From the NCBI RefSeq assembly GCF_014466985.1, contig NZ_AP022826.1, forward strand, positions 1,550,001 through 1,614,000: a DNA stretch of 64,000 nucleotides. The letters are read 5' to 3'. The translations under genes were made by a program, and so were the position numbers. The first letter of the stretch is position 1. Each line of letters opens with the position of its first letter. Below the pieces are notes generated by a model. It was not told the origin of the DNA, searched no databases, and saw only the letters and a list, made by a program, of their open reading frames with translations. The DNA is from Nitrosophilus labii. Lineage in GTDB: Bacteria; Campylobacterota; Campylobacteria; Campylobacterales; Nitratiruptoraceae. Of the stretch, positions 1 through 64,000 are shown piece after piece.

Positions 1-165
1 ACCAGAAAAGGGAACTATATCCCCATGAACTCTCGCCCTAATGATAGAGTTTGCTTTTATATGCAAGTCACTTCCACCAACTTCTATCAGTTTTTTTAGA
101 TACTTTCTTATTTTTTTAATATTTTCAAAAGTCAAAGACTTTATATCGAACTCATAACTTTGCAT
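1..165 (-). CDS. PilT/PilU-type twitching ATPase, N-terminal fragment
   Basis: The first 55 codons of a minus-strand gene run off the left edge. The ATG at 165-163 lies 2 bases after the tal stop, so the two are probably co-transcribed. The visible protein has the N-terminal motif GGSDLHIKA followed by RVHGDIVP, typical of the PilT/PilU/PilB-like retraction ATPases that power type IV pili at the inner membrane. The ATP-binding domain lies outside the window, so PilT cannot be separated from PilU or other type II/IV secretion ATPases. Confidence 0.65.
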   Translation of the reverse strand, partial: MQSYEFDIKSLTFENIKKIRKYLKKLIEVGGSDLHIKANSIIRARVHGDIVPFSG

Positions 166-167
166 AA

Positions 168-1151
168 CTACTCCAGCTCTTCAATTATCTCTTTAAAAGC
201 ATCTACAAAAGCTAACAATCCTTCTTCTAAAAGCTCATTATAAACATTTTGCATATCTACACCAGCTTTTTCCACTCTATCAAAAAACTCATCAATAATC
301 TCATCTTCTATAGGAAGTTTTTGCTCCTTAAAACCATCGTTTACAAACGACTTTATAGTATTAATCGGAGTAGTATTGATACTATGTGGGGCTATAAGTT
401 CGGATATATAATAAAATGGCGGATAGTCGTCTCCTTTGACGCCTGTACTCGCAAAAAGAGCTCGAATATTTGGCAACTCTCTTTTTTGAATCGTATTGTA
501 GATTTTTGCAGCGTTTAAAATCCCCGCTTTTCCTTTTTCCAGACCTTTTTGGACTAAAGTATTATCTAGTTTTCTATCAAATCTGCTTACAAATATACTT
601 AGTACTCCATAAGGCTTTTTATCACTATTTTTAATGCCTTCTTCAAAAGCATCAAGACACTTTTTGGCATACTTTGGATCAAAAATCAGTGTAGCATTTA
701 TGTTTATACCTTCAGAGACTAGTTCTTTTATTGCTCTACATCCCTCATCTGTTACTGGTATCTTGATCATAAGATTTTCTCTATCAATCTCTTTCCACAA
801 CCTCTTAGCCTCTTCAATAGTTTTCTCGGCATTATTTGCAAGATTAGGATCTACCTCTATACTTACAAATCCGTCATCACCCTTTTCATAAAGAGGCTTT
901 AAAATATCTGCAGCCTTTTTTATGTCATAAATCGCCAAAGCTTCATATTTCTCTTTTGCTGAAAGATTTTTTAACTCTTTTAGCTGCTCTTTATAAGCTA
1001 TCGAATTTAAAATAGCATTTTTAAAAATTGCCGGGTTGCTTGTAGCTCCGTTAACAATACCATTTTCAATAAGTTCTTTAAACTCTTTATTCAAAAAATC
1101 TCTTTCTATAAAATCAGCCCATAGCGAAAAACTAAGATCTTTTAAATACAT
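168..1151 (-). CDS. tal: Transaldolase
   Basis: A 327-residue transaldolase. It moves a dihydroxyacetone unit between sedoheptulose-7-P and glyceraldehyde-3-P in the non-oxidative pentose phosphate pathway (cytoplasm). Seen: the N-terminal GATSNPAIF motif (residues 35-43) and LMIKIPVTDEG, in which Lys130 is the expected Schiff-base lysine. Length fits the bacterial Tal family. It stands directly before the pilT-like gene on the same strand. ATG start is preceded by AGGAGCG, a good ribosome-binding site. Nothing unusual in the protein. Confidence 0.93.
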   Translation of the reverse strand: MYLKDLSFSLWADFIERDFLNKEFKELIENGIVNGATSNPAIFKNAILNSIAYKEQLKELKNLSAKEKYEALAIYDIKKAADILKPLYEKGDDGFVSIEVDPNLANNAEKTIEEAKRLWKEIDRENLMIKIPVTDEGCRAIKELVSEGININATLIFDPKYAKKCLDAFEEGIKNSDKKPYGVLSIFVSRFDRKLDNTLVQKGLEKGKAGILNAAKIYNTIQKRELPNIRALFASTGVKGDDYPPFYYISELIAPHSINTTPINTIKSFVNDGFKEQKLPIEDEIIDEFFDRVEKAGVDMQNVYNELLEEGLLAFVDAFKEIIEELE

Positions 1152-1168
1152 AACGCTCCTTTAGGAAG

Positions 1169-1254
1169 TGGGAAATAGGAATTGGGAATTGGAAAAAATA
1201 AATTTTTTTTAAAATCATTCTCTAATTCCTAATTCCCAATTCCCATTTCCCAAT
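1169..1254. repeat. GGAATT low-complexity inverted repeat over the aat stop codon
   Basis: Arm 1 (about 1169-1192) and arm 2 (about 1221-1254) are near-perfect inverse complements of a GGGAAAT/GGAATTGGGAATT motif, about 21 bp with one mismatch. Together they could form a hairpin ending aat transcription. Arm 2 encodes the last aat residues (IGKWELGIRN) and its stop. Related sequence recurs near 40.4 and 62.8 kb. Confidence 0.7.
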
Positions 1255-1926
1255 CTTACTCGGCTTTTGCATAGCAATTTCAAGTTCATCCAAAAATCTC
1301 TCTCTACTTATCTCTTCCGCCCCCATTTTTTTTAGATGATCGCTTGAAATTTGGCAATCTATAAAATTAAAACCGAGTTTTGTTGAAATCTCAACAAGTT
1401 TAACTAAAGCTACTTTACTTGTATCACTTACTTTGCTAAACATAGACTCTCCAAAAAATGCAGCTCCCAGACTAAGTCCGTAAAGCCCTCCGACCAATTC
1501 ACCATCTTTGTAAACTTCTATAGAATGGGCAAATCCCATGTGATGGAGTTTAGTAAAAACTTCAACTATTTCAGGGAGAATCCATGTTCCTTCTTGTTCT
1601 CTTCTTTTTACAGTTTGACAACTTTTAATCACTTCATAAAAAGCTGTATCCACTTTCACTTCAAAAATATTTTTTTTCAAAATCTTCTTTAGTGAACGAG
1701 AAATTTTCAATTTATGAGGATAAAGAACAAGTCTTGGATCTGGAGACCACCAAAGTATAGGATCTCCTTCATTGTACCATGGAAAGATACCTTTTTTGTA
1801 AGCACTCAAAACCCTGTTTGGATCCAGATCTCCTCCGAAGGCGACAAGTCCTTCTTTTGAGGAGTTTCTAGGATCTGGAAATATAAAACTATATGGGCTG
1901 ATTCTAGGTATCAATATCTCTTTCAT
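1222..1926 (-). CDS. aat: Leucyl/phenylalanyl-tRNA-protein transferase
   Basis: A 234-residue Aat enzyme. It transfers Leu or Phe from aminoacyl-tRNA to N-terminal Arg/Lys of proteins, making them N-degrons for ClpS-ClpAP. Seen: AYKKGIFPWY, WWSPDPR and GLSLGAAFFGESMF, all family signatures. It overlaps the clpA stop by 4 bases and is last in the order clpS-clpA-aat, so one operon holds the whole N-end-rule pathway: tagger, adaptor and unfoldase. The final ten or so residues are encoded by an intergenic-type repeat and look like an acquired extension rather than conserved sequence. Confidence 0.95.
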   Translation of the reverse strand: MKEILIPRISPYSFIFPDPRNSSKEGLVAFGGDLDPNRVLSAYKKGIFPWYNEGDPILWWSPDPRLVLYPHKLKISRSLKKILKKNIFEVKVDTAFYEVIKSCQTVKRREQEGTWILPEIVEVFTKLHHMGFAHSIEVYKDGELVGGLYGLSLGAAFFGESMFSKVSDTSKVALVKLVEISTKLGFNFIDCQISSDHLKKMGAEEISRERFLDELEIAMQKPSKIGKWELGIRN

Positions 1927-4115
1927 TTTATATTAAACTCAAGTTTCTCTTTTTTATAATCTATACTTACCTCTCCTCCGTTTTTCAATCTTCCAAACAG
2001 AATCTCATTGGTAAGAGGGGTTTTTATCTCATCACTGATAACTCTTGATAAAGGTCTTGCGCCTAACTCTTCGCTGTATCCTTTTTGGGCAAGATATTTT
2101 TTTGCTCTTTTAGTCAGTTTAACAGTTATATTTTTAGATCTTAACTGCTCGTTAAGCTCTTTTATAAACTTATCAACAATTCCTTCCACTATATCCATAC
2201 TTAAAGGTTTAAACCTTATTATCGCATCCAGTCTATTTCTAAATTCCGGAGTAAAGAACTGTTTTAGAGCCTCGTCAAATTTGCTAACAGACTCTTTTTT
2301 AAATCCCATAACATTAGCTTCAGTAGCACCTACATTTGATGTCATGATCAAAATCACATGTTTAAAATCAGCAACATTACCGTAATTATCAGTTAATGTG
2401 GCATTATCCATAACTTGTAAAAGAATATTTATAAGATCAGGATGTGCTTTTTCTATCTCATCCAAAAGTAAAACAGTATGGGGATGTTTTCTTATAGTTT
2501 CAGTTAAAAGTCCACCCTCTTCGTAGCCCACATAACCAGGAGGTGCACCGATAAGTCTTGATACAGCATGTTTTTCCATATACTCGCTCATATCAAATCT
2601 CTCAAAATGTACACCAAGCGTTCTTGCTAACTCTTTTGCAAGTTCTGTTTTTCCAACTCCGGTAGGTCCTACAAACAAAAATGAACCGATAGGTTTATTA
2701 GGCGGATTGAGTCCAGCTCTGCTCCTTTTTATAGCCATTGAGATCTGCTCGATTGCCTCTTTTTGGCCAAGAACACTTTGTTCGAGTCTGTTTTCTAGAT
2801 CTTCAAGTATAGATATATCGTCTTGGGTTACCCTTGCTGGCGGAAGATTTAGCATTTTTGAGATAACATCCTCCACATCATTTGCGGTTACCACACTTCT
2901 TTTTTTCTTTCTTAGATGAAAGGAGGCACCAACTTCATCAATTAGATCAATCGCTTTATCAGGAAGCTGTCTATCATTTATATACTTATCAGAAAGTTCC
3001 ACTGCACTTTTTAGAGCGTTTATGGTATATCTTACTCTGTGATGTTTTTCATACTTTTCTTTAAGCCCTTTTAAGATCTTCAAAGATGTTTCAAGGTCTG
3101 GCTCTTTCACATCCACTTTAGCAAATCTTCGGCTAAGAGCCCTATCTTTTTCCAAAAAGTTTCTAAACTCCGAATATGTAGTGGCACCTATACATTTAAT
3201 AGCACCGCTAGCTAGTGCTGGTTTTAAAAGATTGGAAGCATCCATACTTCCGCCTTGAGTCGCTCCCGCGCCTACTAAAGTATGTATCTCATCTATAAAA
3301 ACTATAGCGTTTTTTTTCTGTTTAAGTTCTTCTATAACACCTTTTAGTCTCTTTTCGAAATCTCCCCTATATTTGGTTCCTGCAAGCAGTGAACCCATAT
3401 CTAAAGAGTATAACGAAGCTCCTTCTAAAACTTCAGGTATCTCTTTGTCTGCTATTTTGATAGCGATCCCTTCTGCAATAGCAGTTTTTCCTACTCCAGG
3501 TTCGCCTACAAGCAAAGGATTGTTTTTCTTTCTTCTACAAAGTATCTGTATTACCCTTTCAATCTCTTTATCTCTTCCTATTACGGGATCTATCTTGCCT
3601 TTTTTAGCCTCTTTTACCAAGTTTACAGTAAACTTTCCAAGATATGTCTCTTTATCGTCTTCATCCTCTTTTACTTCTGTATAATCTGCTTCTGGATGAG
3701 AGATAGCTTCTAGGATATCAACCTTTTTGACACCTTGCTCTTTCAATAAATATACACTATATGAGTGTTCTTCATCAAACAGAGCAGCTAAAAGATCCCC
3801 CACTGTAGCCTCTTTTTTTTCAGCATTTTGGATATGTCTTATCATATTTTCAATAACTCTTGAAAGCGCTACCGTTTCAAACGGTTCTCTTACCACATCT
3901 GCCGGCAGAGGTTTTAGGGTGTTTTTTAGATGCTGTTCAAGTTTTTCTCTTAACATCTCTATATCGGCACCTACGATATTTAGTATGCGTATGCCCTCTT
4001 TGTTTGACAAAAGCGCCAAAAATATATGCTCAACCGTTAAATATTCGTGTCTGTTTTTTTTAGCTAGTCTAACGGCCTCTTTAAAAATAGTATTTAGTTC
4101 ATTACTTATCATCAT
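1923..4115 (-). CDS. clpA: ATP-dependent Clp protease ATP-binding subunit ClpA
   Basis: A 730-residue Hsp100 unfoldase that feeds substrates to ClpP. Seen in order: N-terminal double Clp repeat (residues 1-145), first AAA domain with Walker A GEPGVGKTAIAEG and Walker B FIDEIHTLVG, second AAA domain with GPTGVGKTELAKE and LLLDEIEKAHPD, and a C-terminal small domain ending ELGARPLSRVI. There is no long coiled-coil middle domain, which separates ClpA from ClpB. It overlaps clpS upstream (4 bases) and aat downstream (4 bases), indicating translational coupling. Confidence 0.96.
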   Translation of the reverse strand: MMISNELNTIFKEAVRLAKKNRHEYLTVEHIFLALLSNKEGIRILNIVGADIEMLREKLEQHLKNTLKPLPADVVREPFETVALSRVIENMIRHIQNAEKKEATVGDLLAALFDEEHSYSVYLLKEQGVKKVDILEAISHPEADYTEVKEDEDDKETYLGKFTVNLVKEAKKGKIDPVIGRDKEIERVIQILCRRKKNNPLLVGEPGVGKTAIAEGIAIKIADKEIPEVLEGASLYSLDMGSLLAGTKYRGDFEKRLKGVIEELKQKKNAIVFIDEIHTLVGAGATQGGSMDASNLLKPALASGAIKCIGATTYSEFRNFLEKDRALSRRFAKVDVKEPDLETSLKILKGLKEKYEKHHRVRYTINALKSAVELSDKYINDRQLPDKAIDLIDEVGASFHLRKKKRSVVTANDVEDVISKMLNLPPARVTQDDISILEDLENRLEQSVLGQKEAIEQISMAIKRSRAGLNPPNKPIGSFLFVGPTGVGKTELAKELARTLGVHFERFDMSEYMEKHAVSRLIGAPPGYVGYEEGGLLTETIRKHPHTVLLLDEIEKAHPDLINILLQVMDNATLTDNYGNVADFKHVILIMTSNVGATEANVMGFKKESVSKFDEALKQFFTPEFRNRLDAIIRFKPLSMDIVEGIVDKFIKELNEQLRSKNITVKLTKRAKKYLAQKGYSEELGARPLSRVISDEIKTPLTNEILFGRLKNGGEVSIDYKKEKLEFNIK

Positions 4116-4411
4116 AATTCCTCCATTACAGCCTTAAGCGGAAACTCGTTGGCGCGGGCACGTCTATAAACTTCATCTATTTTAGTTTCCGCTATCTCAT
4201 AGGTATAAATACCACAAAGCCCTTTACCGTTTTTATGAACAAGCATCATTATCTGAACAGCCTCTTCATAACTTTTGTGAAAAACATCGCACAAGATTTC
4301 CACAACAAAGTCCATTGTCGTATAGTCATCATTCAGTAAAAATACTTTGTATAGTTTAGGCTCTTTGGTTTTTGTAAAATCTTTTGTCTCTATCTCTCTT
4401 CTTACTGCCAA
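4112..4411 (-). CDS. clpS: ATP-dependent Clp protease adaptor ClpS
   Basis: A 99-residue adaptor that binds N-degron substrates and delivers them to the ClpA N-domain. Seen: the disordered charged N-terminus, then LLNDDYTTMDFVVEIL with the conserved D-D-x-T/M pocket residues, then MLVHKNGKG and ETKIDEV. Normal family length. It is the first gene of the clpS-clpA-aat operon and its stop overlaps the clpA start. Confidence 0.96.
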   Translation of the reverse strand: MAVRREIETKDFTKTKEPKLYKVFLLNDDYTTMDFVVEILCDVFHKSYEEAVQIMMLVHKNGKGLCGIYTYEIAETKIDEVYRRARANEFPLKAVMEEL

Positions 4412-4549
4412 TTCAATCCTCTACTCTAATCTTTTTAAACTTTGAAATATTTTTATCTATTTATAATAGCACACTTTTATACAATTTACCACTATATAAA
4501 TCTCTTTTACGCTAAAATAACTCTCAAAAAAAAAGTTGTGAGAATTATT

Positions 4550-5194
4550 ATGATAAAAAGAGTTTTTATAACGGCTACAAATACAGGTATAGGCAAAACT
4601 TTTTCCACTCTAACCCTATTAAATGAGTGTGAAAAAGCCGGTATAAAAGCCGGAGTATTTAAACCAATAGAGACGGGGATAACTGATAATCCCGAAGATG
4701 GTACCAAACTTTTAAAAAAATGTCAAGAGTTTAATAATTGTTTTAGGAAATTTATGGTAGAGGATGTGGTTCCATATAGGTTCTCCCTTCCCGCGGCTCC
4801 TTATGTAGCAAAAAAAGATAATAAAATCGATATCGATCTTTTATTGGAAAAAGCAAATATTTTGGAAAAAGAGTGCGATATTTTGTTTATCGAAGGGGCA
4901 GGTGGATTGATGGTTCCAGTTGGAAAAGATATTTTTATGATAGATTTCATAAATATTTTTGAAGCTAAACCTCTTTTGGTGACACCAAGCCGTCTTGGCT
5001 GTATAAACGATACGCTCCTTTCAATGCAAGCACTAGCAAACAAAAACTTAGATTTTGATTGGTGCGTAAATCTTTACGAAGACAAAGATAGTTTTTTCGA
5101 TATAACTTTTCCGTTTTATAAAGACTATTTTAGTGAGATTCTGATATTGCAAAAAGATGCTAAGAAGATTTTGAAAAGATTGATAAATGAATAA
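4550..5194 (+). CDS. bioD: Dethiobiotin synthase
   Basis: ATP-dependent carboxylation of 7,8-diaminopelargonate to dethiobiotin, a late step of biotin synthesis. Seen: P-loop ATNTGIGKT near the N-terminus, KPIETG (carbamate-forming lysine region) and EGAGGLMVP. I start it at the ATG at 4550, giving 214 residues, since an in-frame extension to 4442 is hydrophobic, unlike the family, and lies in the promoter gap upstream of the divergent clpS. It stands alone on the plus strand, followed by a terminator. Confidence 0.92.
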   Translation: MIKRVFITATNTGIGKTFSTLTLLNECEKAGIKAGVFKPIETGITDNPEDGTKLLKKCQEFNNCFRKFMVEDVVPYRFSLPAAPYVAKKDNKIDIDLLLEKANILEKECDILFIEGAGGLMVPVGKDIFMIDFINIFEAKPLLVTPSRLGCINDTLLSMQALANKNLDFDWCVNLYEDKDSFFDITFPFYKDYFSEILILQKDAKKILKRLINE

Positions 5195-5198
5195 TTTC

Positions 5199-5219
5199 AG
5201 GCGGAAAGGCCGCCTTTTA
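5199..5219. terminator. Intrinsic terminator between convergent bioD and glycine-zipper gene
   Basis: AGGCGG (5199-5204), loop AAAGG, CCGCCT (5210-5215) then TTT. The G+C-rich stem sits exactly between two convergent stop codons and probably ends bioD transcription. Confidence 0.8.
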
Positions 5220-5220
5220 A

Positions 5221-5712
5221 TCAATACTCTACAGTCACTCTAACTTTTATCTGTTTTAAGGGCGTTGAACTATATTTTATTATCTCTTGTCCATCTAATC
5301 TAGCATAATTTTTATACTCTATGATTCTTTCATGGGTCTCTTGATATCTTGTTCTACATCTTTTAACTATCTTATATCCTGGAGCAGGTTTTTCATCAGC
5401 AAGATTTTTGCCTACTATAGTTCCTACTATGGCTCCTCCGATAGTCGCTGCTGTTTTACCTGAGCCTTCTCCTACTTGATGCCCCAAAATTCCTCCCGCC
5501 ACTCCGCCAATAAGCGCTCCAACCGTTCCTGAATCGCCATTTTGAGAAACCGGAACTTCCTCTTCCCAACACTCTTGATAAGGAACTCTTTTTGTTATAA
5601 CTCTAAAAAGTTTTTCAGATTTATATACCGGTATATACTCCATATAGGTAAAGCTCTCCGCAAAAAGCGACGAAGTAAGCAAAGCAGCTATCAAAACTCC
5701 TACTTTTTTCAT
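5221..5712 (-). CDS. Glycine-zipper 2TM domain periplasmic/outer-membrane protein
   Basis: A 163-residue exported protein of unknown exact role. Seen: signal peptide (MKKVGVLIAALLTSSLFA, cleavage near residue 18), a middle glycine zipper (GTVGALIGGVAGGILGHQ ... GGAIVGTIVG, about residues 63-104) that should form a membrane hairpin, and a C-terminal beta-rich part. No lipobox cysteine. Such proteins (SlyB/RcnB-like, Rick_17kDa type) are envelope components. Convergent to bioD. Confidence 0.75.
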   Translation of the reverse strand: MKKVGVLIAALLTSSLFAESFTYMEYIPVYKSEKLFRVITKRVPYQECWEEEVPVSQNGDSGTVGALIGGVAGGILGHQVGEGSGKTAATIGGAIVGTIVGKNLADEKPAPGYKIVKRCRTRYQETHERIIEYKNYARLDGQEIIKYSSTPLKQIKVRVTVEY

Positions 5713-5816
5713 TTTTTAACTCCTTATTAACTGATATTTGTCACAAAAATTAGTTATTAAATCTTTCTTTACATATTTTAGTATAAAATAAGACAATTTA
5801 CAATTTGGAGATTTGT

Positions 5817-6704
5817 GTGAAAAAAATTAAACATCTAATCGATACAAAAGATTTGTCAATACAAGAAATTGAAGAGATTTTTGAAGATGCTAAACACTTT
5901 TTAGAGGAGACTCCTAGAAGTCTTTTAAAAAACAGATTGATTATAACAATTTTTTTCGAAAACTCTACAAGAACAAGAAGCTCTTTTGAAGTTGCGGCAA
6001 AAAAACTAGGCGCTCAAGTGGTGAGTTTAGATGTTTCAAGAAGCTCCACAAAAAAAGGGGAAACCCTATTTGATACGGCAGCAAATCTCGATGCAATGGG
6101 GCCAAATGCCATAATAGTAAGACACAAACATGCAGGTGTTCCAAAAATACTGTCCAACTATGTAAACTGTTCCTTGATTAACGGAGGAGACGGGGCTCAT
6201 GCCCATCCATCTCAAGCTCTTTTGGATCTTTTTACGATTAAAAGATATATACCCGACGTTAAAGGAAAAAAAATAGCAATAGTGGGCGATATCAAAAACT
6301 CTCGAGTCGCAAACTCCAACATAGAGCTTTTAAACCGTTTTGGAATGGAAGTTATACTAGTAGCCCCTCCTCACTTTTTGCCAAGAAGAGATCTAAAATA
6401 TACTCATAACATAAAAGATGTAATAGACGAAGTAGATGTCATAATGAGTCTTAGAACCCAGACAGAAAGACATAAACTTCCTATTTATGCTAGTTTGAGA
6501 GACTATGCAAGCGATTTTTGCATAACCAAAGAGTTGATAGGAGATAGAGACATCATACTTCTTCACCCAGGTCCGGTTCACAGAAATATAGATATAGATG
6601 ATGAAATGCTAAAAGATCCAAGATGTAAAGTTTTAGAACAGGTTAAAAACGGTGTTGCAGTAAGGATGGCAATACTGAAAAAACTCATAATGCCAAATGG
6701 ATAA
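5817..6704 (+). CDS. pyrB: Aspartate carbamoyltransferase catalytic subunit
   Basis: Condenses carbamoyl phosphate and aspartate to carbamoyl-aspartate in pyrimidine synthesis. Seen: [13 protein letters not shown] (carbamoyl-phosphate loop), [14 protein letters not shown] and the C-terminal [14 protein letters not shown] choose GTG at 5817, because GGAG at 5807-5810 is well placed for it, rather than the TTG that overlaps this ribosome-binding site; this gives 295 residues. No pyrI is nearby. It overlaps pabB by 8 bases. Confidence 0.94.
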
Positions 6705-7653
6705 GATAAGTTCTCTAGCAAGAAAAGGGATCCCCTTTCTTTTTGTTATAGATTTCGAGGCAAAAAAAATATTTGCCCAGAGTCTAGAAACTCTTGAAAA
6801 TATATATTTTCAGATAGATGGTTACAAAAATTACAAATACGACCAAAAAAATTGCAAAAATGCTTTTATAAAACAGAAGTTTCCTGTTTCTTTTGAAAGA
6901 TATCAGAAAGCCTTTTTTGAAGTCCAAGAAGAGATCAAAAAAGGAAATACATATCTGCTCAATCTAACATTTCCTACAAAAATCGAAACAGACCTATCTT
7001 TAAAGGAGATATTTTTCTGCTCAAAAGCAAAATTTAAACTCTTTTTTAAAAACAAGTTTGTCTGCTTCTCACCCGAGCGGTTTATAAAAATAGAAAATAA
7101 CACTATCAAAACATATCCTATGAAAGGAACAATAGACGCATCACTACCAAATGCCGCTAACTTGATTTTATCTAACGAAAAAGAGATGGCAGAACATATT
7201 ATGGTGGTTGATCTTTTAAGAAACGATCTCGGAATGGTTGCTGAAAAGATAAAAGTAAAAAGATTTAGATATATAGATAAAATAAAAGCTGGAAAAAAAG
7301 AGCTTCTTCAAGTAAGTTCAGAAATAGAAGGAAAGTTGCCCAAAGAATGGAGAGAAAATCTGGGTGAAATACTTCTTAAACTCTTACCCGCAGGGAGTAT
7401 CAGCGGAACTCCTAAAAAAAGAAGCATAGAGATAATAAAGAGGGTGGAAAACTACGATAGAGGCTTTTTTACGGGAATATTCGGTATTTTTGATGGCAAA
7501 AATCTTGATAGCGCAGTTATTATAAGATATATTGAAAAAAAAGAAAGCGCTCTAGTATATAAAAGCGGCGGGGGGATAACTATACAAAGCAATGTTGAAG
7601 ATGAATATAAGGAGATGATCGAAAAAGTTTATATTCCTACTCTTGCAATCTAA
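6697..7653 (+). CDS. pabB: Aminodeoxychorismate synthase component I
   Basis: Converts chorismate plus ammonia (from a PabA amidotransferase) to 4-amino-4-deoxychorismate for folate. A 318-residue chorismate-binding protein lacking most of the N-terminal domain, as in other compact PabB proteins. Seen: PMKGT, the lysine variant that marks PabB rather than the PIAGT of TrpE, then [11 protein letters not shown] and [10 protein letters not shown]. Coupled to pyrB by an 8-base overlap. No pabC follows; the transposon nest starts about 160 bases downstream. Confidence 0.9.
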
Positions 7654-7812
7654 TAAAACCGGCTTTATTAAAACCGTATCGGATAACGCACTTCAAATAC
7701 CTGTTCCTCCCTGAAAAACCTTAAAAAGCTCAAATTTAAGGGCATCTGGGGTAGTAAAGAGGTATAATTTTCAACTAATAAACTATAAAGATAGAGGAAA
7801 CTTCTAGTCGAG

Positions 7813-8335
7813 ATGGATGAAAAAATGCTTGCTAAATCTACTACTAAATCAAACCAACCAAATCTCTTTTATCCATCTTTAAAAGAATATGCTTGATAGT
7901 AACGATCCGCTTATTGCTTTGGCAGATACAATAGATTGAACTGTTTTTGAAAAAGAGTTTGCAAAATACTACAGTAACGAGGGAAGACCTGCTAAACCTA
8001 TTAGGTTGACGGTGGGACTATTGATTTTAAAACAGTTAGAGAATTTAAGTGATGAGAATATTGTATTACAATGGAAGAGAAATCTATATTATCAATATTT
8101 TTGTGGAATGAGGGAGTATCAACCTGCATATCCTTGTGACCCGACGGATTTAGTTTACTTTAGAAAGCATATTGGTAAAGATGGGATAGAGAAGATATTT
8201 GCAATAAGTATCGATCTACGTGGCAATGCTAAAGAAGAAAAACAAGTTATAGTCGATACGACAGTGCAAGAGAAAAATATAACCTATCCTACAAGACATA
8301 CCAAGAATTTCGCGTCTGAAGGAATTATAACATAA
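7813..8335 (+). pseudogene. IS5/IS1182-like transposase, N-terminal relic
   Basis: Broken transposase start. The first codons read to KEYA then stop; a frame change restores MLDSNDPLIALADTID, a TGA replaces the expected Trp codon (around 7937), then the frame continues through KPIRLTVGLLILKQLENLSD, PCDPTDLVYFRKHIG and VIVDTTVQEKNITYPT. Sequence homology ends there and the DDE core is missing. These segments match the N-terminal DUF772 domain of IS5-group transposases. At least one frameshift, one nonsense change and a 3' truncation: dead. Confidence 0.75.
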
Positions 8336-8336
8336 G

Positions 8337-8515
8337 GGTCAAGACTAGTTTAGCAATAAAAATATGCTAAACTATATCGATATGAAGGGCAAAAATAGAT
8401 ATATAAAAAATGCGCATATTTCAGAGAGAAAATTTAAAGAGATTCTGAAATGTTTTTGCTTAGATTTAACAGCAAAACAGACATCTGAAATAACAAAAAT
8501 TAATCGAAATACAAT
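8337..8515 (+). pseudogene. IS1595-family transposase, 5' part (interrupted)
   Basis: ATG at 8382 starts a reading frame with ISERKFKEILKCFCLDL and TSEITKINRNTI, the N-terminal zinc-less/HTH region of IS1595-type transposases. It is cut after the Ile codon by the element at 8516-9677; the frame resumes at 9678 with NRYFNKFRERIVRLC. The GGGTCAAGACTAG at 8337 is a likely element end. Confidence 0.75.
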
Positions 8516-8641
8516 CGAGCCACTTGCAGATTAGTAAAAATCACCTATGATTTAAGCTAAATTAAATTTTAAAAAGCTAAGTCTGCCTTCACTATGTTAT
8601 AATTTTTTACCACAAAAACCTAACAGAAGGAGACTTAGCTT

Positions 8642-9475
8642 ATGGAAAATATTGTATCAAAAATATCTACAAACCTATCTAAAATGTGGAATAAAATCTT
8701 AAACCTTGAAAAGACACTATTTTCAGCGTTAAGAGAGGATTAAGATTAGAGGAGTTATCTCACAAAGAACAAAAGTTCATTAAAATATTAGATTTTGCTC
8801 AAATTGAGAAAAATATTACAGTTGTTTCTATCACCAATACTCCAAAAGATAGAATTGAAATTGCAAGAGTGTTTATAGCAAAGAGTGTTTATAATATTCA
8901 AACAACAAGAGATTTAATAGAGAGGCTCTATCGTGATAGAACTTTAAGAGTTATATGTGGGTGGAGATATAAAAGTGATATTCCAAGCGAATCAAAATTT
9001 AGTAGAGTTTTTAACCCGGATTATACAATAGAATTTGTTTCAGTAATGCTTTTGCTTGAGCTTTAGGGGCTTTTTAACAATTTTGAAGGTTTATCTATAA
9101 GGTGATAAGTCAAAAAATTTTTAATTGTCTATAAACGAAGTGTTAAATGCTAATGTGATAAAGTCTATCGCAAAATCCGGGATAAATTAGGACATCGCCC
9201 AATTATAGATATAAACCCTAAAAATTCAAAAGAACTAAAAGCAAAAATCAAATTACAAAAAGAAGAAATTAAGAAATTTGAGTTTTTAAATTTAGCACAA
9301 TCATCTGATGAACACCATTATAATCAAAGAAGTATGGTTGAGAGAGTAAACAAGTATCTCAAAGATGACTTTGGATGTAAAACAATCTATTACAAAGGAG
9401 CTACAAAAGTAGCTTCTGTATTAGCATTTGGAATTTTATCTATCTGTATTCATCAGAGTTTGCAGCTTGTTACTT
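8642..9475 (+). pseudogene. DDE transposase, internally deleted
   Basis: Starts MENIVSKISTNLSKMWNKIL after an AGAAGGAG site. A frameshift lies near 8740 (the frame continues LRLEELSHKEQKFIKI). It runs to CGWRYKSDIPSESKFSRVFN, is interrupted at 9015-9181 by a MITE-like repeat, and resumes as GHRPIIDINPKNSKELKAK, EHHYNQRSMVERVNKYLKDD and a stop at 9475. The last block looks like the final acidic-residue region of an IS4/IS5-superfamily transposase. About half the catalytic domain is absent. Confidence 0.7.
9015..9181. repeat. MITE-like repeat, copy 1
   Basis: A 167-bp sequence with terminal inverted repeats (CCCGGATTATACAATAGA / reverse of TCTATCGCAAAATCCGGG). About three quarters identical to the copy at 45675-45840. 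Its ends also match the left end of the IS1380 relic (9849), so it may have been mobilised by an IS1380-type transposase. No coding capacity. Confidence 0.7.
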
Positions 9476-9677
9476 AAAATAGTCATAAAAAAGTAAAAAA
9501 GAGGACAATTTTAGCTATCAAACCATAAAAAGTGGAGTAAAAATGGGAATTTTTTAAGATTTTAGGGAGAATTGAGATAAAACATTGACTATATTGTCAC
9601 ATAGAGATTTTTTTAATCTCAAAAATTGCCAGGAAGATAAACTAGGCTGTTTGTGATGTTTGAATTTGCAAGTGGTT

Positions 9678-9848
9678 CAATAAATAGATATTTTAATAAA
9701 TTCAGAGAGAGAATAGTGAGACTTTGTCAAATTGATTCTCCATTTCAGGGAGAAATTGAAGTTAATGAGAGTTATTTTGGAGCAAAAAGAGTAAAAGGTA
9801 AAAGAGGCAAAGGAGCAAGAGGAAAAACTATCGTATTTGGTATTTTAA
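9678..9848 (+). pseudogene. IS1595-family transposase, middle part
   Basis: Continues the frame broken at 8515: NRYFNKFRERIVRLCQ, then FQGEIEVNESYFGAKRVKGK and KTIVFGIL. EVNESYFG is the family's catalytic-acid region (VDETYFGG type). It is cut at TTAA (9845-9848) by the IS1380 relic, and the C-terminal part is not found on the other side of that element. It is not an independent gene, although an open frame runs from 9653 into the neighbouring repeat. Confidence 0.75.
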
Positions 9849-9966
9849 ACCCAGATTTTGCAATAGAGTTCTTCTTGAATAAGAAAATTTAATGATATTA
9901 TTTTGAAGTTTATCTTTTTTCTCAACTAAAAAGCGATAAAAGTTATCCAAATCCACCAATAGGAAG

Positions 9967-10160
9967 AGATAGATTCTTGTTTTTTTCAAAAAGAGAGTTC
10001 ATCCAAGCTCTTCTTTTTTTGGCTAGAGCCATTTTGAGCACTTTTTGATTGGAGTAGTGATTAGTAATATAACTTCCTATTGCAAAGCAATAGGCTCTGA
10101 TAGTTGTGAAAGACATTGATTTGATTGTAAAAGAGAGTGTTTAAAAAGAGCTAGGATATT
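9967..10160. repeat. 194-bp target-site duplication, left copy
   Basis: As far as I can see it is identical to 11946-12139 and immediately abuts the left inverted repeat of the IS1634-type element. The duplicated DNA is the 3' part of the IS1380 transposase gene. Confidence 0.9.
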
Positions 10161-11945
10161 CCTGAATTGTGCGGAAAGACACCCAAAAATTAGGTATTGA
10201 ATATAGCGGAGTAAATTAGAGATTGATAATTGTTAAAATTAAAAAGTTTAATAGAGTCTTTGGTTTCAATGGCTTTCATATTTTTTATAAGTTCAATTAT
10301 AAGTTTTTTAGAAAAAGTAAATTGCACATTATGAAGTTTTAACCTTCTTTCAAATTCTTTATAGATTGCATAAGCTACAAAGGCTACGAGGATATGGGCT
10401 TTGATTCTATATTCTAATCTATGATGAATCGGTCTGATTTTTAGGTCAGTTTTAGATATTTTAAAAGCCTCTTCAATATGCCAAAGATTTTTATAATGTT
10501 CTATAATTTCTTGATGAGATAAAGAAAAATCGTTTGTAATAAATCCTTTAATACCATCAAGTTTTTCATCTTCTGTTATCTTTTCAAGATTAAGTTGAAT
10601 CTTTGTTTTGCAATCTTTGCTTAGGTCTAAAAATTTTGCATAGGGTGATAGTTTTAAATTAGATTTTGTGATGTTTGGAGATGTTTGAATTTTGTTTTTG
10701 AGTTTTTCAATTCCCTTTTGTCTTAAATAGTTATCTTTTTTAAATCTTTGTGTAGAAAAAGATAGAACTATTCTTTGCGCAATTTTCTCTTTTTTAATAG
10801 TTTTATCTTTTTCTTTGCAAATAAGCTCTTCATCTAAAGCTATCTCTTTTGTATCACCATCAGATATAAAAACAAGATTTGCAATTTCTCTTTTTATCTC
10901 ATCTTTTAAAGCTTTTATGCGTGAGCCAATAATATATTTGTATCCTTTTTTATGAAGCTCAATAAGGTTGCAGTTACTTAGCATTCCTCTATCTGCAACT
11001 ACTATAGGTTTTTGTTTGAGAGAAAATCTTTTTTCAAAGTTTATAAGTGTTTGGATTAATGTCTTTCCTTCAAATCTATTTCCCTCATATACTTCATAAG
11101 CTAAAGGATATCCTTCAAGTGTTGTTAAAAGTCCTATTTGAATCTGCGGTCTATTTAATTTTCCCTCTTTGGAAAAACCAACCCTTCTTAAATCATCTTC
11201 ACTCTCACTCTCGAAATGCAAAGTCGTTACATCATAAAAGGCCACTATTAATTTATCTTCTATAATTTTCATTGTATGATTAAAAATACATTTTTGAATC
11301 TCTTCTCTTGATTTTTTAGAGTATAAAATATCAAGAAGTCTATATACACTATAAATAGAAATATCTTTTTGTTTAAAGAGTTTTTGATAGTTTATAAAAT
11401 TTAATTTACTCCCAGGAGAAAGTATTCTTGATATTACTAAATCCTTGAAATACTCAAATCTCTTTTCAAACTTTTTTATACTTACTTTCTTAAAATACTC
11501 TTTACATCTAAAATCTTTTATAATCTTTCCAAATATAAGCTCTCCGCCTATGGATATAACTTTATCGTTATCAATATCTATAAAATCAACTCTCTTACCT
11601 AAAATATCTGCTTTTTCATCTTTATTATCTTCATATAAATCAAAGAGAGTCGGCTCTAACTCTTTTAATCTCTTTTTAGCTTTATCTAAAAGAAGTGACC
11701 TTTTTATTTCATCTTTTGCAGAACCTATAGTCTCTATTACTTTATACTTTCCTCTTTTTTTACTTATGATTTGAATGCTAACACTTCCGCTTTTATTCTT
11801 TTTCTCTCTAATAAACATAGACAAATTATACTTTAAAAAAACATTTGAGACACCCTCTTTTGCCTTTTTAACCCATGAAATGCCCATAATTAGGGAGTTT
11901 TGTTTCTGTGATTTTTCGTTTTTATGAGATTCCGCACAATTCAGG
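10161..11945 (-). mobile_element. IS1634-type insertion sequence, complete
   Basis: A 1785-bp element with perfect 16-bp terminal inverted repeats CCTGAATTGTGCGGAA (10161-10176 and, inverted, ending at 11945), one intact transposase gene, and a 194-bp direct repeat on either side. IS1634 elements are known for very long, variable target duplications, and this is a clear example. Identity of the two 194-bp copies suggests a recent insertion. Confidence 0.92.
10190..11818 (-). CDS. IS1634-family DDE transposase
   Basis: A 542-residue transposase, intact. I start at the ATG at 11818 (MFIREKKNKSGSVSIQII) because a longer frame would begin outside the element's end at 11945. Seen: IVAFYDVTTLHFESE (first catalytic Asp), RPQIQIGLLTTLEGYPLAYE, PIVVADRGMLS (second Asp) and the C-terminal HYKNLWHIEEAFKISKTDL with the YxxLWxIExxFR-like catalytic Glu region. 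These are standard for the IS4/IS1634 group. Likely still functional. Confidence 0.92.
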   Translation of the reverse strand: MFIREKKNKSGSVSIQIISKKRGKYKVIETIGSAKDEIKRSLLLDKAKKRLKELEPTLFDLYEDNKDEKADILGKRVDFIDIDNDKVISIGGELIFGKIIKDFRCKEYFKKVSIKKFEKRFEYFKDLVISRILSPGSKLNFINYQKLFKQKDISIYSVYRLLDILYSKKSREEIQKCIFNHTMKIIEDKLIVAFYDVTTLHFESESEDDLRRVGFSKEGKLNRPQIQIGLLTTLEGYPLAYEVYEGNRFEGKTLIQTLINFEKRFSLKQKPIVVADRGMLSNCNLIELHKKGYKYIIGSRIKALKDEIKREIANLVFISDGDTKEIALDEELICKEKDKTIKKEKIAQRIVLSFSTQRFKKDNYLRQKGIEKLKNKIQTSPNITKSNLKLSPYAKFLDLSKDCKTKIQLNLEKITEDEKLDGIKGFITNDFSLSHQEIIEHYKNLWHIEEAFKISKTDLKIRPIHHRLEYRIKAHILVAFVAYAIYKEFERRLKLHNVQFTFSKKLIIELIKNMKAIETKDSIKLFNFNNYQSLIYSAIFNT

Positions 11946-12139
11946 AGATAGATTCTTGTTTTTTTCAAAAAGAGAGTTCATCCAAGCTCTTCTTTTTTTG
12001 GCTAGAGCCATTTTGAGCACTTTTTGATTGGAGTAGTGATTAGTAATATAACTTCCTATTGCAAAGCAATAGGCTCTGATAGTTGTGAAAGACATTGATT
12101 TGATTGTAAAAGAGAGTGTTTAAAAAGAGCTAGGATATT
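11946..12139. repeat. 194-bp target-site duplication, right copy
   Basis: Matches 9967-10160 over 194 bp and abuts the right inverted repeat of the IS1634-type element. Confidence 0.9.
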
Positions 12140-13024
12140 GTACGCCATCATAATGAATCGAAAGGAAGCTTCCGTAGCGAAAAAGCCTTTGAGTACAAAA
12201 CTATCTATGGCAAAATCATATTTGAGCTCTTTGATTTGGTTTTCAGCATCAGCTCTTTGATTGTAGAGTCTATAGATCTGATCTGCTGGTAAAGAAAGAT
12301 TGGTCACATAGGCGCTATATCTATACAGCGGTTCATCAAAAAGAGTTTTACCTGTCGCTTTTGGATAGTTTTCGACTCTTTTTCGCACAATAACATAGCG
12401 TCTAGGATAGGGACTATTTGGATGTTTGAGATACAATATGGCTGTATCGATCCCTTTTGTTATCGATATCCATTGAGTTATTTTACCTATCTCGTATTGG
12501 ATATTTGTATAGAACTTTACCGCTATGATGTAGTTTAGCTCTTTGTTCTCTAGCCATTTGAGTAGTTCATTGGCATAAAAACCGCTATCGGCTCTGACTA
12601 AACCTATAGGATGATCTTGCAAAACTTTCTCGAATGTCTCTTGTAAAAAGGCTTTGTAACTGCTAAGACTTACGCTATTACCGCTTCTTAGCCAAGCGTT
12701 CTACCATTTTCGTCTGTTCTATAAAGACTATGAGAGGATGATGAGAAGGTCTGCCAGGCTTTTTAGGATTATAGCCAACTTTCGCTCCCTCTTGATTGCC
12801 ATATCTTGTTATAACTGTAGAATCCAAATCTATCGTCAAACTATCTACATCTATCCTTTACGATTCATAAAATCTTTTAATATTTTCATCCCTCCAAATG
12901 GCGTAATATTCTTGTCTATATACCCAATCTTCAATTCACCCATTTGGTTAGTCCCTCTTCCCTTTAGTTTTTCCGCTTGTATGGTAGGTTTAATATTTTA
13001 TCATTATCTAATGAAAAATTTGGG

Positions 13025-13363
13025 TTAAATACGGTTATTCTTTTAGAAAATACAAAACACTACAAAGAGGCTAAATCAGCTTATATAGCGGCACTTAATA
13101 GATGGAAAAATGATAAAGAGCTTCTTTTCGGTTTAACAAATATACACTTTTTGGAAAAAGATTATAAAAGTGCAAAAAAGTTCTATGAAAAGGTAAATGA
13201 TTTAAAAAACGGTCCACTTTTAAACAATCTAGCTATAACATATCTTAGATTAAAAGAATGCACAAAAGCAAAAAATACCATATTACAGGCTATTAGTCTA
13301 AATGATAACTACAAAACATTTTATGAAGATACTCTAAACGAAATTAATGCTTTATGTAGATAA
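13025..13363 (+). pseudogene. TPR-repeat protein, C-terminal remnant
   Basis: About 112 codons of a host gene cut off by the IS1380 right end. Seen: HYKEAKSAYIAALNRWKNDK, LLFGLTNIHFLEKDYKSAKK, LLNNLAITYLRLKECTKAK, a run of tetratricopeptide repeats, ending EINALCR. This order resembles the C-terminal TPR part of PA2778-type cysteine peptidases, but that match is from memory and the catalytic half is missing. The open frame can be extended back to 12977 only by reading IS1380 sequence. Its stop lies directly before attL. Confidence 0.6.
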
Positions 13364-13379
13364 TTTGGTGGAGGTGTGG
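13364..13379. other. attL
   Basis: TTTGGTGGAGGTGTGG, identical to the 3' end of the tmRNA gene at 23856-23871. It follows directly on the TPR-protein stop codon. Confidence 0.85.
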
Positions 13380-13508
13380 AAACCGCTTGATAAGCTTCTT
13401 ATAAGTTTATATTAGTTTATAAAAGTCTATATAAATGACCTATTTTTGGTAGTTTTATTGAGTTTATTTAGTCTATTTTGATATGATAAAATTTATCAAA
13501 ATTTATAG

Positions 13509-13545
13509 TCAAGCATAACTTTTAAGTATCCCCAGAAGTATCCCC
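13509..13545. repeat. Putative integrase arm site, left copy
   Basis: A 37-bp sequence containing AGTATCCCC twice, identical to 23766-23802. It lies 130 bp inside attL and just upstream of the integrase gene. Paired GGGGATA-type direct repeats near integrase genes and att cores are typical arm-type binding sites; binding itself is inferred. Confidence 0.6.
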
Positions 13546-14765
13546 GAAAAAAACTTAAATGAGTAAAAAATAAAGGGGAAATAAGAAGTAAAAAGTAAAG
13601 GAATAAAATGCCAAAAGTTGTAAAACCCTTAACTGATAAAACAATCAAAGAGGCAAAAACTAAAGAAAAAGAGTATAAGATACCAGATGGCGACCATCTC
13701 TATTTAAGAGTAAGACCAAGCGGAACTAAAACATTCGTTTTTATTTACAATTCTCCAATAGATGGCAAAAGGAAAACGCTAACAATTGGAACATATCCAC
13801 AAATCACACTAAAACAAGCAAGAGAAGCAAGAGATAAAGCTAATCGTTTACTTGCTCAAAACCTTGACCCTATATTGGAAAGAGAAAAAGAGAAATTTCA
13901 AAATAACCTTACCTTTCAAACCATTCTATACGAATTTATCCAATGGAGAAGCACAAAAGTCAAAGAAAATACTTTAAAATCCGATAAGAAAAGAATAAAT
14001 AATTATATCATTCCATTCTTTGGAAATAAAAAGCTCACAGATATAGAAATTTCTCACTTATTGGAATTTATTAAATATATTCAAAATAAGAAGTTTAATA
14101 AAGACAATAAAAGCTCCAGTAATAAAATCGATACCATACAAAAAAATTTCATACTATTAAATCTTATTTTCAAATACGCTATTAATAAGCAATATATAAA
14201 AAACAATCCTTTAACTAATTTTGATTTATCTATGGTAATCGGTAAAAAAGAGGAAAAACATTACAACTCTTTGACCAAAGCGGAGGATATGCGAGATTTT
14301 TTATCCAAGCTCCAAAAAGCCGATATTCCGTTAATAGCAAAACTTGCGATAGAGTTTCAAGCTTTAACGGCTCAAAGAGTTTCAAATGTAGTCAATCTAA
14401 AATGGAAATATATTGACTTTTCTAATAACATCATCACATTTCCAAAAGAAACAATGAAAACCAATAAAGAGCATAGAATACCTGTAACTTCAAGAGTTAA
14501 AGAGATATTGGAAATTATAAAAACCCAAAACTTTAACGATATATTTGTATTTGCTTATCAAAGAGACAAACCTATAACAGATAGCACCATTAATGATTAT
14601 ATTCAACGCATAAATCCTAACATTAGCAGTCATAGCTTTAGAGGGACATTTAGAACAATAGCCACTGAATATATTTACATCCACGGATTTAGCCAAGTGT
14701 CAACAGCAACCCAAAAATGTACCACTTCGGCAATGTAAAAATGCACCACCTGTTACATTGAGAAA

Positions 14766-15581
14766 CTAACTGTTTAACCCTGTAAAAATACCTGCTTTTC
14801 TTTTTTGCTTAAGCCTATAGCTTTCACCCTGAATGTTTAAGATATGACTGTGATGAATAAGTCTATCAAGTATTGCAGTAGTCAATGCTTCATCATTGTT
14901 AAGTACCTCCTTGAATTTGGTAAAGTTAAGATTGGATGTGATTATGATCGAGCCGCTCTCGTATCTTTTGTTGATTACCTGGAAAAAGAGGTTGGCCTGA
15001 TTTTCATTTAGTTTTATATATCCAAATTCATCTATTATCAAGAGTTTTGGGATATTTATCACTTTTTTAAAATAGTCGTTCAATCTGCCTGCCTGCTGGG
15101 CTATTTCAAGCTGCAATAGCAGATCTGCAGCGGTAATAAACCTGGTCTTTATTCTATTTTGTGTTGCTATATATCCCAAGGCTATGGCAAGATGGGTTTT
15201 TCCTACACCGCTTGGACCAATAAGCAGGATATTTTCGGCATTATCTATAAACCTTAGAGTAGATAGTTCATTTATCATATTTTTATCTACAGATGAGCTT
15301 TTAAAGTCAAACATCTCTAAAGTTTTAACCTTTGGAAATCCCGCCAATCTAAGAGTGGTTTCTTTGGACCTTTGAATCTTTTTTTCATACTCATACTCAA
15401 ATAGTTTCAATAAAAACCGGGTATATGAGAGATTCTCTTTCATAGACTGTTCTGCGATATATGAGTAGCTCTCTTGTATTGCCGGTAATCTGAAAATTAG
15501 GGCATACTCTTTTATTCTTTCATCTATAGAGGCTGCTTCATATGATATGCTCTTTTTTTGTATTGATTTATTGCTACTCAT
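14766..15581 (-). CDS. istB: IS21-family helper ATPase IstB
   Basis: A 271-residue AAA+ ATPase that assists IstA in target-site selection. Seen: Walker A LIGPSGVGKTHLAIALG, Walker B LLIIDEFGYIKLNE and a sensor ITSNLNFTKF. Overlaps istA by 8 bases, the usual istAB coupling. C-terminus near the left end of the IS. Confidence 0.95.
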   Translation of the reverse strand: MSSNKSIQKKSISYEAASIDERIKEYALIFRLPAIQESYSYIAEQSMKENLSYTRFLLKLFEYEYEKKIQRSKETTLRLAGFPKVKTLEMFDFKSSSVDKNMINELSTLRFIDNAENILLIGPSGVGKTHLAIALGYIATQNRIKTRFITAADLLLQLEIAQQAGRLNDYFKKVINIPKLLIIDEFGYIKLNENQANLFFQVINKRYESGSIIITSNLNFTKFKEVLNNDEALTTAILDRLIHHSHILNIQGESYRLKQKRKAGIFTGLNS

Positions 15582-16719
15582 TTACAGCCTCCTGTAACAA
15601 ATCCTCATAATCTTTCAAAGAGGTTTGTGGTTCTATTTTTACTTTATCATCCAATATTTTTAAATAAAGTTTATTATCCTCTTTTGAATATTCGGTTTTT
15701 CTAAAAAAGTTGTTGTTTTTATCTATTGACACAAAAACCTTTTTGTTTGTAGAATTACTTTTCGTATGTATCATTAATGAACTCCTCGGCTCTGCTGTTT
15801 TTACAAGTGGCAGCAGAGCCTTCTTTTCTATTTCAAACAGTTCTCTCGGTTTTTGCTTCAGTGTAGAATGTACTCTATTACTTGTAATCTCAAGCCAGCT
15901 AAATATTTGTGAATTTAAAAGCTTACAATCGATGACAAGAGAAGAATTTTTCAGCTTTGCTTTTAAGGGTATATAGAAGTTTCTTTTCAAATATCCTATA
16001 TATCTTTCAACTTTCCCTTTCGTTTTAGCTCTATATGGTTTGCATAGAAGTGGATTGAAACCGTAGTCTCGTGAAAAATCAAGAAACTTTTCATTAAATT
16101 TGTGTTTTCCTGCTCCATATGCGTTTCTTTTTATTACAACACTTTTTAGGTTATCATAAAGTATATTTTTAGGTATTCCGCCAAAGTAAGAATATGCTTT
16201 TTTATGGCAATCTTCAAATGTCTCATATCTCATATTGTCCGTAAAACAGACGTATGTATATCTGCTGTATCCAAGTATCATTATAAATGCATATATTGGA
16301 TTTTTGCCGCCTTTTATAACTGTCCAGTCAACTTGAGCTTGCTCACCAGGCAAAGTCTCAAATCTTACAATACTCTCCTCTTTTAAAGGCATAAACTTTT
16401 TATATAAATCACTTACAAAGCTTTGAACAACTCTTCCTTTTCCTTCATATCCCATATCCAAAATCTCCCTGTAAATAACAGTGGAAGGGATTTTATCTGG
16501 CAAAGCCTCTTTTACTCTTTTTTCAATATACGATTTAAAAGTATCGAGCTTCGATTTGTAAACAACTTTTTTCCTTGGTTTCAAACTCTCTTCCTTGAGT
16601 CTTTTTGAAATTGTTCTTCTATCTAAACCGGTAATTCTCGATATCCCCCTTATGCTGTACCCCTGCTTTTTTAAAGTGTGTATCATTACAAACTCCTCAT
16701 AGCTTATCATTTCATCCAA
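15574..16719 (-). CDS. istA: IS21-family transposase IstA
   Basis: A 381-residue DDE transposase. Seen: N-terminal HTH (KQGYSIRGISRITGLDRRTI), catalytic core beginning PGEQAQVDWTVI (first Asp), GIPKNILYDNLKSVV (second Asp) and KTKGKVERYIGYLKRNF (Glu). Translation is coupled to istB. No defect seen, so the element may be active. Confidence 0.95.
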   Translation of the reverse strand: MDEMISYEEFVMIHTLKKQGYSIRGISRITGLDRRTISKRLKEESLKPRKKVVYKSKLDTFKSYIEKRVKEALPDKIPSTVIYREILDMGYEGKGRVVQSFVSDLYKKFMPLKEESIVRFETLPGEQAQVDWTVIKGGKNPIYAFIMILGYSRYTYVCFTDNMRYETFEDCHKKAYSYFGGIPKNILYDNLKSVVIKRNAYGAGKHKFNEKFLDFSRDYGFNPLLCKPYRAKTKGKVERYIGYLKRNFYIPLKAKLKNSSLVIDCKLLNSQIFSWLEITSNRVHSTLKQKPRELFEIEKKALLPLVKTAEPRSSLMIHTKSNSTNKKVFVSIDKNNNFFRKTEYSKEDNKLYLKILDDKVKIEPQTSLKDYEDLLQEAVNE

Positions 16720-16966
16720 TCTCCCTCTTTAAAACTAAAGAAGAAGATTTTACAAAATCTTCTATTTTTTAACTTCGCAGGTGGTACATTTTCACTTTGC
16801 CGTTATGGTGTATTTTAGCATTGCCGATGACACCAAGATGTTATTAAAGCCCAGCTATCTCATTCCATTGGCAATAAAGTTGACCAAGCCTATTTAAAAA
16901 CAGATTTTATTAATCAAAGAAAGGAACTAATGAAATGGTATGAAAGCTTCCTGTTAAAGGATAAAA

Positions 16967-17377
16967 ATGAATAAACCGATAAGTAAAGAAGAAATCGACA
17001 AATTAATAAAAAGATTGGAAAAACTCCACCATAACGAGTTGGTTTATTATCCCAAAAGCAAACTAATAAGATTTTTAAAATACTTAAGAGACAATATTGA
17101 CGATGAAGAAAAAAAAGAAACGATAAGAATTTGGTTTATGAATATTGTGTTAACAGATTATTTAAAGCTTTTGAGAAAAATGACGGGAGAATATTATCAC
17201 TACAAAAAAAGAAAAAGAAAATATAACAAAAAGGAAGAGATAATCGCATTTTACACAATAATTAGAAGCCAATTTTCCACCAATAAAGATGCAATTTTAA
17301 CGACCGCCAATCACTTTAATATTTCTCCAAAAACGGTGGAGAGACATATATATAAATTTAAAAAAGATAAAAAATAA
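16967..17377 (+). CDS. HTH-containing hypothetical protein
   Basis: 136 residues; I do not recognise the family. It overlaps the last codons of the integrase (start 16967, integrase stop 16974), so it was probably co-expressed with it before the IS21 insertion. Seen: a charged helical N-terminus, a basic stretch YHYKKRKRKYNKKEE near residue 81, and a C-terminal probable helix-turn-helix ILTTANHFNISPKTVERHIY. A DNA-binding partner of the integrase or a regulator is plausible. Confidence 0.65.
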   Translation: MNKPISKEEIDKLIKRLEKLHHNELVYYPKSKLIRFLKYLRDNIDDEEKKETIRIWFMNIVLTDYLKLLRKMTGEYYHYKKRKRKYNKKEEIIAFYTIIRSQFSTNKDAILTTANHFNISPKTVERHIYKFKKDKK

Positions 17378-17607
17378 CTCATTATAACTTTCATCTCATT
17401 TGGACTGATAAATAAGTCAAATTACTCTTAAATTTACAATTTTACCCTCACTTTTAACCTAACTTTTTGACTACAAAACAAGAAAAAATTTCCAATATAA
17501 CAGGCTTATTTGAAGTAAATTAACATTTACGACAAATTCCTATAGTTTTTACTCGTTTATATATGAAAAAATTGTCTATATAAAAATATTCCCAAAAGGA
17601 GCTTTAA

Positions 17608-17811
17608 ATGGAAAGATTATTAACAATACAACAGGTTACCGAGATTGTAGGTTTTAAAAAACCAACAATTTATAAGTATATCAGAGAACAAAACTTTCCG
17701 AAACCTATAAAGACAGGAAATAGAGCTTCAAGATGGAGCTATCAAGAAGTAATGGAATGGATAGAAAATTTAAAACAAAACAGGGAGGTTAACAATGAAA
17801 AAGTTTCTTAA
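17608..17811 (+). CDS. alpA: AlpA-family excisionase/regulator
   Basis: A 67-residue MerR-like winged HTH protein. Seen: LLTIQQVTEIVGFKKPTIYKY, the DNA-recognition helices, then FPKPIKTGNRASRWSYQEV, matching the AlpA pattern FPxPxxxGxRxxxWxxxEV. AlpA proteins activate or assist integrase-driven excision in P4, CP4-57 and satellites of Gram-negative bacteria. AAAAGGAGC before the ATG is a strong ribosome-binding site. Overlaps the next gene by 17 bases. Confidence 0.88.
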   Translation: MERLLTIQQVTEIVGFKKPTIYKYIREQNFPKPIKTGNRASRWSYQEVMEWIENLKQNREVNNEKVS

Positions 17812-18112
17812 TCCTATAGGAGTGATAAAGTTTAACGCAGATATAGGGCTTATGCTCCAACGACTACGCGATGGACAGCTACCAAAAAAAGAGAACTACA
17901 CGGAGGAGGAACTTTTAGAGGAGCTAAAGGAGGAGATAGGAGAGGTTAGGCAATGCTTGAAAATTGCAAGTAAAAGATTAGGCGAGATATCCCACCAATA
18001 CAGACTGCAAAGCATTTATATCTTATCGGCTGGCGTTAAAGAAATTGATGAGATATTGAAAGATTATGAACATACTCTACAAATCATTGAAGCACAAAGA
18101 GAGGAAGAATGA
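17795..18112 (+). CDS. Hypothetical helical protein
   Basis: 105 residues, unrecognised. It overlaps alpA and has a ribosome-binding site GGGAGG, so it is probably expressed with it. Mostly acidic amphipathic helix after residue 25 (LLEELKEEIGEVRQCLKIAS, YRLQSIYILSAGVKEIDEIL), a possible coiled coil. Its 3' end overlaps the end of the convergent small membrane-protein gene at 18077-18223. Confidence 0.6.
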   Translation: MKKFLNPIGVIKFNADIGLMLQRLRDGQLPKKENYTEEELLEELKEEIGEVRQCLKIASKRLGEISHQYRLQSIYILSAGVKEIDEILKDYEHTLQIIEAQREEE

Positions 18113-18223
18113 GTATTCAAACTTACCAGCAAGTTTTCGGAAATTACCAAAATGAAAATAACTATCTGCAATATAAAGCAAAATTATCAATAATATACCA
18201 GCACTTAAAATTGTTTCAATCAT
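18077..18223 (-). CDS. Micro-membrane protein B
   Basis: 48 residues; ATG at 18223 with AGGAAG 6 bases upstream. One N-terminal membrane helix (ETILSAGILLIILLYIAD) followed by SYFHFGNFRKLAGKFEY. It is clearly paralogous to the gene just upstream: both share LY..DS.FH.G.F.KL. Fourth gene of a minus-strand cluster behind the repressor-like gene. Function unknown; a small toxin-, holin- or membrane-sensor-like role is conceivable only. Confidence 0.6.
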   Translation of the reverse strand: MIETILSAGILLIILLYIADSYFHFGNFRKLAGKFEYSFFLSLCFNDL

Positions 18224-18235
18224 TTAAGCTTCCTA

Positions 18236-18343
18236 TCATAGCTTTGAAAGTTTTTCAAAAATACCAAGATGAAAGATACTATCAAGCAAATATAGAGAAA
18301 TACCAACAAATACTATTACCCCCGCTATTATTTCACCATTCAT
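18236..18343 (-). CDS. Micro-membrane protein A
   Basis: 35 residues; ATG at 18343 after AAAAGGA. Membrane helix IIAGVIVFVGISLYLLD followed by SIFHLGIFEKLSKL. It overlaps the end of the preceding gene by 11 bases and is followed 12 bases later by its paralogue. Two tandem related open frames, each with its own ribosome-binding site, is the evidence that these are genes; the opposite strand has an open frame here that looks like a shadow. Confidence 0.6.
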   Translation of the reverse strand: MNGEIIAGVIVFVGISLYLLDSIFHLGIFEKLSKL

Positions 18344-18575
18344 TTTTTATCCTTTTAACTTCATTGAGAATTTTATTAAAATTAAGCAAATTTACAATTA
18401 ACCCTAAAAATAGTATAGCAGTAGAAAAGCTAAAAAACAATATAGAAATCGTATTAGTAGATTTTAATAATATTGCAATACTACCGCCAAACCCTGCACT
18501 AAAAAGCAAAAGTTTAGTTTTTATTCCATCTAACAACACTTTTAAAACATCTAATCCAAATTTTTTATCACTCAT
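18333..18575 (-). CDS. Small two-helix membrane protein
   Basis: 80 residues, start ATG at 18575 with AGGTGA upstream. Two hydrophobic stretches: about residues 21-40 (KLLLFSAGFGGSIAILL) and 44-65 (TISILFFSFSTAILFLGLIV). Short basic ends. It overlaps the HTH gene upstream by 8 bases and micro-protein A downstream. No recognised family. Confidence 0.6.
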   Translation of the reverse strand: MSDKKFGLDVLKVLLDGIKTKLLLFSAGFGGSIAILLKSTNTISILFFSFSTAILFLGLIVNLLNFNKILNEVKRIKNEW

Positions 18576-18822
18576 CTTTCTCACCTACTGGAGAGCTTTT
18601 ATCAGAAGTAATATTAGAAGATTTAACCTCATCACAAACAACATCTTTAACATTATCAAGAGTTTTGGCTTTGATGTAGTTTTGAATAAAAGGCATTACC
18701 CACGATGGAACATTATTCCAATTTCTAATAGTGTTATAACTGATGTTAGCAACTTTAGCAAATTCTTTTTTATTCAATCCAGCTTTTTTAAGAAGTTGTT
18801 TAAACTCTTCATTAGTCATCAT
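18568..18822 (-). CDS. HTH repressor-like protein
   Basis: 84 residues, start ATG at 18822 (a second ATG follows at 18819) after AAAAGG. Seen: an XRE/YdaS-like helix-turn-helix, FKQLLKKAGLNKKEFAKVAN then ISYNTIRNWNNVPSWVMPFI; the C-terminal third is low-complexity and acidic. First gene of a leftward cluster, transcribed divergently from the replication genes. Two matching 17-bp palindromes lie between the two promoters, so this is the likely master repressor of the element, binding to control both directions. Confidence 0.7.
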   Translation of the reverse strand: MMTNEEFKQLLKKAGLNKKEFAKVANISYNTIRNWNNVPSWVMPFIQNYIKAKTLDNVKDVVCDEVKSSNITSDKSSPVGEKDE

Positions 18823-18850
18823 AAGCCTTTTAGGTATGAATTTAATGCAA

Positions 18851-18856
18851 ATTATA
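18851..18856 (-). promoter_or_regulatory. Putative -10 of the leftward repressor promoter
   Basis: On the minus strand reads TATAAT, 29 bases upstream of the HTH start codon. Operator 1 covers where the -35 would be, which would give autoregulation. Confidence 0.5.
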
Positions 18857-18864
18857 ACATATTT

Positions 18865-18881
18865 TGTATTTATCCCATACA
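18865..18881. promoter_or_regulatory. Operator 1
   Basis: TGTATTTATCCCATACA, a pseudo-palindrome with TGTAT/ATACA arms, differing at only two positions from operator 2 (18930-18946). It lies upstream of the rightward -35 and over the expected leftward -35. Confidence 0.65.
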
Positions 18882-18888
18882 CGAATCA

Positions 18889-18917
18889 TTGACTTTTTGC
18901 ACTTATTACATTACAAT
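18889..18917 (+). promoter_or_regulatory. Sigma70-type rightward promoter
   Basis: TTGACT (18889-18894), 17-bp spacer, TACAAT (18912-18917). Expected start near 18924, just before operator 2. It should drive the 18975-21722 replication operon. Confidence 0.7.
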
Positions 18918-18929
18918 TATTTTTATAAA

Positions 18930-18946
18930 TGTATGTATTCCATACA
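18930..18946. promoter_or_regulatory. Operator 2
   Basis: TGTATGTATTCCATACA, with ATGTATG/CATACAT inverted arms. It covers the predicted start region of the rightward transcript. Centre-to-centre distance to operator 1 is 65 bp, about six helical turns, so looping or cooperative binding is possible. Confidence 0.65.
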
Positions 18947-18974
18947 TTTTACAGCTCATACAAGGAGTTTCGCA

Positions 18975-19166
18975 ATGCAACTAAAAGAACTACTTGCAAA
19001 GGCACAAAAAGTTATCGAGGAAAGAACAGGGATAAAAGTATCAGTTAACGAGATTGATTTGTATCTATTAGGCGAAAAAGGGCTTGTTCCTTTAGCAGGA
19101 GATGGTAAAGGAAAATATGAAGTTTATCTTATCGGAAATGAAATTAAAGTGGCTATAACCTTGTAA
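18975..19166 (+). CDS. Small hypothetical protein, first gene of the replication operon
   Basis: 63 residues, start ATG at 18975 because AAGGAG sits at 18962-18967; an in-frame extension upstream would cross the promoter and operators. Sequence: amphipathic helix ELLAKAQKVIEERTGIKVSV, then a short beta-rich tail. Unrecognised. As the first gene behind the regulated promoter it may be an early regulator or replication accessory. Confidence 0.6.
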   Translation: MQLKELLAKAQKVIEERTGIKVSVNEIDLYLLGEKGLVPLAGDGKGKYEVYLIGNEIKVAITL

Positions 19167-19178
19167 AATGAGTAATTA

Positions 19179-19460
19179 GTGAATCTAAAAGAGCTTAGAA
19201 ACCAGATAAAGCAAAGTTTAAACAGGGAAAATGTAGCTGCAATGCTGCAAGCTTTAGGATATGAAGTTAACAGAGATTACAAATTTAAAATAAGAGATGA
19301 AAGAACCCCGTCATCTTCTATTAGGAGAGATGGCTATATCAAGGACTTTGGCAGCGGATGGGGAGGCGATATAGTTGCATTTATCCACGAACACCATAAC
19401 ACACCATTAAAAGAAGCTACCCTTTGGGTAGCCCAGTGTTTAGGGATAAGATATGAATAA
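19179..19460 (+). CDS. DnaG-type CHC2-like domain protein without zinc ligands
   Basis: 93 residues, GTG start at 19179. The order IKQSLNRENVAAMLQALGYE, FKIRDERTPSSSIRRDGY, DFGSGWGGDIVAFIHEHHN and LKEATLWVAQCLGI follows the DnaG zinc-binding domain (CPFH-E-TPSF...CFGCG-GD-I-F), but the four Cys/His zinc ligands are replaced (FKIR and DFGSGWGG). Probably the N-terminal piece of a split primase. Overlaps the next gene by 8 bases, so subunits may be made in fixed ratio. Confidence 0.65.
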   Translation: MNLKELRNQIKQSLNRENVAAMLQALGYEVNRDYKFKIRDERTPSSSIRRDGYIKDFGSGWGGDIVAFIHEHHNTPLKEATLWVAQCLGIRYE

Positions 19461-20301
19461 TCTACCTCAGCCTATCGACCTATCCCAACCGCTACACAAC
19501 ACAACACCGAGACAAAATTATACCAATAAAGAGGAAAAGCAAAGCTTTAATCTAAATGAATGGCATATCAACTTTAAAAAAGCATTGCAAAAACAAGAAG
19601 AGATAGCAAGGACATCTATTGAGTTGCCAGAAGGATTTATAAATACTGCTGCTTTGATGTATGAGATAATAGATAGAGATATTTGGAGATTAGCAAAAGG
19701 AAAAGAAGTTAAAGATAGATATTTGGGATATAGCAGCAAATACAAAAGCTTGACTATCTCACTATTTAAAGATGATGAGGTTAAAACAATCTGTATAAGA
19801 GAAGCAACAGATAAAGAAGGAAATCCTATAAAGTGGAAAACATACGGAAGTAAAAGATTTATCCCTTATAGGATTTTAGATGAAAACGACCCTACCCTTT
19901 TTATCGGATATGGGATAGGAGAGTTTTTATTGCTGGAGCTATTAGAGCTAAACTATATGATACTTCAAAGCGATAGCATAGCTTTTAATTTTGCTAATAA
20001 TCCATATACGCCAGATATTAAAAATAGATACATATTTGCTTTGCTTGATAATGATGAGAGTTGCAAGAAAACAATAAATCATTTAAAAGAGCATTTTAAA
20101 AGCTGCAAAGTCTATCCGATAGATTTTGAAAATATTTTAGATAAAGAGTTGCCAAAAGGTTATGACTTTAGGGATTTTTGCAATGATGTAGCAAAAGAGA
20201 TTAGAAAAGATAGCTATTTGGCTAATCCTTTAGAAGTAAAAGAAGCAATAATTGAAACTTTAGCAAATGAAATTGAAATAATTACAGGAGCGAGAAAATG
20301 A
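19453..20301 (+). CDS. Toprim-like primase-associated protein
   Basis: 282 residues. N-terminal 45 residues are polar and disordered. A middle beta-rich part (YLGYSSKYKSLTISLFKDDE) resembles the core leading into toprim domains, followed by LFIGYGIGEFLLLELLELNY (Glu in place of the toprim Glu), LQSDSIAFNFA and YIFALLDNDESCKKTINHLK (DxD-like acidic motif). This is what would be expected of the catalytic half of a plasmid/phage primase separated from its zinc domain. The assignment is by motif order only. Coupled to both neighbours by short overlaps. Confidence 0.55.
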   Translation: MNNLPQPIDLSQPLHNTTPRQNYTNKEEKQSFNLNEWHINFKKALQKQEEIARTSIELPEGFINTAALMYEIIDRDIWRLAKGKEVKDRYLGYSSKYKSLTISLFKDDEVKTICIREATDKEGNPIKWKTYGSKRFIPYRILDENDPTLFIGYGIGEFLLLELLELNYMILQSDSIAFNFANNPYTPDIKNRYIFALLDNDESCKKTINHLKEHFKSCKVYPIDFENILDKELPKGYDFRDFCNDVAKEIRKDSYLANPLEVKEAIIETLANEIEIITGARK

Positions 20302-21722
20302 GTTTAAGACTACAAGAAGCAATCAAAAAGGTTAAAACATTAGAGGCTCAAGAAAAAAACCTTGAGCCAGTAAGCGAGATAAGCGAAGCAACTAATGATA
20401 TTGTAACACAAAAACGACCAAATTATAAAGAATTCAAAGCTAATAATTGGATAAAAAAAGACAATGTAGAGATACTTAATGAATTGGATAAAAAAGGGAG
20501 TGCCATTTGGCTTAAAAGCGATGGCTCTTTGGCATATAGATTAGATAAAGATGGGCAAATAGAGTCAGCAGAAGCGACAAAGGCAAAGATAGTTTTATCA
20601 AATATATTAGATAAAAACATCTCCATTTTTACATCTAAAGCAGATATAAATCCAACCGATTTAATACTGGTGCAAAAAGAGATTTTTGACCCTCATATTA
20701 ATGCGGAATTTTTCAAAAAAGCAGGTGCATATTACAGAAATGTTTTTAAACCTACTCGATATATGACGCTAACGGAAACGCCAAAGAAAGACCCTAAACT
20801 CATTCTTGATTTTATATATCATTTGGTTACCTATGACGATAAGTATTTTGACTATTTTATCAATTGGATTGCTTATTTTTGGCAAACAATGATACGACCA
20901 AATACAGCAATTGCCCTTAAAGGAACGCAAGGAACGGGAAAAGGGATATTTTTTGAAGAGATTATAAGGCAACTGTGGGGTTTAGAGCAAACGATACAGA
21001 TAAACGACAATATTTTAAAAAGCCATTTTTTAAGACCTATTTTTGAAAATAAACTTTTTTATAATCTTGATGAAGTATCGCAAGGATACAAAGACAATAA
21101 ACGCCTAAAGGGAATGCTTAAAGGATTGGTAACAAACGATTACATCTTACTTGAAGAAAAACACAAAAACATAAAAGAGCCGATACATTTAAAAGGTGCG
21201 GTATTGGTAACTTCCAATGAGCCAAAATTTTTGGAGATTGAAGCAGGAGACAGGAGATATACTATATTCTCAAGCAATAAAAAGCTCATTGAAGTTAATT
21301 TTTTAGTTGGCAGCTATGAAGATTTAAAAAGAAGGATACATCAAGAGCTTGACGACTTTGCAAGACTGCTTTATCACTATCCAGTTGATTACGAAAAAGC
21401 CAATATAGTAATGAATACTCCAGAAAAAGAGGCTCTTATCGAAGCTACAAACGATAAATACACTCTTTTTGCGCACGCCATAAAAACAAAAAATTTAGAC
21501 TTTTTTTCTCATCTAAAAGATAAATTGTCTCTAACTTATAATGAGATAGAACAATCCTTTAAAAGAGGTGAAATAAAAAGAAGCAATCTTAAAGAGTGGT
21601 ATGAAAAAACTTTTGGTGAGGAAGTGCATCCAAAAACACTATTAAGAGAACTAAAAACAAGAGATATAATTTTTTCTAATACTAAAACAATCAAGGGTGA
21701 TGTGTATATTATCATTCCTTGA
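20298..21722 (+). CDS. D5/DUF5906-type primase-helicase
   Basis: 474 residues, SF3-type replicative helicase. Seen: Walker A LKGTQGTGKGIFFEEIIRQL (about residues 209-228), Walker B NKLFYNLDEVSQG, KGMLKGLVTNDYILLEEKH and the sensor AVLVTSNEPKFLEIE, followed by RRYTIFS. This matches the DUF5906/NrS-1-phage-type helicases that load at iteron origins of plasmids and satellites. C-terminal 100 residues look like a winged-helix tail. Starts 4 bases inside the preceding gene. The iteron array follows directly. Confidence 0.82.
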   Translation: MSLRLQEAIKKVKTLEAQEKNLEPVSEISEATNDIVTQKRPNYKEFKANNWIKKDNVEILNELDKKGSAIWLKSDGSLAYRLDKDGQIESAEATKAKIVLSNILDKNISIFTSKADINPTDLILVQKEIFDPHINAEFFKKAGAYYRNVFKPTRYMTLTETPKKDPKLILDFIYHLVTYDDKYFDYFINWIAYFWQTMIRPNTAIALKGTQGTGKGIFFEEIIRQLWGLEQTIQINDNILKSHFLRPIFENKLFYNLDEVSQGYKDNKRLKGMLKGLVTNDYILLEEKHKNIKEPIHLKGAVLVTSNEPKFLEIEAGDRRYTIFSSNKKLIEVNFLVGSYEDLKRRIHQELDDFARLLYHYPVDYEKANIVMNTPEKEALIEATNDKYTLFAHAIKTKNLDFFSHLKDKLSLTYNEIEQSFKRGEIKRSNLKEWYEKTFGEEVHPKTLLRELKTRDIIFSNTKTIKGDVYIIIP

Positions 21723-21780
21723 CTCCTTTTTTCCCACCTCGACCTTATTTACTCTTTTTTTTGTCCTATAAAGTGTGAGT

Positions 21781-22168
21781 TTTTGTCCACCCCAAAACTA
21801 CTTTAAAGGCATTAAAATCCCATAAATAAGGGAATTATAGAGACTTTTATATAAAATTTTTTATACACCCTAATAAATATTAAAAAATAAAGAAAATATC
21901 GATAATATCGTTATTTTAAGAGGGTGGATGAAAAATAATTTTTGTCCACCCTTGATACACCCTTTGTCCACCCCAATCACAATCAGGGTGCATAAAGGGG
22001 TGGATGAGGGTGCATAAAGTGCAAATTTTCATCCACCCCACCAGATTATCGATGTTATGGTGCTTCCAAGCGATTTTACCACTTTTGTAGGGTGGATAAA
22101 AATTTTAGCCAAAAACCGCTTAAAATCTCGTATTCACGGGGGTTTTGGAGATTTTGGGGTGGATGAAA
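21781..22168. other. Iteron-type replication origin
   Basis: Eight copies of a GGGTGGA-TGAAA or reverse core in 390 bp: reverse at 21781-21793, forward 21922-21934, reverse 21939-21952, reverse 21963-21974, forward 21997-22007, reverse 22026-22039, forward 22090-22101, forward 22156-22168. A separate direct repeat AGGGTGCATAAAG occurs at 21985-21997 and 22007-22019. AT-rich DNA follows (22170-22260), a plausible melting region. It lies right behind the helicase gene, as in satellites and plasmids. Confidence 0.78.
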
Positions 22169-22169
22169 T

Positions 22170-23190
22170 GCATAAAAATCAAAAAAAATTTTTTCCCAGA
22201 TTTTTTTGTAAAATTTTTTCCTGAGACTATAATATTGAGTTTTATTAAAAAAATTTATAATACAATCTGAAAAACTTTTGTAATTTTTCAACAACAAAAA
22301 CAAACTTTTACCTCTTATAGGAAAAATTCCTACGCAAAAATTTTTAACATTCTCAAATACAACAAACTTACAAAGGCTTTACCTCTAAAAGGAAGAAGCA
22401 TTTACTCTTTGCTGGAGTATTCCAATAAGAAGAGAAGTTATTTATTTCAGCAGAAAAAATAATCGTTAGCCTGTGGTTTATCCTACCTCTTACAGAAAAA
22501 ACTTCAATAAAAAAAGCTTTAATAGCAGTGGAACTTGCTATCGGCAACCCAATCAGTCGGCTAAAAGCCCTGATTACAACGAGCAAAGCGATAATACTTT
22601 GTCGGAAGTCACCGATAGCAGAAAAATTATAGCACAATTCCTTGAAATCATTAAAAGAAAACCTTGTAATGTAGAAAATCTAACAAGAAAAAACTTTAGA
22701 GCTTTTAGAACTTTGTTTTGCTTGTAACCTATCCTACCTCATCACTTTACTAAAAGAAAGGAAGTTGCCTATCGGAAAACATAATGCTCACCAACAAATA
22801 GGCAACTTCAAAACAAATCATATCATTGTTTTTCTTCAAACATTCAAATTTTAATTTTAAGCCACTTTTTACTTCACCTAATGTTTTTATCAAAAAAGAT
22901 ATTATCGTTAAAATATGGCAAAGCTAAAGCCATTTAAAAGAGTAAGCAATCCTTTGAAAAGATTAAATCAAATAAGAGAAAATTTTATTCAAACTTTTTT
23001 TATATATTTTTTTTAATATTTATAAATTATTATAATATTATATATATTAACAAACCATCTCAAAATAAAACTAACAAATGCTTCATTTCAATACGATGTT
23101 TTAAAACTCCACGAGAAAAGTTAGGATAAAAAAATTATACTCGGGCGAAGATGGGGTAGGATATAGGTTTTGAGATGTCAAGGCGGGGGT
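22170..23190. other. Noncoding, structure-rich segment of the island
   Basis: No convincing gene in 1 kb. Open frames at 22368-22637 (minus) and 22473-22727 (plus) lack good starts or family resemblance; a 33-codon frame at 22915 has no ribosome-binding site. Visible structure: TAGGAA-AAA-TTCCTA at 22318-22332, GAAGTTGCCTAT / ATAGGCAACTTC at 22761-22772 and 22798-22809, a three-way fold at 22536-22620, and recurring ACCTCTTA-type motifs near 22309, 22379, 22484 and 22734. Downstream it becomes very AT-rich (22985-23055). Confidence 0.6.
22536..22620. ncRNA. Candidate three-way-junction RNA or DNA structure
   Basis: Outer stem TGCTATCGG / CCGATAGCA (22536-22544 with 22612-22620). Inside, hairpin AATCAG-tc-GGC TAAAA GCC-CTGATT and hairpin CGA-g-CAAAG, 8-base loop, CTTTG-TCG. 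All three stems close without mismatch apart from small bulges. No promoter or terminator is obvious, so transcription and strand are unknown. Confidence 0.4.
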
Positions 23191-23218
23191 GGGGGGGGTA
23201 TGTGTATTTTGATATAAT
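23191..23218 (+). promoter_or_regulatory. Promoter with G8 tract before the small RNA
   Basis: TATAAT at 23213-23218; a run of eight G at 23191-23198 (preceded by CGGGGGT) occupies the -35 region. The predicted start, 7 bases after the -10, coincides with the first base of the RNA's closing stem. Homopolymeric G runs are rare in this AT-rich DNA and are typical slippage sites. Confidence 0.55.
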
Positions 23219-23224
23219 ATTTTC

Positions 23225-23297
23225 ATCAAAAGGGGCTCCACTCCTTGAGAGTGCGAGGTCATACCACCACCGATAGGTAGGTGCGTCCCCTTTTGAT
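23225..23297 (+). ncRNA. Candidate 73-nt structured small RNA
   Basis: Closing stem ATCAAAAGGGG (23225-23235) with CCCCTTTTGAT (23287-23297), 11 perfect pairs. Hairpin 1: CACTC CTTGA GAGTG (23239-23253). Hairpin 2: CACCACC GATA GGT-a-GGTG (23265-23283), seven pairs with one bulged A. A TATAAT box lies 6 bases upstream of the stem. The AAAAGGGG/CCCCUUUU stem could also act as a terminator. No match to an RNA family I know. Confidence 0.55.
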
Positions 23298-23765
23298 ACT
23301 TTCAAATTACCCTGCTTCCAAACATTCGCCCTTTATCGGATAAAAAGCTTCCAATAAAGAAGAACTGCGATATCTCAAATAATCCAGTAAATAGAGAAAA
23401 CTATCTTTGAATCATTCAGCAATTATACAAATGTTTTTAAACCTAAAATGAGACTACATAAAAGCCATTATTCTTTAATTTTATATATTATCCAATAAGA
23501 TGAAATTTTATATTCTCTTGCAAAGTATGAAGATTTTTAAAAAATCAAAAAATATTGAAAATAATAATTTTCAATACTAAAAAATGCTTTTTATTTAAGA
23601 TTAGGCAATTTTTTTTTTGAAAAATAGTCTTTTCTTAAATAGAATAACTAATTTTTAAAGTGTTTTTTACTCATTTAAGTTTACAAAGCTTAAACAAGTA
23701 AAGACAATAATAATTTTCTAAAGACAAGAAAAAACTTTTCCTTTTTATCAGTAAGAAAATTAAAC

Positions 23766-23802
23766 TCAAGCATAACTTTTAAGTATCCCCAGAAGTATCC
23801 CC
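23766..23802. repeat. Putative integrase arm site, right copy
   Basis: Identical to 13509-13545 and in the same orientation; ends 53 bp before attR. Both copies are followed by an A-rich stretch and ACTTAAA. Confidence 0.6.
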
Positions 23803-23855
23803 AATGAAAACTTAAAACTTTATAAGTTCGATTTTTAGGGCATTTTGAAGCTTTA

Positions 23856-23871
23856 TTTGGTGGAGGTGTGG
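23856..23871. other. attR
   Basis: TTTGGTGGAGGTGTGG, which includes the 3' acceptor end of ssrA (reverse strand CCACACCTCCACCA). The gene is kept whole at this end. Confidence 0.85.
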
Positions 23872-24235
23872 GGAATCGAACCCCAGTCCGAAAACAACCG
23901 ACCATAGGCCTCTACGTGCGTAGTAGCGCTGATTGATCTTAGTTACCGAAGGCTCAACGCCCGAAACCTTCGATAACCCAGCCTAAATGAGGTCAGTCTG
24001 AGGTTAGGCAGCCTCAGACTCTAGCCCTCCTAGGTGTGACCCCGCAATATCCAAAGCCGAAGGGCGAGCTTTGGTGCGAGGGACCATTATGTTAAGTTAA
24101 ACTTACGCAGCTACAGCGTAAGCTGGTCTGTAATCTGTATTGTTTGCGTCTATTTTTTTGAGGAATTTTTACGGCGTTCCTCAAGCCGGCACGCAGCCTA
24201 TGGAGGGCTGCTCCCGTCGAAGCCATATCACCCCC
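23858..24235 (-). ncRNA. ssrA: Transfer-messenger RNA (tmRNA)
   Basis: 378 nt. 5' GGGGGTG pairs with CACCTCC before the 3' CCA, forming the acceptor stem; GGGTTCGATTCCCC is the T-arm. The tag frame (24147-24103) reads ANNTDYRPAYAVAA then TAA, matching the Campylobacterota tag style that ends in AYAxAA. It rescues stalled ribosomes with SmpB. The 3' end is the integration site of the neighbouring element; the CCA end is intact. It lies 27 bases after trpA on the same strand. Confidence 0.96.
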
Positions 24236-24262
24236 ATATCGGGGAAGACCATAGAGGCAATC

Positions 24263-25006
24263 TTAGGAGTTTATCAAATCCTTAATCTTTCCTGAAAGCT
24301 CGCATATTTTATCAATTTTCTCTTTACTTGTCAAGTCGGATAAAAGTATCTTAACAAAAGCACTTCCAACAATCACACCGTCACAATAAGCGGCCTTCTC
24401 TTTTGCCGTCTTTTCATTGACGCCAAAACCGATATATACAGGAGTATCGGTATATTTTTTTATATTTTCAACTATTGGTGATACATCCTCTTTCTTATCG
24501 CTACCGGTAATCCCGGTATAAGCAACAAGGTAAATAAACTTTTTGGAGTCTTTTACTATTGTTTTTATTCTCTCTTCACTATCTGTTGGCGCTACAAAAT
24601 CGATAAGAGCTATCTCTTTTTCGTCAAACATAGCTCTATAGGTCAAAGCCTCCTCATAAGGAAGGTCTGGAATTATAAATCCGCTAACGTCAAGCTTCTT
24701 AGCCTCATCTAAAAAATAGTCCATCCCTTTATGATAAAAAGGGTTGAAATATCCCATCCATAAAGTATCTACTGTTTTTGCGATCTTTTCGCTGATATAA
24801 AAGGTATCCGCTATTTTAAATCCATTTTGAAGAGCTCTTACGTTAGCCTCTTCTATTACCGGGCCGTCTGCAACCGGATCTGAAAAAGGAATCCCAAGCT
24901 CTATAGAATCCACACCATTTTCTTTCATCGCCAACGCAAGATCTACGGTAAACTCTCTATCCGGTAGTGCTGAAGTTATATAGGCAACTAGCTTTTTCAA
25001 AAGCAA
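24263..25006 (-). CDS. trpA: Tryptophan synthase alpha subunit
   Basis: Cleaves indole-3-glycerol phosphate to indole and glyceraldehyde-3-P, passing indole to TrpB. 247 residues. Seen: GVDSIELGIPFSDPVADGP with catalytic Glu, FIIPDLPYEEAL with catalytic Asp, and the phosphate-binding GFGVNEKTA and GVIVGSAFVK. No trpB or other trp genes adjacent, so the gene is isolated here. ATG start at the divergent gap with panB. Confidence 0.95.
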   Translation of the reverse strand: MLLKKLVAYITSALPDREFTVDLALAMKENGVDSIELGIPFSDPVADGPVIEEANVRALQNGFKIADTFYISEKIAKTVDTLWMGYFNPFYHKGMDYFLDEAKKLDVSGFIIPDLPYEEALTYRAMFDEKEIALIDFVAPTDSEERIKTIVKDSKKFIYLVAYTGITGSDKKEDVSPIVENIKKYTDTPVYIGFGVNEKTAKEKAAYCDGVIVGSAFVKILLSDLTSKEKIDKICELSGKIKDLINS

Positions 25007-25155
25007 TCCTTATAATTTAATATTAAAAAATAAACTGTTAAAGAGATTAAGAGGTTAAGAGTAAAAATACCTCATGACCTTTTTCTATTTTTATCGAAAT
25101 TATACCTCTTTTTTGATAAAATGAATTATAAATAGACTAAACATTAGAGGATTTG

Positions 25156-25947
25156 ATGAATAAAAAACAAACAATAACATCCATAAAAGAGGCAAAAGGC
25201 AAAGAGCCTCTTGTGATGATTACGGCTTACGATGCACTTTTTGCAAAATTGGTAGAACCATATGCCGACATGATATTGGTTGGTGACAGTCTCAATATGA
25301 GTTTTTTGGGAAAATCCGATACGCTTTCTGCAACTATAGAACAGATGATATACCACACAAACGCAGTTTGTAACGGTGCAAAAAAAAGTTTTGTTATATG
25401 CGATATGCCCTTTGGAACCTATAACACAAAAGAGGAGGCCTTGCAAAATTCGATAAAGGTATATAAAGAGACTCCAGCCGATGCAGTTAAAATTGAGGGT
25501 GGAAAAGATAAAGCCCACATAATAGAGTATTTAACTAAAAACGGAATAGCCGTTGTAGGCCATATCGGACTACTACCTCAAAATGTAAGAAGTGAGGGCG
25601 GTTACAGAGTCAAAGGAAAAGATGAGATCGAAATAGATGAGCTGATAGAAGATGCAAAAGCGGTAGAAAAAGCCGGAGCTTTTTGCATAGTTATAGAAGG
25701 CGTAAAACCAAAAGCTGCGAAAGAGGTTACTAAAAGTGTCAAAATTCCTACTATAGGTATAGGTGCGGGAGCGGATACGGACGGACAAGTTCTTGTTTGG
25801 TCGGATATGCTTGGATTTTTCGAAGAGTTTAAACCAAAGTTTGTTAAAAGATATCTAAATGGCGCCGAGCTTGTCAAAGATGCTTTGAAAAACTTTGCAA
25901 AAGAGGTAAAATCAAGAGAGTTTCCTGACGAGAAACATAGCTACTAA
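25156..25947 (+). CDS. panB: Ketopantoate hydroxymethyltransferase
   Basis: Transfers a hydroxymethyl group from methylene-THF to 2-ketoisovalerate, the first step to pantothenate and CoA. Seen: MITAYDALFAKLVEPYADM, ILVGDSLNMSFLG (metal-binding Asp), VKIEGGKD, GHIGLLPQ and the catalytic-Glu region VIEGVKPKA. I use the ATG at 25156, placed well behind AGAGGA, not the TTG three bases earlier. 263 residues. First gene of panB-ruvB-transporter, spaced about 10 bases each. Confidence 0.94.
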   Translation: MNKKQTITSIKEAKGKEPLVMITAYDALFAKLVEPYADMILVGDSLNMSFLGKSDTLSATIEQMIYHTNAVCNGAKKSFVICDMPFGTYNTKEEALQNSIKVYKETPADAVKIEGGKDKAHIIEYLTKNGIAVVGHIGLLPQNVRSEGGYRVKGKDEIEIDELIEDAKAVEKAGAFCIVIEGVKPKAAKEVTKSVKIPTIGIGAGADTDGQVLVWSDMLGFFEEFKPKFVKRYLNGAELVKDALKNFAKEVKSREFPDEKHSY

Positions 25948-25956
25948 AGAGGAACT

Positions 25957-26964
25957 ATGGAAAGAATAGTAGAGATTGAAAAGTTTAGCGAAGAGGGTGG
26001 ATTTGAAAACTCTCTTAGACCTTCAAGATGGGATGAATATATCGGACAGGAAAAAATCAAAAAAAACCTCAAAGTATTTATAAAAGCTAGCAAAAAAAGA
26101 GACGAAGCACTCGATCATATCCTTTTTTTCGGCCCTCCTGGACTGGGTAAAACCACTTTAGCTCATATCATTGCGCAAGATATGGAATCAAACATAAAAA
26201 TAACCGCGGCGCCTATGATAGAAAAGAGCGGAGATTTGGCCGCGATTTTGACAAATCTTGAAGAGGGAGACATACTTTTTATAGATGAGATACATCGACT
26301 TTCTCCAGCAATTGAAGAGATTTTGTATCCTGCTATGGAAGATTTCAGACTAGATATCATCATAGGAAGCGGACCCGCAGCTCAAACTATAAAGATAGAT
26401 ATTCCAAGATTCACTCTCATAGGTGCGACAACAAGAGCCGGAATGCTTAGTAATCCTTTGAGAGATAGATTTGGGATGCATTTTCGTATGCAGTTTTATA
26501 CGCCCAACGAGTTAGCAAAAATCATACAAAACGCCTCAGAGAAACTTGGAAAAAAGATAGAAGATGACGCAGCTCTTGAAATCTCAAAAAGAAGTAGAGG
26601 AACTCCAAGGGTTGCCCTTAGACTTCTTAGAAGAGTAAGAGATTTTGCGGAAGTAGAAAACGAACAGATTATCACTTTAAATAGAGCCAAAATAGCTTTA
26701 AATGAGCTAGGCGTAGATGAAAGAGGATTTGATGAGTTGGATATAAAACTTTTAAATCTTCTTGCCTCATCAAAAGGAAAACCTCTTGGGCTTAACACTA
26801 TTGCGGCCGCTTTAAGTGAAGATGAAGGAACAATCGAAGATGTAATAGAACCTTTTTTATTGGCTAACGGATATATCGAAAGAACTGCTAGAGGAAGAGT
26901 GGCAACACCGAAAACTTACGAACTACTAAAACTTTCACCTAAAATACAAGATACACTCTTTTAA
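25957..26964 (+). CDS. ruvB: Holliday junction branch-migration helicase RuvB
   Basis: A 335-residue AAA+ motor that drives branch migration with RuvA during recombination repair. Seen: [19 protein letters not shown], Walker [16 protein letters not shown], Walker [31 protein letters not shown] and the C-terminal winged helix ending [13 protein letters not shown]. Normal length and complete. Starts 9 bases after panB. Confidence 0.97.
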
Positions 26965-26973
26965 GGATAGGTT

Positions 26974-28011
26974 TTGAAATCGACACATTTTTTAGGTATT
27001 CTTATCCTGGTTATCGGATATTTTACATATAAAATATTCTATCCTTTTTTAGAAACCATAACAATTGCCATTTTACTAACAGTTGCTACCTACAGAATAA
27101 ACCACTTTTTCATAAAAAAGACAAGACACAAAACCATTTCGGCACTTCTTAGTACCGCCGCTATATCTATACTCTTTTTCGCACCTATAGTCTACCTCAT
27201 TACAAGTGCGGCAACAACTATAGCCAATATAGATATAAACTACATAAAAGAGATTTACTCAAATATTCACAACTGGATTACAGACTTTGTTTCTCAAAAT
27301 AGATTCTTTAAAAATAGTAATATTTTAGAATTTATAGAAAAGATAGACCTAAACGAAACCGTTCATAAACTAATAACCGTAGCTTCTTTTTTAGCTACAA
27401 AAAGTGCCAAGTTTTTAAAAGATATAACCCTGATTTTGATTTTCTACTTTTTTTTAAACCTTTACGGAAGAGATATTTTACTCTATTTTCAAAGGATTGC
27501 TCCTCTATCAAAAGAAGAGAGCTCAAAACTTTTTGAAAATCTAGCAAATGTCATGGGAGTGGTTTTTAGCTCAATTTTAGTTACGGCTTTTTTTGAGGGG
27601 ATACTCTTTGGAATAATTGCTCAATTATACGGATATAATGGATTAATGTTTGGTATATTATATGGTTTTGCTTCTTTGATTCCGGTAGTTGGTGGAGTTT
27701 TAATGTGGCTACCTTTATCTATCCATCAATTCGCCCTTGGAAATATAAACGCTGCTATTACAATAGCACTCTACTCAATTATAGTTATATCCTTAATAGC
27801 CGATACATTTATAAAACCTATAATTATTAAATATATAGACTCCCTAATGATTAAAAAAGATATCTATGTTAATGAACTCTTAATCTTTTTCTCTATAGTT
27901 GCTGGACTAGCAAGCTACGGCTTTTGGGGTATGATTTTTGGACCTGCCGTTATAACGCTTTTGATTTCGATTTTTAACATTTATCCTGAAGTAAGCAAAA
28001 GCAGCAAATAG
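26974..28011 (+). CDS. AI-2E family transporter (YdiK/PerM-like)
   Basis: A 345-residue integral membrane protein with about seven hydrophobic segments: two near the N-terminus, one at about 59-80, and a C-terminal bundle with FASLIPVVGGVLMWLPLSIH and GFWGMIFGPAVITLLIS, the family hallmark. AI-2E family members export small molecules or act as Na+/H+ antiporters; substrate unknown. TTG start at 26974 follows AAGGATAGG. Last gene of the panB group. Confidence 0.85.
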   Translation: MKSTHFLGILILVIGYFTYKIFYPFLETITIAILLTVATYRINHFFIKKTRHKTISALLSTAAISILFFAPIVYLITSAATTIANIDINYIKEIYSNIHNWITDFVSQNRFFKNSNILEFIEKIDLNETVHKLITVASFLATKSAKFLKDITLILIFYFFLNLYGRDILLYFQRIAPLSKEESSKLFENLANVMGVVFSSILVTAFFEGILFGIIAQLYGYNGLMFGILYGFASLIPVVGGVLMWLPLSIHQFALGNINAAITIALYSIIVISLIADTFIKPIIIKYIDSLMIKKDIYVNELLIFFSIVAGLASYGFWGMIFGPAVITLLISIFNIYPEVSKSSK

Positions 28012-28044
28012 TGATGAGTAATTAGTGAACAGTAAACAGTAATC

Positions 28045-28092
28045 AGTGAGCAGTGAATGGGTAAGCTCACCCATCACTTGTCACTGCTCACT
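28045..28092. terminator. Large two-tier hairpin between convergent genes
   Basis: AGTGAGCAGTGA (28045-28056) pairs perfectly with TCACTGCTCACT (28081-28092), and inside it ATGGGT pairs with ACCCAT. It lies between the transporter and the convergent synthase-like gene, where a bidirectional terminator is expected. Neighbouring sequence is a tandem AGTAA/AGTGA low-complexity repeat. Confidence 0.55.
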
Positions 28093-28101
28093 TATAACTC
28101 G

Positions 28102-29277
28102 TCACTCAATAATATGCCCCACAAATTTGCTCATATTATCTATTATCAATTCACCTCTTCTAAAACCTACACCACAACCTTCATAAGCAAAAAATACTCC
28201 GGCTTGATAGACTCTTCCCCTCTCATCTTTTGGAAGTTCTATAAACTCTTGATATATAGGTTTAAAATTTCCATACTCACCATCTTTTTTTTCTATTAAA
28301 TCACCGTTTTCATCATAAATAACAACATTTTCTCCCTCTCTACCAAAGCACCTTTTCTCTACAAATTTTTTTCCTTCTATAGGCTCAAAAGAGGTCTTTA
28401 AAAGTAGGGGATGATCTGGGAAGAGATCCCACAATATCTTCATCATCCCTTTACTTTGAAATAAAAGAGTATAAGGAGGATTAAAAATAATCGCTTTTTG
28501 ATTTTTGACTATATTCGTCAAAATTGCGGCTAACTGAGGTTCTTCGATAGCTATATCCTCCCACGGTATCAATTTAAACCAAAATTCGAAATTTTTCTCA
28601 TTACAAAAGATACCCTCATCACTAAATCCTACCTCATCTGCGTAGCAAAAATCTGTCTCAAAACCAGCTTCACTTGCCATAATTTGAAGAAGCTTTGTAG
28701 TATTTTCATCCTCAATGCTGCCTTTTATGGAACTAAAGAGTATTTTCCATCCCTCATACCACTTATCAAAATTAGAGATATCCTTATGGAGAGTAACAGT
28801 CCGTTTAAAATTATCTTTTATAGCCTCATAAACATTATTGAACTGTTTTGCCTCATTGAGACCGTTATATTTTAACATCGCCCACTGTAATATGGCTGTT
28901 TCAAAAAGAGCTGTTGGAGTATCGGAGTTAAACTCTAAAAGCTTTATAGGTTTATCATCGATTCCTCCGGCAAAATCAAATCTTGAGTAGATATGCCAGT
29001 GAACGTCGTTTTCCCAACTTTTTTTTATAATATCAGCAAGATTAAAAGGTATGTTTAGCTCATGAAAAAGATTGTTCTCTATAACGTATTGCGCAGCCTC
29101 TACATACATATCGTACAATTCGTTGGCCGCTTCATAGTAGGCATTTGCCTCATCTTCACTCAAAACAACTAATTCATCGGCTACATAAGGTGAGCCATCA
29201 CTATCGGTATGCCATTTAAAACCTATACTTTCAAGATACCCTGAGCTTAAAGGCTCAATTTTTTTTAGTCTGACCAC
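28102..29277 (-). CDS. Glutathionylspermidine synthase-family ATP-grasp protein
   Basis: 391 residues, similar to the C-terminal synthetase domain of glutathionylspermidine synthase. Seen: ESIGFKWHTDSDGSPYVADE, HWHIYSRFDFAGG, LEFNSDTPTALFET, KGMMKILWDLFPDHPLLLKT and VEKRCFGREGENVVIY. Family members join a carboxylate to an amine with ATP. The true substrate is not predictable; many bacteria with this family lack the amidase half, as here. GTG start inside the end of a 43-codon membrane protein, suggesting co-expression with the UPF0323 lipoprotein and that small protein. Confidence 0.85.
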   Translation of the reverse strand: MVRLKKIEPLSSGYLESIGFKWHTDSDGSPYVADELVVLSEDEANAYYEAANELYDMYVEAAQYVIENNLFHELNIPFNLADIIKKSWENDVHWHIYSRFDFAGGIDDKPIKLLEFNSDTPTALFETAILQWAMLKYNGLNEAKQFNNVYEAIKDNFKRTVTLHKDISNFDKWYEGWKILFSSIKGSIEDENTTKLLQIMASEAGFETDFCYADEVGFSDEGIFCNEKNFEFWFKLIPWEDIAIEEPQLAAILTNIVKNQKAIIFNPPYTLLFQSKGMMKILWDLFPDHPLLLKTSFEPIEGKKFVEKRCFGREGENVVIYDENGDLIEKKDGEYGNFKPIYQEFIELPKDERGRVYQAGVFFAYEGCGVGFRRGELIIDNMSKFVGHIIE

Positions 29278-29386
29278 TTCTTCCTTTCTTTTTTACATAT
29301 TTAATCACAAAATATGGCATTACAGCTAAAAAGATCATAAATACAAACGTAGTATAGATACCAATCATGTGTACATCATTATCCAT
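29255..29386 (-). CDS. Small single-pass membrane protein
   Basis: 43 residues, ATG at 29386 one base after the UPF0323 stop, with GGAGGGTAAA immediately upstream, an excellent ribosome-binding site provided by the end of the previous gene. One membrane helix (IGIYTTFVFMIFLAVMPYFV) followed by a basic tail KYVKKKGRSGQTKKN, so the C-terminus is probably cytoplasmic. Overlaps the next gene by 23 bases. Sandwiched position suggests it works with its two neighbours. Confidence 0.7.
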   Translation of the reverse strand: MDNDVHMIGIYTTFVFMIFLAVMPYFVIKYVKKKGRSGQTKKN

Positions 29387-29387
29387 T

Positions 29388-29993
29388 TTACCCTCCAAAA
29401 GAAAAACTAGACTTGGAACTTTGTCCGGTTTTAGAGAAAAAACCGCTTTTTGTGGATGAACTTTTGTTAAAAGAGGCCGTTTTTCTCTTTTTAAAAGACT
29501 CCATACTTCTTTGATAAACGGACGGCGAACTATAGCTTTTTTGTCTTTGCTGCTGATATGTAGGATTTTTAAAAAGTTTGCTACCAAGCCAGCTTCCTAT
29601 AATGGCACCTGCCGCACTTGCCAATATTATCTCTCCTAAACTCATCTGACTGTGAATTTGCGGATTTGTTAAAGAGCTTTGATTATTTTCTATTTTTTTA
29701 GCTTCCTCTTTTACCAGTCTATCTAGCTCATCTTTACTCAAAATTCTCTCTGAGCCATTGATGTCTCTTAAAATGACTCTGGTTTGGGAACTTGGATACT
29801 CTTCTACTATCTTATAGCTTCCTGGACTAACTTCTTGAATAACTACAAAAGCCCCCTGTTTTTGGACGGCTTCTTCAAAAGCGTTATTTTGATTTTGTGA
29901 ACTTTTTTGTTCGCAACCAGTTATTCCCATTATCAAAAAGGCGCCCAGTCCGCCAACCATAGCATATTCAGATATTTTTCTTATATGTCTCAA
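29388..29993 (-). CDS. UPF0323 family lipoprotein
   Basis: 201 residues. Seen: N-terminal signal with lipobox [11 protein letters not shown] (Cys about residue 27), a middle globular part, a glycine-rich hydrophobic stretch [20 protein letters not shown], and a Ser/Phe/Gly-rich tail ending SSFSFGG. UPF0323 lipoproteins are found in Campylobacterota; function unknown. It starts within the end of lgt, the enzyme that lipidates such proteins. Followed by the small membrane protein and the ATP-grasp gene. Confidence 0.82.
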
Positions 29994-30801
29994 CTCTCTT
30001 TCTCCATAGATAAAAATATAAAATAATGCTAACTATCATCATAATTATAGATAAAATCTGTCCCATCGTCATCCAGCCACAGCAGATATATCCTAGCTGA
30101 ATGTCAGGAGCCCTAAAAAACTCCGCTACAAATCTGAAAAATCCGTATAAAAATCCGTAAAGTAATATCAACTCCCCCTCAAAACTCTTTCTTTTTCTAT
30201 ACCAGTAAAGAATAACAAATATTAAAAGACCTTCCAAAAACGCTTCATAAAGTTGAGACGGATGCCTTAAAACTCCATTTACATATATCCCCCAAGCCAC
30301 ATCAGTCTCTCTACCAATCAGCTCTTGATTTAAAAAATTGCCGATTCTTCCGAAAATATAACCAAGAGGTACCGAAATCGCCACTATATCCATCAAAAAC
30401 CAAAAGTCTTTCTTATATCTTTTAGCATAAATAAAAGTAGCTATCAAAAAACCTATAAGAGCGCCATGATAACTCATTCCCCTTATACCAACAAACGTTC
30501 CGTTCATAAACGGATTAAAAATCTGCCACGGATGAGTTAGATAGTATAATGTGTGAGTGTCATAAAAGATAATATACCCTAATCTTGCCCCTAAAATTAC
30601 GCCTATCTCTACATAGATAAAAAAGGCTTCAAGCTCTTTTTTAGAAATAGGAAGTCCATCTTTTTTTACTAAATATTCGGCAAACCATAGAGCTACAAGA
30701 AGAGCTAAAACATACATTATCCCGTACCAATGTACGGGATAATTAAAAATATAAAAGGCTACAGGATCAAATTTATCGTATATATATTGCCATTGTGTCA
30801 T
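29968..30801 (-). CDS. lgt: Prolipoprotein diacylglyceryl transferase
   Basis: Transfers diacylglycerol from phosphatidylglycerol to the lipobox cysteine of prolipoproteins, in the inner membrane. 277 residues, about seven membrane segments. Seen: [11 protein letters not shown] (catalytic His region) and [17 protein letters not shown], the Lgt signature. Overlaps the carbonic anhydrase stop by one base and the UPF0323 lipoprotein start by 26 bases. Confidence 0.95.
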
Positions 30802-31565
30802 TATTCAAGAATACATCTTGCATTTAGAGGCTGAACAGGTCTATTATTTTTACCCATTACTTTTCTCATCAGAGACAGCTGCTCTTTTGAAGCTTCGACT
30901 TCATTTTTAAGCACTATCCATCTCACTCCCTCAGTACAAGGAGGAGTTGTTAATGAACCGTTAAATCTATAATAGTCTAGTTTTTTAGGAAAAAGTTCTC
31001 CCGGATTAAACATCTCGTCTAACAGAGCCACATGGTTGATCTCTTTTGGTAACTTTGATAAAAACTTATCTAACGCAGCGTTTCTTTTTCCCTCTTTAAA
31101 CATAATTCCTATCACAGCAATGTTTCCATCTTTATCTAAATGAACGAAATGTACCTCCATAGGAAATTGCTCGCCTTTTACCGTGTTTTCACTAGGAGTA
31201 TGGAAATGAAACTGTTTAAGGGTAAACGTAACTCCATCAACGACAATTTCATTTTTCCCTTGAGTATTGACTTTTATCGTATGTCCGTTATTTACAACAC
31301 TAACCGAATTTCCCGCATAAGTAATATCAAGTTTAGGTAAATCTGCTTCTATAACTCTATTTATATCTATCGGTGACTGGTTTTTACCCTCTTTACACAT
31401 AAAATAGCTATCTTTCAAGTCACCCCAATGAGCAGGTCCTGTATCGCCACTATAGCCCCAATGGCCTTTATGCTCTTTTCCGTGATCATGTCCGTGATCA
31501 GAGGCAATAGCCACTCCGCTCAGCAATAAACTAGCTACCATAACTCCCGTAGCAATCTTTTTCAT
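30801..31565 (-). CDS. Periplasmic alpha-carbonic anhydrase
   Basis: Interconverts CO2 and bicarbonate in the periplasm; useful for carbon supply in an autotroph or for pH. 254 residues: Sec signal peptide (cleaved near ASDH), His-rich mature start ([15 protein letters not shown]), [10 protein letters not shown], zinc ligands in [12 protein letters not shown] and MEVHFVHLD, and [19 protein letters not shown]. Two cysteines could form the usual disulfide. Complete. First gene of the CA-lgt-lipoprotein series. Confidence 0.95.
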
Positions 31566-31623
31566 AACAACTCCTTTTTTGCAATGTTAAATAATTGAAT
31601 AGTCATTAAGACTACTCAACTAT

Positions 31624-32901
31624 TTATACATTCTCTTTTAGAGCTTGCGCTATCAATTCCAATGGATTTTTAAAAACAGCTTCCACTCCATTTTGATATA
31701 ATGCGTTGCTTAGTTGAACCCTACAAGCGCTGCACTCCGCGGCCACTACTTCTGCACCTGTCTCTTTTATCATAGCCGCTTTAGGTTTCCCGGCCGCCTC
31801 TGCCAAATGAAACTTTTCACTCTGAATCGTTACACCTCCAAAACCGCAACATCTGTTGGGATCGCTCATCTCTACAAGATTGAAATTTTTACTTAAAAGA
31901 GCTCTTGGTTCTTTATATACTCCTTGAACTTTCCTTGCGTGACAAGGGTCGTGATAAGTTACCAAACTATTTAACCTCACTCCCCTTTTTTCTAAAAGAG
32001 ATTCAAGCTCTGTATGATTGTATAACCACTCCGTAGCCATAAAAATCTTTTGGTTCAGTCTTTCGGCTCTTTTCACCCAATCTTCCATTTTTCTATTTCT
32101 AAAAAATACAACCCAATCATGCTTTATCATAGCGCTACAAGTTGCCTCAGGAATCAAAACGGCCTCTACTTCATCTATAAACGTCTCAAAATACTCTATA
32201 TTTTTTTTAGCTAAATCCTCTACAGTATCAAAATCACCCGTAAAATAAGCAGGCGCAGCACAACATTTTTGCTTTTTCGGTATCAAAATATCGATCCCGA
32301 GTTCTTTTAAGATATATACCAACGAATGACCAATATCGGTATAGTTGTAATTGGCTAGACATCCTATGAAAATTGCGACTCTTCTATCGTTTCTGTTTTC
32401 TATCCTCTGTGGATAACTATTTAAAAAGCTTTTACTTGCGATAGAGGGCAAAAGTCTATCTTTTTTTATCATCGGCAGTTCAAATCTTGGTATCAGCCCT
32501 CCTCTTTTTTTATCCTCTTTTACCGCACAACTTTTAAAAACATACCCTAGCTTACTAGCAATATCCATAACCCATCTATGTCTTAAAAGCCAAAAAAAGA
32601 TTCTTTTATACCAAGCTATACCATATTTGTTAGCTATATCTTTTCTAACCTCTTCTATAACCATATCGGTCGGCAAAGAGTTTGGACAAACATCAACACA
32701 ATTAGTACATAAAAAACAGCTCTCAAAAATATCTTTTGCCGTTTTATCGAGTTCTAACTCACCTTTTTGATAATTTCCTAAAAGCTCTATAAATCCTCTT
32801 GGACTCGTTACTTCATCTGCATTAACTTGATGTATAGTACATGTTGGAATACATTTACCGCATTTTATACAATCATCACTTATTTTCGTAAATTCGAACA
32901 A
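31624..32901 (-). CDS. Iron-sulfur oxidoreductase with CCG domains (GlpC/GlcF/HdrD-like)
   Basis: 425 residues. Seen: two [4Fe-4S] motifs, CIKCGKCIPTC and CFLCTNCVDVCP (residues 12-77), then two cysteine-rich CCG domains, IGCLANYNY...KKQKCCAAPAY and YHDPCHARK...NRCCGFGG. Such proteins pass electrons from a flavoprotein (glycolate, lactate or glycerol-3-P dehydrogenase) to the quinone pool or reduce disulfides. A GlcD-like flavoprotein occurs at 59295-60677 and could be a partner, but they are 27 kb apart. Stands alone between hemN and the carbonic anhydrase gene. Confidence 0.85.
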   Translation of the reverse strand: MFEFTKISDDCIKCGKCIPTCTIHQVNADEVTSPRGFIELLGNYQKGELELDKTAKDIFESCFLCTNCVDVCPNSLPTDMVIEEVRKDIANKYGIAWYKRIFFWLLRHRWVMDIASKLGYVFKSCAVKEDKKRGGLIPRFELPMIKKDRLLPSIASKSFLNSYPQRIENRNDRRVAIFIGCLANYNYTDIGHSLVYILKELGIDILIPKKQKCCAAPAYFTGDFDTVEDLAKKNIEYFETFIDEVEAVLIPEATCSAMIKHDWVVFFRNRKMEDWVKRAERLNQKIFMATEWLYNHTELESLLEKRGVRLNSLVTYHDPCHARKVQGVYKEPRALLSKNFNLVEMSDPNRCCGFGGVTIQSEKFHLAEAAGKPKAAMIKETGAEVVAAECSACRVQLSNALYQNGVEAVFKNPLELIAQALKENV

Positions 32902-33006
32902 AACACTCCTTTGTTTTATTAAGTTATGCGGTACTCTATTTAACCGCTATATAAATCTATTTTAATTCTATATCCGTTTAACTACATATTAACTAATAAA
33001 TTCTAG

Positions 33007-34374
33007 TTATACCGTCTTACTAAATACCTTTTTTCCTTCCCCATATTTTTTTAGATAAGCGTCAAAGCACATAGCAATATTTCTTATTAACAACGTACCC
33101 GTTTGATTTACTTCAATATCGGTATCGTGAATTTTAACCAATCCCTCTTTTTCAAACTCTTTTAACTGCTCTAAAGACTCTTTAAAATACTCTTTAAAAT
33201 CCAATCCAAACTCTTTTTCGAATCTTTTTATATCCAATTTAAAATTTGCCATCAATTCCATAATGACATATTTTCTAACTTTATCATCAAAATTTAATTC
33301 TATCCCTCTCCAATAAGGGAGCATATCTTTCTCTATCGCCTCTTCATACTCTCTCATATCTTTGAAATTTTGTGCATAATAGTCTACACCCTCACCTATA
33401 CTAGTAAGCCCTATACCTATTAGATCTGCACCACCTTTTGTGGTATATCCTTGAAAATTTCTATGCAGTTCACCTTTTTCAATAGCCTTAAAAAGTTCAT
33501 CTTCAGGTTTGGCAAAATGATCCATCCCTATCATTTTATAACCATTTTTTGTCCAAAAATCGATAATAAACTTTAATATTTTCAGCTTTTCTTCAGGTTC
33601 GGGAAGAGTTGTTTCGTCAATTTTTCTCATCGTCTTCTTCAGCCAAGGAACATGAGCGTAATTAAAAATCGCCAATCTATCTGGATTTAGTTTTAGAGTA
33701 AGCTCTAACGTCTCTTTAAAACTATTAAGCGTTTGGAAAGGAAGTCCGTAAATAAGATCAATATTTATGCTCGATATTCCAGCACCTCTAGCAAGTTCAA
33801 CCGCTTTTTGCGTAATCTCAAAACTTTGCAAACGGTGAACCGCGTTTTGAACCTGTTCGTTGAAGTCTTGCACTCCAAAACTTACTCTGTTAAATCCACC
33901 TTCTACTAAAACATCCATCTGCTCTTTAGTCAAAAATCTAGGATCGATTTCACAACTTATTTCTGCCTCTTTGTCAAAGTTTGGAAAAACATCTTTTATA
34001 GTTTCTATAATATCTTTTAATTGATTTGCGGAAAAGAAAGTAGGCGTACCTCCTCCAAAATGAAGCTGAATTATATTTCTTGAGGTATCTAAATATCTTT
34101 TTAAAATATACATCTCTTTTTTAAGATAAGATATATATCTCTCTTTCTTCTCCTCTTTTGAGGTAAAAACCACATTACAGCCGCAAAAGTAGCATGCACT
34201 CCTACAAAATGGGAGATGAAAATATAACGAAAGTGGTCTTTGTGAGTTTTGTTCTTGAAGTTTTTGAATATATTTATCATAGGTAAAATCTTCGCTAAAC
34301 TCAACAGCCGTAGGATAGCTAGTATATCTAGGACCAGGCTTAGCGTATTTCGTAAACTTTTTAAAATCAATCAT
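33007..34374 (-). CDS. hemN: Oxygen-independent coproporphyrinogen III oxidase
   Basis: Radical SAM enzyme converting coproporphyrinogen III to protoporphyrinogen IX without oxygen. 455 residues. Seen: N-terminal PGPRYTSYPTAVEFS typical of true HemN, PFCRSACYFCGCN (CxxxCxxC cluster), HFGGGTPTFFS, SFGVQDFNEQVQNAVHR and GMDHFAKPEDEL. These mark HemN rather than the HemW-type paralogue. Fits a microaerophile or anaerobe. hemB also lies in this window (40482). Confidence 0.94.
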   Translation of the reverse strand: MIDFKKFTKYAKPGPRYTSYPTAVEFSEDFTYDKYIQKLQEQNSQRPLSLYFHLPFCRSACYFCGCNVVFTSKEEKKERYISYLKKEMYILKRYLDTSRNIIQLHFGGGTPTFFSANQLKDIIETIKDVFPNFDKEAEISCEIDPRFLTKEQMDVLVEGGFNRVSFGVQDFNEQVQNAVHRLQSFEITQKAVELARGAGISSINIDLIYGLPFQTLNSFKETLELTLKLNPDRLAIFNYAHVPWLKKTMRKIDETTLPEPEEKLKILKFIIDFWTKNGYKMIGMDHFAKPEDELFKAIEKGELHRNFQGYTTKGGADLIGIGLTSIGEGVDYYAQNFKDMREYEEAIEKDMLPYWRGIELNFDDKVRKYVIMELMANFKLDIKRFEKEFGLDFKEYFKESLEQLKEFEKEGLVKIHDTDIEVNQTGTLLIRNIAMCFDAYLKKYGEGKKVFSKTV

Positions 34375-34446
34375 ATTTTCCCCATTAAAAGATTTACTTT
34401 ATTGTACAAAAAAAATATAATTTGAGGATAAAATTTAAAATATAAG

Positions 34447-34549
34447 ATTAACGATATAACTCTGACACACTCTTAATTCACGCGATAGCTCATACCGACT
34501 CTTAAAATTTACGAAAATCGTTAAAACCTCTTATGGCTATATCGTTAAT
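34447..34549. repeat. Palindrome-ended 103-bp intergenic segment
   Basis: ATTAACGATATA (34447-34458) and its perfect complement TATATCGTTAAT (34538-34549) bracket 79 bp in the gap between soxZ and hemN. Not followed by a T tract on either strand. Could be a large hairpin, a small mobile repeat, or a regulatory RNA; nothing decides. Confidence 0.5.
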
Positions 34550-34613
34550 TTAATAAAATCTTATTTTTTTCCCATAGACAAAAAATTATAGTTGTCACTG
34601 ATATAATATTTAT

Positions 34614-34961
34614 TCAATTTTGAACCGATATCTTTACACTTTTACTCAAAATATTTCCCAAATTATCTTCCCATACTGCTTTTATCGTACCGCTTTTGAA
34701 AACTTTTAAAGGAAATTTTATTACAAGTTTAGGACTAGCGCTTACTTCAAAATCAAAACTGCATACCAAAATATCTTCAAAAAATATCTTGAGCTCTTTT
34801 ACAAAAAATTTCGGTTTTATTTTATTGGTTGTTTTGTCTCTTTGAAGACCTGAGTCCATAGGGTGATATGTTGCTGCAGTAAATATTACGACATCTCCCT
34901 TCTTTATATCTCTTTTTAAAGGCTTTATGACTCCTCTTTTCCATTTAAAATCCATACTCAT
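34614..34961 (-). CDS. soxZ: Thiosulfate-oxidation carrier subunit SoxZ
   Basis: 115 residues. SoxYZ carries sulfur intermediates on SoxY during periplasmic thiosulfate/sulfide oxidation. Seen: the Ig-like SoxZ fold with YHPMDSGLQRDKTTNKIKPK, FVKELKIFFEDILV and the C-terminal GTIKAVWEDNLGN. No signal peptide, as expected; SoxZ is exported with SoxY by the Tat pathway. It follows soxY by 9 bases and is last in the four-gene sulfur cluster. Confidence 0.92.
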   Translation of the reverse strand: MSMDFKWKRGVIKPLKRDIKKGDVVIFTAATYHPMDSGLQRDKTTNKIKPKFFVKELKIFFEDILVCSFDFEVSASPKLVIKFPLKVFKSGTIKAVWEDNLGNILSKSVKISVQN

Positions 34962-34970
34962 CTTTATCCT

Positions 34971-35429
34971 TTAACTACAACCGCTAATCGCTACTTTTAC
35001 TCTTTTTCTCTTCTCAAAAATCTCACCTATATTGCTTTTTGCTAAAACTACGACCTCTTGAGTTTCGGAGAGTTTTATATTTACAAAGAGATAAGCCTTT
35101 GCGTTTATAAAGGTATAATTTGCTTTAACAATATTAGCTACCGGGTTTTTTGTAGCTAAAATATAAATATGTTCAATATATCTATCCCCTTCCATAGGAT
35201 AGTCTATATCTACTTCAACAGGAACTACAAGACCGCTTTTAACATCTTTTGGGATTTTAAGTTTTATCTTTTTCGAGTTTTTGTAAATCTTTTTTGCACC
35301 TTTTACTGCATCTTCGTAAGCTTCTTCAAAATCTATCTTACCCGATACATTTTTAGCACAAATATCAACAGCCGCCAAAGATAGTGCGGCAATAGAACTC
35401 TTTTTTAAAAATTCTCTTCTTTTCATCAA
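34971..35429 (-). CDS. soxY: Thiosulfate-oxidation carrier subunit SoxY
   Basis: 152 residues. Seen: Tat-type signal MMKRREFLKKSSIAALSLAA, mature beta-sandwich, and C-terminal VAISGCS with the sulfur-carrying cysteine one residue from the end. The classical SoxY terminus is GGCGG; here it is SGCS, so the swinging arm is shorter and different. Overlaps the Rieske gene by 4 bases upstream; soxZ follows. Confidence 0.9.
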   Translation of the reverse strand: MMKRREFLKKSSIAALSLAAVDICAKNVSGKIDFEEAYEDAVKGAKKIYKNSKKIKLKIPKDVKSGLVVPVEVDIDYPMEGDRYIEHIYILATKNPVANIVKANYTFINAKAYLFVNIKLSETQEVVVLAKSNIGEIFEKRKRVKVAISGCS

Positions 35430-36154
35430 TATATCACCACCTCTTTAGAGTATACATCCAAAGGCTTGACAACCGCTCCCAAAGATACAAGTTTTTTAGC
35501 TTTTCTAATATTTTTGTAAAACTCTTTAAGTTCCGGTTTGAAACTTTTAAAATAGTCAAAAAACTTAGCAGGACCCAAAACAGCACTGGCCCAAAAAACA
35601 CCCTCTTCGTCAACATCTAAAATAATAGATGCCATAGGTTCTTTTGCGGGACCGGCTAAAACCTTAGCTCCAGTTTTTGGGTCAAAAGCAGAAAGATGTG
35701 AGGCGCAAACTATAACTCCTCCCTCTTTATAAGCCATACTCTTTTTCTCTTTTGGAATATACCCTAAAAAACTCTCATTAGGATTTGGATGTGCCAATTG
35801 ATGGGGACAAATTGCACTGTAAGCTACAACTTTTTTATCTTTCCCCACGCCGCCTTTCCAGATATATTCGCTTCCCTCTTCATCTCTTAACTTAATCTCT
35901 TTAGCTGCAGGCTCGCTAAGCTTTATCAAAAAGCAGGGGGTAGAAGCGTACGGATAGTTAAAAACGTAAGTCACTTCTTCTTGTAAAATCTCTTCTTTTA
36001 GAGGATTACCGTAACAATCAAGTAGCTTGACTCTGTTGAAAGATTTAAACAACCTTCCGTCATCAGCCTTAAGGTAACCCTCTATTAAAAAGGGTGAGAT
36101 TGCTACTAAAAGTGTACCTTTAGCACATATTTTAAAAAATGAGCGTCTCTCCAT
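35426..36154 (-). CDS. Rieske [2Fe-2S] protein of the sulfur cluster
   Basis: 242 residues, periplasmic electron carrier or subunit. Seen: twin-arginine-type start MERRSFFKICAKGTLLVAI, cluster motifs ICPHQLAHP (C-x-H) and IVCASHLSAFDPKTG (C-x2-H), then AGPAKEPMASIILDVDEE. The second motif has Ser where many Rieske proteins have other residues, but all four ligands are present. A C-terminal 50-residue helical tail is extra. It lies between soxY (4-base overlap) and the FCSD-like flavoprotein (9-base gap) and probably passes electrons from one of them to the cytochrome chain. Confidence 0.87.
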   Translation of the reverse strand: MERRSFFKICAKGTLLVAISPFLIEGYLKADDGRLFKSFNRVKLLDCYGNPLKEEILQEEVTYVFNYPYASTPCFLIKLSEPAAKEIKLRDEEGSEYIWKGGVGKDKKVVAYSAICPHQLAHPNPNESFLGYIPKEKKSMAYKEGGVIVCASHLSAFDPKTGAKVLAGPAKEPMASIILDVDEEGVFWASAVLGPAKFFDYFKSFKPELKEFYKNIRKAKKLVSLGAVVKPLDVYSKEVVIY

Positions 36155-36163
36155 AAACCTCCT

Positions 36164-37513
36164 TTACATAAACATATCTCTATACATCCCTTTAGCCCAC
36201 TCTAAAAGTCCTTTTCCACTCATAATCCCCTGTTTCCCTTTCCAATTTTCCATAGTAGAGGCATCTTTGAAGGTAAATACCTTCTTCTTTTTATCGTAGG
36301 CATATTTAGCGTTTACAGATATCGCTCTAATAGGATCACCAGAAACTGCAGAATAGCATACAGTAATCGGAGAATCCCACTTGAACTCTTTACCTTCAAT
36401 CACGGAAGCGATAATTTTCGCTACAAGATGTCCCTCAGAGTTTGCCGTATTGCCTGACTTGCTAAATCCCATAGGCCTTACGTCACCCGTACAGTAGATA
36501 TATGGATCCGCTTTTGATTGATAAGTGAAAGGATCAATATCTGCCTCTTTTTTATTAAATGCGCTATCTTTTGCGACACCTACAATCTCTAAAAGTTTTG
36601 CGCCTCTAATTCTTGGATAAAAAGACGCATCGGAAAAATCTATCTCATCTCCCATATCAGTAACTACTCTTTTTTTATCCAAATCTATATCAGTTATTTT
36701 TGAACCTGGTAAATACTCAATATAATCTTTATACAGCTCATTAAATGCGGAATTAAAACCATCTTTTTTTATAGTAATATCGGGATTTTCATCAATCAAA
36801 ACAACTTTTCCTTTTATTCCCTCTTTTTTCATATACCAAGCAATCAAAGATGCTCTCTCATAAGGGGCGGGTAAACATCTGTAATTTCCGCCAGGAACCG
36901 TCAAAACAAAATTGCCCTCTTCAAACTCTTCGATTTTTCTCTTTAAAGTAAAATGCTCGCTTCCCGGAATAAATCCTGCGGGATATAAACTTTTCAGCTT
37001 CGTTTCCAATTCCATATTGCCGTTAGTCCATTCTTCATAATCGTAATCTATTCCCGGTGCTAAAACTAAATAGTCGTAACTAACTATACCTTCATTTGTA
37101 TAAACCTTTTTTGAAACTCTATCTATATCATATACAGTGGCATTAAAATATATATATTCGTTATTTTGAGCTGCTTGTAGATAATCATGGGTCAAAAACT
37201 GCAGATCTATTAAATCAACAAGCCAAAGGTTACTTAATGGGCATGAGACAAACACTGATCTTTTTTCAATTAAAACAACATCAGTTTTAGGCGAAAACTT
37301 TTTAAGATATTTAGCTACAGCAAGACCAGACCAACCGCCTCCTACGACAACCACTCTAGGACCTTTCGGTTTTGGTAAAGGTGCATTTTGAACCCTATAC
37401 GAAGAGATACTTTTTTTTATATCAACATCTTTTTTAGAAGACTCGGAACCAAATGAACTTGTAGCCGCTAAGATTGCGGAAATTTTAAGTAAATCTCTTC
37501 TTGATAATGCCAT
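36164..37513 (-). CDS. FCSD/SoxF-type sulfide dehydrogenase flavoprotein
   Basis: 449 residues. Seen: Tat signal SRRDLLKISAILAATSS, FAD-binding VVVVGGGWSGLAVAKYL, FVSCPLSNLWLVD, YDYLVLAPGIDYDYEEW, GNYRCLPAPYERA and YIYCTGDVRPMGFSKSG, the order of the flavocytochrome c sulfide dehydrogenase flavoprotein with its redox cysteines. No cytochrome subunit gene is next to it. First gene of the cluster flavoprotein-Rieske-soxY-soxZ. Could oxidise sulfide or polysulfide; SoxF is the nearest name. Confidence 0.87.
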   Translation of the reverse strand: MALSRRDLLKISAILAATSSFGSESSKKDVDIKKSISSYRVQNAPLPKPKGPRVVVVGGGWSGLAVAKYLKKFSPKTDVVLIEKRSVFVSCPLSNLWLVDLIDLQFLTHDYLQAAQNNEYIYFNATVYDIDRVSKKVYTNEGIVSYDYLVLAPGIDYDYEEWTNGNMELETKLKSLYPAGFIPGSEHFTLKRKIEEFEEGNFVLTVPGGNYRCLPAPYERASLIAWYMKKEGIKGKVVLIDENPDITIKKDGFNSAFNELYKDYIEYLPGSKITDIDLDKKRVVTDMGDEIDFSDASFYPRIRGAKLLEIVGVAKDSAFNKKEADIDPFTYQSKADPYIYCTGDVRPMGFSKSGNTANSEGHLVAKIIASVIEGKEFKWDSPITVCYSAVSGDPIRAISVNAKYAYDKKKKVFTFKDASTMENWKGKQGIMSGKGLLEWAKGMYRDMFM

Positions 37514-37703
37514 TTTATATCCTTTAGATTTTTTTATCGTTAAGCATAAATATTATCAAATGATTTTATATTATAATAAACTACTTCAATTTTATTTATG
37601 AAATAATAAACATCGATGGCTTAATTTATGCTTAATTCATTAAAAAATTCTTATAAGTGATATAATATTTTCTATAATTATAATTTATATAAGTAGGCTT
37701 TAT

Positions 37704-37733
37704 GGCTATTTGCCGTAATTTCGGCAAACAGCC
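37704..37733 (-). terminator. 12-bp inverted repeat at a gene end
   Basis: GGCTATTTGCCG, loop TAATTT, CGGCAAACAGCC, ending at the stop codon of the 166-residue gene. On the minus strand it would be the gene's 3' hairpin, but no clear U tract follows. On the plus strand a TATAAT at 37661-37666 lies upstream. Confidence 0.5.
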
Positions 37734-38233
37734 TATTGAAGATTGTTATTAGGAGGAAAACCTAAATCTTTTAGTTTCAAAAAAAGATTTGGATAGTTCT
37801 TTTTAATATCTTTTATTAGACTTTTTATATCGATATCTAAAAGATGTTTGTCTTTTGATTTAGCAAGTCTGTTTTGAATCTCTTGCATAGCTACTACCCA
37901 TACATCGTTAAAATCTATAGGGAGATTTTCCAATATTGCCTTTTCTAACTTAAGATTAAAATTTTCATATTTTGTTTTTTTAATTGAGTTTATCAACTCT
38001 AATATCGATTCAATTGAAGATAGAAAAAAGACTTTATCGTCCTCTCCTATAACAAACCAAGGGGCATTTGTATCCCAACTACCTTTAACTAGTTCTAATA
38101 TTTTTTTATTTGGATCATCTGTTTTGTTTATTTTGACCACCACAATATTATCTCTATTTATAATTCCAAGTTCGTCTGCTACCTTATCTATATTTTGCAA
38201 TAAATTATTTCCGTTTATATTTTCTAACTGCAC
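37733..38233 (-). CDS. Hypothetical protein downstream of the cytochrome
   Basis: 166 residues, not recognised. No signal peptide, no membrane helix. Alternating charged/hydrophobic sequence with a Pro/Asn-rich end (LGFPPNNNLQ). GGAGGAGA before the ATG is a strong ribosome-binding site, and it begins 15 bases after the real end of the (frameshifted) cytochrome gene, so they likely share a transcript. May be a chaperone-like or assembly partner, but that is only context. Confidence 0.6.
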   Translation of the reverse strand: MQLENINGNNLLQNIDKVADELGIINRDNIVVVKINKTDDPNKKILELVKGSWDTNAPWFVIGEDDKVFFLSSIESILELINSIKKTKYENFNLKLEKAILENLPIDFNDVWVVAMQEIQNRLAKSKDKHLLDIDIKSLIKDIKKNYPNLFLKLKDLGFPPNNNLQ

Positions 38234-38247
38234 ATCTCCTCCATTTG

Positions 38248-39409
38248 TTATTTAAGTTCTATACTAAGATTTGCGATCCCATAATCTTTTAAAAATATTT
38301 TATCTTTAATTTTTAGAATTTTGGCAATTTCTTCATCAACTAACTTATATATATTTTTGCATTTTAGAGTTTTTTGGAATTAAAATTTTATAAATTCTTT
38401 GCTCATTTGGTTTAAATCTATTGTCAAAAACTTTTTCCTTAGTCAAATAAGGAAGAGTCAAACGCCCTTTATCATCTTTAAAAACTGTTTTTATCTCTTT
38501 TTTATATTTTTTTCCGTTATCAAATTGTACACTAATTACAATTTTTCTACTTGCAAAACCAGTTGGTACATAATGAGGTATTACGTTGGTTAAATTAATT
38601 ATCAAATTTTTTTCTTTTTTATAAACATTTATATCAAAAGCCTTTAGCAAAATATTCCCATTTCTTGCCCCCATAAACAGATGACTTCTATTCTCTTTTA
38701 CTTTGGGAATATATCCATTGACAACTATATTTGAAATTCTTCCTTCTCTCTTATCGCTCATATGAGAATCAACGCATGATTTTTGAGTATTTGTCTTTTC
38801 ATACTCTTTGCCTGTAGAATAAATTTCAAGACCATGTATATTTTTTCCGTTAAAGTGACAGATAAAACAGATTTTATTTGGCTTTAGAAAATGTTCTCCC
38901 TGTTTTGTTTTATGACAAGGAGATTTTGCATCGGCAAATGGACCGAACATAGTATCGTTTGGACACCAAACGATACTTTTATAACCTCTTTCTTCTGGAT
39001 CTTTACTATCCTTTATATGATCGATATTGTGACAAATAATACAGTTTATTCCATCTTTAACATACGGCTCGTTCAAAGCTTTTTCGATCTTTTTGGATTT
39101 AAAACCGAAACCTTGAGCATAGATATCTTCTATACTCAACTCTTTTACGGTCATTCTTGGGTTATGGCATTTTGCACACCTTATCTCCAACTCCTCTAAA
39201 GGTTTGTGAAGTCTCTTTGACATAAATTCCAATGTAGCTTTATATAAAGGATTTTTTGAATAATGCGATTTTGAATGCCATGATGTTTTCCACCCGCCTA
39301 CAACCCACTTATGGCAACCGGCACAATTTCCTGCCACCATATATTTAGGATCTATCTCAGAAGCATAAGACATTAAAACAAAAAGTATCAAAAATGTCAC
39401 TGCCCTCAT
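38248..39409 (-). pseudogene. Multiheme c-type cytochrome, frameshifted and losing a heme site
   Basis: Open from 39409 to 38345 (354 residues), then a one-base shift in the A-rich stretch near 38358-38365 restores a frame reading IYKLVDEEIAKILKIKD and YGIANLSIELK to a stop at 38248. Signal peptide, then four CxxCH sites: CAGCH (29-33), CAKCH (78-82), CIICH (123-127), CFICH (181-185). A fifth, CVDSH (212-216), has Ser in place of the second Cys. SPCHKTKQGEHF at 163-174 is another typical position. Resembles c554-like cytochromes. Either decaying or a sequencing error at the A run. Confidence 0.7.
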
Positions 39410-39416
39410 TTTTTTC

Positions 39417-40340
39417 CTATTTTCGATGTTTATCTAACCAAACCATTACACCCTTTTGGGCATGCAGTCTATTTTCAGCCTCATCAAAGATCTCTTTTTC
39501 ATGAGCTTCAAAAACCTCTTCACTTACCTCATAACCTCTATATGCAGGGAGGCAGTGAAGAAACAATGCATCATCTTTAGCCAAACTCATAAGGTTATTA
39601 TCTACCATAAAACCTTTAAAATCTCTAACTCTTTTCTCTTTTTCATCCTCTTGTCCCATAGAGATCCAAGTATCAGTCGTTACTACATCTGCATCTTCTA
39701 CAGCCTCTTTGGGATCGTTTAAAAGCGTTATTTTGGCTCCACTTTGTTTTGCAAACTCAAAAGCATCTTCTAAAATCTCCTCTTTAGGTTCATACCCTTT
39801 AGGAGTAGCAACTCTCAGTTCAAAACCTAGCTTACTAGCTAGCATTAGCCAACTGTGAGCCATATTGTTTCCATCGCCAACATAAGCTACGATGGGGTCT
39901 TTTTCTTTACCGTATTCAACCATGGTTAAATAATCGGCCATTAACTGAACAGGATGGTATTCATCAGTCAAACCGTTGATAACGGGGACTTTGCTATATG
40001 CTGCAAACTCTTCGAGATCTGATTGTGCATAGGTTCTAATCATCACCATATCACACATTCTAGAAATCACTCTAGCTGTATCGCGCATTGGCTCGCCACG
40101 TCCAAGCTGTATATCATTTTTGCTTAAAAAAAGACCTATCCCGCCTAACTGATATATACCAACCTCAAAACTAACTCTCGTTCTAGTTGAGCTTTTTTCA
40201 AAAATCATAGCAAGAGTCTGTCCCTCAAGATAAGGAACATATTCCCCTCTTTTGGTTTCGGCTTTTATATTTTGTGCTAGTTTTATTATCTCTAAAATCT
40301 CTTCTTTAGTATAGTCTTTAAGTGTTAAAAAGTGTCGCAA
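39417..40340 (-). CDS. argF: Ornithine carbamoyltransferase
   Basis: Makes citrulline from ornithine and carbamoyl phosphate in arginine synthesis. 307 residues. Seen: [15 protein letters not shown] (carbamoyl-phosphate loop), [14 protein letters not shown], and [14 protein letters not shown], the HCLP motif that marks OTC rather than ATC. Followed 7 bases later by the cytochrome gene on the same strand. Confidence 0.95.
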
Positions 40341-40384
40341 ATCTCTATCCTTTGCAATAAATAAAATGAAATTATACTATATTT

Positions 40385-40495
40385 GTTATTTAGTAATTAG
40401 GAATTGGGAATTGGAATTTTTGGTTAAGTGGTTGAGTGGTTGAGTGGTAAATTAACACACACACTCACACCCACACTCACCCTACTCACCTAAAA
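40385..40495. repeat. Low-complexity intergenic repeat
   Basis: AATTAGGAATTGGGAATTGG, then GGTTAAGTGGTTGAGTGG repeats, then a CACACTCACACCCACACTCACC block running to the hemB stop. The same three-part order recurs near 62.8-63.0 kb. Confidence 0.7.
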
Positions 40496-41456
40496 TTTTA
40501 GCCATCTCTTTTGCGTGATAACTTATGATAATGTCGGCTCCAGCTCTTTTAAAACTTATCATCGTCTCCATTATAACCTTTTCATAATCTATAACGCCCA
40601 TTTTACCCGCCATTTTAAGCATAGAGTATTCACCGCTAACATTATATACGGCTAAAGGCAATCTTGTATTTTCTCTTATATCTCTTATAATATCAAGATA
40701 CGCAAGTCCGGGCTTAACCATCAAGATATCGGCACCTTCCCTTTCATCTTCAATACTCTCTAAAATCGCTTCTCGCCTATTTGCTGGATTCATCTGATAA
40801 CTTCTTCTATCTCCAAAACTTGGAGCCGACTCGGCTACGTCTCTAAAAGGTCCATAATAGCTACTCGCAAATTTAGTAGAGTAGCTCATTATAGGAGTGT
40901 TGATAAAATCCTCTTTATCCAAAGCTTCTCTTATAGCAGTTATCATCCCATCCATCATCCCGCTTGGCGCTATCATATCTGCACCCGCTTTTGCGTGAAT
41001 CACCGCTTGATCCGCTAAAATCTTCAAAGTAGCGTCGTTATCCACGGTTTTTAGTTTCGGATCAAGAATACCGCAGTGTCCATGATCTGTATATTCGCAA
41101 AAACATAGATCAGTTACTACAAACATATCAGGATGAGCTTTTTTTATCTCTCTTACCGTAGTAGCTATTACCCCATGTTCACAAAGAGCGTCACTTCCGA
41201 CAGAGTCTTTAACTTCAGGTATTCCAAAAAGTATAATGGCTTTTAGTCCTAAACTTTTAAGCTCTTCACACTCTTTTAGTATATGATCACAACTCATCTG
41301 AAATACACCGGGCATAGACTCTATCTCTTTTTTATACCCTTCACCGCTTTTTACAAAAAGTGGATAGATAAAATCGTTTGGAGTTATAACGGTCTCTTGA
41401 ACAAGATCTCTCAAAATCGGGTTTATTCTAAGTCTTCTAAATCTTTTAAAACTCAT
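40482..41456 (-). CDS. hemB: Delta-aminolevulinic acid dehydratase
   Basis: Joins two 5-aminolevulinate to porphobilinogen in tetrapyrrole synthesis. Seen: zinc site [17 protein letters not shown], active-site lysines in [17 protein letters not shown] and [15 protein letters not shown] start at the ATG at 41456 behind AAGG, leaving 324 residues, rather than the TTG two codons before. Stands divergent from ribA. Its C-terminal end borders the low-complexity repeat. Confidence 0.95.
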
Positions 41457-41508
41457 ATCCAACCTTTTTGATATAATTTCGTACTATTTTACCAAAAAGA
41501 AGAGGAAA

Positions 41509-42072
41509 ATGAGGGTAAAAATATCTAAAGAGGCAAATCTTCCTACAAAATATGGAGATTTTAAAATACAGTGTTTCAAAGAGGGACATAAAGAGCATCT
41601 AGTCATATTCACAGAAAACCTCCCCGATATCCCCATAGTTAGAGTCCATTCAGAGTGTCTAACGGGAGATACTTTGGGAAGTAAAAAGTGTGATTGTGGA
41701 GAGCAGCTGGAGTTTGCATTAAACTTTATAGCCAAAAACAGCGGAATGGTAATATATCTTAGACAAGAGGGAAGAAACATAGGACTTTTAAACAAAGTCA
41801 ACGCATACGCTTTGCAAGATAAAGGATACGATACCATCGAAGCCAATCATCAACTAGGCTTTAGCGCGGACGAAAGAACATACGAGATAGTTGAGTATAT
41901 CTTAAACTATTTTAATATAAAAAAGATAAAACTTTTAACTAACAATCCAAAAAAGATAGAGAGTCTAAAAGATATAGAGATTGTTGAAAGAATTCCCATA
42001 AAAGTAAAACCAAACCCTCATAATAAAGAGTATCTCAAAATCAAAAAAGATAAAATGGGACATCTTTTATGA
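41509..42072 (+). CDS. ribA: GTP cyclohydrolase II
   Basis: Opens GTP to the pyrimidine precursor of riboflavin. 187 residues. Seen: zinc motif [20 protein letters not shown] (three Cys), [20 protein letters not shown] and the catalytic region [19 protein letters not shown] before the ATG. Overlaps rsmG by 4 bases; the operon continues to about 43240. Confidence 0.95.
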
Positions 42073-42641
42073 GATTTGACAATCTTGAGCTTAAAGACGA
42101 TTTTTATGAAAAATGCTCTTTTTTTACAAAAAAACTTCTTGAGTGGAACAAAATACACAATCTAACCGGTGCAAAATCAGAAAAAGAGGTATGGGAAAAT
42201 ATAGAAGATTCAGTCTATCCCGTTAAATTTTTATCACCAGTAAAAAAAGCGATGGATATAGGCACAGGAGCCGGTTTTCCAGGACTCATACTTGCGTTTG
42301 CACTTAAAGATACCGAGTTTTTGCTAGTAGAACCAAGAAACAAAAGAGCCGCTTTTTTAAACTATATCGTTGCGACTCTTGAACTTAAAAACGTAAAAGT
42401 GGAAAAAAAGAGAGTAGAAGAGCTACCAGCTGAACCTTTTGATCTTATCACCTCAAGAGCGGTGGCTAAAACCTTCTTTTTGATAGAGCTTTGTCGAACT
42501 TTTATCAAAAAAGATACGATTTTGCTTTTTTATAAAGGTGAAGAGGTAGATAACGAGGTAGAAGAGCTAAAAGATTTTAGTTTTGATATCATTAGAAGAG
42601 GAAAAAGAAGATATCTTTTCATTAAAAATAAAAGGATTTAA
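42069..42641 (+). CDS. rsmG: 16S rRNA (guanine527-N7)-methyltransferase
   Basis: SAM-dependent methylation of G527 of 16S rRNA. 190 residues. Seen: [15 protein letters not shown] near the N-terminus, SAM-binding [17 protein letters not shown] and [16 protein letters not shown] overlaps the ribA stop; the following small gene starts directly after its stop. Confidence 0.93.
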
Positions 42642-42866
42642 ATGTTGATGAAGATTTTGCTACTAGCAGTCGTTATTTTTGGAATCTACTACTTTTTTAT
42701 AAAGCAAAAACCGATTAAAAACATCAAAAAAGAGACTCCAAAAAAAGATATGGATGAAGATATCATGGTAGAATGCACAAAATGCAAAACTTATGTAAGC
42801 AATAAAGAGGCTATTATAAAAAACGGAAAATATTACTGCTCTAAAGAGTGTGCCGGGTTAAATTAA
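42642..42866 (+). CDS. PP0621-family small zinc-ribbon membrane protein
   Basis: 74 residues: one N-terminal membrane helix (MKILLLAVVIFGIYYFF), a Lys-rich linker, then a zinc-ribbon-like MVECTKCKTYVSNKEA ... YYCSKECAG with four Cys. This arrangement is the PP0621 pattern; function unknown. Starts right after rsmG; a second ATG at 42648 would also do. The zinc ribbon is probably cytoplasmic. Confidence 0.8.
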   Translation: MLMKILLLAVVIFGIYYFFIKQKPIKNIKKETPKKDMDEDIMVECTKCKTYVSNKEAIIKNGKYYCSKECAGLN

Positions 42867-42880
42867 AAAAAGAGGTTAAA

Positions 42881-43240
42881 ATGGTAATAAAGAGTAAAAA
42901 AGATTTTTGCAAAATAGAGACTATCGAGGAGATTAAAAATACTCCTCCAAACACTACTCTTTTTTTTAGATACGATTTAGAACTTATAAAATACTGCTAT
43001 GACAACGATCTATCGTTTGCCGTAGCCGTCGATAGTATAAAAGAGGCTATTTTTGCAAACCATTTTGGTGCTGCTTATATTGTAGTCAAAAAAGATATGG
43101 CAAAAAAGATTCAAAATGTAGCAAACGAATATCTTTTTGATGCCAAAATTTTAGTAAAAATCGTTTTTGACTGGGAGATAGAGATTTTCGCACAAAAGGG
43201 AATCGACGGGGTATATCTAAGAGACAACCTCTCTTTTTAA
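42881..43240 (+). CDS. Conserved hypothetical protein
   Basis: 119 residues from the ATG at 42881, chosen because AGAGG sits 6 bases upstream and the longer frame overlaps the previous gene. Sequence has an alpha/beta feel (FFRYDLELIKYCYDNDLSFA, VAVDSIKEAIFANHFGAAYI, LVKIVFDWEIEIFAQKGIDG). I do not recognise a family with certainty. Last gene of the ribA operon; its end overlaps the convergent alr by 24 bases. Confidence 0.65.
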   Translation: MVIKSKKDFCKIETIEEIKNTPPNTTLFFRYDLELIKYCYDNDLSFAVAVDSIKEAIFANHFGAAYIVVKKDMAKKIQNVANEYLFDAKILVKIVFDWEIEIFAQKGIDGVYLRDNLSF

Positions 43241-44236
43241 AAAAGGGGATAGTTTTACTAGTATCTCGTACGTGATGGTGTCAAAAAAGCTAGCCGGTAT
43301 TTTTGCATTATCTATGATACATATCTCCTCTTCATCACAAAGCACGCTCATACTGTCCATAGAGACTCTTCCTGCTACTTTGTTACCTTTAGGCAAGACA
43401 TACTCTTGTGTTCCATCAAGCCTGAAAAAACCGTCCGCATAACCCACATCGAAAGTTGATAAAACCAAATCTTTCTCAGCTTCAAAAACCCCGCCGTAAC
43501 CTACTCTCTCACCCTTTTTCAGTTCTCTTTTGCTAATTCTTTTAGCCCATAAAGACAAAACAGGTTTTAATTCGGGTTTATCAAAAACCTCATCGATTTC
43601 AAGATAGCCGTATGCGGCGATTCCCACTCTCGCAAAATCATCGCTAAACTCGTTTAACCTAAAAAGAGCGGCAGAGTTGCAAGAGTGAAAAAGCGGTTTT
43701 TCAAATCCAAACTCTTTACAGAGTCTCAAAGACTCATTTTTTACATCTTCAAAATTTTTTTGTTGCCAAAAAAGTTCGCTGCTAAGTTCATCAGCACTTC
43801 TATAGTGAGTAAAAACCCCTTTTAAATCTAGCTTTTGTTTTTTTATAAGTAAAAAGGCCTCTTTTAACTCTTTAGGCAAAATTCCGCTTCTATGCATTCC
43901 CGTATCTACTTTTAACTCTACTTTGGAGCCTTTTGGAAACTTTGCTATATCCTCCAAAGAGTTTATCGTAAAATGAAAAGGAGTAATCTCTTGCGGGATA
44001 TCAGCTAAAACCAATATATAATCAAAAAAGCCCTCTACCCTTTTTGCCTCAAAAAGATTTCTTACAACCGCCCTTTTTATACCGAACTCCTTAGATAACG
44101 AAGCTATCTCTAAAAGTCCGTGTCCATAAGCATTATCTTTTAAAACTAATGCAACTTTGTCTCTATCACCCGCTTTTTTCGATATGATTTCTAAGTTATG
44201 CAATAGTGCATTTTTATTTAATTTAACGTATGCCAA
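43217..44236 (-). CDS. alr: Alanine racemase
   Basis: PLP enzyme making D-alanine for peptidoglycan. 339 residues. Seen: VALVLKDNAYGHG with the PLP lysine (about residue 33), KVDTGMHRSGI, RVGIAAYGYLE and KGERVGYGGVFEAE with the catalytic Tyr region, and VSMDSMSV. Somewhat short relative to the family but motifs are complete. Convergent overlap with the preceding plus-strand gene. Confidence 0.93.
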   Translation of the reverse strand: MAYVKLNKNALLHNLEIISKKAGDRDKVALVLKDNAYGHGLLEIASLSKEFGIKRAVVRNLFEAKRVEGFFDYILVLADIPQEITPFHFTINSLEDIAKFPKGSKVELKVDTGMHRSGILPKELKEAFLLIKKQKLDLKGVFTHYRSADELSSELFWQQKNFEDVKNESLRLCKEFGFEKPLFHSCNSAALFRLNEFSDDFARVGIAAYGYLEIDEVFDKPELKPVLSLWAKRISKRELKKGERVGYGGVFEAEKDLVLSTFDVGYADGFFRLDGTQEYVLPKGNKVAGRVSMDSMSVLCDEEEICIIDNAKIPASFFDTITYEILVKLSPFLKREVVS

Positions 44237-44252
44237 ACTATACCTTCAAATT

Positions 44253-44591
44253 TTATTTTATAATATCATCTAATAGTTGTAATATTTCCTCTATCTCCTT
44301 ATCTGAAACTTTTCCCAAATACTCTATAAATCTATTATTATTAATTGCTCTAATATGGGCTATTAGAACATCTGAATCTTTTTGCAATTTTTCTCTCTTT
44401 CTTATTCTATATCTCAAAGGCTTTGCATCATCAATCAATTCTGTACTCAAAGGCATTATCAAAATCGTAGGATAACCATTTTCCATGAAAATATCGTTTT
44501 GGATAACTAAAACGGGTCTAATCCTTCCACTCTCTTTTTTTCTTTGGGGATTTAGGTTTGCTAAAAAAATATCTCCTTTAGAGATTTTCAT
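44253..44591 (-). CDS. MazF/PemK-family endoribonuclease toxin
   Basis: 112 residues. Seen: ISKGDIFLANLNPQRKKESG, RIRPVLVIQNDIF and the terminal LLDDIIK. The G-x-x-x-P-x-R-P-V-L-V-x-q motif is the PemK/MazF hallmark; such toxins cut mRNA. Overlaps its upstream antitoxin gene by 14 bases, the usual antitoxin-toxin order. Lies directly downstream of nothing else; alr follows on the same strand 16 bases on, so the pair may read through into alr. Confidence 0.9.
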   Translation of the reverse strand: MKISKGDIFLANLNPQRKKESGRIRPVLVIQNDIFMENGYPTILIMPLSTELIDDAKPLRYRIRKREKLQKDSDVLIAHIRAINNNRFIEYLGKVSDKEIEEILQLLDDIIK

Positions 44592-44805
44592 CTAAAATAC
44601 CTTCAAAATCTCTATAAACTTTCATATCTTTTTTTGCACATTTATCTATAGCTTTTTTTATTTTTTCCTCTTTATTATGTTTAATCTCTTTTAGATAATT
44701 ATTTAATGCCTCTCTTACAATTTCACTTTTTGTTTTTTTAAATGATCTTGTAATATCTTCTAATAGTATATTAATATCATCATCTATTCTCACAGTCAAA
44801 ATCAT
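44578..44805 (-). CDS. Antitoxin of the MazF-type pair
   Basis: 75 residues. Seen: ribbon-helix-helix start MILTVRIDDDINILLEDITR, FKKTKSEIVREALNNYLKEI, then a charged toxin-binding tail. CopG/RHH-type DNA binding implies autoregulation of the operon. ATG follows a weak AAGGAA site. Confidence 0.85.
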   Translation of the reverse strand: MILTVRIDDDINILLEDITRSFKKTKSEIVREALNNYLKEIKHNKEEKIKKAIDKCAKKDMKVYRDFEGILDENL

Positions 44806-45078
44806 TTCTATTCCTTGTAATAATGTATTACAGTATTATAGCATAAATATCTGTTATTACGCACAATTTAACCTCTGCAATAAACATGTTTTAAATCAGA
44901 AATAGTCAAAGCTGATTTTGTACACTATCCAAAAATTGCGTTAGATGTAATTTGATTTAGCCGAATAAACAAGAGAGTATTAAAGTTAAAGTGTTGGAAG
45001 TTATTTAAATTTCGTTAAATATTAAGCTAAAAATCTACTAAGCTAAATTCTAGCATTTGCCCCTAATTTTTTGTAAAA

Positions 45079-45336
45079 CTACTTGCTGTACACCTCTTTT
45101 CTATGTCCTATTTTTATGATCTCTATTTCGATTCTATCATCAAAAATTGAATATATTATTCTATAATTTCCCACTCTATAACGATAAAAGTCGGACAAAT
45201 CGCCCAAAAGCTTTTTGCCTTCATAAGGATTTGCAGCGATTTTCTCTTCGATGACAGCGAGTATCTTTTCTCTGTTTTTTTTATCGATTTTTTTCAAATC
45301 TTTAACTACTCGTTTATCGAGTAAAACTTTATACAT
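45079..45336 (-). CDS. RelE/ParE-family toxin
   Basis: 85 residues. Seen: YKVLLDKRVVKDLKKIDKKN, then NPYEGKKLLGDLSDFYRYRV and GNYRIIYSIFDDRIEIEIIK, the RelE fold core. Likely a ribosome-dependent mRNase or gyrase inhibitor; which of the two cannot be told. Overlaps its antitoxin gene by 8 bases. Confidence 0.9.
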   Translation of the reverse strand: MYKVLLDKRVVKDLKKIDKKNREKILAVIEEKIAANPYEGKKLLGDLSDFYRYRVGNYRIIYSIFDDRIEIEIIKIGHRKEVYSK

Positions 45337-45538
45337 CTAGCTCTCTTTTGAGCTCATCTAATGTAATAAGCTCTCTATGCGGATCGTTTGCTCTTTTTTT
45401 TGCTTCCAAAACATCTTTTATATCTTGTAAATATTCTCTCAAAGCCTCTTTTATAAAAAAACTTTTCGGTCTTTTTGTGAGTTTTGCAATCTCTTCCAAC
45501 TCTTTTTCCAACTCCTTATCAAGTCGTACACTAATCAT
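45329..45538 (-). CDS. RHH antitoxin of the RelE-type pair
   Basis: 69 residues from the ATG at 45538, preceded by AAAAAGGAG. Seen: MISVRLDKELEKELEEIAKL, TKRPKSFFIKEALREYLQDI, a ribbon-helix-helix domain, then a basic/acidic tail (RANDPHRELITLDELKRELD). RelB/CopG-type antitoxin. Confidence 0.88.
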   Translation of the reverse strand: MISVRLDKELEKELEEIAKLTKRPKSFFIKEALREYLQDIKDVLEAKKRANDPHRELITLDELKRELDV

Positions 45539-45674
45539 AGCGTCTCCTTTTTGTATCATTTTGTATTAATTGTAATACATATAGTACATTTTGTCAATAA
45601 GTGTTGTGAAATATCATAATAAGGTTTTAGCTGAAAGTATTAAATAAAAAAATTGCTAAATTGATGATTATTAA

Positions 45675-45840
45675 ACCCTGATTTTGCAATAGAATTTGTT
45701 GCACTACGCTTTTGCTTAAAATTTAGAGGCTTTTTAAAAATTTTGAGCTCTTTCTACAATGTGATAAGTCAAAAAATTTTTAATTGCCAAAAACCTGGTG
45801 TTAAGTGCCAATGTGATAAAGTCTATTGCAAAATCCGGAT
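45675..45840. repeat. MITE, copy 2, with TTAA target duplication
   Basis: 166 bp with inverted ends ACCCTGATTTTGCAATAGA and ATCCGGATTTTGCAATAGA, flanked by TTAA on both sides (45671-45674, 45841-45844). Homologous to 9015-9181. No open frame of interest. The right-hand TTAA supplies the stop codon of the adjacent ATPase gene. Confidence 0.8.
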
Positions 45841-47049
45841 TTAATATAAAAAACCAAAAATCCAAAGAGGAATAGAAGCATTATCTCCTATTTCAATATC
45901 ATCCTTTATAACAAAAGCATTTTGAATCTCTTTTATCTGTTTTTTTGTTTTATTCTTGCCACCTATTTCGAAAACAAAATCTTTAACTATAAAATCCCCT
46001 TGTTTAGATAAAATAATATCTTCATCAAAAAAACTCTTTTTATTTAAAAAATAACTTTTTATTTGATTTACAAAAAATGTTTCTCTTTCATTTCCAATAT
46101 TTGAATTTTCTGCAATTGCTCTAACTAAATTTGTATTGTTTAAATAAATTTTATCCGGTTTTTGAAGTTTTGAAATACCTCTTGACTTGAAATGTAAATT
46201 AATTAATATCTCACTTTTTTCAAGTAAATAGAGATACTCCAATAAAGATGGCCTTGAAATTTGCGTTTTTTGAGATAACTCATTGATATTTGGAGTAAAC
46301 GGGACAGAAATGGAAATCAAATAAAGTAATCTTTTTAGTTTATCTATATTTGAGTATGAAATGTTTGATGTATAAGGTAAATCCACTTCAAGAATGTAAT
46401 TGAGTATATTCAAGAGTTTCTGTTTATAAGAGTTTAACCCTTCTAAAAAAAATGGATAGCAACCATATTCAAGGTATTCTTTGAAATACTTTAGAGGTCT
46501 TATTTTAGAAGCTATCTCTTTTGCTATATCTATATGATTTGTAATTATTTCTTCAAGAGGATATTTATTGAAAAAATATCCTTTTACTTCTAAAAATTCC
46601 CTAAAAGACATTACAGGAACTCTTATTTCATATATTCTTCTGCTTAAATCAGCTTCTTTGTAAATTTGCAATAGTGAAGAACCAGACACTATAACTTTTA
46701 GATTTGTCATATCATAGATTACTTTTAAATGTGAGCCGATATCTCTGTATTTATGTATTTCATCGATAAATAAAAATTCTCCACCGTAATGTTCAAATTT
46801 TTTAGCAAATTCATATAAATTTACATTTGCAAAGTATGGATTGTCTACTGAGATATATAAAGCATTGTTATTGTTTAGCTCTTTGAGTTTTTGAAGCAAC
46901 ATTGTGCTTTTTCCAACACCTCTTTGCCCCAATAGTGCAATTAGTTTATTATTTTTTATATCTAACAGTTCATAAACACTTCTTTTGAAATTTAACTCTA
47001 ATTTTTTTATTAATTCAAACTGTTCATTATAAAATTTTGTAAAATCCAT
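45841..47049 (-). CDS. AAA ATPase with DUF4143-type C-terminus
   Basis: 402 residues. Seen: Walker A LIALLGQRGVGKSTMLLQKL, YISVDNPYFA, Walker B EFLFIDEIHKY, VIVSGSSLLQIYKEADLSRR, a winged-helix portion (LSQKTQISRPSLLEYLYLLE) and an Archaeal-type Holliday-junction-resolvase-like C-terminal domain ending WIFGFLY. This two-part protein family is widespread in accessory DNA and archaea; function unknown. Its stop codon is formed by the target duplication of the MITE, although the C-terminus looks complete. Confidence 0.82.
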   Translation of the reverse strand: MDFTKFYNEQFELIKKLELNFKRSVYELLDIKNNKLIALLGQRGVGKSTMLLQKLKELNNNNALYISVDNPYFANVNLYEFAKKFEHYGGEFLFIDEIHKYRDIGSHLKVIYDMTNLKVIVSGSSLLQIYKEADLSRRIYEIRVPVMSFREFLEVKGYFFNKYPLEEIITNHIDIAKEIASKIRPLKYFKEYLEYGCYPFFLEGLNSYKQKLLNILNYILEVDLPYTSNISYSNIDKLKRLLYLISISVPFTPNINELSQKTQISRPSLLEYLYLLEKSEILINLHFKSRGISKLQKPDKIYLNNTNLVRAIAENSNIGNERETFFVNQIKSYFLNKKSFFDEDIILSKQGDFIVKDFVFEIGGKNKTKKQIKEIQNAFVIKDDIEIGDNASIPLWIFGFLY

Positions 47050-47195
47050 TTTATTTTTACCTATGAATTTTGTTAATTACATTTTACATTTTTTAATATA
47101 GTTTGTCAATCGCTGTTTTTGTTTCTTTAATATCAATCCTAATATTGAAGTTAACATTAAATTTGTATGAAAGTACTCTGTTTTTGCTTATTTAT

Positions 47196-47276
47196 TTAGA
47201 TAAAGAAAAAGTAAAGCTCTGACCCTCTATCTATTTTGACAGTCGTATGCATTAATTCTTTTGCAAGAGATGCCAT
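47196..47276 (-). pseudogene. Possible remnant of a third gene cassette
   Basis: A 26-codon frame (MASLAKELMHTTVKIDRGSE...) starts 18 bases after the attC-like crossover site at 47294, the distance at which cassette genes usually begin here, with GGAATAT upstream. It soon ends. Could be a truncated cassette gene or chance. Confidence 0.3.
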
Positions 47277-47293
47277 TATATATTCCTAGTAAC

Positions 47294-47362
47294 TTCTAAC
47301 GATTGAGTTGAGAAATATTTGACCCTGCGGCTCAAATATTTCTCTCCAATGTTTTGTTATAC
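47294..47362 (-). other. attC-like recombination site 2
   Basis: 69 bp. On the minus strand: GTATAAC, imperfect stem with GAGAAATATTTGA / TCAAATATTTCTC arms and an 8-9 base loop, then CAACTCAATCGTTAGAA. The CAACTCAA-nCGTTAGA end is that of integron attC sites. It begins 2 bases after the stop codon of the DUF262 gene. Confidence 0.7.
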
Positions 47363-47364
47363 TC

Positions 47365-49086
47365 TTATGTGAGTTCTTTTTTCAATTTATTTGTTATTAA
47401 CTTACCTCTTTCTTCTAAAAAACCATCAAAATTATCACTTTCCCATAAATCTTCATCATCAGGAATAAGATGCATTTTTAAATAATTATTTTTGTTACTT
47501 ATATTATTTTTTATCCATTCGTATAATTCTTTATCTTTTTTATTACCCCTATTAGTCGAGAAATCTAATAATTGGTAATTAACAATACTATTTATTTTAC
47601 TCCATTCATAACCTTTTTTTTCTAAAATAGATTTAGGATAAATATGGTCAATATCATTTTTTCTAAAAGTTTTAGGTTTTTCATAGATAATATACATTAA
47701 AAAATCAAAATCATAATCATCAAGATATTCTTGTTCAATGTTTTCATCAAAGTCAAGAGGGTGATTATAATACATTTCAAAGAGTTCATCTGTTGGAAAG
47801 TCTTTATTTTTATTTTTAGATAAAACACTTAATATTTTTCTAATTCCAGTAGAATATGCTGTCCATCCAGCTCCTCTTCTTCTGAAAACTTTATTTAGCA
47901 TTGATAAATATACCCATTTATAAATAAGAGAAAAGTTTTTATTATTTATTTCTGAATTATTAAAGTATTCTTCAATCTCCTTATTACTTTTTTCTAAATG
48001 AAATAAAAAATATGCAATAAAGTAAAGAGGAATTATTGAAGGTTTTTCGTCTTTATAAAATTTATAAAGATTTGATTGTTCTAAAAATAATTTAGTTCCT
48101 TTAAGAGCAGATTTAATTCTGTCTTGGTATTTTTCTATAAAATCGCTATCTTCTTTAGTGATATTTACTACTGTTTTTTTATGATCATCTTGAAGAATAA
48201 AAATCAATCTAATCACTTCGTCTTTTCCAAAACCAATATCATTAAATGTTTCAATTTCTTGTAAAAATTTTTCATGATTTGGATTGTATCCTTTTAGTTT
48301 TGAAGCCATTAATTCTAAAGCATCAAGTTTTGTTCCACCTTGATTCAATCTTCTAAATAACTCAACAACTCTAATTCTATTTGCAACTTCATCATATTTT
48401 TTGTCAAGTCTAACTTCACAAATACCAATGTTTTGAAAATTAAATATTTGATTTGTAAAGTTTTCAATATTTCTTTTTATTAATTCTAATTCTTTTTCAT
48501 TAAAAGTATATTCTTGGTTTTCATCAATTACATCTTCATATACCGTATGATAGTCTGCTCCACACTCTTCAACTTTTTTGTATAAATCACTAATAGCATA
48601 CCAAAATGTTCTATTTTTAGTTGTTCCATCATAATTGTCAAGTTCTGGTTTTAATTCTTTACTTGTTTCATTTTGAGCAAATTTAAAGTTAAAATGTTTA
48701 TGTTGAATTTCACTTAAGAGGTCAAAATATAATCTTTTGTTGTTATAAGTTCCTAATATTCCAATATAAAAAGCAGATAATCTTTGTTGCCCATCAATGA
48801 CATAAGAAATATTTTGTTTTAATTTCTCTACTTCTTTTGATAAAACATTATTACCTTTTACATAATTTTTTATAAAACTTCTGTAAGAAAAAATTGGTTT
48901 TTTACCTTTTAAATCTTTTATTGTCATTATTCCGCCAAAAGAATCACCTTTTAATAGGGTATCAAAAAGTAATTCTATTTTTTCACTCGGCCATACAAAA
49001 TCTCTTTGAACAACAGGTAATACTAATTCTTCTTTTTCAATTTTCTCTATACAATCTACAATTTTTAATGATGTCCAATTTGCCAA
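47365..49086 (-). CDS. DUF262/DUF1524-type nuclease-like protein (GmrSD/SspE-like)
   Basis: 573 residues. Seen: LVLPVVQRDFVWPSEKIELL, SYVIDGQQRLSAFYIGI (the DGQQR nucleotide-hydrolysis motif of DUF262), VELFRRLNQGGTKLDALELM, and near the C-terminus KNDIDHIYPKSILEKKG ... NYQLLDFSTNRGNKKDKEL, an HNH-like DUF1524 motif. The family includes modification-dependent restriction enzymes and the SspE anti-phage effector. TTG start after AAGGAA. It sits as a single cassette between two attC-like sites. Confidence 0.85.
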   Translation of the reverse strand: MANWTSLKIVDCIEKIEKEELVLPVVQRDFVWPSEKIELLFDTLLKGDSFGGIMTIKDLKGKKPIFSYRSFIKNYVKGNNVLSKEVEKLKQNISYVIDGQQRLSAFYIGILGTYNNKRLYFDLLSEIQHKHFNFKFAQNETSKELKPELDNYDGTTKNRTFWYAISDLYKKVEECGADYHTVYEDVIDENQEYTFNEKELELIKRNIENFTNQIFNFQNIGICEVRLDKKYDEVANRIRVVELFRRLNQGGTKLDALELMASKLKGYNPNHEKFLQEIETFNDIGFGKDEVIRLIFILQDDHKKTVVNITKEDSDFIEKYQDRIKSALKGTKLFLEQSNLYKFYKDEKPSIIPLYFIAYFLFHLEKSNKEIEEYFNNSEINNKNFSLIYKWVYLSMLNKVFRRRGAGWTAYSTGIRKILSVLSKNKNKDFPTDELFEMYYNHPLDFDENIEQEYLDDYDFDFLMYIIYEKPKTFRKNDIDHIYPKSILEKKGYEWSKINSIVNYQLLDFSTNRGNKKDKELYEWIKNNISNKNNYLKMHLIPDDEDLWESDNFDGFLEERGKLITNKLKKELT

Positions 49087-49108
49087 TTCATTTCCTTCTT
49101 ATTTGTAA

Positions 49109-49177
49109 GTATAACGGTTGAGTTGAGAAATATTTGAGCCGCAGGTTCAAATATTTCTCTACAATGATCTGTTATAC
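49109..49177 (-). other. attC-like recombination site 1
   Basis: 69 bp, near-identical design to site 2. GTATAAC and GTTATAC ends are perfect complements; the GAGAAATATTTGA / TCAAATATTTCTC arms are the same; minus-strand right end CAACTCAACCGTTATAC. Lies 1 base after the (restored) HNH stop and 22 bases before the DUF262 start. Confidence 0.72.
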
Positions 49178-49178
49178 A

Positions 49179-49672
49179 TTAAAGCTCAATTTCTCCTAAA
49201 GAATTAATATATTCTATGCCATTTTGTGTTATTTGAATATAGTCTGGATTAGATTTCATACCGTCAATCATTACATCACTTGGTGTTCATGGTATTCAAT
49301 ATAGCTAGAATCTATCAATCTTTTTAGTAAAATTTTATTAAATGGTGCCCACATAATTGGTTGATTTGTCTTAAAGCATTCAAATAAAACATAAACTTCT
49401 AGTTGAGAAAATCTATCATGAGTAAATCTTAAATTTGCTTTATATAGTCTAAGTGACTTTCTATCTATTTCATTGTTTTTGTGGGCTCTTCTATGACAAT
49501 TTGGACATAAAGCAATAAGATTTTCATATTCATGTTTTTTACATTCTGACCATGGAATAATATGGTGTACATCAACATCAATATGTCTACAAGTTGGTAT
49601 TGCACATCTATGACCAGCTTCAACTAGAACTCTTCTTTTTAATTCTGCTGGAATAGGTGGTCTGTTTTCCAT
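49179..49672 (-). pseudogene. HNH endonuclease, probably frameshifted near its C-terminus
   Basis: Open from the ATG at 49672 to 49271 (133 residues): ELKRRVLVEAGHRCAIPTCR, DVDVHHIIPWSECKKHEYEN, LIALCPNCHRRAHKN, a complete HNH nuclease with Cys zinc ligands. Near 49281-49285 a single-base change would join the frame to DVMIDGMKSNPDYIQITQNG and GIEYINSLGEIEL, a winged-helix-like end stopping at 49179, one base from the attC-like site. The nuclease core is intact, so activity may survive. Second cassette of the array; defence role possible. Confidence 0.75.
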
Positions 49673-49691
49673 ATACTACCTTTCTAATTTT

Positions 49692-49893
49692 GTATAACGC
49701 CGAGCAGAGCGATGCTCCAAGAGGAAATTGAAAGCGAAGCTTTCGGATTTTCTCGAAGGAGTGTAAAAGAGTGTTCGCTCCTGCGATTTCAAGGAAATAT
49801 TTTTACTTCGCAAAGCAAAAAAAAACGATTCTCTTGTTTTGTTACGCCTCGACAGAGGAGTGACAAAAACTCGCTCTGCTCGGCGTTACGCTG
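49692..49893 (-). other. Long attC-like palindromic site 0
   Basis: 202 bp bounded by GTATAAC (49692) and GTTACGC (49887), with an 18-bp perfect inverted repeat TAACGCCGAGCAGAGCGA at the ends. The middle has more partial repeats and is G+C richer than its surroundings. It lies 20 bases upstream of the HNH gene, where the preceding attC or attI would be. Longer and more perfectly paired than usual attC sites, so less certain than sites 1 and 2. Confidence 0.5.
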
Positions 49894-50246
49894 GCGCCTC
49901 TGGCGACAGTGTAACTATTTATTTTATTCATTAACACAATAATACTTAAAAAAACCATATATTGTCAATTTTTTATATTTAATGTATTTTTATATTAGTT
50001 TAGTAATAAAAATAGATAATACCAAGAGAAATTCGCAATTTTTATCCCCAATAAGTTATATTTCATCTAGTATTAAACAGCTTTTTCACAAATTTTCATA
50101 ACCTTTTGTTATAGAGTACGTCATTATCTATAGTTGGGATATTGTTACAATATTTTTCAAAGCAAAGATTTGCTGTTTTAGATAAAGATTTAGAGATTAA
50201 AAAGTATTCTTTAGCTACCATTGCAATATAAAAAAGAGGAATTGTA
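49894..50246. other. AT-rich gap without recognisable gene
   Basis: 353 bp of AT-rich DNA before aguA. I see no gene, no integrase remnant and no repeat; only the GAGGAATTG ribosome-binding site directly before aguA. Confidence 0.6.
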
Positions 50247-51179
50247 ATGCGACTGCCGGCTGAGTGGGAAAAACAAAAAGCCCTTTTGATCTCTTACCCC
50301 CACAAAGAGAGTGATTGGGCCGAGTATCTAGAGGAAGCAAAAGATTTTTTTGACAAATTTATAGATATTGTTTCACGTTACCAAGAAGTTTGGCTTTTAT
50401 GCGAAGAAAAGCCTAAAAAAAACTTCAAAAATATAAAATACTTTTTTGTAAAAACAAACGACACGTGGGTTAGAGACTACGGCCCTATTACGATAGAAAA
50501 AAAAGGCAAAAAAGAGTTTCTTGACTTTACATTCAACGGCTGGGGGTTAAAATATCCCTCAAATTTTGACAATCAAGTCAACCGCAAACTCTTTGGTACG
50601 AAAAAGATAGGTTTTGTCCTCGAGGGTGGGAGTATAGACTCTAACGGAGGCGGGGTTTTGCTAACAACTTCAAAATGCCTTTTAGAAGCAAACCGCAATC
50701 CTCATATGAACAAAGAACAGATCGAGAGCTTTTTACAAGATACTTTTGGACTAAAAAAGATTCTTTGGCTAGATAGCGGATATCTCAAAGGAGACGACAC
50801 AGACAGCCACATAGATATGCTAGCTAGATTTGTTTCACCAAACGAAATAGCCTATATTACCTGCGATGATAAAGATGATACTCATTATGACGAGTTAAAA
50901 AAAATGGAACAGGAGATAAAAAAATTTGGTTTAAAAGCAGTTCCTCTTCCTTGGGTAAGCGCAAAATATTTTAACAACCAAAGACTTCCCGCAAGCTATG
51001 CCAATTTTGTTATAATTAACGGTGCGATTATCGTTCCGTCATATAACGATCCAAACGACGAAGAGGCTATAAAAATCTTTAAAAAGCTTTTTCCAGATAG
51101 AGACATAATAAGTTTGGACGCTTCAGTCTTGATAAGACAGTACGGCTCGATCCATTGTAGCTGTATGAATCTCTTTTAG
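50247..51179 (+). CDS. aguA: Agmatine deiminase family protein
   Basis: Hydrolyses agmatine to N-carbamoylputrescine and ammonia, step one of the agmatine route to putrescine. 310 residues. Seen: LPAEWEKQKALLISYPHKES, NDTWVRDYGPITIE, LEGGSIDSNGGGVLLTT, HIDMLARFVSP and the C-terminal catalytic SIHCSCMNLF with the nucleophilic Cys. The partner aguB is at 53570, after the znu genes, in the same direction. Confidence 0.92.
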   Translation: MRLPAEWEKQKALLISYPHKESDWAEYLEEAKDFFDKFIDIVSRYQEVWLLCEEKPKKNFKNIKYFFVKTNDTWVRDYGPITIEKKGKKEFLDFTFNGWGLKYPSNFDNQVNRKLFGTKKIGFVLEGGSIDSNGGGVLLTTSKCLLEANRNPHMNKEQIESFLQDTFGLKKILWLDSGYLKGDDTDSHIDMLARFVSPNEIAYITCDDKDDTHYDELKKMEQEIKKFGLKAVPLPWVSAKYFNNQRLPASYANFVIINGAIIVPSYNDPNDEEAIKIFKKLFPDRDIISLDASVLIRQYGSIHCSCMNLF

Positions 51180-51216
51180 ATATAATTTCAATTAAAATTG
51201 AACATCAAGGGAACTT

Positions 51217-52080
51217 ATGAGATTTTTATCTTTGTTTCTTTTTTTAGCACTATCTCTATTTGCCAATGAGACGATATGTGTATCTATACTGCCGCAAAAG
51301 TTTTTCGTTAAAAAGATAACAAAAGATAGATTTGATATAGAAGTGATGGTGCCTCCCGGAAGTTCGCCCGCCACATACGGCGTAAAACCAAAGCAGCTTA
51401 AAAGTATCAAAAAAGCCAAAATCTACTTTGCGATAGGCGTTCCTTTTGAGAGAGCTTGGTTAAAAAGATTTAAAAGCGTAAACGAACATCTAAAAATCGT
51501 AGATAGCGGCAAATATGTAAAAAAGATTCCGATGATCCATCATCACCACGATGAGCATGATGAGCACGATGAAAAAGAGCATAAACACGAAAACCTAGAT
51601 CCCCATATCTGGATGGCTCCGCCCCTAGTTATGCTTCAAGCAAGGGTTATCCTTGAAGAGATAGTAAAGATAGATCCAAAAAATGAAGATTTTTATATAA
51701 AAAATTATAAAGAGTTTATAAAAGAGCTTGCCGCAATAGATACTCAAATATTAAAAAGATTAAAAAATATAAAACAAAAAGAGTTTATAGTCTATCATCC
51801 ATCTTTCGGATATTTTGCCTATGTTTACGGACTTAAGCAGATAGCTATAGAAAAAGAGGGGAAAGAACCCACGGCTAAATATCTAAAAAAGATTGTAGAT
51901 TTTGCTAAAAAAGAGAAGATCAAAGTGATATTTGTAGAGCCTCAATTTTCTAAAAAAAGCGCAATGTTTTTAGCAAAAAAGATAGGAGCAAAGGTTGAGA
52001 CTATAGATCCGCTCTCTTATGAGTGGGATAAAAACATTTTCAAAGTGGTGGAAGCAATTGAAAAAGCAAATAGCTATTGA
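51217..52080 (+). CDS. znuA: Zinc ABC transporter, periplasmic binding protein
   Basis: 287 residues. Signal peptide (MRFLSLFLFLALSLFANE), then PPGSSPATYGVKPKQLKSIK, a His/Asp-rich loop HHHHDEHDEHDEKEHKHEN (about residues 108-126), NLDPHIWMAPP (metal-binding His), YHPSFGYFA and FVEPQFSKKSA. The His-rich loop is typical of zinc-specific ZnuA. Followed by znuC with a 23-base overlap, then znuB. Confidence 0.92.
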   Translation: MRFLSLFLFLALSLFANETICVSILPQKFFVKKITKDRFDIEVMVPPGSSPATYGVKPKQLKSIKKAKIYFAIGVPFERAWLKRFKSVNEHLKIVDSGKYVKKIPMIHHHHDEHDEHDEKEHKHENLDPHIWMAPPLVMLQARVILEEIVKIDPKNEDFYIKNYKEFIKELAAIDTQILKRLKNIKQKEFIVYHPSFGYFAYVYGLKQIAIEKEGKEPTAKYLKKIVDFAKKEKIKVIFVEPQFSKKSAMFLAKKIGAKVETIDPLSYEWDKNIFKVVEAIEKANSY

Positions 52081-52789
52081 GGTAAAAAATCTATTTTTTA
52101 AGTACGACAAAGAGTATATATTAGAAGATATAAATCTAAAAATATTCGAAAACGAGTATATTGCTATCATAGGTCCAAATGGCGGGGGAAAAACTACGTT
52201 TTTAAAACTTCTTCTTGGGCTTTTAATACCGACAAAAGGGAGTATCAAGGTTTACGACAAACCCCCTTCTAGATATAAAACATCTATAGGTTATCTCCCT
52301 CAAAGAGTAAACTTTAACCTAGATATGCCAATATCCGTAAAAGATATTGTTTTGCAAGGAAGACTAAGTAGTAAAAAGCTCTTTTACGAAAAAGAAGATT
52401 ATAAAAAGTGTGACCAAATACTTGAAAAACTTGATTTAAAAGATTTGAAAGAGAGGAAAATATCTCAACTCTCCGGAGGCCAAAGACAAAAGATCTTACT
52501 CGCAAGAGCGCTTGTTAGCGAACCAAAAATTCTCATATTAGATGAACCTACCGCATCTATCGACATAAAAGGACAAAAAGAGATATATAAGATTTTAAAA
52601 GAGCTAGAGCTAACAAAAATCGTAGTAAGTCACGATATTAAGATACTTTTTGAAGGAGTAGATAGAGTAGCTTATATAAATAGAAAACTCTTTATGCACG
52701 AAAATCCAAATATAGGCCTAGAACCTGCAGAAGGACATTTTTGCGAAATGGAACTTTTCGATTATCTAAGGAAAAACAGCGATGTTTGA
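52058..52789 (+). CDS. znuC: Zinc ABC transporter, ATP-binding protein
   Basis: 243 residues from TTG at 52058; GGTGGAAG upstream supports this start and the N-terminus LKKQIAIEVKNLFFKYDKEY fits the ABC fold, whereas a start at 52019 adds unrelated sequence read from znuA. Seen: Walker A IGPNGGGKTTFLKLLLGL, signature LSGGQRQKILLARAL, Walker B ILILDEPTASID, H-loop VVSHD. Drives uptake with ZnuA and ZnuB. Overlaps znuB by 8 bases. Confidence 0.93.
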   Translation: MKKQIAIEVKNLFFKYDKEYILEDINLKIFENEYIAIIGPNGGGKTTFLKLLLGLLIPTKGSIKVYDKPPSRYKTSIGYLPQRVNFNLDMPISVKDIVLQGRLSSKKLFYEKEDYKKCDQILEKLDLKDLKERKISQLSGGQRQKILLARALVSEPKILILDEPTASIDIKGQKEIYKILKELELTKIVVSHDIKILFEGVDRVAYINRKLFMHENPNIGLEPAEGHFCEMELFDYLRKNSDV

Positions 52790-53573
52790 GACGTTGGCAC
52801 TTTTTGAAAACTCTATCGTCGCCGTGCTTTTATTGTGTATCGCGGTATCCATAATCGGCTCATTGATGCTCATAAACAGATACGGCTATATAGCGGCAAG
52901 TATTGCTCACGGAAGTTACGGGGGCATCGGATTAGCTTTGTATTTTGGTTTTTCGATCCTTCTTGGAACCACTCTTTTTGCTATCTTTTTAGCTCTTTTA
53001 CTTGCCATTATAACCTACAAAAATCCTCAAAGAAAAGATACGCTCATAGGGGTTATTTGGGCTGTCGGTATGAGTATAGGGATCGTTTTTGTAGATCTAA
53101 CCCCTGGCTATAACGCTAATCTAATGAGTTTTCTCTTTGGCGATATTTTAATGGTTCCAAAAGAGGATCTTGTATTTATGGGAGTTGTGGATACTTTACT
53201 TATATTTTTTGTAGTATTTTTTTACAATAGGCTTCTAGCCATTGCTTATGATAGAGATTTTGCCTATCTTAGAGGAATCAACGTAAAGTTTTTCCACTTT
53301 CTAACACTTTTTCTAATAGCTTTGACGGTAGTTATGAGCATTAGAAGCGTAGGACTTATCCTCATCATAGCTCTATTTAGCATTCCTCCCTTTATCGCGG
53401 AGAGATTTACAAACTCGCTAAAAAGTATGATACTTCTTTCGGGAATCCTTTGTCTTATCTTTTGTTTTACAGGACTCTATCTTTCATACATTTTAAACAT
53501 CTCCGCTACAGCAGCTATCATCTTAGTTTCCGCTGCGGCTTTTAGTATCTCCTTTATAAAGGCTAAAAGATGA
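52782..53573 (+). CDS. znuB: Zinc ABC transporter, permease
   Basis: 263 residues, about eight membrane helices. Seen: VSIIGSLMLINRYGYIAASI AHG with the typical ABC-3 family motif, DLTPGYNANLMSFLFGDIL, RDFAYLRGINVKF and VMSIRSVGLILIIALFSIPP. Forms the membrane channel of the ZnuABC importer. Overlaps aguB by 4 bases, so putrescine and zinc genes are in one transcription unit. Confidence 0.92.
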   Translation: MFETLALFENSIVAVLLLCIAVSIIGSLMLINRYGYIAASIAHGSYGGIGLALYFGFSILLGTTLFAIFLALLLAIITYKNPQRKDTLIGVIWAVGMSIGIVFVDLTPGYNANLMSFLFGDILMVPKEDLVFMGVVDTLLIFFVVFFYNRLLAIAYDRDFAYLRGINVKFFHFLTLFLIALTVVMSIRSVGLILIIALFSIPPFIAERFTNSLKSMILLSGILCLIFCFTGLYLSYILNISATAAIILVSAAAFSISFIKAKR

Positions 53574-54442
53574 AAACGGCGCTTATTCAACACAGATTTC
53601 ATTTAACCAAAAAAGATACTATCAAAAAGAGCGTAGAGATGATTGCTGAGGCTAAAAGAGAAAATGCTGAACTTATAATCTTGCAAGAGCTTCATCAAGG
53701 AGCATACTTTTGCCAAAGTGAAAACGTAAAATTTTTCGACTTAGCTAACGATTTCAAAGAAGACGTAAGATTTTGGCAAAAAATCTCAAAAGATTATCAA
53801 GTTGTTTTGGTTACATCTTTGTTTGAAAAAAGGGCCCCGGGACTTTATCATAACACTGCTGTAGTTTTCGATAAAGGAGAGATTGCCGGAAAATATAGAA
53901 AGATGCATATCCCTGACGATCCTGGATTTTATGAAAAATTTTACTTTACACCGGGGGATCTTGGATTTGAACCGATAGATACAAGTGTAGGCCGGCTTGG
54001 AGTTTTAGTCTGCTGGGATCAGTGGTACCCGGAAGCGGCTAGGATAATGGCTCTAAAAGGAGCCGAAATCTTGATATACCCTACCGCTATAGGATGGTTT
54101 GACGAAGACGAAGAGGATGAAAAGCAAAGACAGCTAGATGCCTGGATAACCGTTCAAAGAGGACACGCCATAGCAAACGGTTTGCCTCTAGTAGCAGTCA
54201 ATAGAGTGGGGTTTGAAAAGGATGAGAGCGGATGTTTAAAGGGTACAAGATTTTGGGGAAACTCTTTTGCGGTTGGAGCTCAAGGAGAGTTTTTAGCTAG
54301 AGCTTCAAGTGACCAAGAAGAGGTTTTAGTAGTAGAAATCGATAAAAAAAGAAGTGAAGACATAAGGCGTATCTGGCCTTTTTTAAGAGATAGAAGAGTA
54401 AATGAGTATGGGTGCATTTTAAAAAGATATTGTGATAGATGA
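53570..54442 (+). CDS. aguB: N-carbamoylputrescine amidase
   Basis: Hydrolyses N-carbamoylputrescine to putrescine, CO2 and ammonia. 290 residues, nitrilase superfamily. Seen the catalytic triad regions: IILQELHQGAYFCQ (Glu), KYRKMHIPDDPGFYEKFYFT (Lys), VLVCWDQWYPEAARIMA (Cys), and the ending RDRRVNEYGCILKR. DPGFYEKFYF is characteristic of AguB. With aguA gives a complete agmatine-to-putrescine route. Confidence 0.94.
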   Translation: MKTALIQHRFHLTKKDTIKKSVEMIAEAKRENAELIILQELHQGAYFCQSENVKFFDLANDFKEDVRFWQKISKDYQVVLVTSLFEKRAPGLYHNTAVVFDKGEIAGKYRKMHIPDDPGFYEKFYFTPGDLGFEPIDTSVGRLGVLVCWDQWYPEAARIMALKGAEILIYPTAIGWFDEDEEDEKQRQLDAWITVQRGHAIANGLPLVAVNRVGFEKDESGCLKGTRFWGNSFAVGAQGEFLARASSDQEEVLVVEIDKKRSEDIRRIWPFLRDRRVNEYGCILKRYCDR

Positions 54443-55323
54443 TAGAAAATATTTTATATCTTTTTACAATCTTTGCTCTTGGGGTAATCCTAAAAAAAAG
54501 ATTTGAAAAAAATATCGATTCCCTTATAGACTTTATAGTCTACGTATCTTTACCGGCTCTTGTATTTTCACACATTTATAGGTTGAGTATCGACTCCTCT
54601 ATAGTTTTGATTATCCTTTTTGGATGGGCGGTGATTATATTTTCCATTATGCTTTCGGCAACGGTGGGAAAATTTTTGAAACTTCCCAAAAAATCACTAC
54701 TTACTTTTATAATGGTTTCAAGTTTTGGAAATACCGCTTTTTTAGGATATCCCTATATCCAGACGCTTATAGGAGATGAAGGACTTGGATATGCGGTTAT
54801 TTTTGACAACCTTGCCTCTTTTCTACCGGTAGTAACATTAGGTACGTTTATAATCTCCTTTGAAAACAAAACTTCAAAGTTTGATATAAAAAAAATCCTC
54901 ACTTCCCCGGCCTTTTTAGCGCTAATAGCCGCACTTTTAGCCAAATCTGTAAACATCTCCGAGACGATACTATCGATATGCGACTCCCTAGGCTCAACCA
55001 TCACACCTTTAGCGCTCTTTGCGGTGGGGGTTAAAATCGACTTTTCAAAGCTAAAATCTATAAAATATCCTATCCTTTTTTCACTCTTCATAAAAATGAT
55101 ACTCGTTCCACTTTTAGCTATATTTGTCTGGCAGCTCTTTTTTGAGATCGATATCAAAGCGAAAGCCGCCCTTTTAGAGATAGCGATGCCCCCTATGGTT
55201 TTAGCTTCTATAATGGTTATGAAAGCAAAGCTTGATAGCGATTTAGCCGTAGCTAGCGTAGGTCTTGGCGTAGTTTTGTCTTTCGTTACGGTACCTATGA
55301 TTTATTGGATATCGGGATTTTAA
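54439..55323 (+). CDS. AEC family (auxin efflux carrier-like) permease
   Basis: 294 residues, ten predicted membrane helices. Seen: the N-terminal LFTIFALGVILKKRFEKN, VYVSLPALVFSHIYRL, SSFGNTAFLGYPYIQTLIG, ITPLALFAVGVKIDFSKL and MPPMVLASIMVMKAKLDSDL, all AEC/MdcF signatures. Members export or import organic anions; substrate unknown. Overlaps aguB by 4 bases and the convergent NUDIX gene at its 3' end by 29 bases. Confidence 0.87.
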   Translation: MIENILYLFTIFALGVILKKRFEKNIDSLIDFIVYVSLPALVFSHIYRLSIDSSIVLIILFGWAVIIFSIMLSATVGKFLKLPKKSLLTFIMVSSFGNTAFLGYPYIQTLIGDEGLGYAVIFDNLASFLPVVTLGTFIISFENKTSKFDIKKILTSPAFLALIAALLAKSVNISETILSICDSLGSTITPLALFAVGVKIDFSKLKSIKYPILFSLFIKMILVPLLAIFVWQLFFEIDIKAKAALLEIAMPPMVLASIMVMKAKLDSDLAVASVGLGVVLSFVTVPMIYWISGF

Positions 55324-55882
55324 CTACATTTTCAAACCACCAACAAAAAGCAAAAAGAAGTCCCGGAGTTTTCGGTATCTTTTCATCGTACATAAACTTT
55401 TTAGCTTCACTAACCTTTAGATAAACAACTTCTATCTCTTCATCATCTACTCCTCCGCCGCTATCAACTCTATCTGACTCTAAAACCTCAGTATAAAAAA
55501 GAGTCTGCCTGCTTCCTGCAAACCCGACGGATGTATAAAAAGAGGTTATCTTTTTTATATTTTCCAATCTAACGTTATAGCCGGTCTCTTCCAAAATCTC
55601 CTCTTTAGCGATTTGGGCTAAAGACTTATCTTTATCAACAATACCAGCACAAAGCTCATATGAAAAAAAGTGTTTATGTTGAATATAAAGAGCCGGTCTA
55701 AACTGCTTCACCAGTATAAAAGAGTCTTTCTCTTTATGATAGATAAGGATAGCTACGCTGTCGTTTGCTTTGACCGCCTCCCATCTTTTAACTTTTCCGT
55801 TTTGGATATACTCTATCTCCAAAGCTTTTATAAATCGTCCATCTTTTAACGGTCTCGTTTTTAAAATCTCAATATTTTTCAT
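55295..55882 (-). CDS. NUDIX hydrolase (ADP-ribose pyrophosphatase-like)
   Basis: 195 residues. Seen: FSYELCAGIVDKDKSLAQIA then AKEEILEETGYNV, a NUDIX box in which the usual Arg of REUxEE is Lys, and KQFRPALYIQH, VGFAGSRQTLFYTEVLES. This arrangement is like NudF ADP-ribose pyrophosphatases or UDP-sugar hydrolases. Acts in cytoplasmic nucleotide-sugar clean-up. Spaced 11 bases from mgtE in the same direction. Confidence 0.85.
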   Translation of the reverse strand: MKNIEILKTRPLKDGRFIKALEIEYIQNGKVKRWEAVKANDSVAILIYHKEKDSFILVKQFRPALYIQHKHFFSYELCAGIVDKDKSLAQIAKEEILEETGYNVRLENIKKITSFYTSVGFAGSRQTLFYTEVLESDRVDSGGGVDDEEIEVVYLKVSEAKKFMYDEKIPKTPGLLFAFCWWFENVVKIPISNKS

Positions 55883-55893
55883 TTTGTGATCCG

Positions 55894-57261
55894 TTAATTA
55901 ACCAGCATAATCTTAGCAAGTCCCAAAAAGGCGAAAAAACCCACAACATCGGTAACGGTCGTCAATACCACGCTACTTCCAACGGCAGGATCTGCTCCTA
56001 TCTTTTTTAGAACCAAAGGTATAACCGCTCCGAAAAAACCCGCTGCCAAAAGATTTATAACCATAGCAAGAGCTATTACGACACCTAAGAGATGATCGTT
56101 AAACCAAAACCAAGCGATAGCTCCCATCACCACCGCAAATATTAGACCGTTAAAAAGCGCTATAAGTGTCTCTTTTATAAGTGCTTCTTTTGCGTTATCC
56201 CAGTCTATCTCTCCTAAAGCCAACTTTCTAACTACAACAGTTAGCGTCTGTGTTCCGGCGTTTCCGCCCATAGAAGCCACTATAGGCATCAAAACGGCTA
56301 ATGCAACATATTTTTGAATAGTCTCATCAAAAAGCCCGATCACTACTGAAGCCAAGATAGCCGTCCAAAGATTGATAAATAGCCACCAAGCCCTTTTTTT
56401 GGTTACTATCTTGATATCATCTTCCTCTTCCGCATCATCTTCCACACCCGCTAGGTTATAGATCTGTTCGGTAGCTTGCTCTTCGATAAGGTCTATGATA
56501 TCATCTGAAGTTATTCTTCCTAAAAGTTTTCCGTTGTCGTTTACTACCGCTAAAACCGGCAAATTATAATCTTCAAACTTTTTAATCACATCTTTTATAG
56601 GCTCAGTCGCCCTTACCGTTATAGGTTCATACTTTCCCTCTTTCATAATATCTTTAAATCTCTTTTTAAAATCAAAGGTTATAAGATCTCCAAGAGGTAT
56701 AATAGCTTTTAAATGCCTATCATCGTCAACAACGTAAACCTGCTGAATATTTTCAAGTTCGCCCTCTTCTTTAAGTTTTCTGAGTCTCTTTATAGCCTCA
56801 TCTATTGTTTCGTCAACTTTAGCCTCAAAAACCTCAAGCTGCATATAGGCACCGGCTTGAGTCTCATCATAGATACTAAGTTTTTCTATATCTTTTTTAT
56901 CTTCTTCACTAAGGTTTTCGTAAACTTTTCTCTCTAAGTTCTCATCAATCTCTTCGATATCTTTTATAAGATCGGTAGCGTCATCCGACTCTAACTCTTT
57001 AATGGCCACCGTTAATTTTTCGGCCGATAGATGCTTTATCGCATTTTCTTTCAAAGACTCCGGAAGTTCTAGTAAAACTTCACCCAAAATTTCAGGCGGA
57101 AGCTTTTTTAGATAGTTGTAGTAAGCCTCTTCATCCTCTTTTTTAACCTTTTTAAGGTAAGCGGCTATTTCGGAGGGTGGAATAGTTTTATTTCTGTTTT
57201 CGTTTTTTATTATACTTTTTATATTTTGTCCTATTTGTGAAAATTTAAACTTATCCATCAC
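55894..57261 (-). CDS. mgtE: Magnesium transporter MgtE
   Basis: 455 residues. In order: N-terminal superhelical Mg-sensing domain (LPPEILGEVLLELPESLKEN, ESDDATDLIKDIEEID), two CBS domains (about 130-270, with ATEPIKDVIKKFEDYNLPVL), plug helix, then five membrane helices with VLMPIVASMGGNAGTQTLTV and DPAVGSSVVLTTVTDVVGFF. Mg2+ channel in the inner membrane gated by the cytosolic domain. Overlaps the M23 peptidase gene by 11 bases. Confidence 0.95.
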   Translation of the reverse strand: MMDKFKFSQIGQNIKSIIKNENRNKTIPPSEIAAYLKKVKKEDEEAYYNYLKKLPPEILGEVLLELPESLKENAIKHLSAEKLTVAIKELESDDATDLIKDIEEIDENLERKVYENLSEEDKKDIEKLSIYDETQAGAYMQLEVFEAKVDETIDEAIKRLRKLKEEGELENIQQVYVVDDDRHLKAIIPLGDLITFDFKKRFKDIMKEGKYEPITVRATEPIKDVIKKFEDYNLPVLAVVNDNGKLLGRITSDDIIDLIEEQATEQIYNLAGVEDDAEEEDDIKIVTKKRAWWLFINLWTAILASVVIGLFDETIQKYVALAVLMPIVASMGGNAGTQTLTVVVRKLALGEIDWDNAKEALIKETLIALFNGLIFAVVMGAIAWFWFNDHLLGVVIALAMVINLLAAGFFGAVIPLVLKKIGADPAVGSSVVLTTVTDVVGFFAFLGLAKIMLVN

Positions 57262-58447
57262 CGCCCTCCTTTTTGATGGAACTATTGTCCTCTATTAAAG
57301 AAACCATAAAATCAAACTCTTCATACTTTTTAGGTTTAACACCCAAAGCTATAACATTTTTGATCTCACTTTTATATTTGGCCGCAAGTTTCATAAACTT
57401 TTTTCTCTTTTTAGAAGATAGCTTACTTTTAGTTATCTTTACAATCCTTAGCGGATTTATGGGGCGGTTGTATTTATAAAGACCAAAATGCAGATGCGGT
57501 CCCGTACTAAGTCCTGTATTTCCCACATAACCAATAATTTGTCCCTGTTTTACGTACTTTCCTCTTTTTATCCCTCTTCTAAATTTGGAAAGATGCGCAT
57601 AAAGAGTTTTGTATCCGTCACTATGCTTTATGATAACTACGTTTCCGTAACCTCCTTTTCTACCGGCAAAAATCACTCTTCCGCTGCCTGCGGCCATTAC
57701 AGGCGTTCCTTTTCTAGCCGCAAAGTCTACGCCTAAGTGGGCTCTATACTTCTTAAGCACAGGATGATAACGTCTTAGAGTAAATTTTGAAGTAATTCTT
57801 GCGTTTCTAACGGGTCGTTTTAGCAAAAAACCCTCAACTTCCCTACCTTTATCGTCATAATATCTTCCCTCAAAAAGATATATATAGTGTTTTTTACCGT
57901 TTGTCTCCACCATAGCCGCCTCTATCACCGGAGAACCGAAAATTTTTCCCATCCTTATTTTTTCGTTATAAACTATGGCAATTTTGTCCCCTTTTCTAAG
58001 AGACCTTCTAAAATCTATACTATTTTTAAAAGCCGAGACAAACTCGTTTGCTAGCTTTTTATTGCCCGTCTTTTTGACTATATCTTGATAAGGCGAGTGT
58101 TCTATCTCCAATACAAAAGAGTCTCTTACCGTCTGATAAACGATGGGCGTCAACTCCAACGTATATTTATCTCCTTTTTTTAATATATGTATTTGAAGCT
58201 CTTCATTTATCGGAATAAGTATCTGTTTGATTTGGCCATTCTCTTTTAGCGTATAATATCTCACGCCAGCGATAATCTCATCGGCCAACTCTTTCGTTTC
58301 TCTATCAAGATCGTAATATAGTTTTTGAGGAATGGAGTTTTTTTCAAAAAAAGTTAAAAGCGTCTCACCGCTTTTCCATCTACTCTCTTCCAAAACGGCG
58401 CCAAAAGTAGATATTAATATTAAAACTATTAAAAAGAGGAATCTCAT
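57251..58447 (-). CDS. M23-family murein metallopeptidase
   Basis: 398 residues. Signal peptide (MRFLFLIVLILISTFGAV), a helical/OapA-like middle, then LytM domain: YRAHLGVDFAARKGTPVMAA (His and Asp zinc ligands), GRVIFAGRKGGYGNVVIIKH, YAHLSKF and GLSTGPHLHFGLY (HxH). Cleaves peptide cross-bridges in peptidoglycan, in Campylobacterota often for cell shape. Directly upstream of mgtE on the same strand. Confidence 0.9.
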   Translation of the reverse strand: MRFLFLIVLILISTFGAVLEESRWKSGETLLTFFEKNSIPQKLYYDLDRETKELADEIIAGVRYYTLKENGQIKQILIPINEELQIHILKKGDKYTLELTPIVYQTVRDSFVLEIEHSPYQDIVKKTGNKKLANEFVSAFKNSIDFRRSLRKGDKIAIVYNEKIRMGKIFGSPVIEAAMVETNGKKHYIYLFEGRYYDDKGREVEGFLLKRPVRNARITSKFTLRRYHPVLKKYRAHLGVDFAARKGTPVMAAGSGRVIFAGRKGGYGNVVIIKHSDGYKTLYAHLSKFRRGIKRGKYVKQGQIIGYVGNTGLSTGPHLHFGLYKYNRPINPLRIVKITKSKLSSKKRKKFMKLAAKYKSEIKNVIALGVKPKKYEEFDFMVSLIEDNSSIKKEGGDG

Positions 58448-58596
58448 CTATAAATTCTCCGGAATGTATTAAGCTGCCAATTTTACCAAAATTGCACTTA
58501 AGAAAGTACTACTTAAGTCGCAAATAAAAGCTATTTTAATCATAACACTCCATCTTTTTTGATATAATCATCAATAAATTTACTTTAGGAGAGAGT

Positions 58597-59298
58597 GTGA
58601 AAAGATTTTTTATTTTGCTAGTGGCAACGGTTTCGCTTTTTGCCTCGATTGAAGCCAATAAAAAAAGTAAAATCCTTAGTATTGACAAAAAAGAAGCAAC
58701 GATAGAAAAAGTAAACGCGCCTATTGGAAGTTCCGGAGTCGTTATACACCACTTTGATAAAGAACACGCCACCATAGTGGCCGGTGTTGAGCTTATAGAG
58801 CCAAATAGAGTAAGATTTACTATGTTTAACGCCCTTAAACAAGAATCGCTTCCAACACCCAATATTTTACCGAAAGTAAACGACGAAGTTATTTTAAACT
58901 ATCTTTACGATAGAGGCGTAGTTATAGCACCGAACTTTAAAACCTACGAAGAGATAGTAAAAAAACATCCCGAAATAGAGTGGGTACATCCCGACCTTTT
59001 CGCGGCTCAACTATCCCAATATCAAAATCCTGCGCCAACAAAAAAAGATTTTCAAGATTTCTGCAACAAATATGCAGTCGGAATAGTATATTTCGCTATA
59101 GAAAGTAACGGCTTTTTCGTAGATTGTCAAAGTTTTAAAAAAGTAGCTCGAGAGACTATAACAAAAAAAGGGGTTGAGATCCAACTTCCGTTCTACTCTA
59201 GGATAAAAGAGATTGAAACAAGTTGGCTTAATTTCTACGGAAGCGGAGAGATAACCAACTACGACAACTACTATAACAATCTTATGGAGTCAAGATGA
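58597..59298 (+). CDS. PgbA_N-domain exported protein
   Basis: 233 residues, GTG start behind AGGAGAGA. Signal peptide MKRFFILLVATVSLFASIEA, then the domain known from plasminogen-binding protein PgbA of Helicobacter: APIGSSGVVIHHFDKEHATI, VIAPNFKTYEEIVKKHPEIEWVHPDLFAAQLS. Its presence in a likely environmental organism indicates a basic envelope role, not virulence; plasminogen binding in the pathogen comes from a different C-terminus. Overlaps glcD by 4 bases. Confidence 0.8.
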   Translation: MKRFFILLVATVSLFASIEANKKSKILSIDKKEATIEKVNAPIGSSGVVIHHFDKEHATIVAGVELIEPNRVRFTMFNALKQESLPTPNILPKVNDEVILNYLYDRGVVIAPNFKTYEEIVKKHPEIEWVHPDLFAAQLSQYQNPAPTKKDFQDFCNKYAVGIVYFAIESNGFFVDCQSFKKVARETITKKGVEIQLPFYSRIKEIETSWLNFYGSGEITNYDNYYNNLMESR

Positions 59299-60677
59299 TA
59301 GAGAAGAAGCATATTGAAGATTTAAAAAAACTTATAGACGAAGAGAACGTTAAAAGCGATAAGGCTCATTTACTAGCTTACTCTTACGACGCTACTAGGG
59401 AACATTTCAAACCCGAATTAGTAGTTTTTCCAAGAAACGAAGAGGATGTTAGCAAAATTTTAAGATATTGCAACGAAAACCTAATTCCTATCGTTCCTAG
59501 AGGTGCCGGAAGCGGTTTTACCGGCGGTGCTCTTCCTGCAAAAGGGGGAATTGTTTTAGCGGTAGAAAAGTATATGAATAAAATATTAGAGATAGATATG
59601 GAAAATATGGTTGCGCGAGTCCAACCTGGAGTCATAAACAAAGAGCTTCAAAGAGAAGTTGAAAAGGTTGGACTCTTCTATCCGCCGGATCCCGCAAGTC
59701 AAGAGTACTCTACCATTGGAGGTAACGTTGCCGAAAATGCAGGAGGTATGAGAGCCGCCAAATACGGGATTACAAAAGATTACGTTATGGCCTTGAGAGC
59801 TGTTTTACCAAACGGAGACATCATAAGAGCCGGTAAAAAGACCATAAAAGACGTAGCAGGATACAACCTTGCCGGAATTTTAGTGGGAAGCGAAGGAACT
59901 TTAGCGGTTATAACGGAAATAACCCTAAAACTTCTATCAAAGCCTAAACTTACAAAAACCGTTATGGGAGTTTTTCCTACAGTCAACGATGCTATGAACG
60001 CCGTTTATAAATCTTTAGCTGGTGGAGCCAATCCCGTAGCTATGGAGTTTTTAGACAACCTTACCATCAGAGCGGTGGAAGAAAAGTTTCATAAAGGCTT
60101 ACCAGTCAACGCAGGAGCGATACTAATAAGCGATATAGACGGCAACGTAGAAGAGGAGATAGATTATCAAATATCTCTTTTGGAGAAATTTTTCAAAGAA
60201 AATGGCTGCAGCGAATTTAGAGTCGCCAAAGATGAAAAAGAAGCAGCCGATATATGGTTTGCTAGAAGAAACGCTAGCCAAAGCATCACCATATACGGAA
60301 GCAAAAAGATAAACGAAGACGTTACGGTTCCAAGAAGTATGCTACCGAGGTACCTTGAAGAGGTTGAAAAGATATCTAAAAAATATGGAGTCAAAATCCC
60401 ATGTTTTGGACATACCGGAGATGGAAACGTTCATACAAACGTTATGGTAGATAAAAATGATCCAAAACAGATTGAGATAGGATACAAGGCTATTGAAGAG
60501 ATTTTTAAGATGACTATAGAGATAGGCGGAACCCTAAGCGGCGAACACGGTATAGGACTTAGCAAAGCACCTTTTATGAAAATGGCTTTTAGCGAAGAAG
60601 AGCTCAATCTATTTCGCGCCATCAAAAAAGCTTTCGATCCAAACAACATACTAAATCCGGGCAAAATGGGGTTGTAG
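59295..60677 (+). CDS. glcD: FAD-linked oxidase, GlcD-type glycolate/lactate dehydrogenase
   Basis: 460 residues. Seen: FAD-binding PMH-type IVPRGAGSGFTGGALPAKGG, YSTIGGNVAENAGGMRAAKY, AGYNLAGILVGSEGTLAVIT and the C-terminal FGHTGDGNVHTNVM, SGEHGIGLSKAPFM with histidine metal ligands. Oxidises a 2-hydroxy acid, passing electrons to an Fe-S partner. The glcF-like gene at 31624-32901 is a candidate partner. Coupled to the PgbA_N gene. Confidence 0.88.
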   Translation: MIEKKHIEDLKKLIDEENVKSDKAHLLAYSYDATREHFKPELVVFPRNEEDVSKILRYCNENLIPIVPRGAGSGFTGGALPAKGGIVLAVEKYMNKILEIDMENMVARVQPGVINKELQREVEKVGLFYPPDPASQEYSTIGGNVAENAGGMRAAKYGITKDYVMALRAVLPNGDIIRAGKKTIKDVAGYNLAGILVGSEGTLAVITEITLKLLSKPKLTKTVMGVFPTVNDAMNAVYKSLAGGANPVAMEFLDNLTIRAVEEKFHKGLPVNAGAILISDIDGNVEEEIDYQISLLEKFFKENGCSEFRVAKDEKEAADIWFARRNASQSITIYGSKKINEDVTVPRSMLPRYLEEVEKISKKYGVKIPCFGHTGDGNVHTNVMVDKNDPKQIEIGYKAIEEIFKMTIEIGGTLSGEHGIGLSKAPFMKMAFSEEELNLFRAIKKAFDPNNILNPGKMGL

Positions 60678-60756
60678 GTGGAAGGCTGAAAGTGGAAGAG
60701 ATATGGCTAAGCGGTTAATGACCAATGTCTAATGTCTAATTACAAAAGGTATAATT

Positions 60757-61581
60757 TTGCGAAAAAAAATTATTAATTTATATAAAAATATCTATGATGA
60801 AAATATTACTCTTTACGCCTCTTCCTTAAGTTTTCATACGATTTTTTCCATAATTCCTCTTCTTTTAATCTCATTTTCTCTCTTTACAAAAATGCCTAGT
60901 TTTGAAAAATATTACGACAAAATCAAAGAGTTTATATTTTCGAACCTTATGCCGACCCATCAAGAGACCGTATCAAAATATCTTGAAAGCTTCTTGCAAA
61001 ACAGTGAAAAGTTAGGGATTATAGGTTTTGTATTTGTTATTTTCGCATCGTTAATGTTTTTTCAAAATTTCGAATATATAGTAAACAAGATCTTCAAAAC
61101 AAAACAAAGAGGTATATGGCAATCTATCACTACATACTGGACTTTGGTCACTTTAGGCCCTATAGCTTTGGCGCTCTCTTTTTTTCTCTCAAAGCAGATC
61201 CAAGAACTTTTAAACAGATTCGAATATACAAGCTGGATTAACTTTTTATCCATTTTTCCATATCTAATCATCTGGGGACTTTTTTTTATAACCTATATAA
61301 TCTCCGCCAATATAAAAATTTCGCCAAAAGCCGCGCTAATTTCCTCATTTGCAGCTTCTCTAACTTGGTATATTAGTAAATCTTTGTTTGTATATTATGT
61401 AATTTACAGCAAAACCTATCTAACTATCTACGGCTCTTCAAGCGTAATTTTGTTCTTCTTTTTATGGATCTATATCTCATGGATAATATTTTTATACGGT
61501 TTGAAGCTTTGCTATTTGATAAATAAAAAAAGAGATATTGACGAAGATAAAGAGGTAGAAGATCCGCTTTTTATAGATTGA
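60757..61581 (+). CDS. YihY/BrkB-family membrane protein
   Basis: 274 residues, six membrane helices. TTG start behind AAAAGGT. Seen: LYASSLSFHTIFSIIPLLLI, the YihY motif, and ILFFFLWIYISWIIFLYGL. Family once called RNase BN; now treated as membrane proteins of unknown function. Its end overlaps the convergent comEC by 90 bases. Confidence 0.88.
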   Translation: MRKKIINLYKNIYDENITLYASSLSFHTIFSIIPLLLISFSLFTKMPSFEKYYDKIKEFIFSNLMPTHQETVSKYLESFLQNSEKLGIIGFVFVIFASLMFFQNFEYIVNKIFKTKQRGIWQSITTYWTLVTLGPIALALSFFLSKQIQELLNRFEYTSWINFLSIFPYLIIWGLFFITYIISANIKISPKAALISSFAASLTWYISKSLFVYYVIYSKTYLTIYGSSSVILFFFLWIYISWIIFLYGLKLCYLINKKRDIDEDKEVEDPLFID

Positions 61582-62757
61582 TAAAATAGATATTAAGATA
61601 TAAAAAAGCAAAAACCAAAAGGGTGTTTCAAAGTGAAACTTTGCAAAATCCATTGAAAAAAATTTTAACAGATACTGATCCAAAGCGCCACCAAAACCTA
61701 CGATATGTAAAACAACAAAGAGCGGATAAAAAAAAGTAAAAATCATACTTATAAACGGCGAAAAAAACTGCATATAGGAAAAATTTGAAAAAAAATAGTG
61801 AACTACCGGAATCATCGCAAAAAATACCCAAAAGTTCAGTAAAATAAAAATTAGCCACTTATTTAACCCTTTAAAATAGTGCAAAAAAAGATATATGTAA
61901 AAAACGCCCGAAACGGAGAGCCAAAAACCTACGGAAAAAAACAGATTTGGAAAAAGCGCCAAAATCACCAAAACAGCCCATAATAGAGTCTCAAAAGATA
62001 AAATCTCGATATTTCTAAAAAAAAGAAAAAAACCAAATACCATCATCACATAGGCTCTTATAAGAGATGGAACCTCTCCCAAGAAAATAAGATAGCTCAA
62101 AGTGACCAACGAAACTACTACCATAGCGTCAAAAACTCTATTTCTATACGGAAAAAATCTTTGGTGTAAAGGTTTATAAAAAAGATAAAAGATAAAAAAT
62201 ATAACCGCAGCAATCAAACCTAGATGAAATCCGCTAATCGCCACTAGATGACTTAAACCCAAAAATGAGAGCTTCTCTCTTAACTCTTTTGAGATAGGCT
62301 CTGCTAAAAAAAGGGCATTATAGAGCTCTTTTGATAAAGAGTTTTCGTGCTGTAAAGAGATAACTTTTGAAACTCTATTTTTTATCGAAGTATCAGGAAG
62401 TACACCTTTTATATAACTTACCGTATAAAAGCCTTTTAAAAAATCGAAAAAATTTTTCTTAAATCTTGTTTTTATGAGCAATACTTCGACCCTTCTTCCT
62501 CTTAAATCTTTCAAATCCTCTTTTGAAGTGGTATAAAAAGTAAAACCATCTTCACTTTTTAACTTTAATACGTAGTAGTTTTTCTTTTTATACTGATTTA
62601 AAACTTCGGCAACTGTAGTGAAATATTTTGATGAGGCAATTTTTTTATATTTATAATACTCAAAAGAGAGATTTAGCATAAAGATCAAAAAAAGAGCGAT
62701 AAAGGCGTATAACCTCTCCTTATGACTCATAAAGAGAGGAACTTTAAAATCATTCAA
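61492..62757 (-). CDS. comEC: ComEC/Rec2-type competence membrane protein, short form
   Basis: 421 residues: N-terminal DUF4131 part, then the Competence domain with FLGLSHLVAISGFHLGLIAA and a run of membrane helices. ComEC passes single-stranded DNA across the inner membrane in transformation. The C-terminal beta-lactamase-like nuclease domain is absent, as in other Campylobacterota ComEC. With the type IV pilus-type ATPase at the window start, this hints at natural competence. Confidence 0.87.
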   Translation of the reverse strand: MNDFKVPLFMSHKERLYAFIALFLIFMLNLSFEYYKYKKIASSKYFTTVAEVLNQYKKKNYYVLKLKSEDGFTFYTTSKEDLKDLRGRRVEVLLIKTRFKKNFFDFLKGFYTVSYIKGVLPDTSIKNRVSKVISLQHENSLSKELYNALFLAEPISKELREKLSFLGLSHLVAISGFHLGLIAAVIFFIFYLFYKPLHQRFFPYRNRVFDAMVVVSLVTLSYLIFLGEVPSLIRAYVMMVFGFFLFFRNIEILSFETLLWAVLVILALFPNLFFSVGFWLSVSGVFYIYLFLHYFKGLNKWLIFILLNFWVFFAMIPVVHYFFSNFSYMQFFSPFISMIFTFFYPLFVVLHIVGFGGALDQYLLKFFSMDFAKFHFETPFWFLLFYILISILSIYKKRIFYLFIFVNISFFIYQIAKLQTV

Positions 62758-62769
62758 ACGTTACCTCTT

Positions 62770-63075
62770 TTTCCGTGATTCGTAATTCGTGATTCGTAAA
62801 TGGAAATTAGGAATTAGGAATTTGGAATTGGGAATTAGGATTTTTGGTTGAGTGGTTAAATGGGAATAAGAGTTAAGTGCTCAAAGTTAATGGTTAAGGA
62901 TTAAGAACAAAGAACAAAAACTTAATACTAAAATTAGCACTTAACACTAAAACTTCACCCACACCCACACTCACCACTAACGACTAACGACTATCGATCC
63001 CCACAACTAACCAGCAACCATTCACTCCCCACCAACATCAACACTCACACCTCTTCATCCTTCAATCTTCACTCC
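62770..63075. repeat. Low-complexity intergenic repeat block
   Basis: Long simple-repeat gap between dnaB and comEC. Parts: GATTCGTAATTCGT repeats, GGAATTAGGAATTTGG, GGTTGAGTGGTT, a CACCCACACCCACACTCACC block and CACTCCCC-rich sequence. No gene. Same family as the repeats at 1.2 and 40.4 kb. Confidence 0.7.
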
Positions 63076-63088
63076 TCTACTAACCAAC

Positions 63089-64000
63089 TTAAATCTGCGG
63101 AATATCAATATTAGACTCCCTCATCTCATACTCTCTAATTGTCTCGGTAGCTTCTTCTGCAAACTTAACATAATCTTTATGGAAAAAGAGTTTTACAACG
63201 CCGGTTGGTCCGTTTCTTTGTTTTCCAATGATGATTTCAGCTTCTTCAACCTTCTTTTCAGGTATCTGAACATCCACTTTTTCGCCTTTTTTGGCTGCTT
63301 CTTTCGCTTTTTCTTTCATCTCTTTTATCTTATAAACATCATCCCTATAAACAAAAAGTATCACATCGGCATCCTGCTCAATAGCGCCCGATTCTCTAAG
63401 ATCACTAAGCATTGGCCTTTTATCAACCCTGCTTTCTAGTGATCTGTTTAGCTGAGAAAGAGCGATTATTGGAAGTTCTAGTTCTCTTGCGAGGAGTTTC
63501 AGGCTTCTTGAGATTTCACTGATCTCTAAATGTCTCTCTTTATTGGCGCCACCGCTCATCAACTGCAGATAGTCTATAATAGCCAGTTCGATATCGAGAT
63601 GAGTCGATTTAAGCTTTCTTAGTTTGGCTCTTAGCTGATGTATGTTTATAAGACCTTCATCGTCTATAAAGAGTTTTCTGCTTGCCATATAGTCACTTAC
63701 CCTACTTATCTCACTCCACTCTTGATCGGTAAGATTTCCTACTCTTAAGCGCTGTAAAGGAATAGCGGCTTTTGCACTAAGCATTCTAAGAAGAAGCTGC
63801 TCAGCCGGCATCTCCAAAGAGAAAATAGCTACACCTTTGTTGTGATCCAAAACGTTTTGAGCTATGTTTAAGCTAAAAGCCGTTTTTCCCATAGACGGCC
63901 TTGCTGCGATAATGATCAAATCTCCCGGGCTAAATCCGGCGGTTTTAAGATTTAGCTCATGAAAACCTGTATCAAGACCTACCAAAATTGAGTTGCCCCT
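63089..64000 (-). CDS. dnaB: Replicative DNA helicase DnaB, C-terminal part
   Basis: The 303 codons visible are the RecA-like motor domain; the N-terminal part lies beyond the window. Seen: Walker A IIIAARPSMGKTAFSLNI, FSLEMPAEQLLLRML, Walker B LAIIDYLQLMSG, SRSLKLLARELELPIIALSQ and IIGKQRNGPTGVVKLFFHKD. The reading frame is open to base 64000 (RGNSI precedes LVGLDTGFH), so an apparent start at 63985 is internal. Hexameric helicase at the replication fork. Confidence 0.96.
   Translation of the reverse strand, partial: RGNSILVGLDTGFHELNLKTAGFSPGDLIIIAARPSMGKTAFSLNIAQNVLDHNKGVAIFSLEMPAEQLLLRMLSAKAAIPLQRLRVGNLTDQEWSEISRVSDYMASRKLFIDDEGLINIHQLRAKLRKLKSTHLDIELAIIDYLQLMSGGANKERHLEISEISRSLKLLARELELPIIALSQLNRSLESRVDKRPMLSDLRESGAIEQDADVILFVYRDDVYKIKEMKEKAKEAAKKGEKVDVQIPEKKVEEAEIIIGKQRNGPTGVVKLFFHKDYVKFAEEATETIREYEMRESNIDIPQI

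Follow-up and report, generated by a model that had tools for sequence, protein, structure and literature searches.

A candidate small RNA gene with two predicted sister RNAs in the noncoding region of a putative P4-like phage satellite

The analysed window, a stretch of 64,000 nucleotides to which all positions refer, contains at 23225..23297 on the plus strand a predicted 73-nt three-way-junction RNA, here termed RNA1, which appears to be an undescribed small RNA gene, probably real and without known family. RNA1 is located in a 1.66-kb noncoding region between the replication module of an integrated satellite and the tmRNA gene, and the same region contains on its minus strand two predicted sister RNAs (RNA2 and RNA3) which are newly described here. 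On balance, we slightly favour reading RNA1 as one of three small non-coding RNAs that a P4-like satellite encodes and that act as regulatory RNAs. That RNA1 is really transcribed is judged rather likely; given a real RNA, its function as an antisense-type regulator, deduced by analogy, appears possible with somewhat less than an even chance.

The initial annotation had singled out the interval 23191-23297, which begins at 23191 only through including a G-rich upstream tract, and had stated that a closing stem starts exactly where transcription from the TATAAT at 23213 should begin. This is borne out by the sequence. The −10 box TATAAT (23213..23218, plus strand) is preceded by TG at 23210-23211 resulting in an extended −10 motif (TGaTATAAT), and the predicted start at 23225, 7 nt past the hexamer, coincides with the first base of the stem ATCAAAAGGGG/CCCCTTTTGAT, in which 23225-23235 and 23287-23297 form 11 perfect pairs. 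The two enclosed hairpins are well paired (8 and 9 bp), as had been claimed, hairpin 1 reading CUC-CACUC[CUUGA]GAGUG-c-GAG and, after a 5-nt linker, hairpin 2 reading ACCACCACC[GAUA]GGU-a-GGUG-c-GU; in place of the single bulge described earlier, three 1-nt bulges (C, A and C) were counted. The segment 23225-23297 folds with a minimum free energy of −33.0 kcal/mol compared to −18.9 on average for shuffled sequences (z −4.64; none of 200 shuffles as good), belongs within about the top ten plus-strand 73-nt windows of a 64-kb sweep with respect to stability for its G+C content, and represents the strongest fold of the noncoding region on either strand. It is crossed solely by ORFs of 20-56 aa, in agreement with the earlier view of a structure without any gene. 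The reverse strand folds equally well (−33.7), so that the strand of RNA1 is set by the promoter and not by folding alone.

Start and structure of RNA1 are thus consistent with the earlier description, whereas the 3′ end is weaker than implied there: The CCCCTTTTGATAC at the 3′ end is not a standard terminator, and a terminator scan of the region found no canonical one. Likewise, its placement near the att end is loose, as the boundary between tmRNA and att is ca. 560 bp away from RNA1. The same distance weighs against the idea of a bidirectional terminator or insulator between the satellite and the tmRNA gene, for which the promoter would be fortuitous. Such an element would profit from the AAAAGGGG...CCCCTTTT stem, which is the same read from both strands, and from tmRNA transcription heading toward the satellite; however, the branched 51-nt interior is unlike that of intrinsic terminators and the terminator scan was negative, and we therefore hold this explanation to be very unlikely.

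The coincidence of promoter and stem was evaluated against chance by scanning both strands of the window for every TGn followed by a hexamer which agrees with TATAAT in at least five of six positions. Of the 64 sites, two are followed, with a start 4–8 nt past the hexamer, by a structure with paired ends whose energy is at least as favourable as −30 kcal/mol, namely those of RNA1 and, on the minus strand, of RNA2; a third reaches −22. Random starts attained −30 in 6 of 20,000 cases, a count from which the RNA loci themselves were not excluded, corresponding to about 0.02 expected in 64 sites. When the same scan was applied to related loci, TGATATAAT was found in front of an authentic tRNA-Arg gene in a relative, a result in favour of the promoter motif. 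A further promoter-stem match at 8656 sits among broken IS copies and was rejected.

RNA2 (22536..22620, minus strand) is predicted as an 85-nt three-way-junction RNA with an RNA1-like hairpin design. Read from 22620 to 22536, its 14-bp closing stem TGCTATCGGTGACT/GGTTGCCGATAGCA, which encloses two hairpins, is separated by 5 nt from TGcTATAAT (−10 box TATAAT at 22626..22631, minus strand), and its fold amounts to −37.4 kcal/mol for 88 nt (z −5.32). Two ORFs of 84 and 89 aa overlapping RNA2 matched no Pfam family above its cut-off. RNA3 (22761..22809, minus strand), read from 22809 to 22761, is a predicted 49-nt closed hairpin of 12-13 bp (z −5.98) which begins 7 nt after TGaTATGAT (−10-like box TATGAT at 22817..22822, minus strand) and whose 3′ arm CCGATAGGCAACTTC is followed by CTTTCTTTT. 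A match to the RNA3 region in genome G487 turned out to be a coding gene and was discarded. RNA1 and RNA2 agree in topology and almost agree in the spacing between promoter and stem, and RNA3 follows the closed-end plan in a shorter form. In both RNA1 and RNA2, hairpin 1 is composed of 3 bp and 5-6 bp with a C bulged out between them on the 3′ side, and hairpin 2 has a 3′ bulge. With the closing stems kept, the shared hairpin-1 design arose in 3 (RNA1) and 9 (RNA2) of 4000 shuffled interiors, and was joined by a bulged second hairpin in 0 and 1 of 4000, respectively; the match is suggestive, the two designs having been compared after the folds were seen and not in a blind test. All three RNAs carry the motif CCGATAG in their sense strand; the 1.66-kb region contains four copies of it, one of them as the stem partner in RNA2, whereas the remainder of the window predicts 0.21. 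Hairpin 2 of RNA1 could form 16 contiguous pairs with RNA3 (6 of them G-U), a score reached in none of 2000 shuffles and due in part to the common CCGATAG motif. Between RNA1 and the att end, 23331-23359 additionally holds the short palindrome CTTTATCGGATAAAAAGCTTCCAATAAAG, whose minus strand contains CCGATA. Altogether, the earlier proposal of a real small RNA is supported as far as a promoter-linked structured RNA without known family is concerned, and is reinforced by RNA2, which has the same architecture and is independently placed, and by RNA3.

The RNA family had not been recognised before, and an Rfam scan, suggested as a check at that time, yielded no match for RNA1. At the gathering threshold, Rfam 15 (including C4 RNA, pRNA and tmRNA) reported only the tmRNA at 23858-24235, and relaxed thresholds added chance matches only. 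On the DNA level, a homologue of RNA1 was detected neither in its own genome nor in plasmids, phages and 397 genomes of the class; the weak matches in the class genomes cover only the AT-rich promoter-like ends. Single-sequence covariance models for RNA1 (R1) and RNA2 (R2), each run against 399 genomes, retrieved solely themselves plus noise with E>0.07. Two related satellites (L014 and L015 in genomes G403 and G257) are devoid of RNA1, and viral contigs gave no hits in exact-pattern scans for RNA1 and the packaging motif, nor relatives of the satellite in whole-protein scans. The 15-mer CCGATAGGCAACTTC had 41 matches in viral contigs, approximately the chance number and without an R1-like RNA, and was dismissed. 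Altogether, the roughly 400 genomes covered provided no homologue in which compensating base changes could be counted. A target search by a whole-duplex scan of satellite and phage revealed nothing distinctive; the best leader match, 14 nt between RNA3 and the phage repressor leader, was reached in 8 of 60 shuffles. The lack of homologues, of a canonical terminator and of a convincing target counts against a regulatory satellite RNA.

Sporadic presence, together with closed inverted repeats that are GC-rich within an AT-rich region, would also be expected for MITE-like remnants, i.e. small inverted-repeat mobile elements which inserted into this noncoding part of the satellite, and such an origin has been suggested for the inverted-repeat RNA of PLE (PMC7567579). 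However, no second copy exists in the 2.09-Mb genome or the relatives searched, and the sequences of RNA1, RNA2 and RNA3 differ from each other, unlike copies of one MITE, which renders this origin quite improbable.

The RNA1 promoter lies directly right of a putative copy of a packaging site (cos/pac; 23116..23196, plus strand) which ends in GGCGGGGGTGGGGGG; a G-rich tract spans 23183-23199. In the genome search these 81 bp were 78% identical (E 3.5e-11) to G406:C40:5995-6075 (=L046:5995-6075), an intergenic segment in a prophage contig of another species of the same genus. The prophage segment is positioned ca. 270 bp ahead of where the TerS gene begins, which is followed by the genes for TerL and portal (phrog_51, phrog_2, phrog_1216), and two further short blocks flanking the 81-bp match are common to satellite and prophage in collinear order. 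The alignment suggests that a copied phage packaging site is probably, if not very probably, present in the satellite. A relative of the prophage large terminase was not found in the genome harbouring the satellite. Copies of a helper-phage packaging site are established for SaPIbov5 and cos PICIs (PMC5052747). The satellite described here likewise matches a sequence next to the terminase, but, unlike in SaPIbov5, the site is deduced from one 81-bp match to a prophage of a related species. An inverted repeat TATTGAAAA..TTTTCAATA (23548..23580) recurs in the packaging region of the phage and in the satellites of G403 and G257. Its distance to the G-rich end of the 81-bp block is ca. 130 bp in the phage and ca. 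170 bp in the G257 satellite but ca. 350 bp here; RNA1 sits in the extra part of this interval, from which we infer that it was added specifically in this satellite. Inverse counterparts of GATGGGGTAGGATA of the packaging block, namely repeats of the form TACCTCTTA / TATCCTACCTC, occur at 22307, 22378, 22482 and 22726, and many similar TACCTCT repeats were noticed near L046:6340-6480; they might possibly serve as small-terminase binding sites.

The vicinity of the probable packaging-site copy, the density of repeats in the region and the equally stable fold of the reverse strand are compatible with a DNA-level element, i.e. a cruciform or hairpin of the packaging or replication region acting as a protein-binding or single-strand structure, with an incidental promoter match. 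We consider this explanation unlikely because two structures on opposite strands both begin 5-6 nt after TGnTATAAT, and because no such structure exists at the corresponding place in the phage packaging region and in the G403 and G257 satellites. Alternatively, RNA1 might bind to terminase or portal and thereby aid or disturb the packaging of satellite vs. phage DNA. Its gene lies no more than ca. 100 bp from the probable packaging site and it contains a three-way junction, in both respects reminiscent of the pRNA of phage phi29, which works at the end of the phi29 genome. In contrast to the latter, RNA1 has no sequence or covariance match to pRNA (including Rfam), no closed promoter-linked RNA is found beside the terminase genes of the related phage (L046), and the phage group is a different one, the known pRNAs belonging to phi29-like phages. 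A packaging RNA is thus regarded as extremely unlikely.

For the preferred reading of RNA1 as a regulatory satellite RNA, the following scenario can be envisaged. Transcription from the extended −10 promoter would begin at the outermost base pair of the closing stem; RNA polymerase would produce stable RNAs whose paired ends might resist nucleases, and the GGGG...CCCCUUUU stem of RNA1 might help to end its own transcript. The RNAs might then pair in trans, for instance via CCGATAG or the hairpin loops, with transcripts of the satellite or of the helper phage, such that satellite replication and packaging would be tuned against the phage late genes. The trans-acting role is proposed in analogy to SviR in PLE and the CI RNA in P4. 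Regulatory RNAs of this kind have been described in satellites: SviR, the inter-inverted-repeat RNA of PLE in Vibrio cholerae, acts on transcripts of both the phage and the satellite (PMC7567579, PMC12987554). By description, RNA1-3 can be set beside SviR as satellite-encoded non-coding RNAs between inverted repeats; SviR, however, is experimentally shown and conserved in all PLEs, whereas the three short RNAs predicted here come from one satellite, and no conservation was detected for them. The CI RNA of P4 and phiR73 and the C4 antisense RNA of phage P1 are short structured RNAs of a satellite or phage (cited in PMC7567579). Processing of the replication-operon leader gives rise to the CI RNA, whose targets are leaders that it matches. 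RNA1 corresponds to them as a short structured RNA of a P4-like satellite, but differs from the CI RNA by its own predicted promoter, its position after the replication genes and by the packaging site, and the lack of a significant leader match, and from the C4 RNA by the lack of an Rfam C4 match.

Very few phage satellite systems (P4 and PLE) have so far yielded regulatory RNAs. Provided that the RNAs are made, they would constitute satellite RNAs in Campylobacterota beside a copied packaging signal and, if the regulatory reading is true, a compact case of how a satellite without capsid genes might manipulate its helper. A more far-reaching reading, which we judge decidedly unlikely, would define RNA1-3 as a new class of satellite RNAs with fast-changing sequence and a fixed architecture (an extended −10, a stem that closes from +1 onwards, a first hairpin with bulged C and a CCGATAG element), arranged around a stolen packaging site and steering helper packaging or late expression to the satellite.

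The element around RNA1 fits a P4-like phage satellite integrated in the tmRNA gene, as it combines int, AlpA and helicase/primase genes with att repeats at an RNA gene and has no structural genes (cf. PICMI, PMC10803314). The tyrosine integrase (13608..14738, plus strand) is cut off from its C-terminal part by an IS21-type insertion spanning 14739-16800 (istA/istB at 14766-16719), past which the C-terminal part reappears. This satellite copy probably cannot excise by its own split integrase and, because of the IS-broken integrase, the region may be decaying, a further point against the regulatory reading. Further components are an AlpA-like regulator (17608..17811, plus strand), an HTH repressor-like ORF (18568-18882, minus strand), a CHC2-like ORF at 19179, a replication protein read as TOPRIM-like (19453..20301, plus strand) with no Pfam match and 87% identity to its G257 counterpart, and a DUF5906 / VapE-like helicase (20298..21722, plus strand). 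The helicase gene is followed by iteron-like GGGTGGATGAAA/TTTCATCCACCC repeats (21760..22170) as the probable replication origin of the satellite. The left att repeat ATTTGGTGGAGGTGTGG (13363..13379, plus strand) has its other copy at 23855-23871 at the 3′ end of the tmRNA gene (23858..24235, minus strand), the target of integration. Both satellite ends also contain a 61-bp direct repeat (90%) with AAGTATCCCCAGAAGTATCCCC (13499-13559 and 23756-23816), which probably provides integrase arm-type sites. Left of the satellite, broken IS fragments are clustered at 8006-12622. At a further position of the window, strong GC-rich imperfect palindromes with GTTATAC/GTTACGC-type ends (49108-49177 and 49690-49910) are grouped around an HNH-like ORF and may represent integron attC-like cassette sites.
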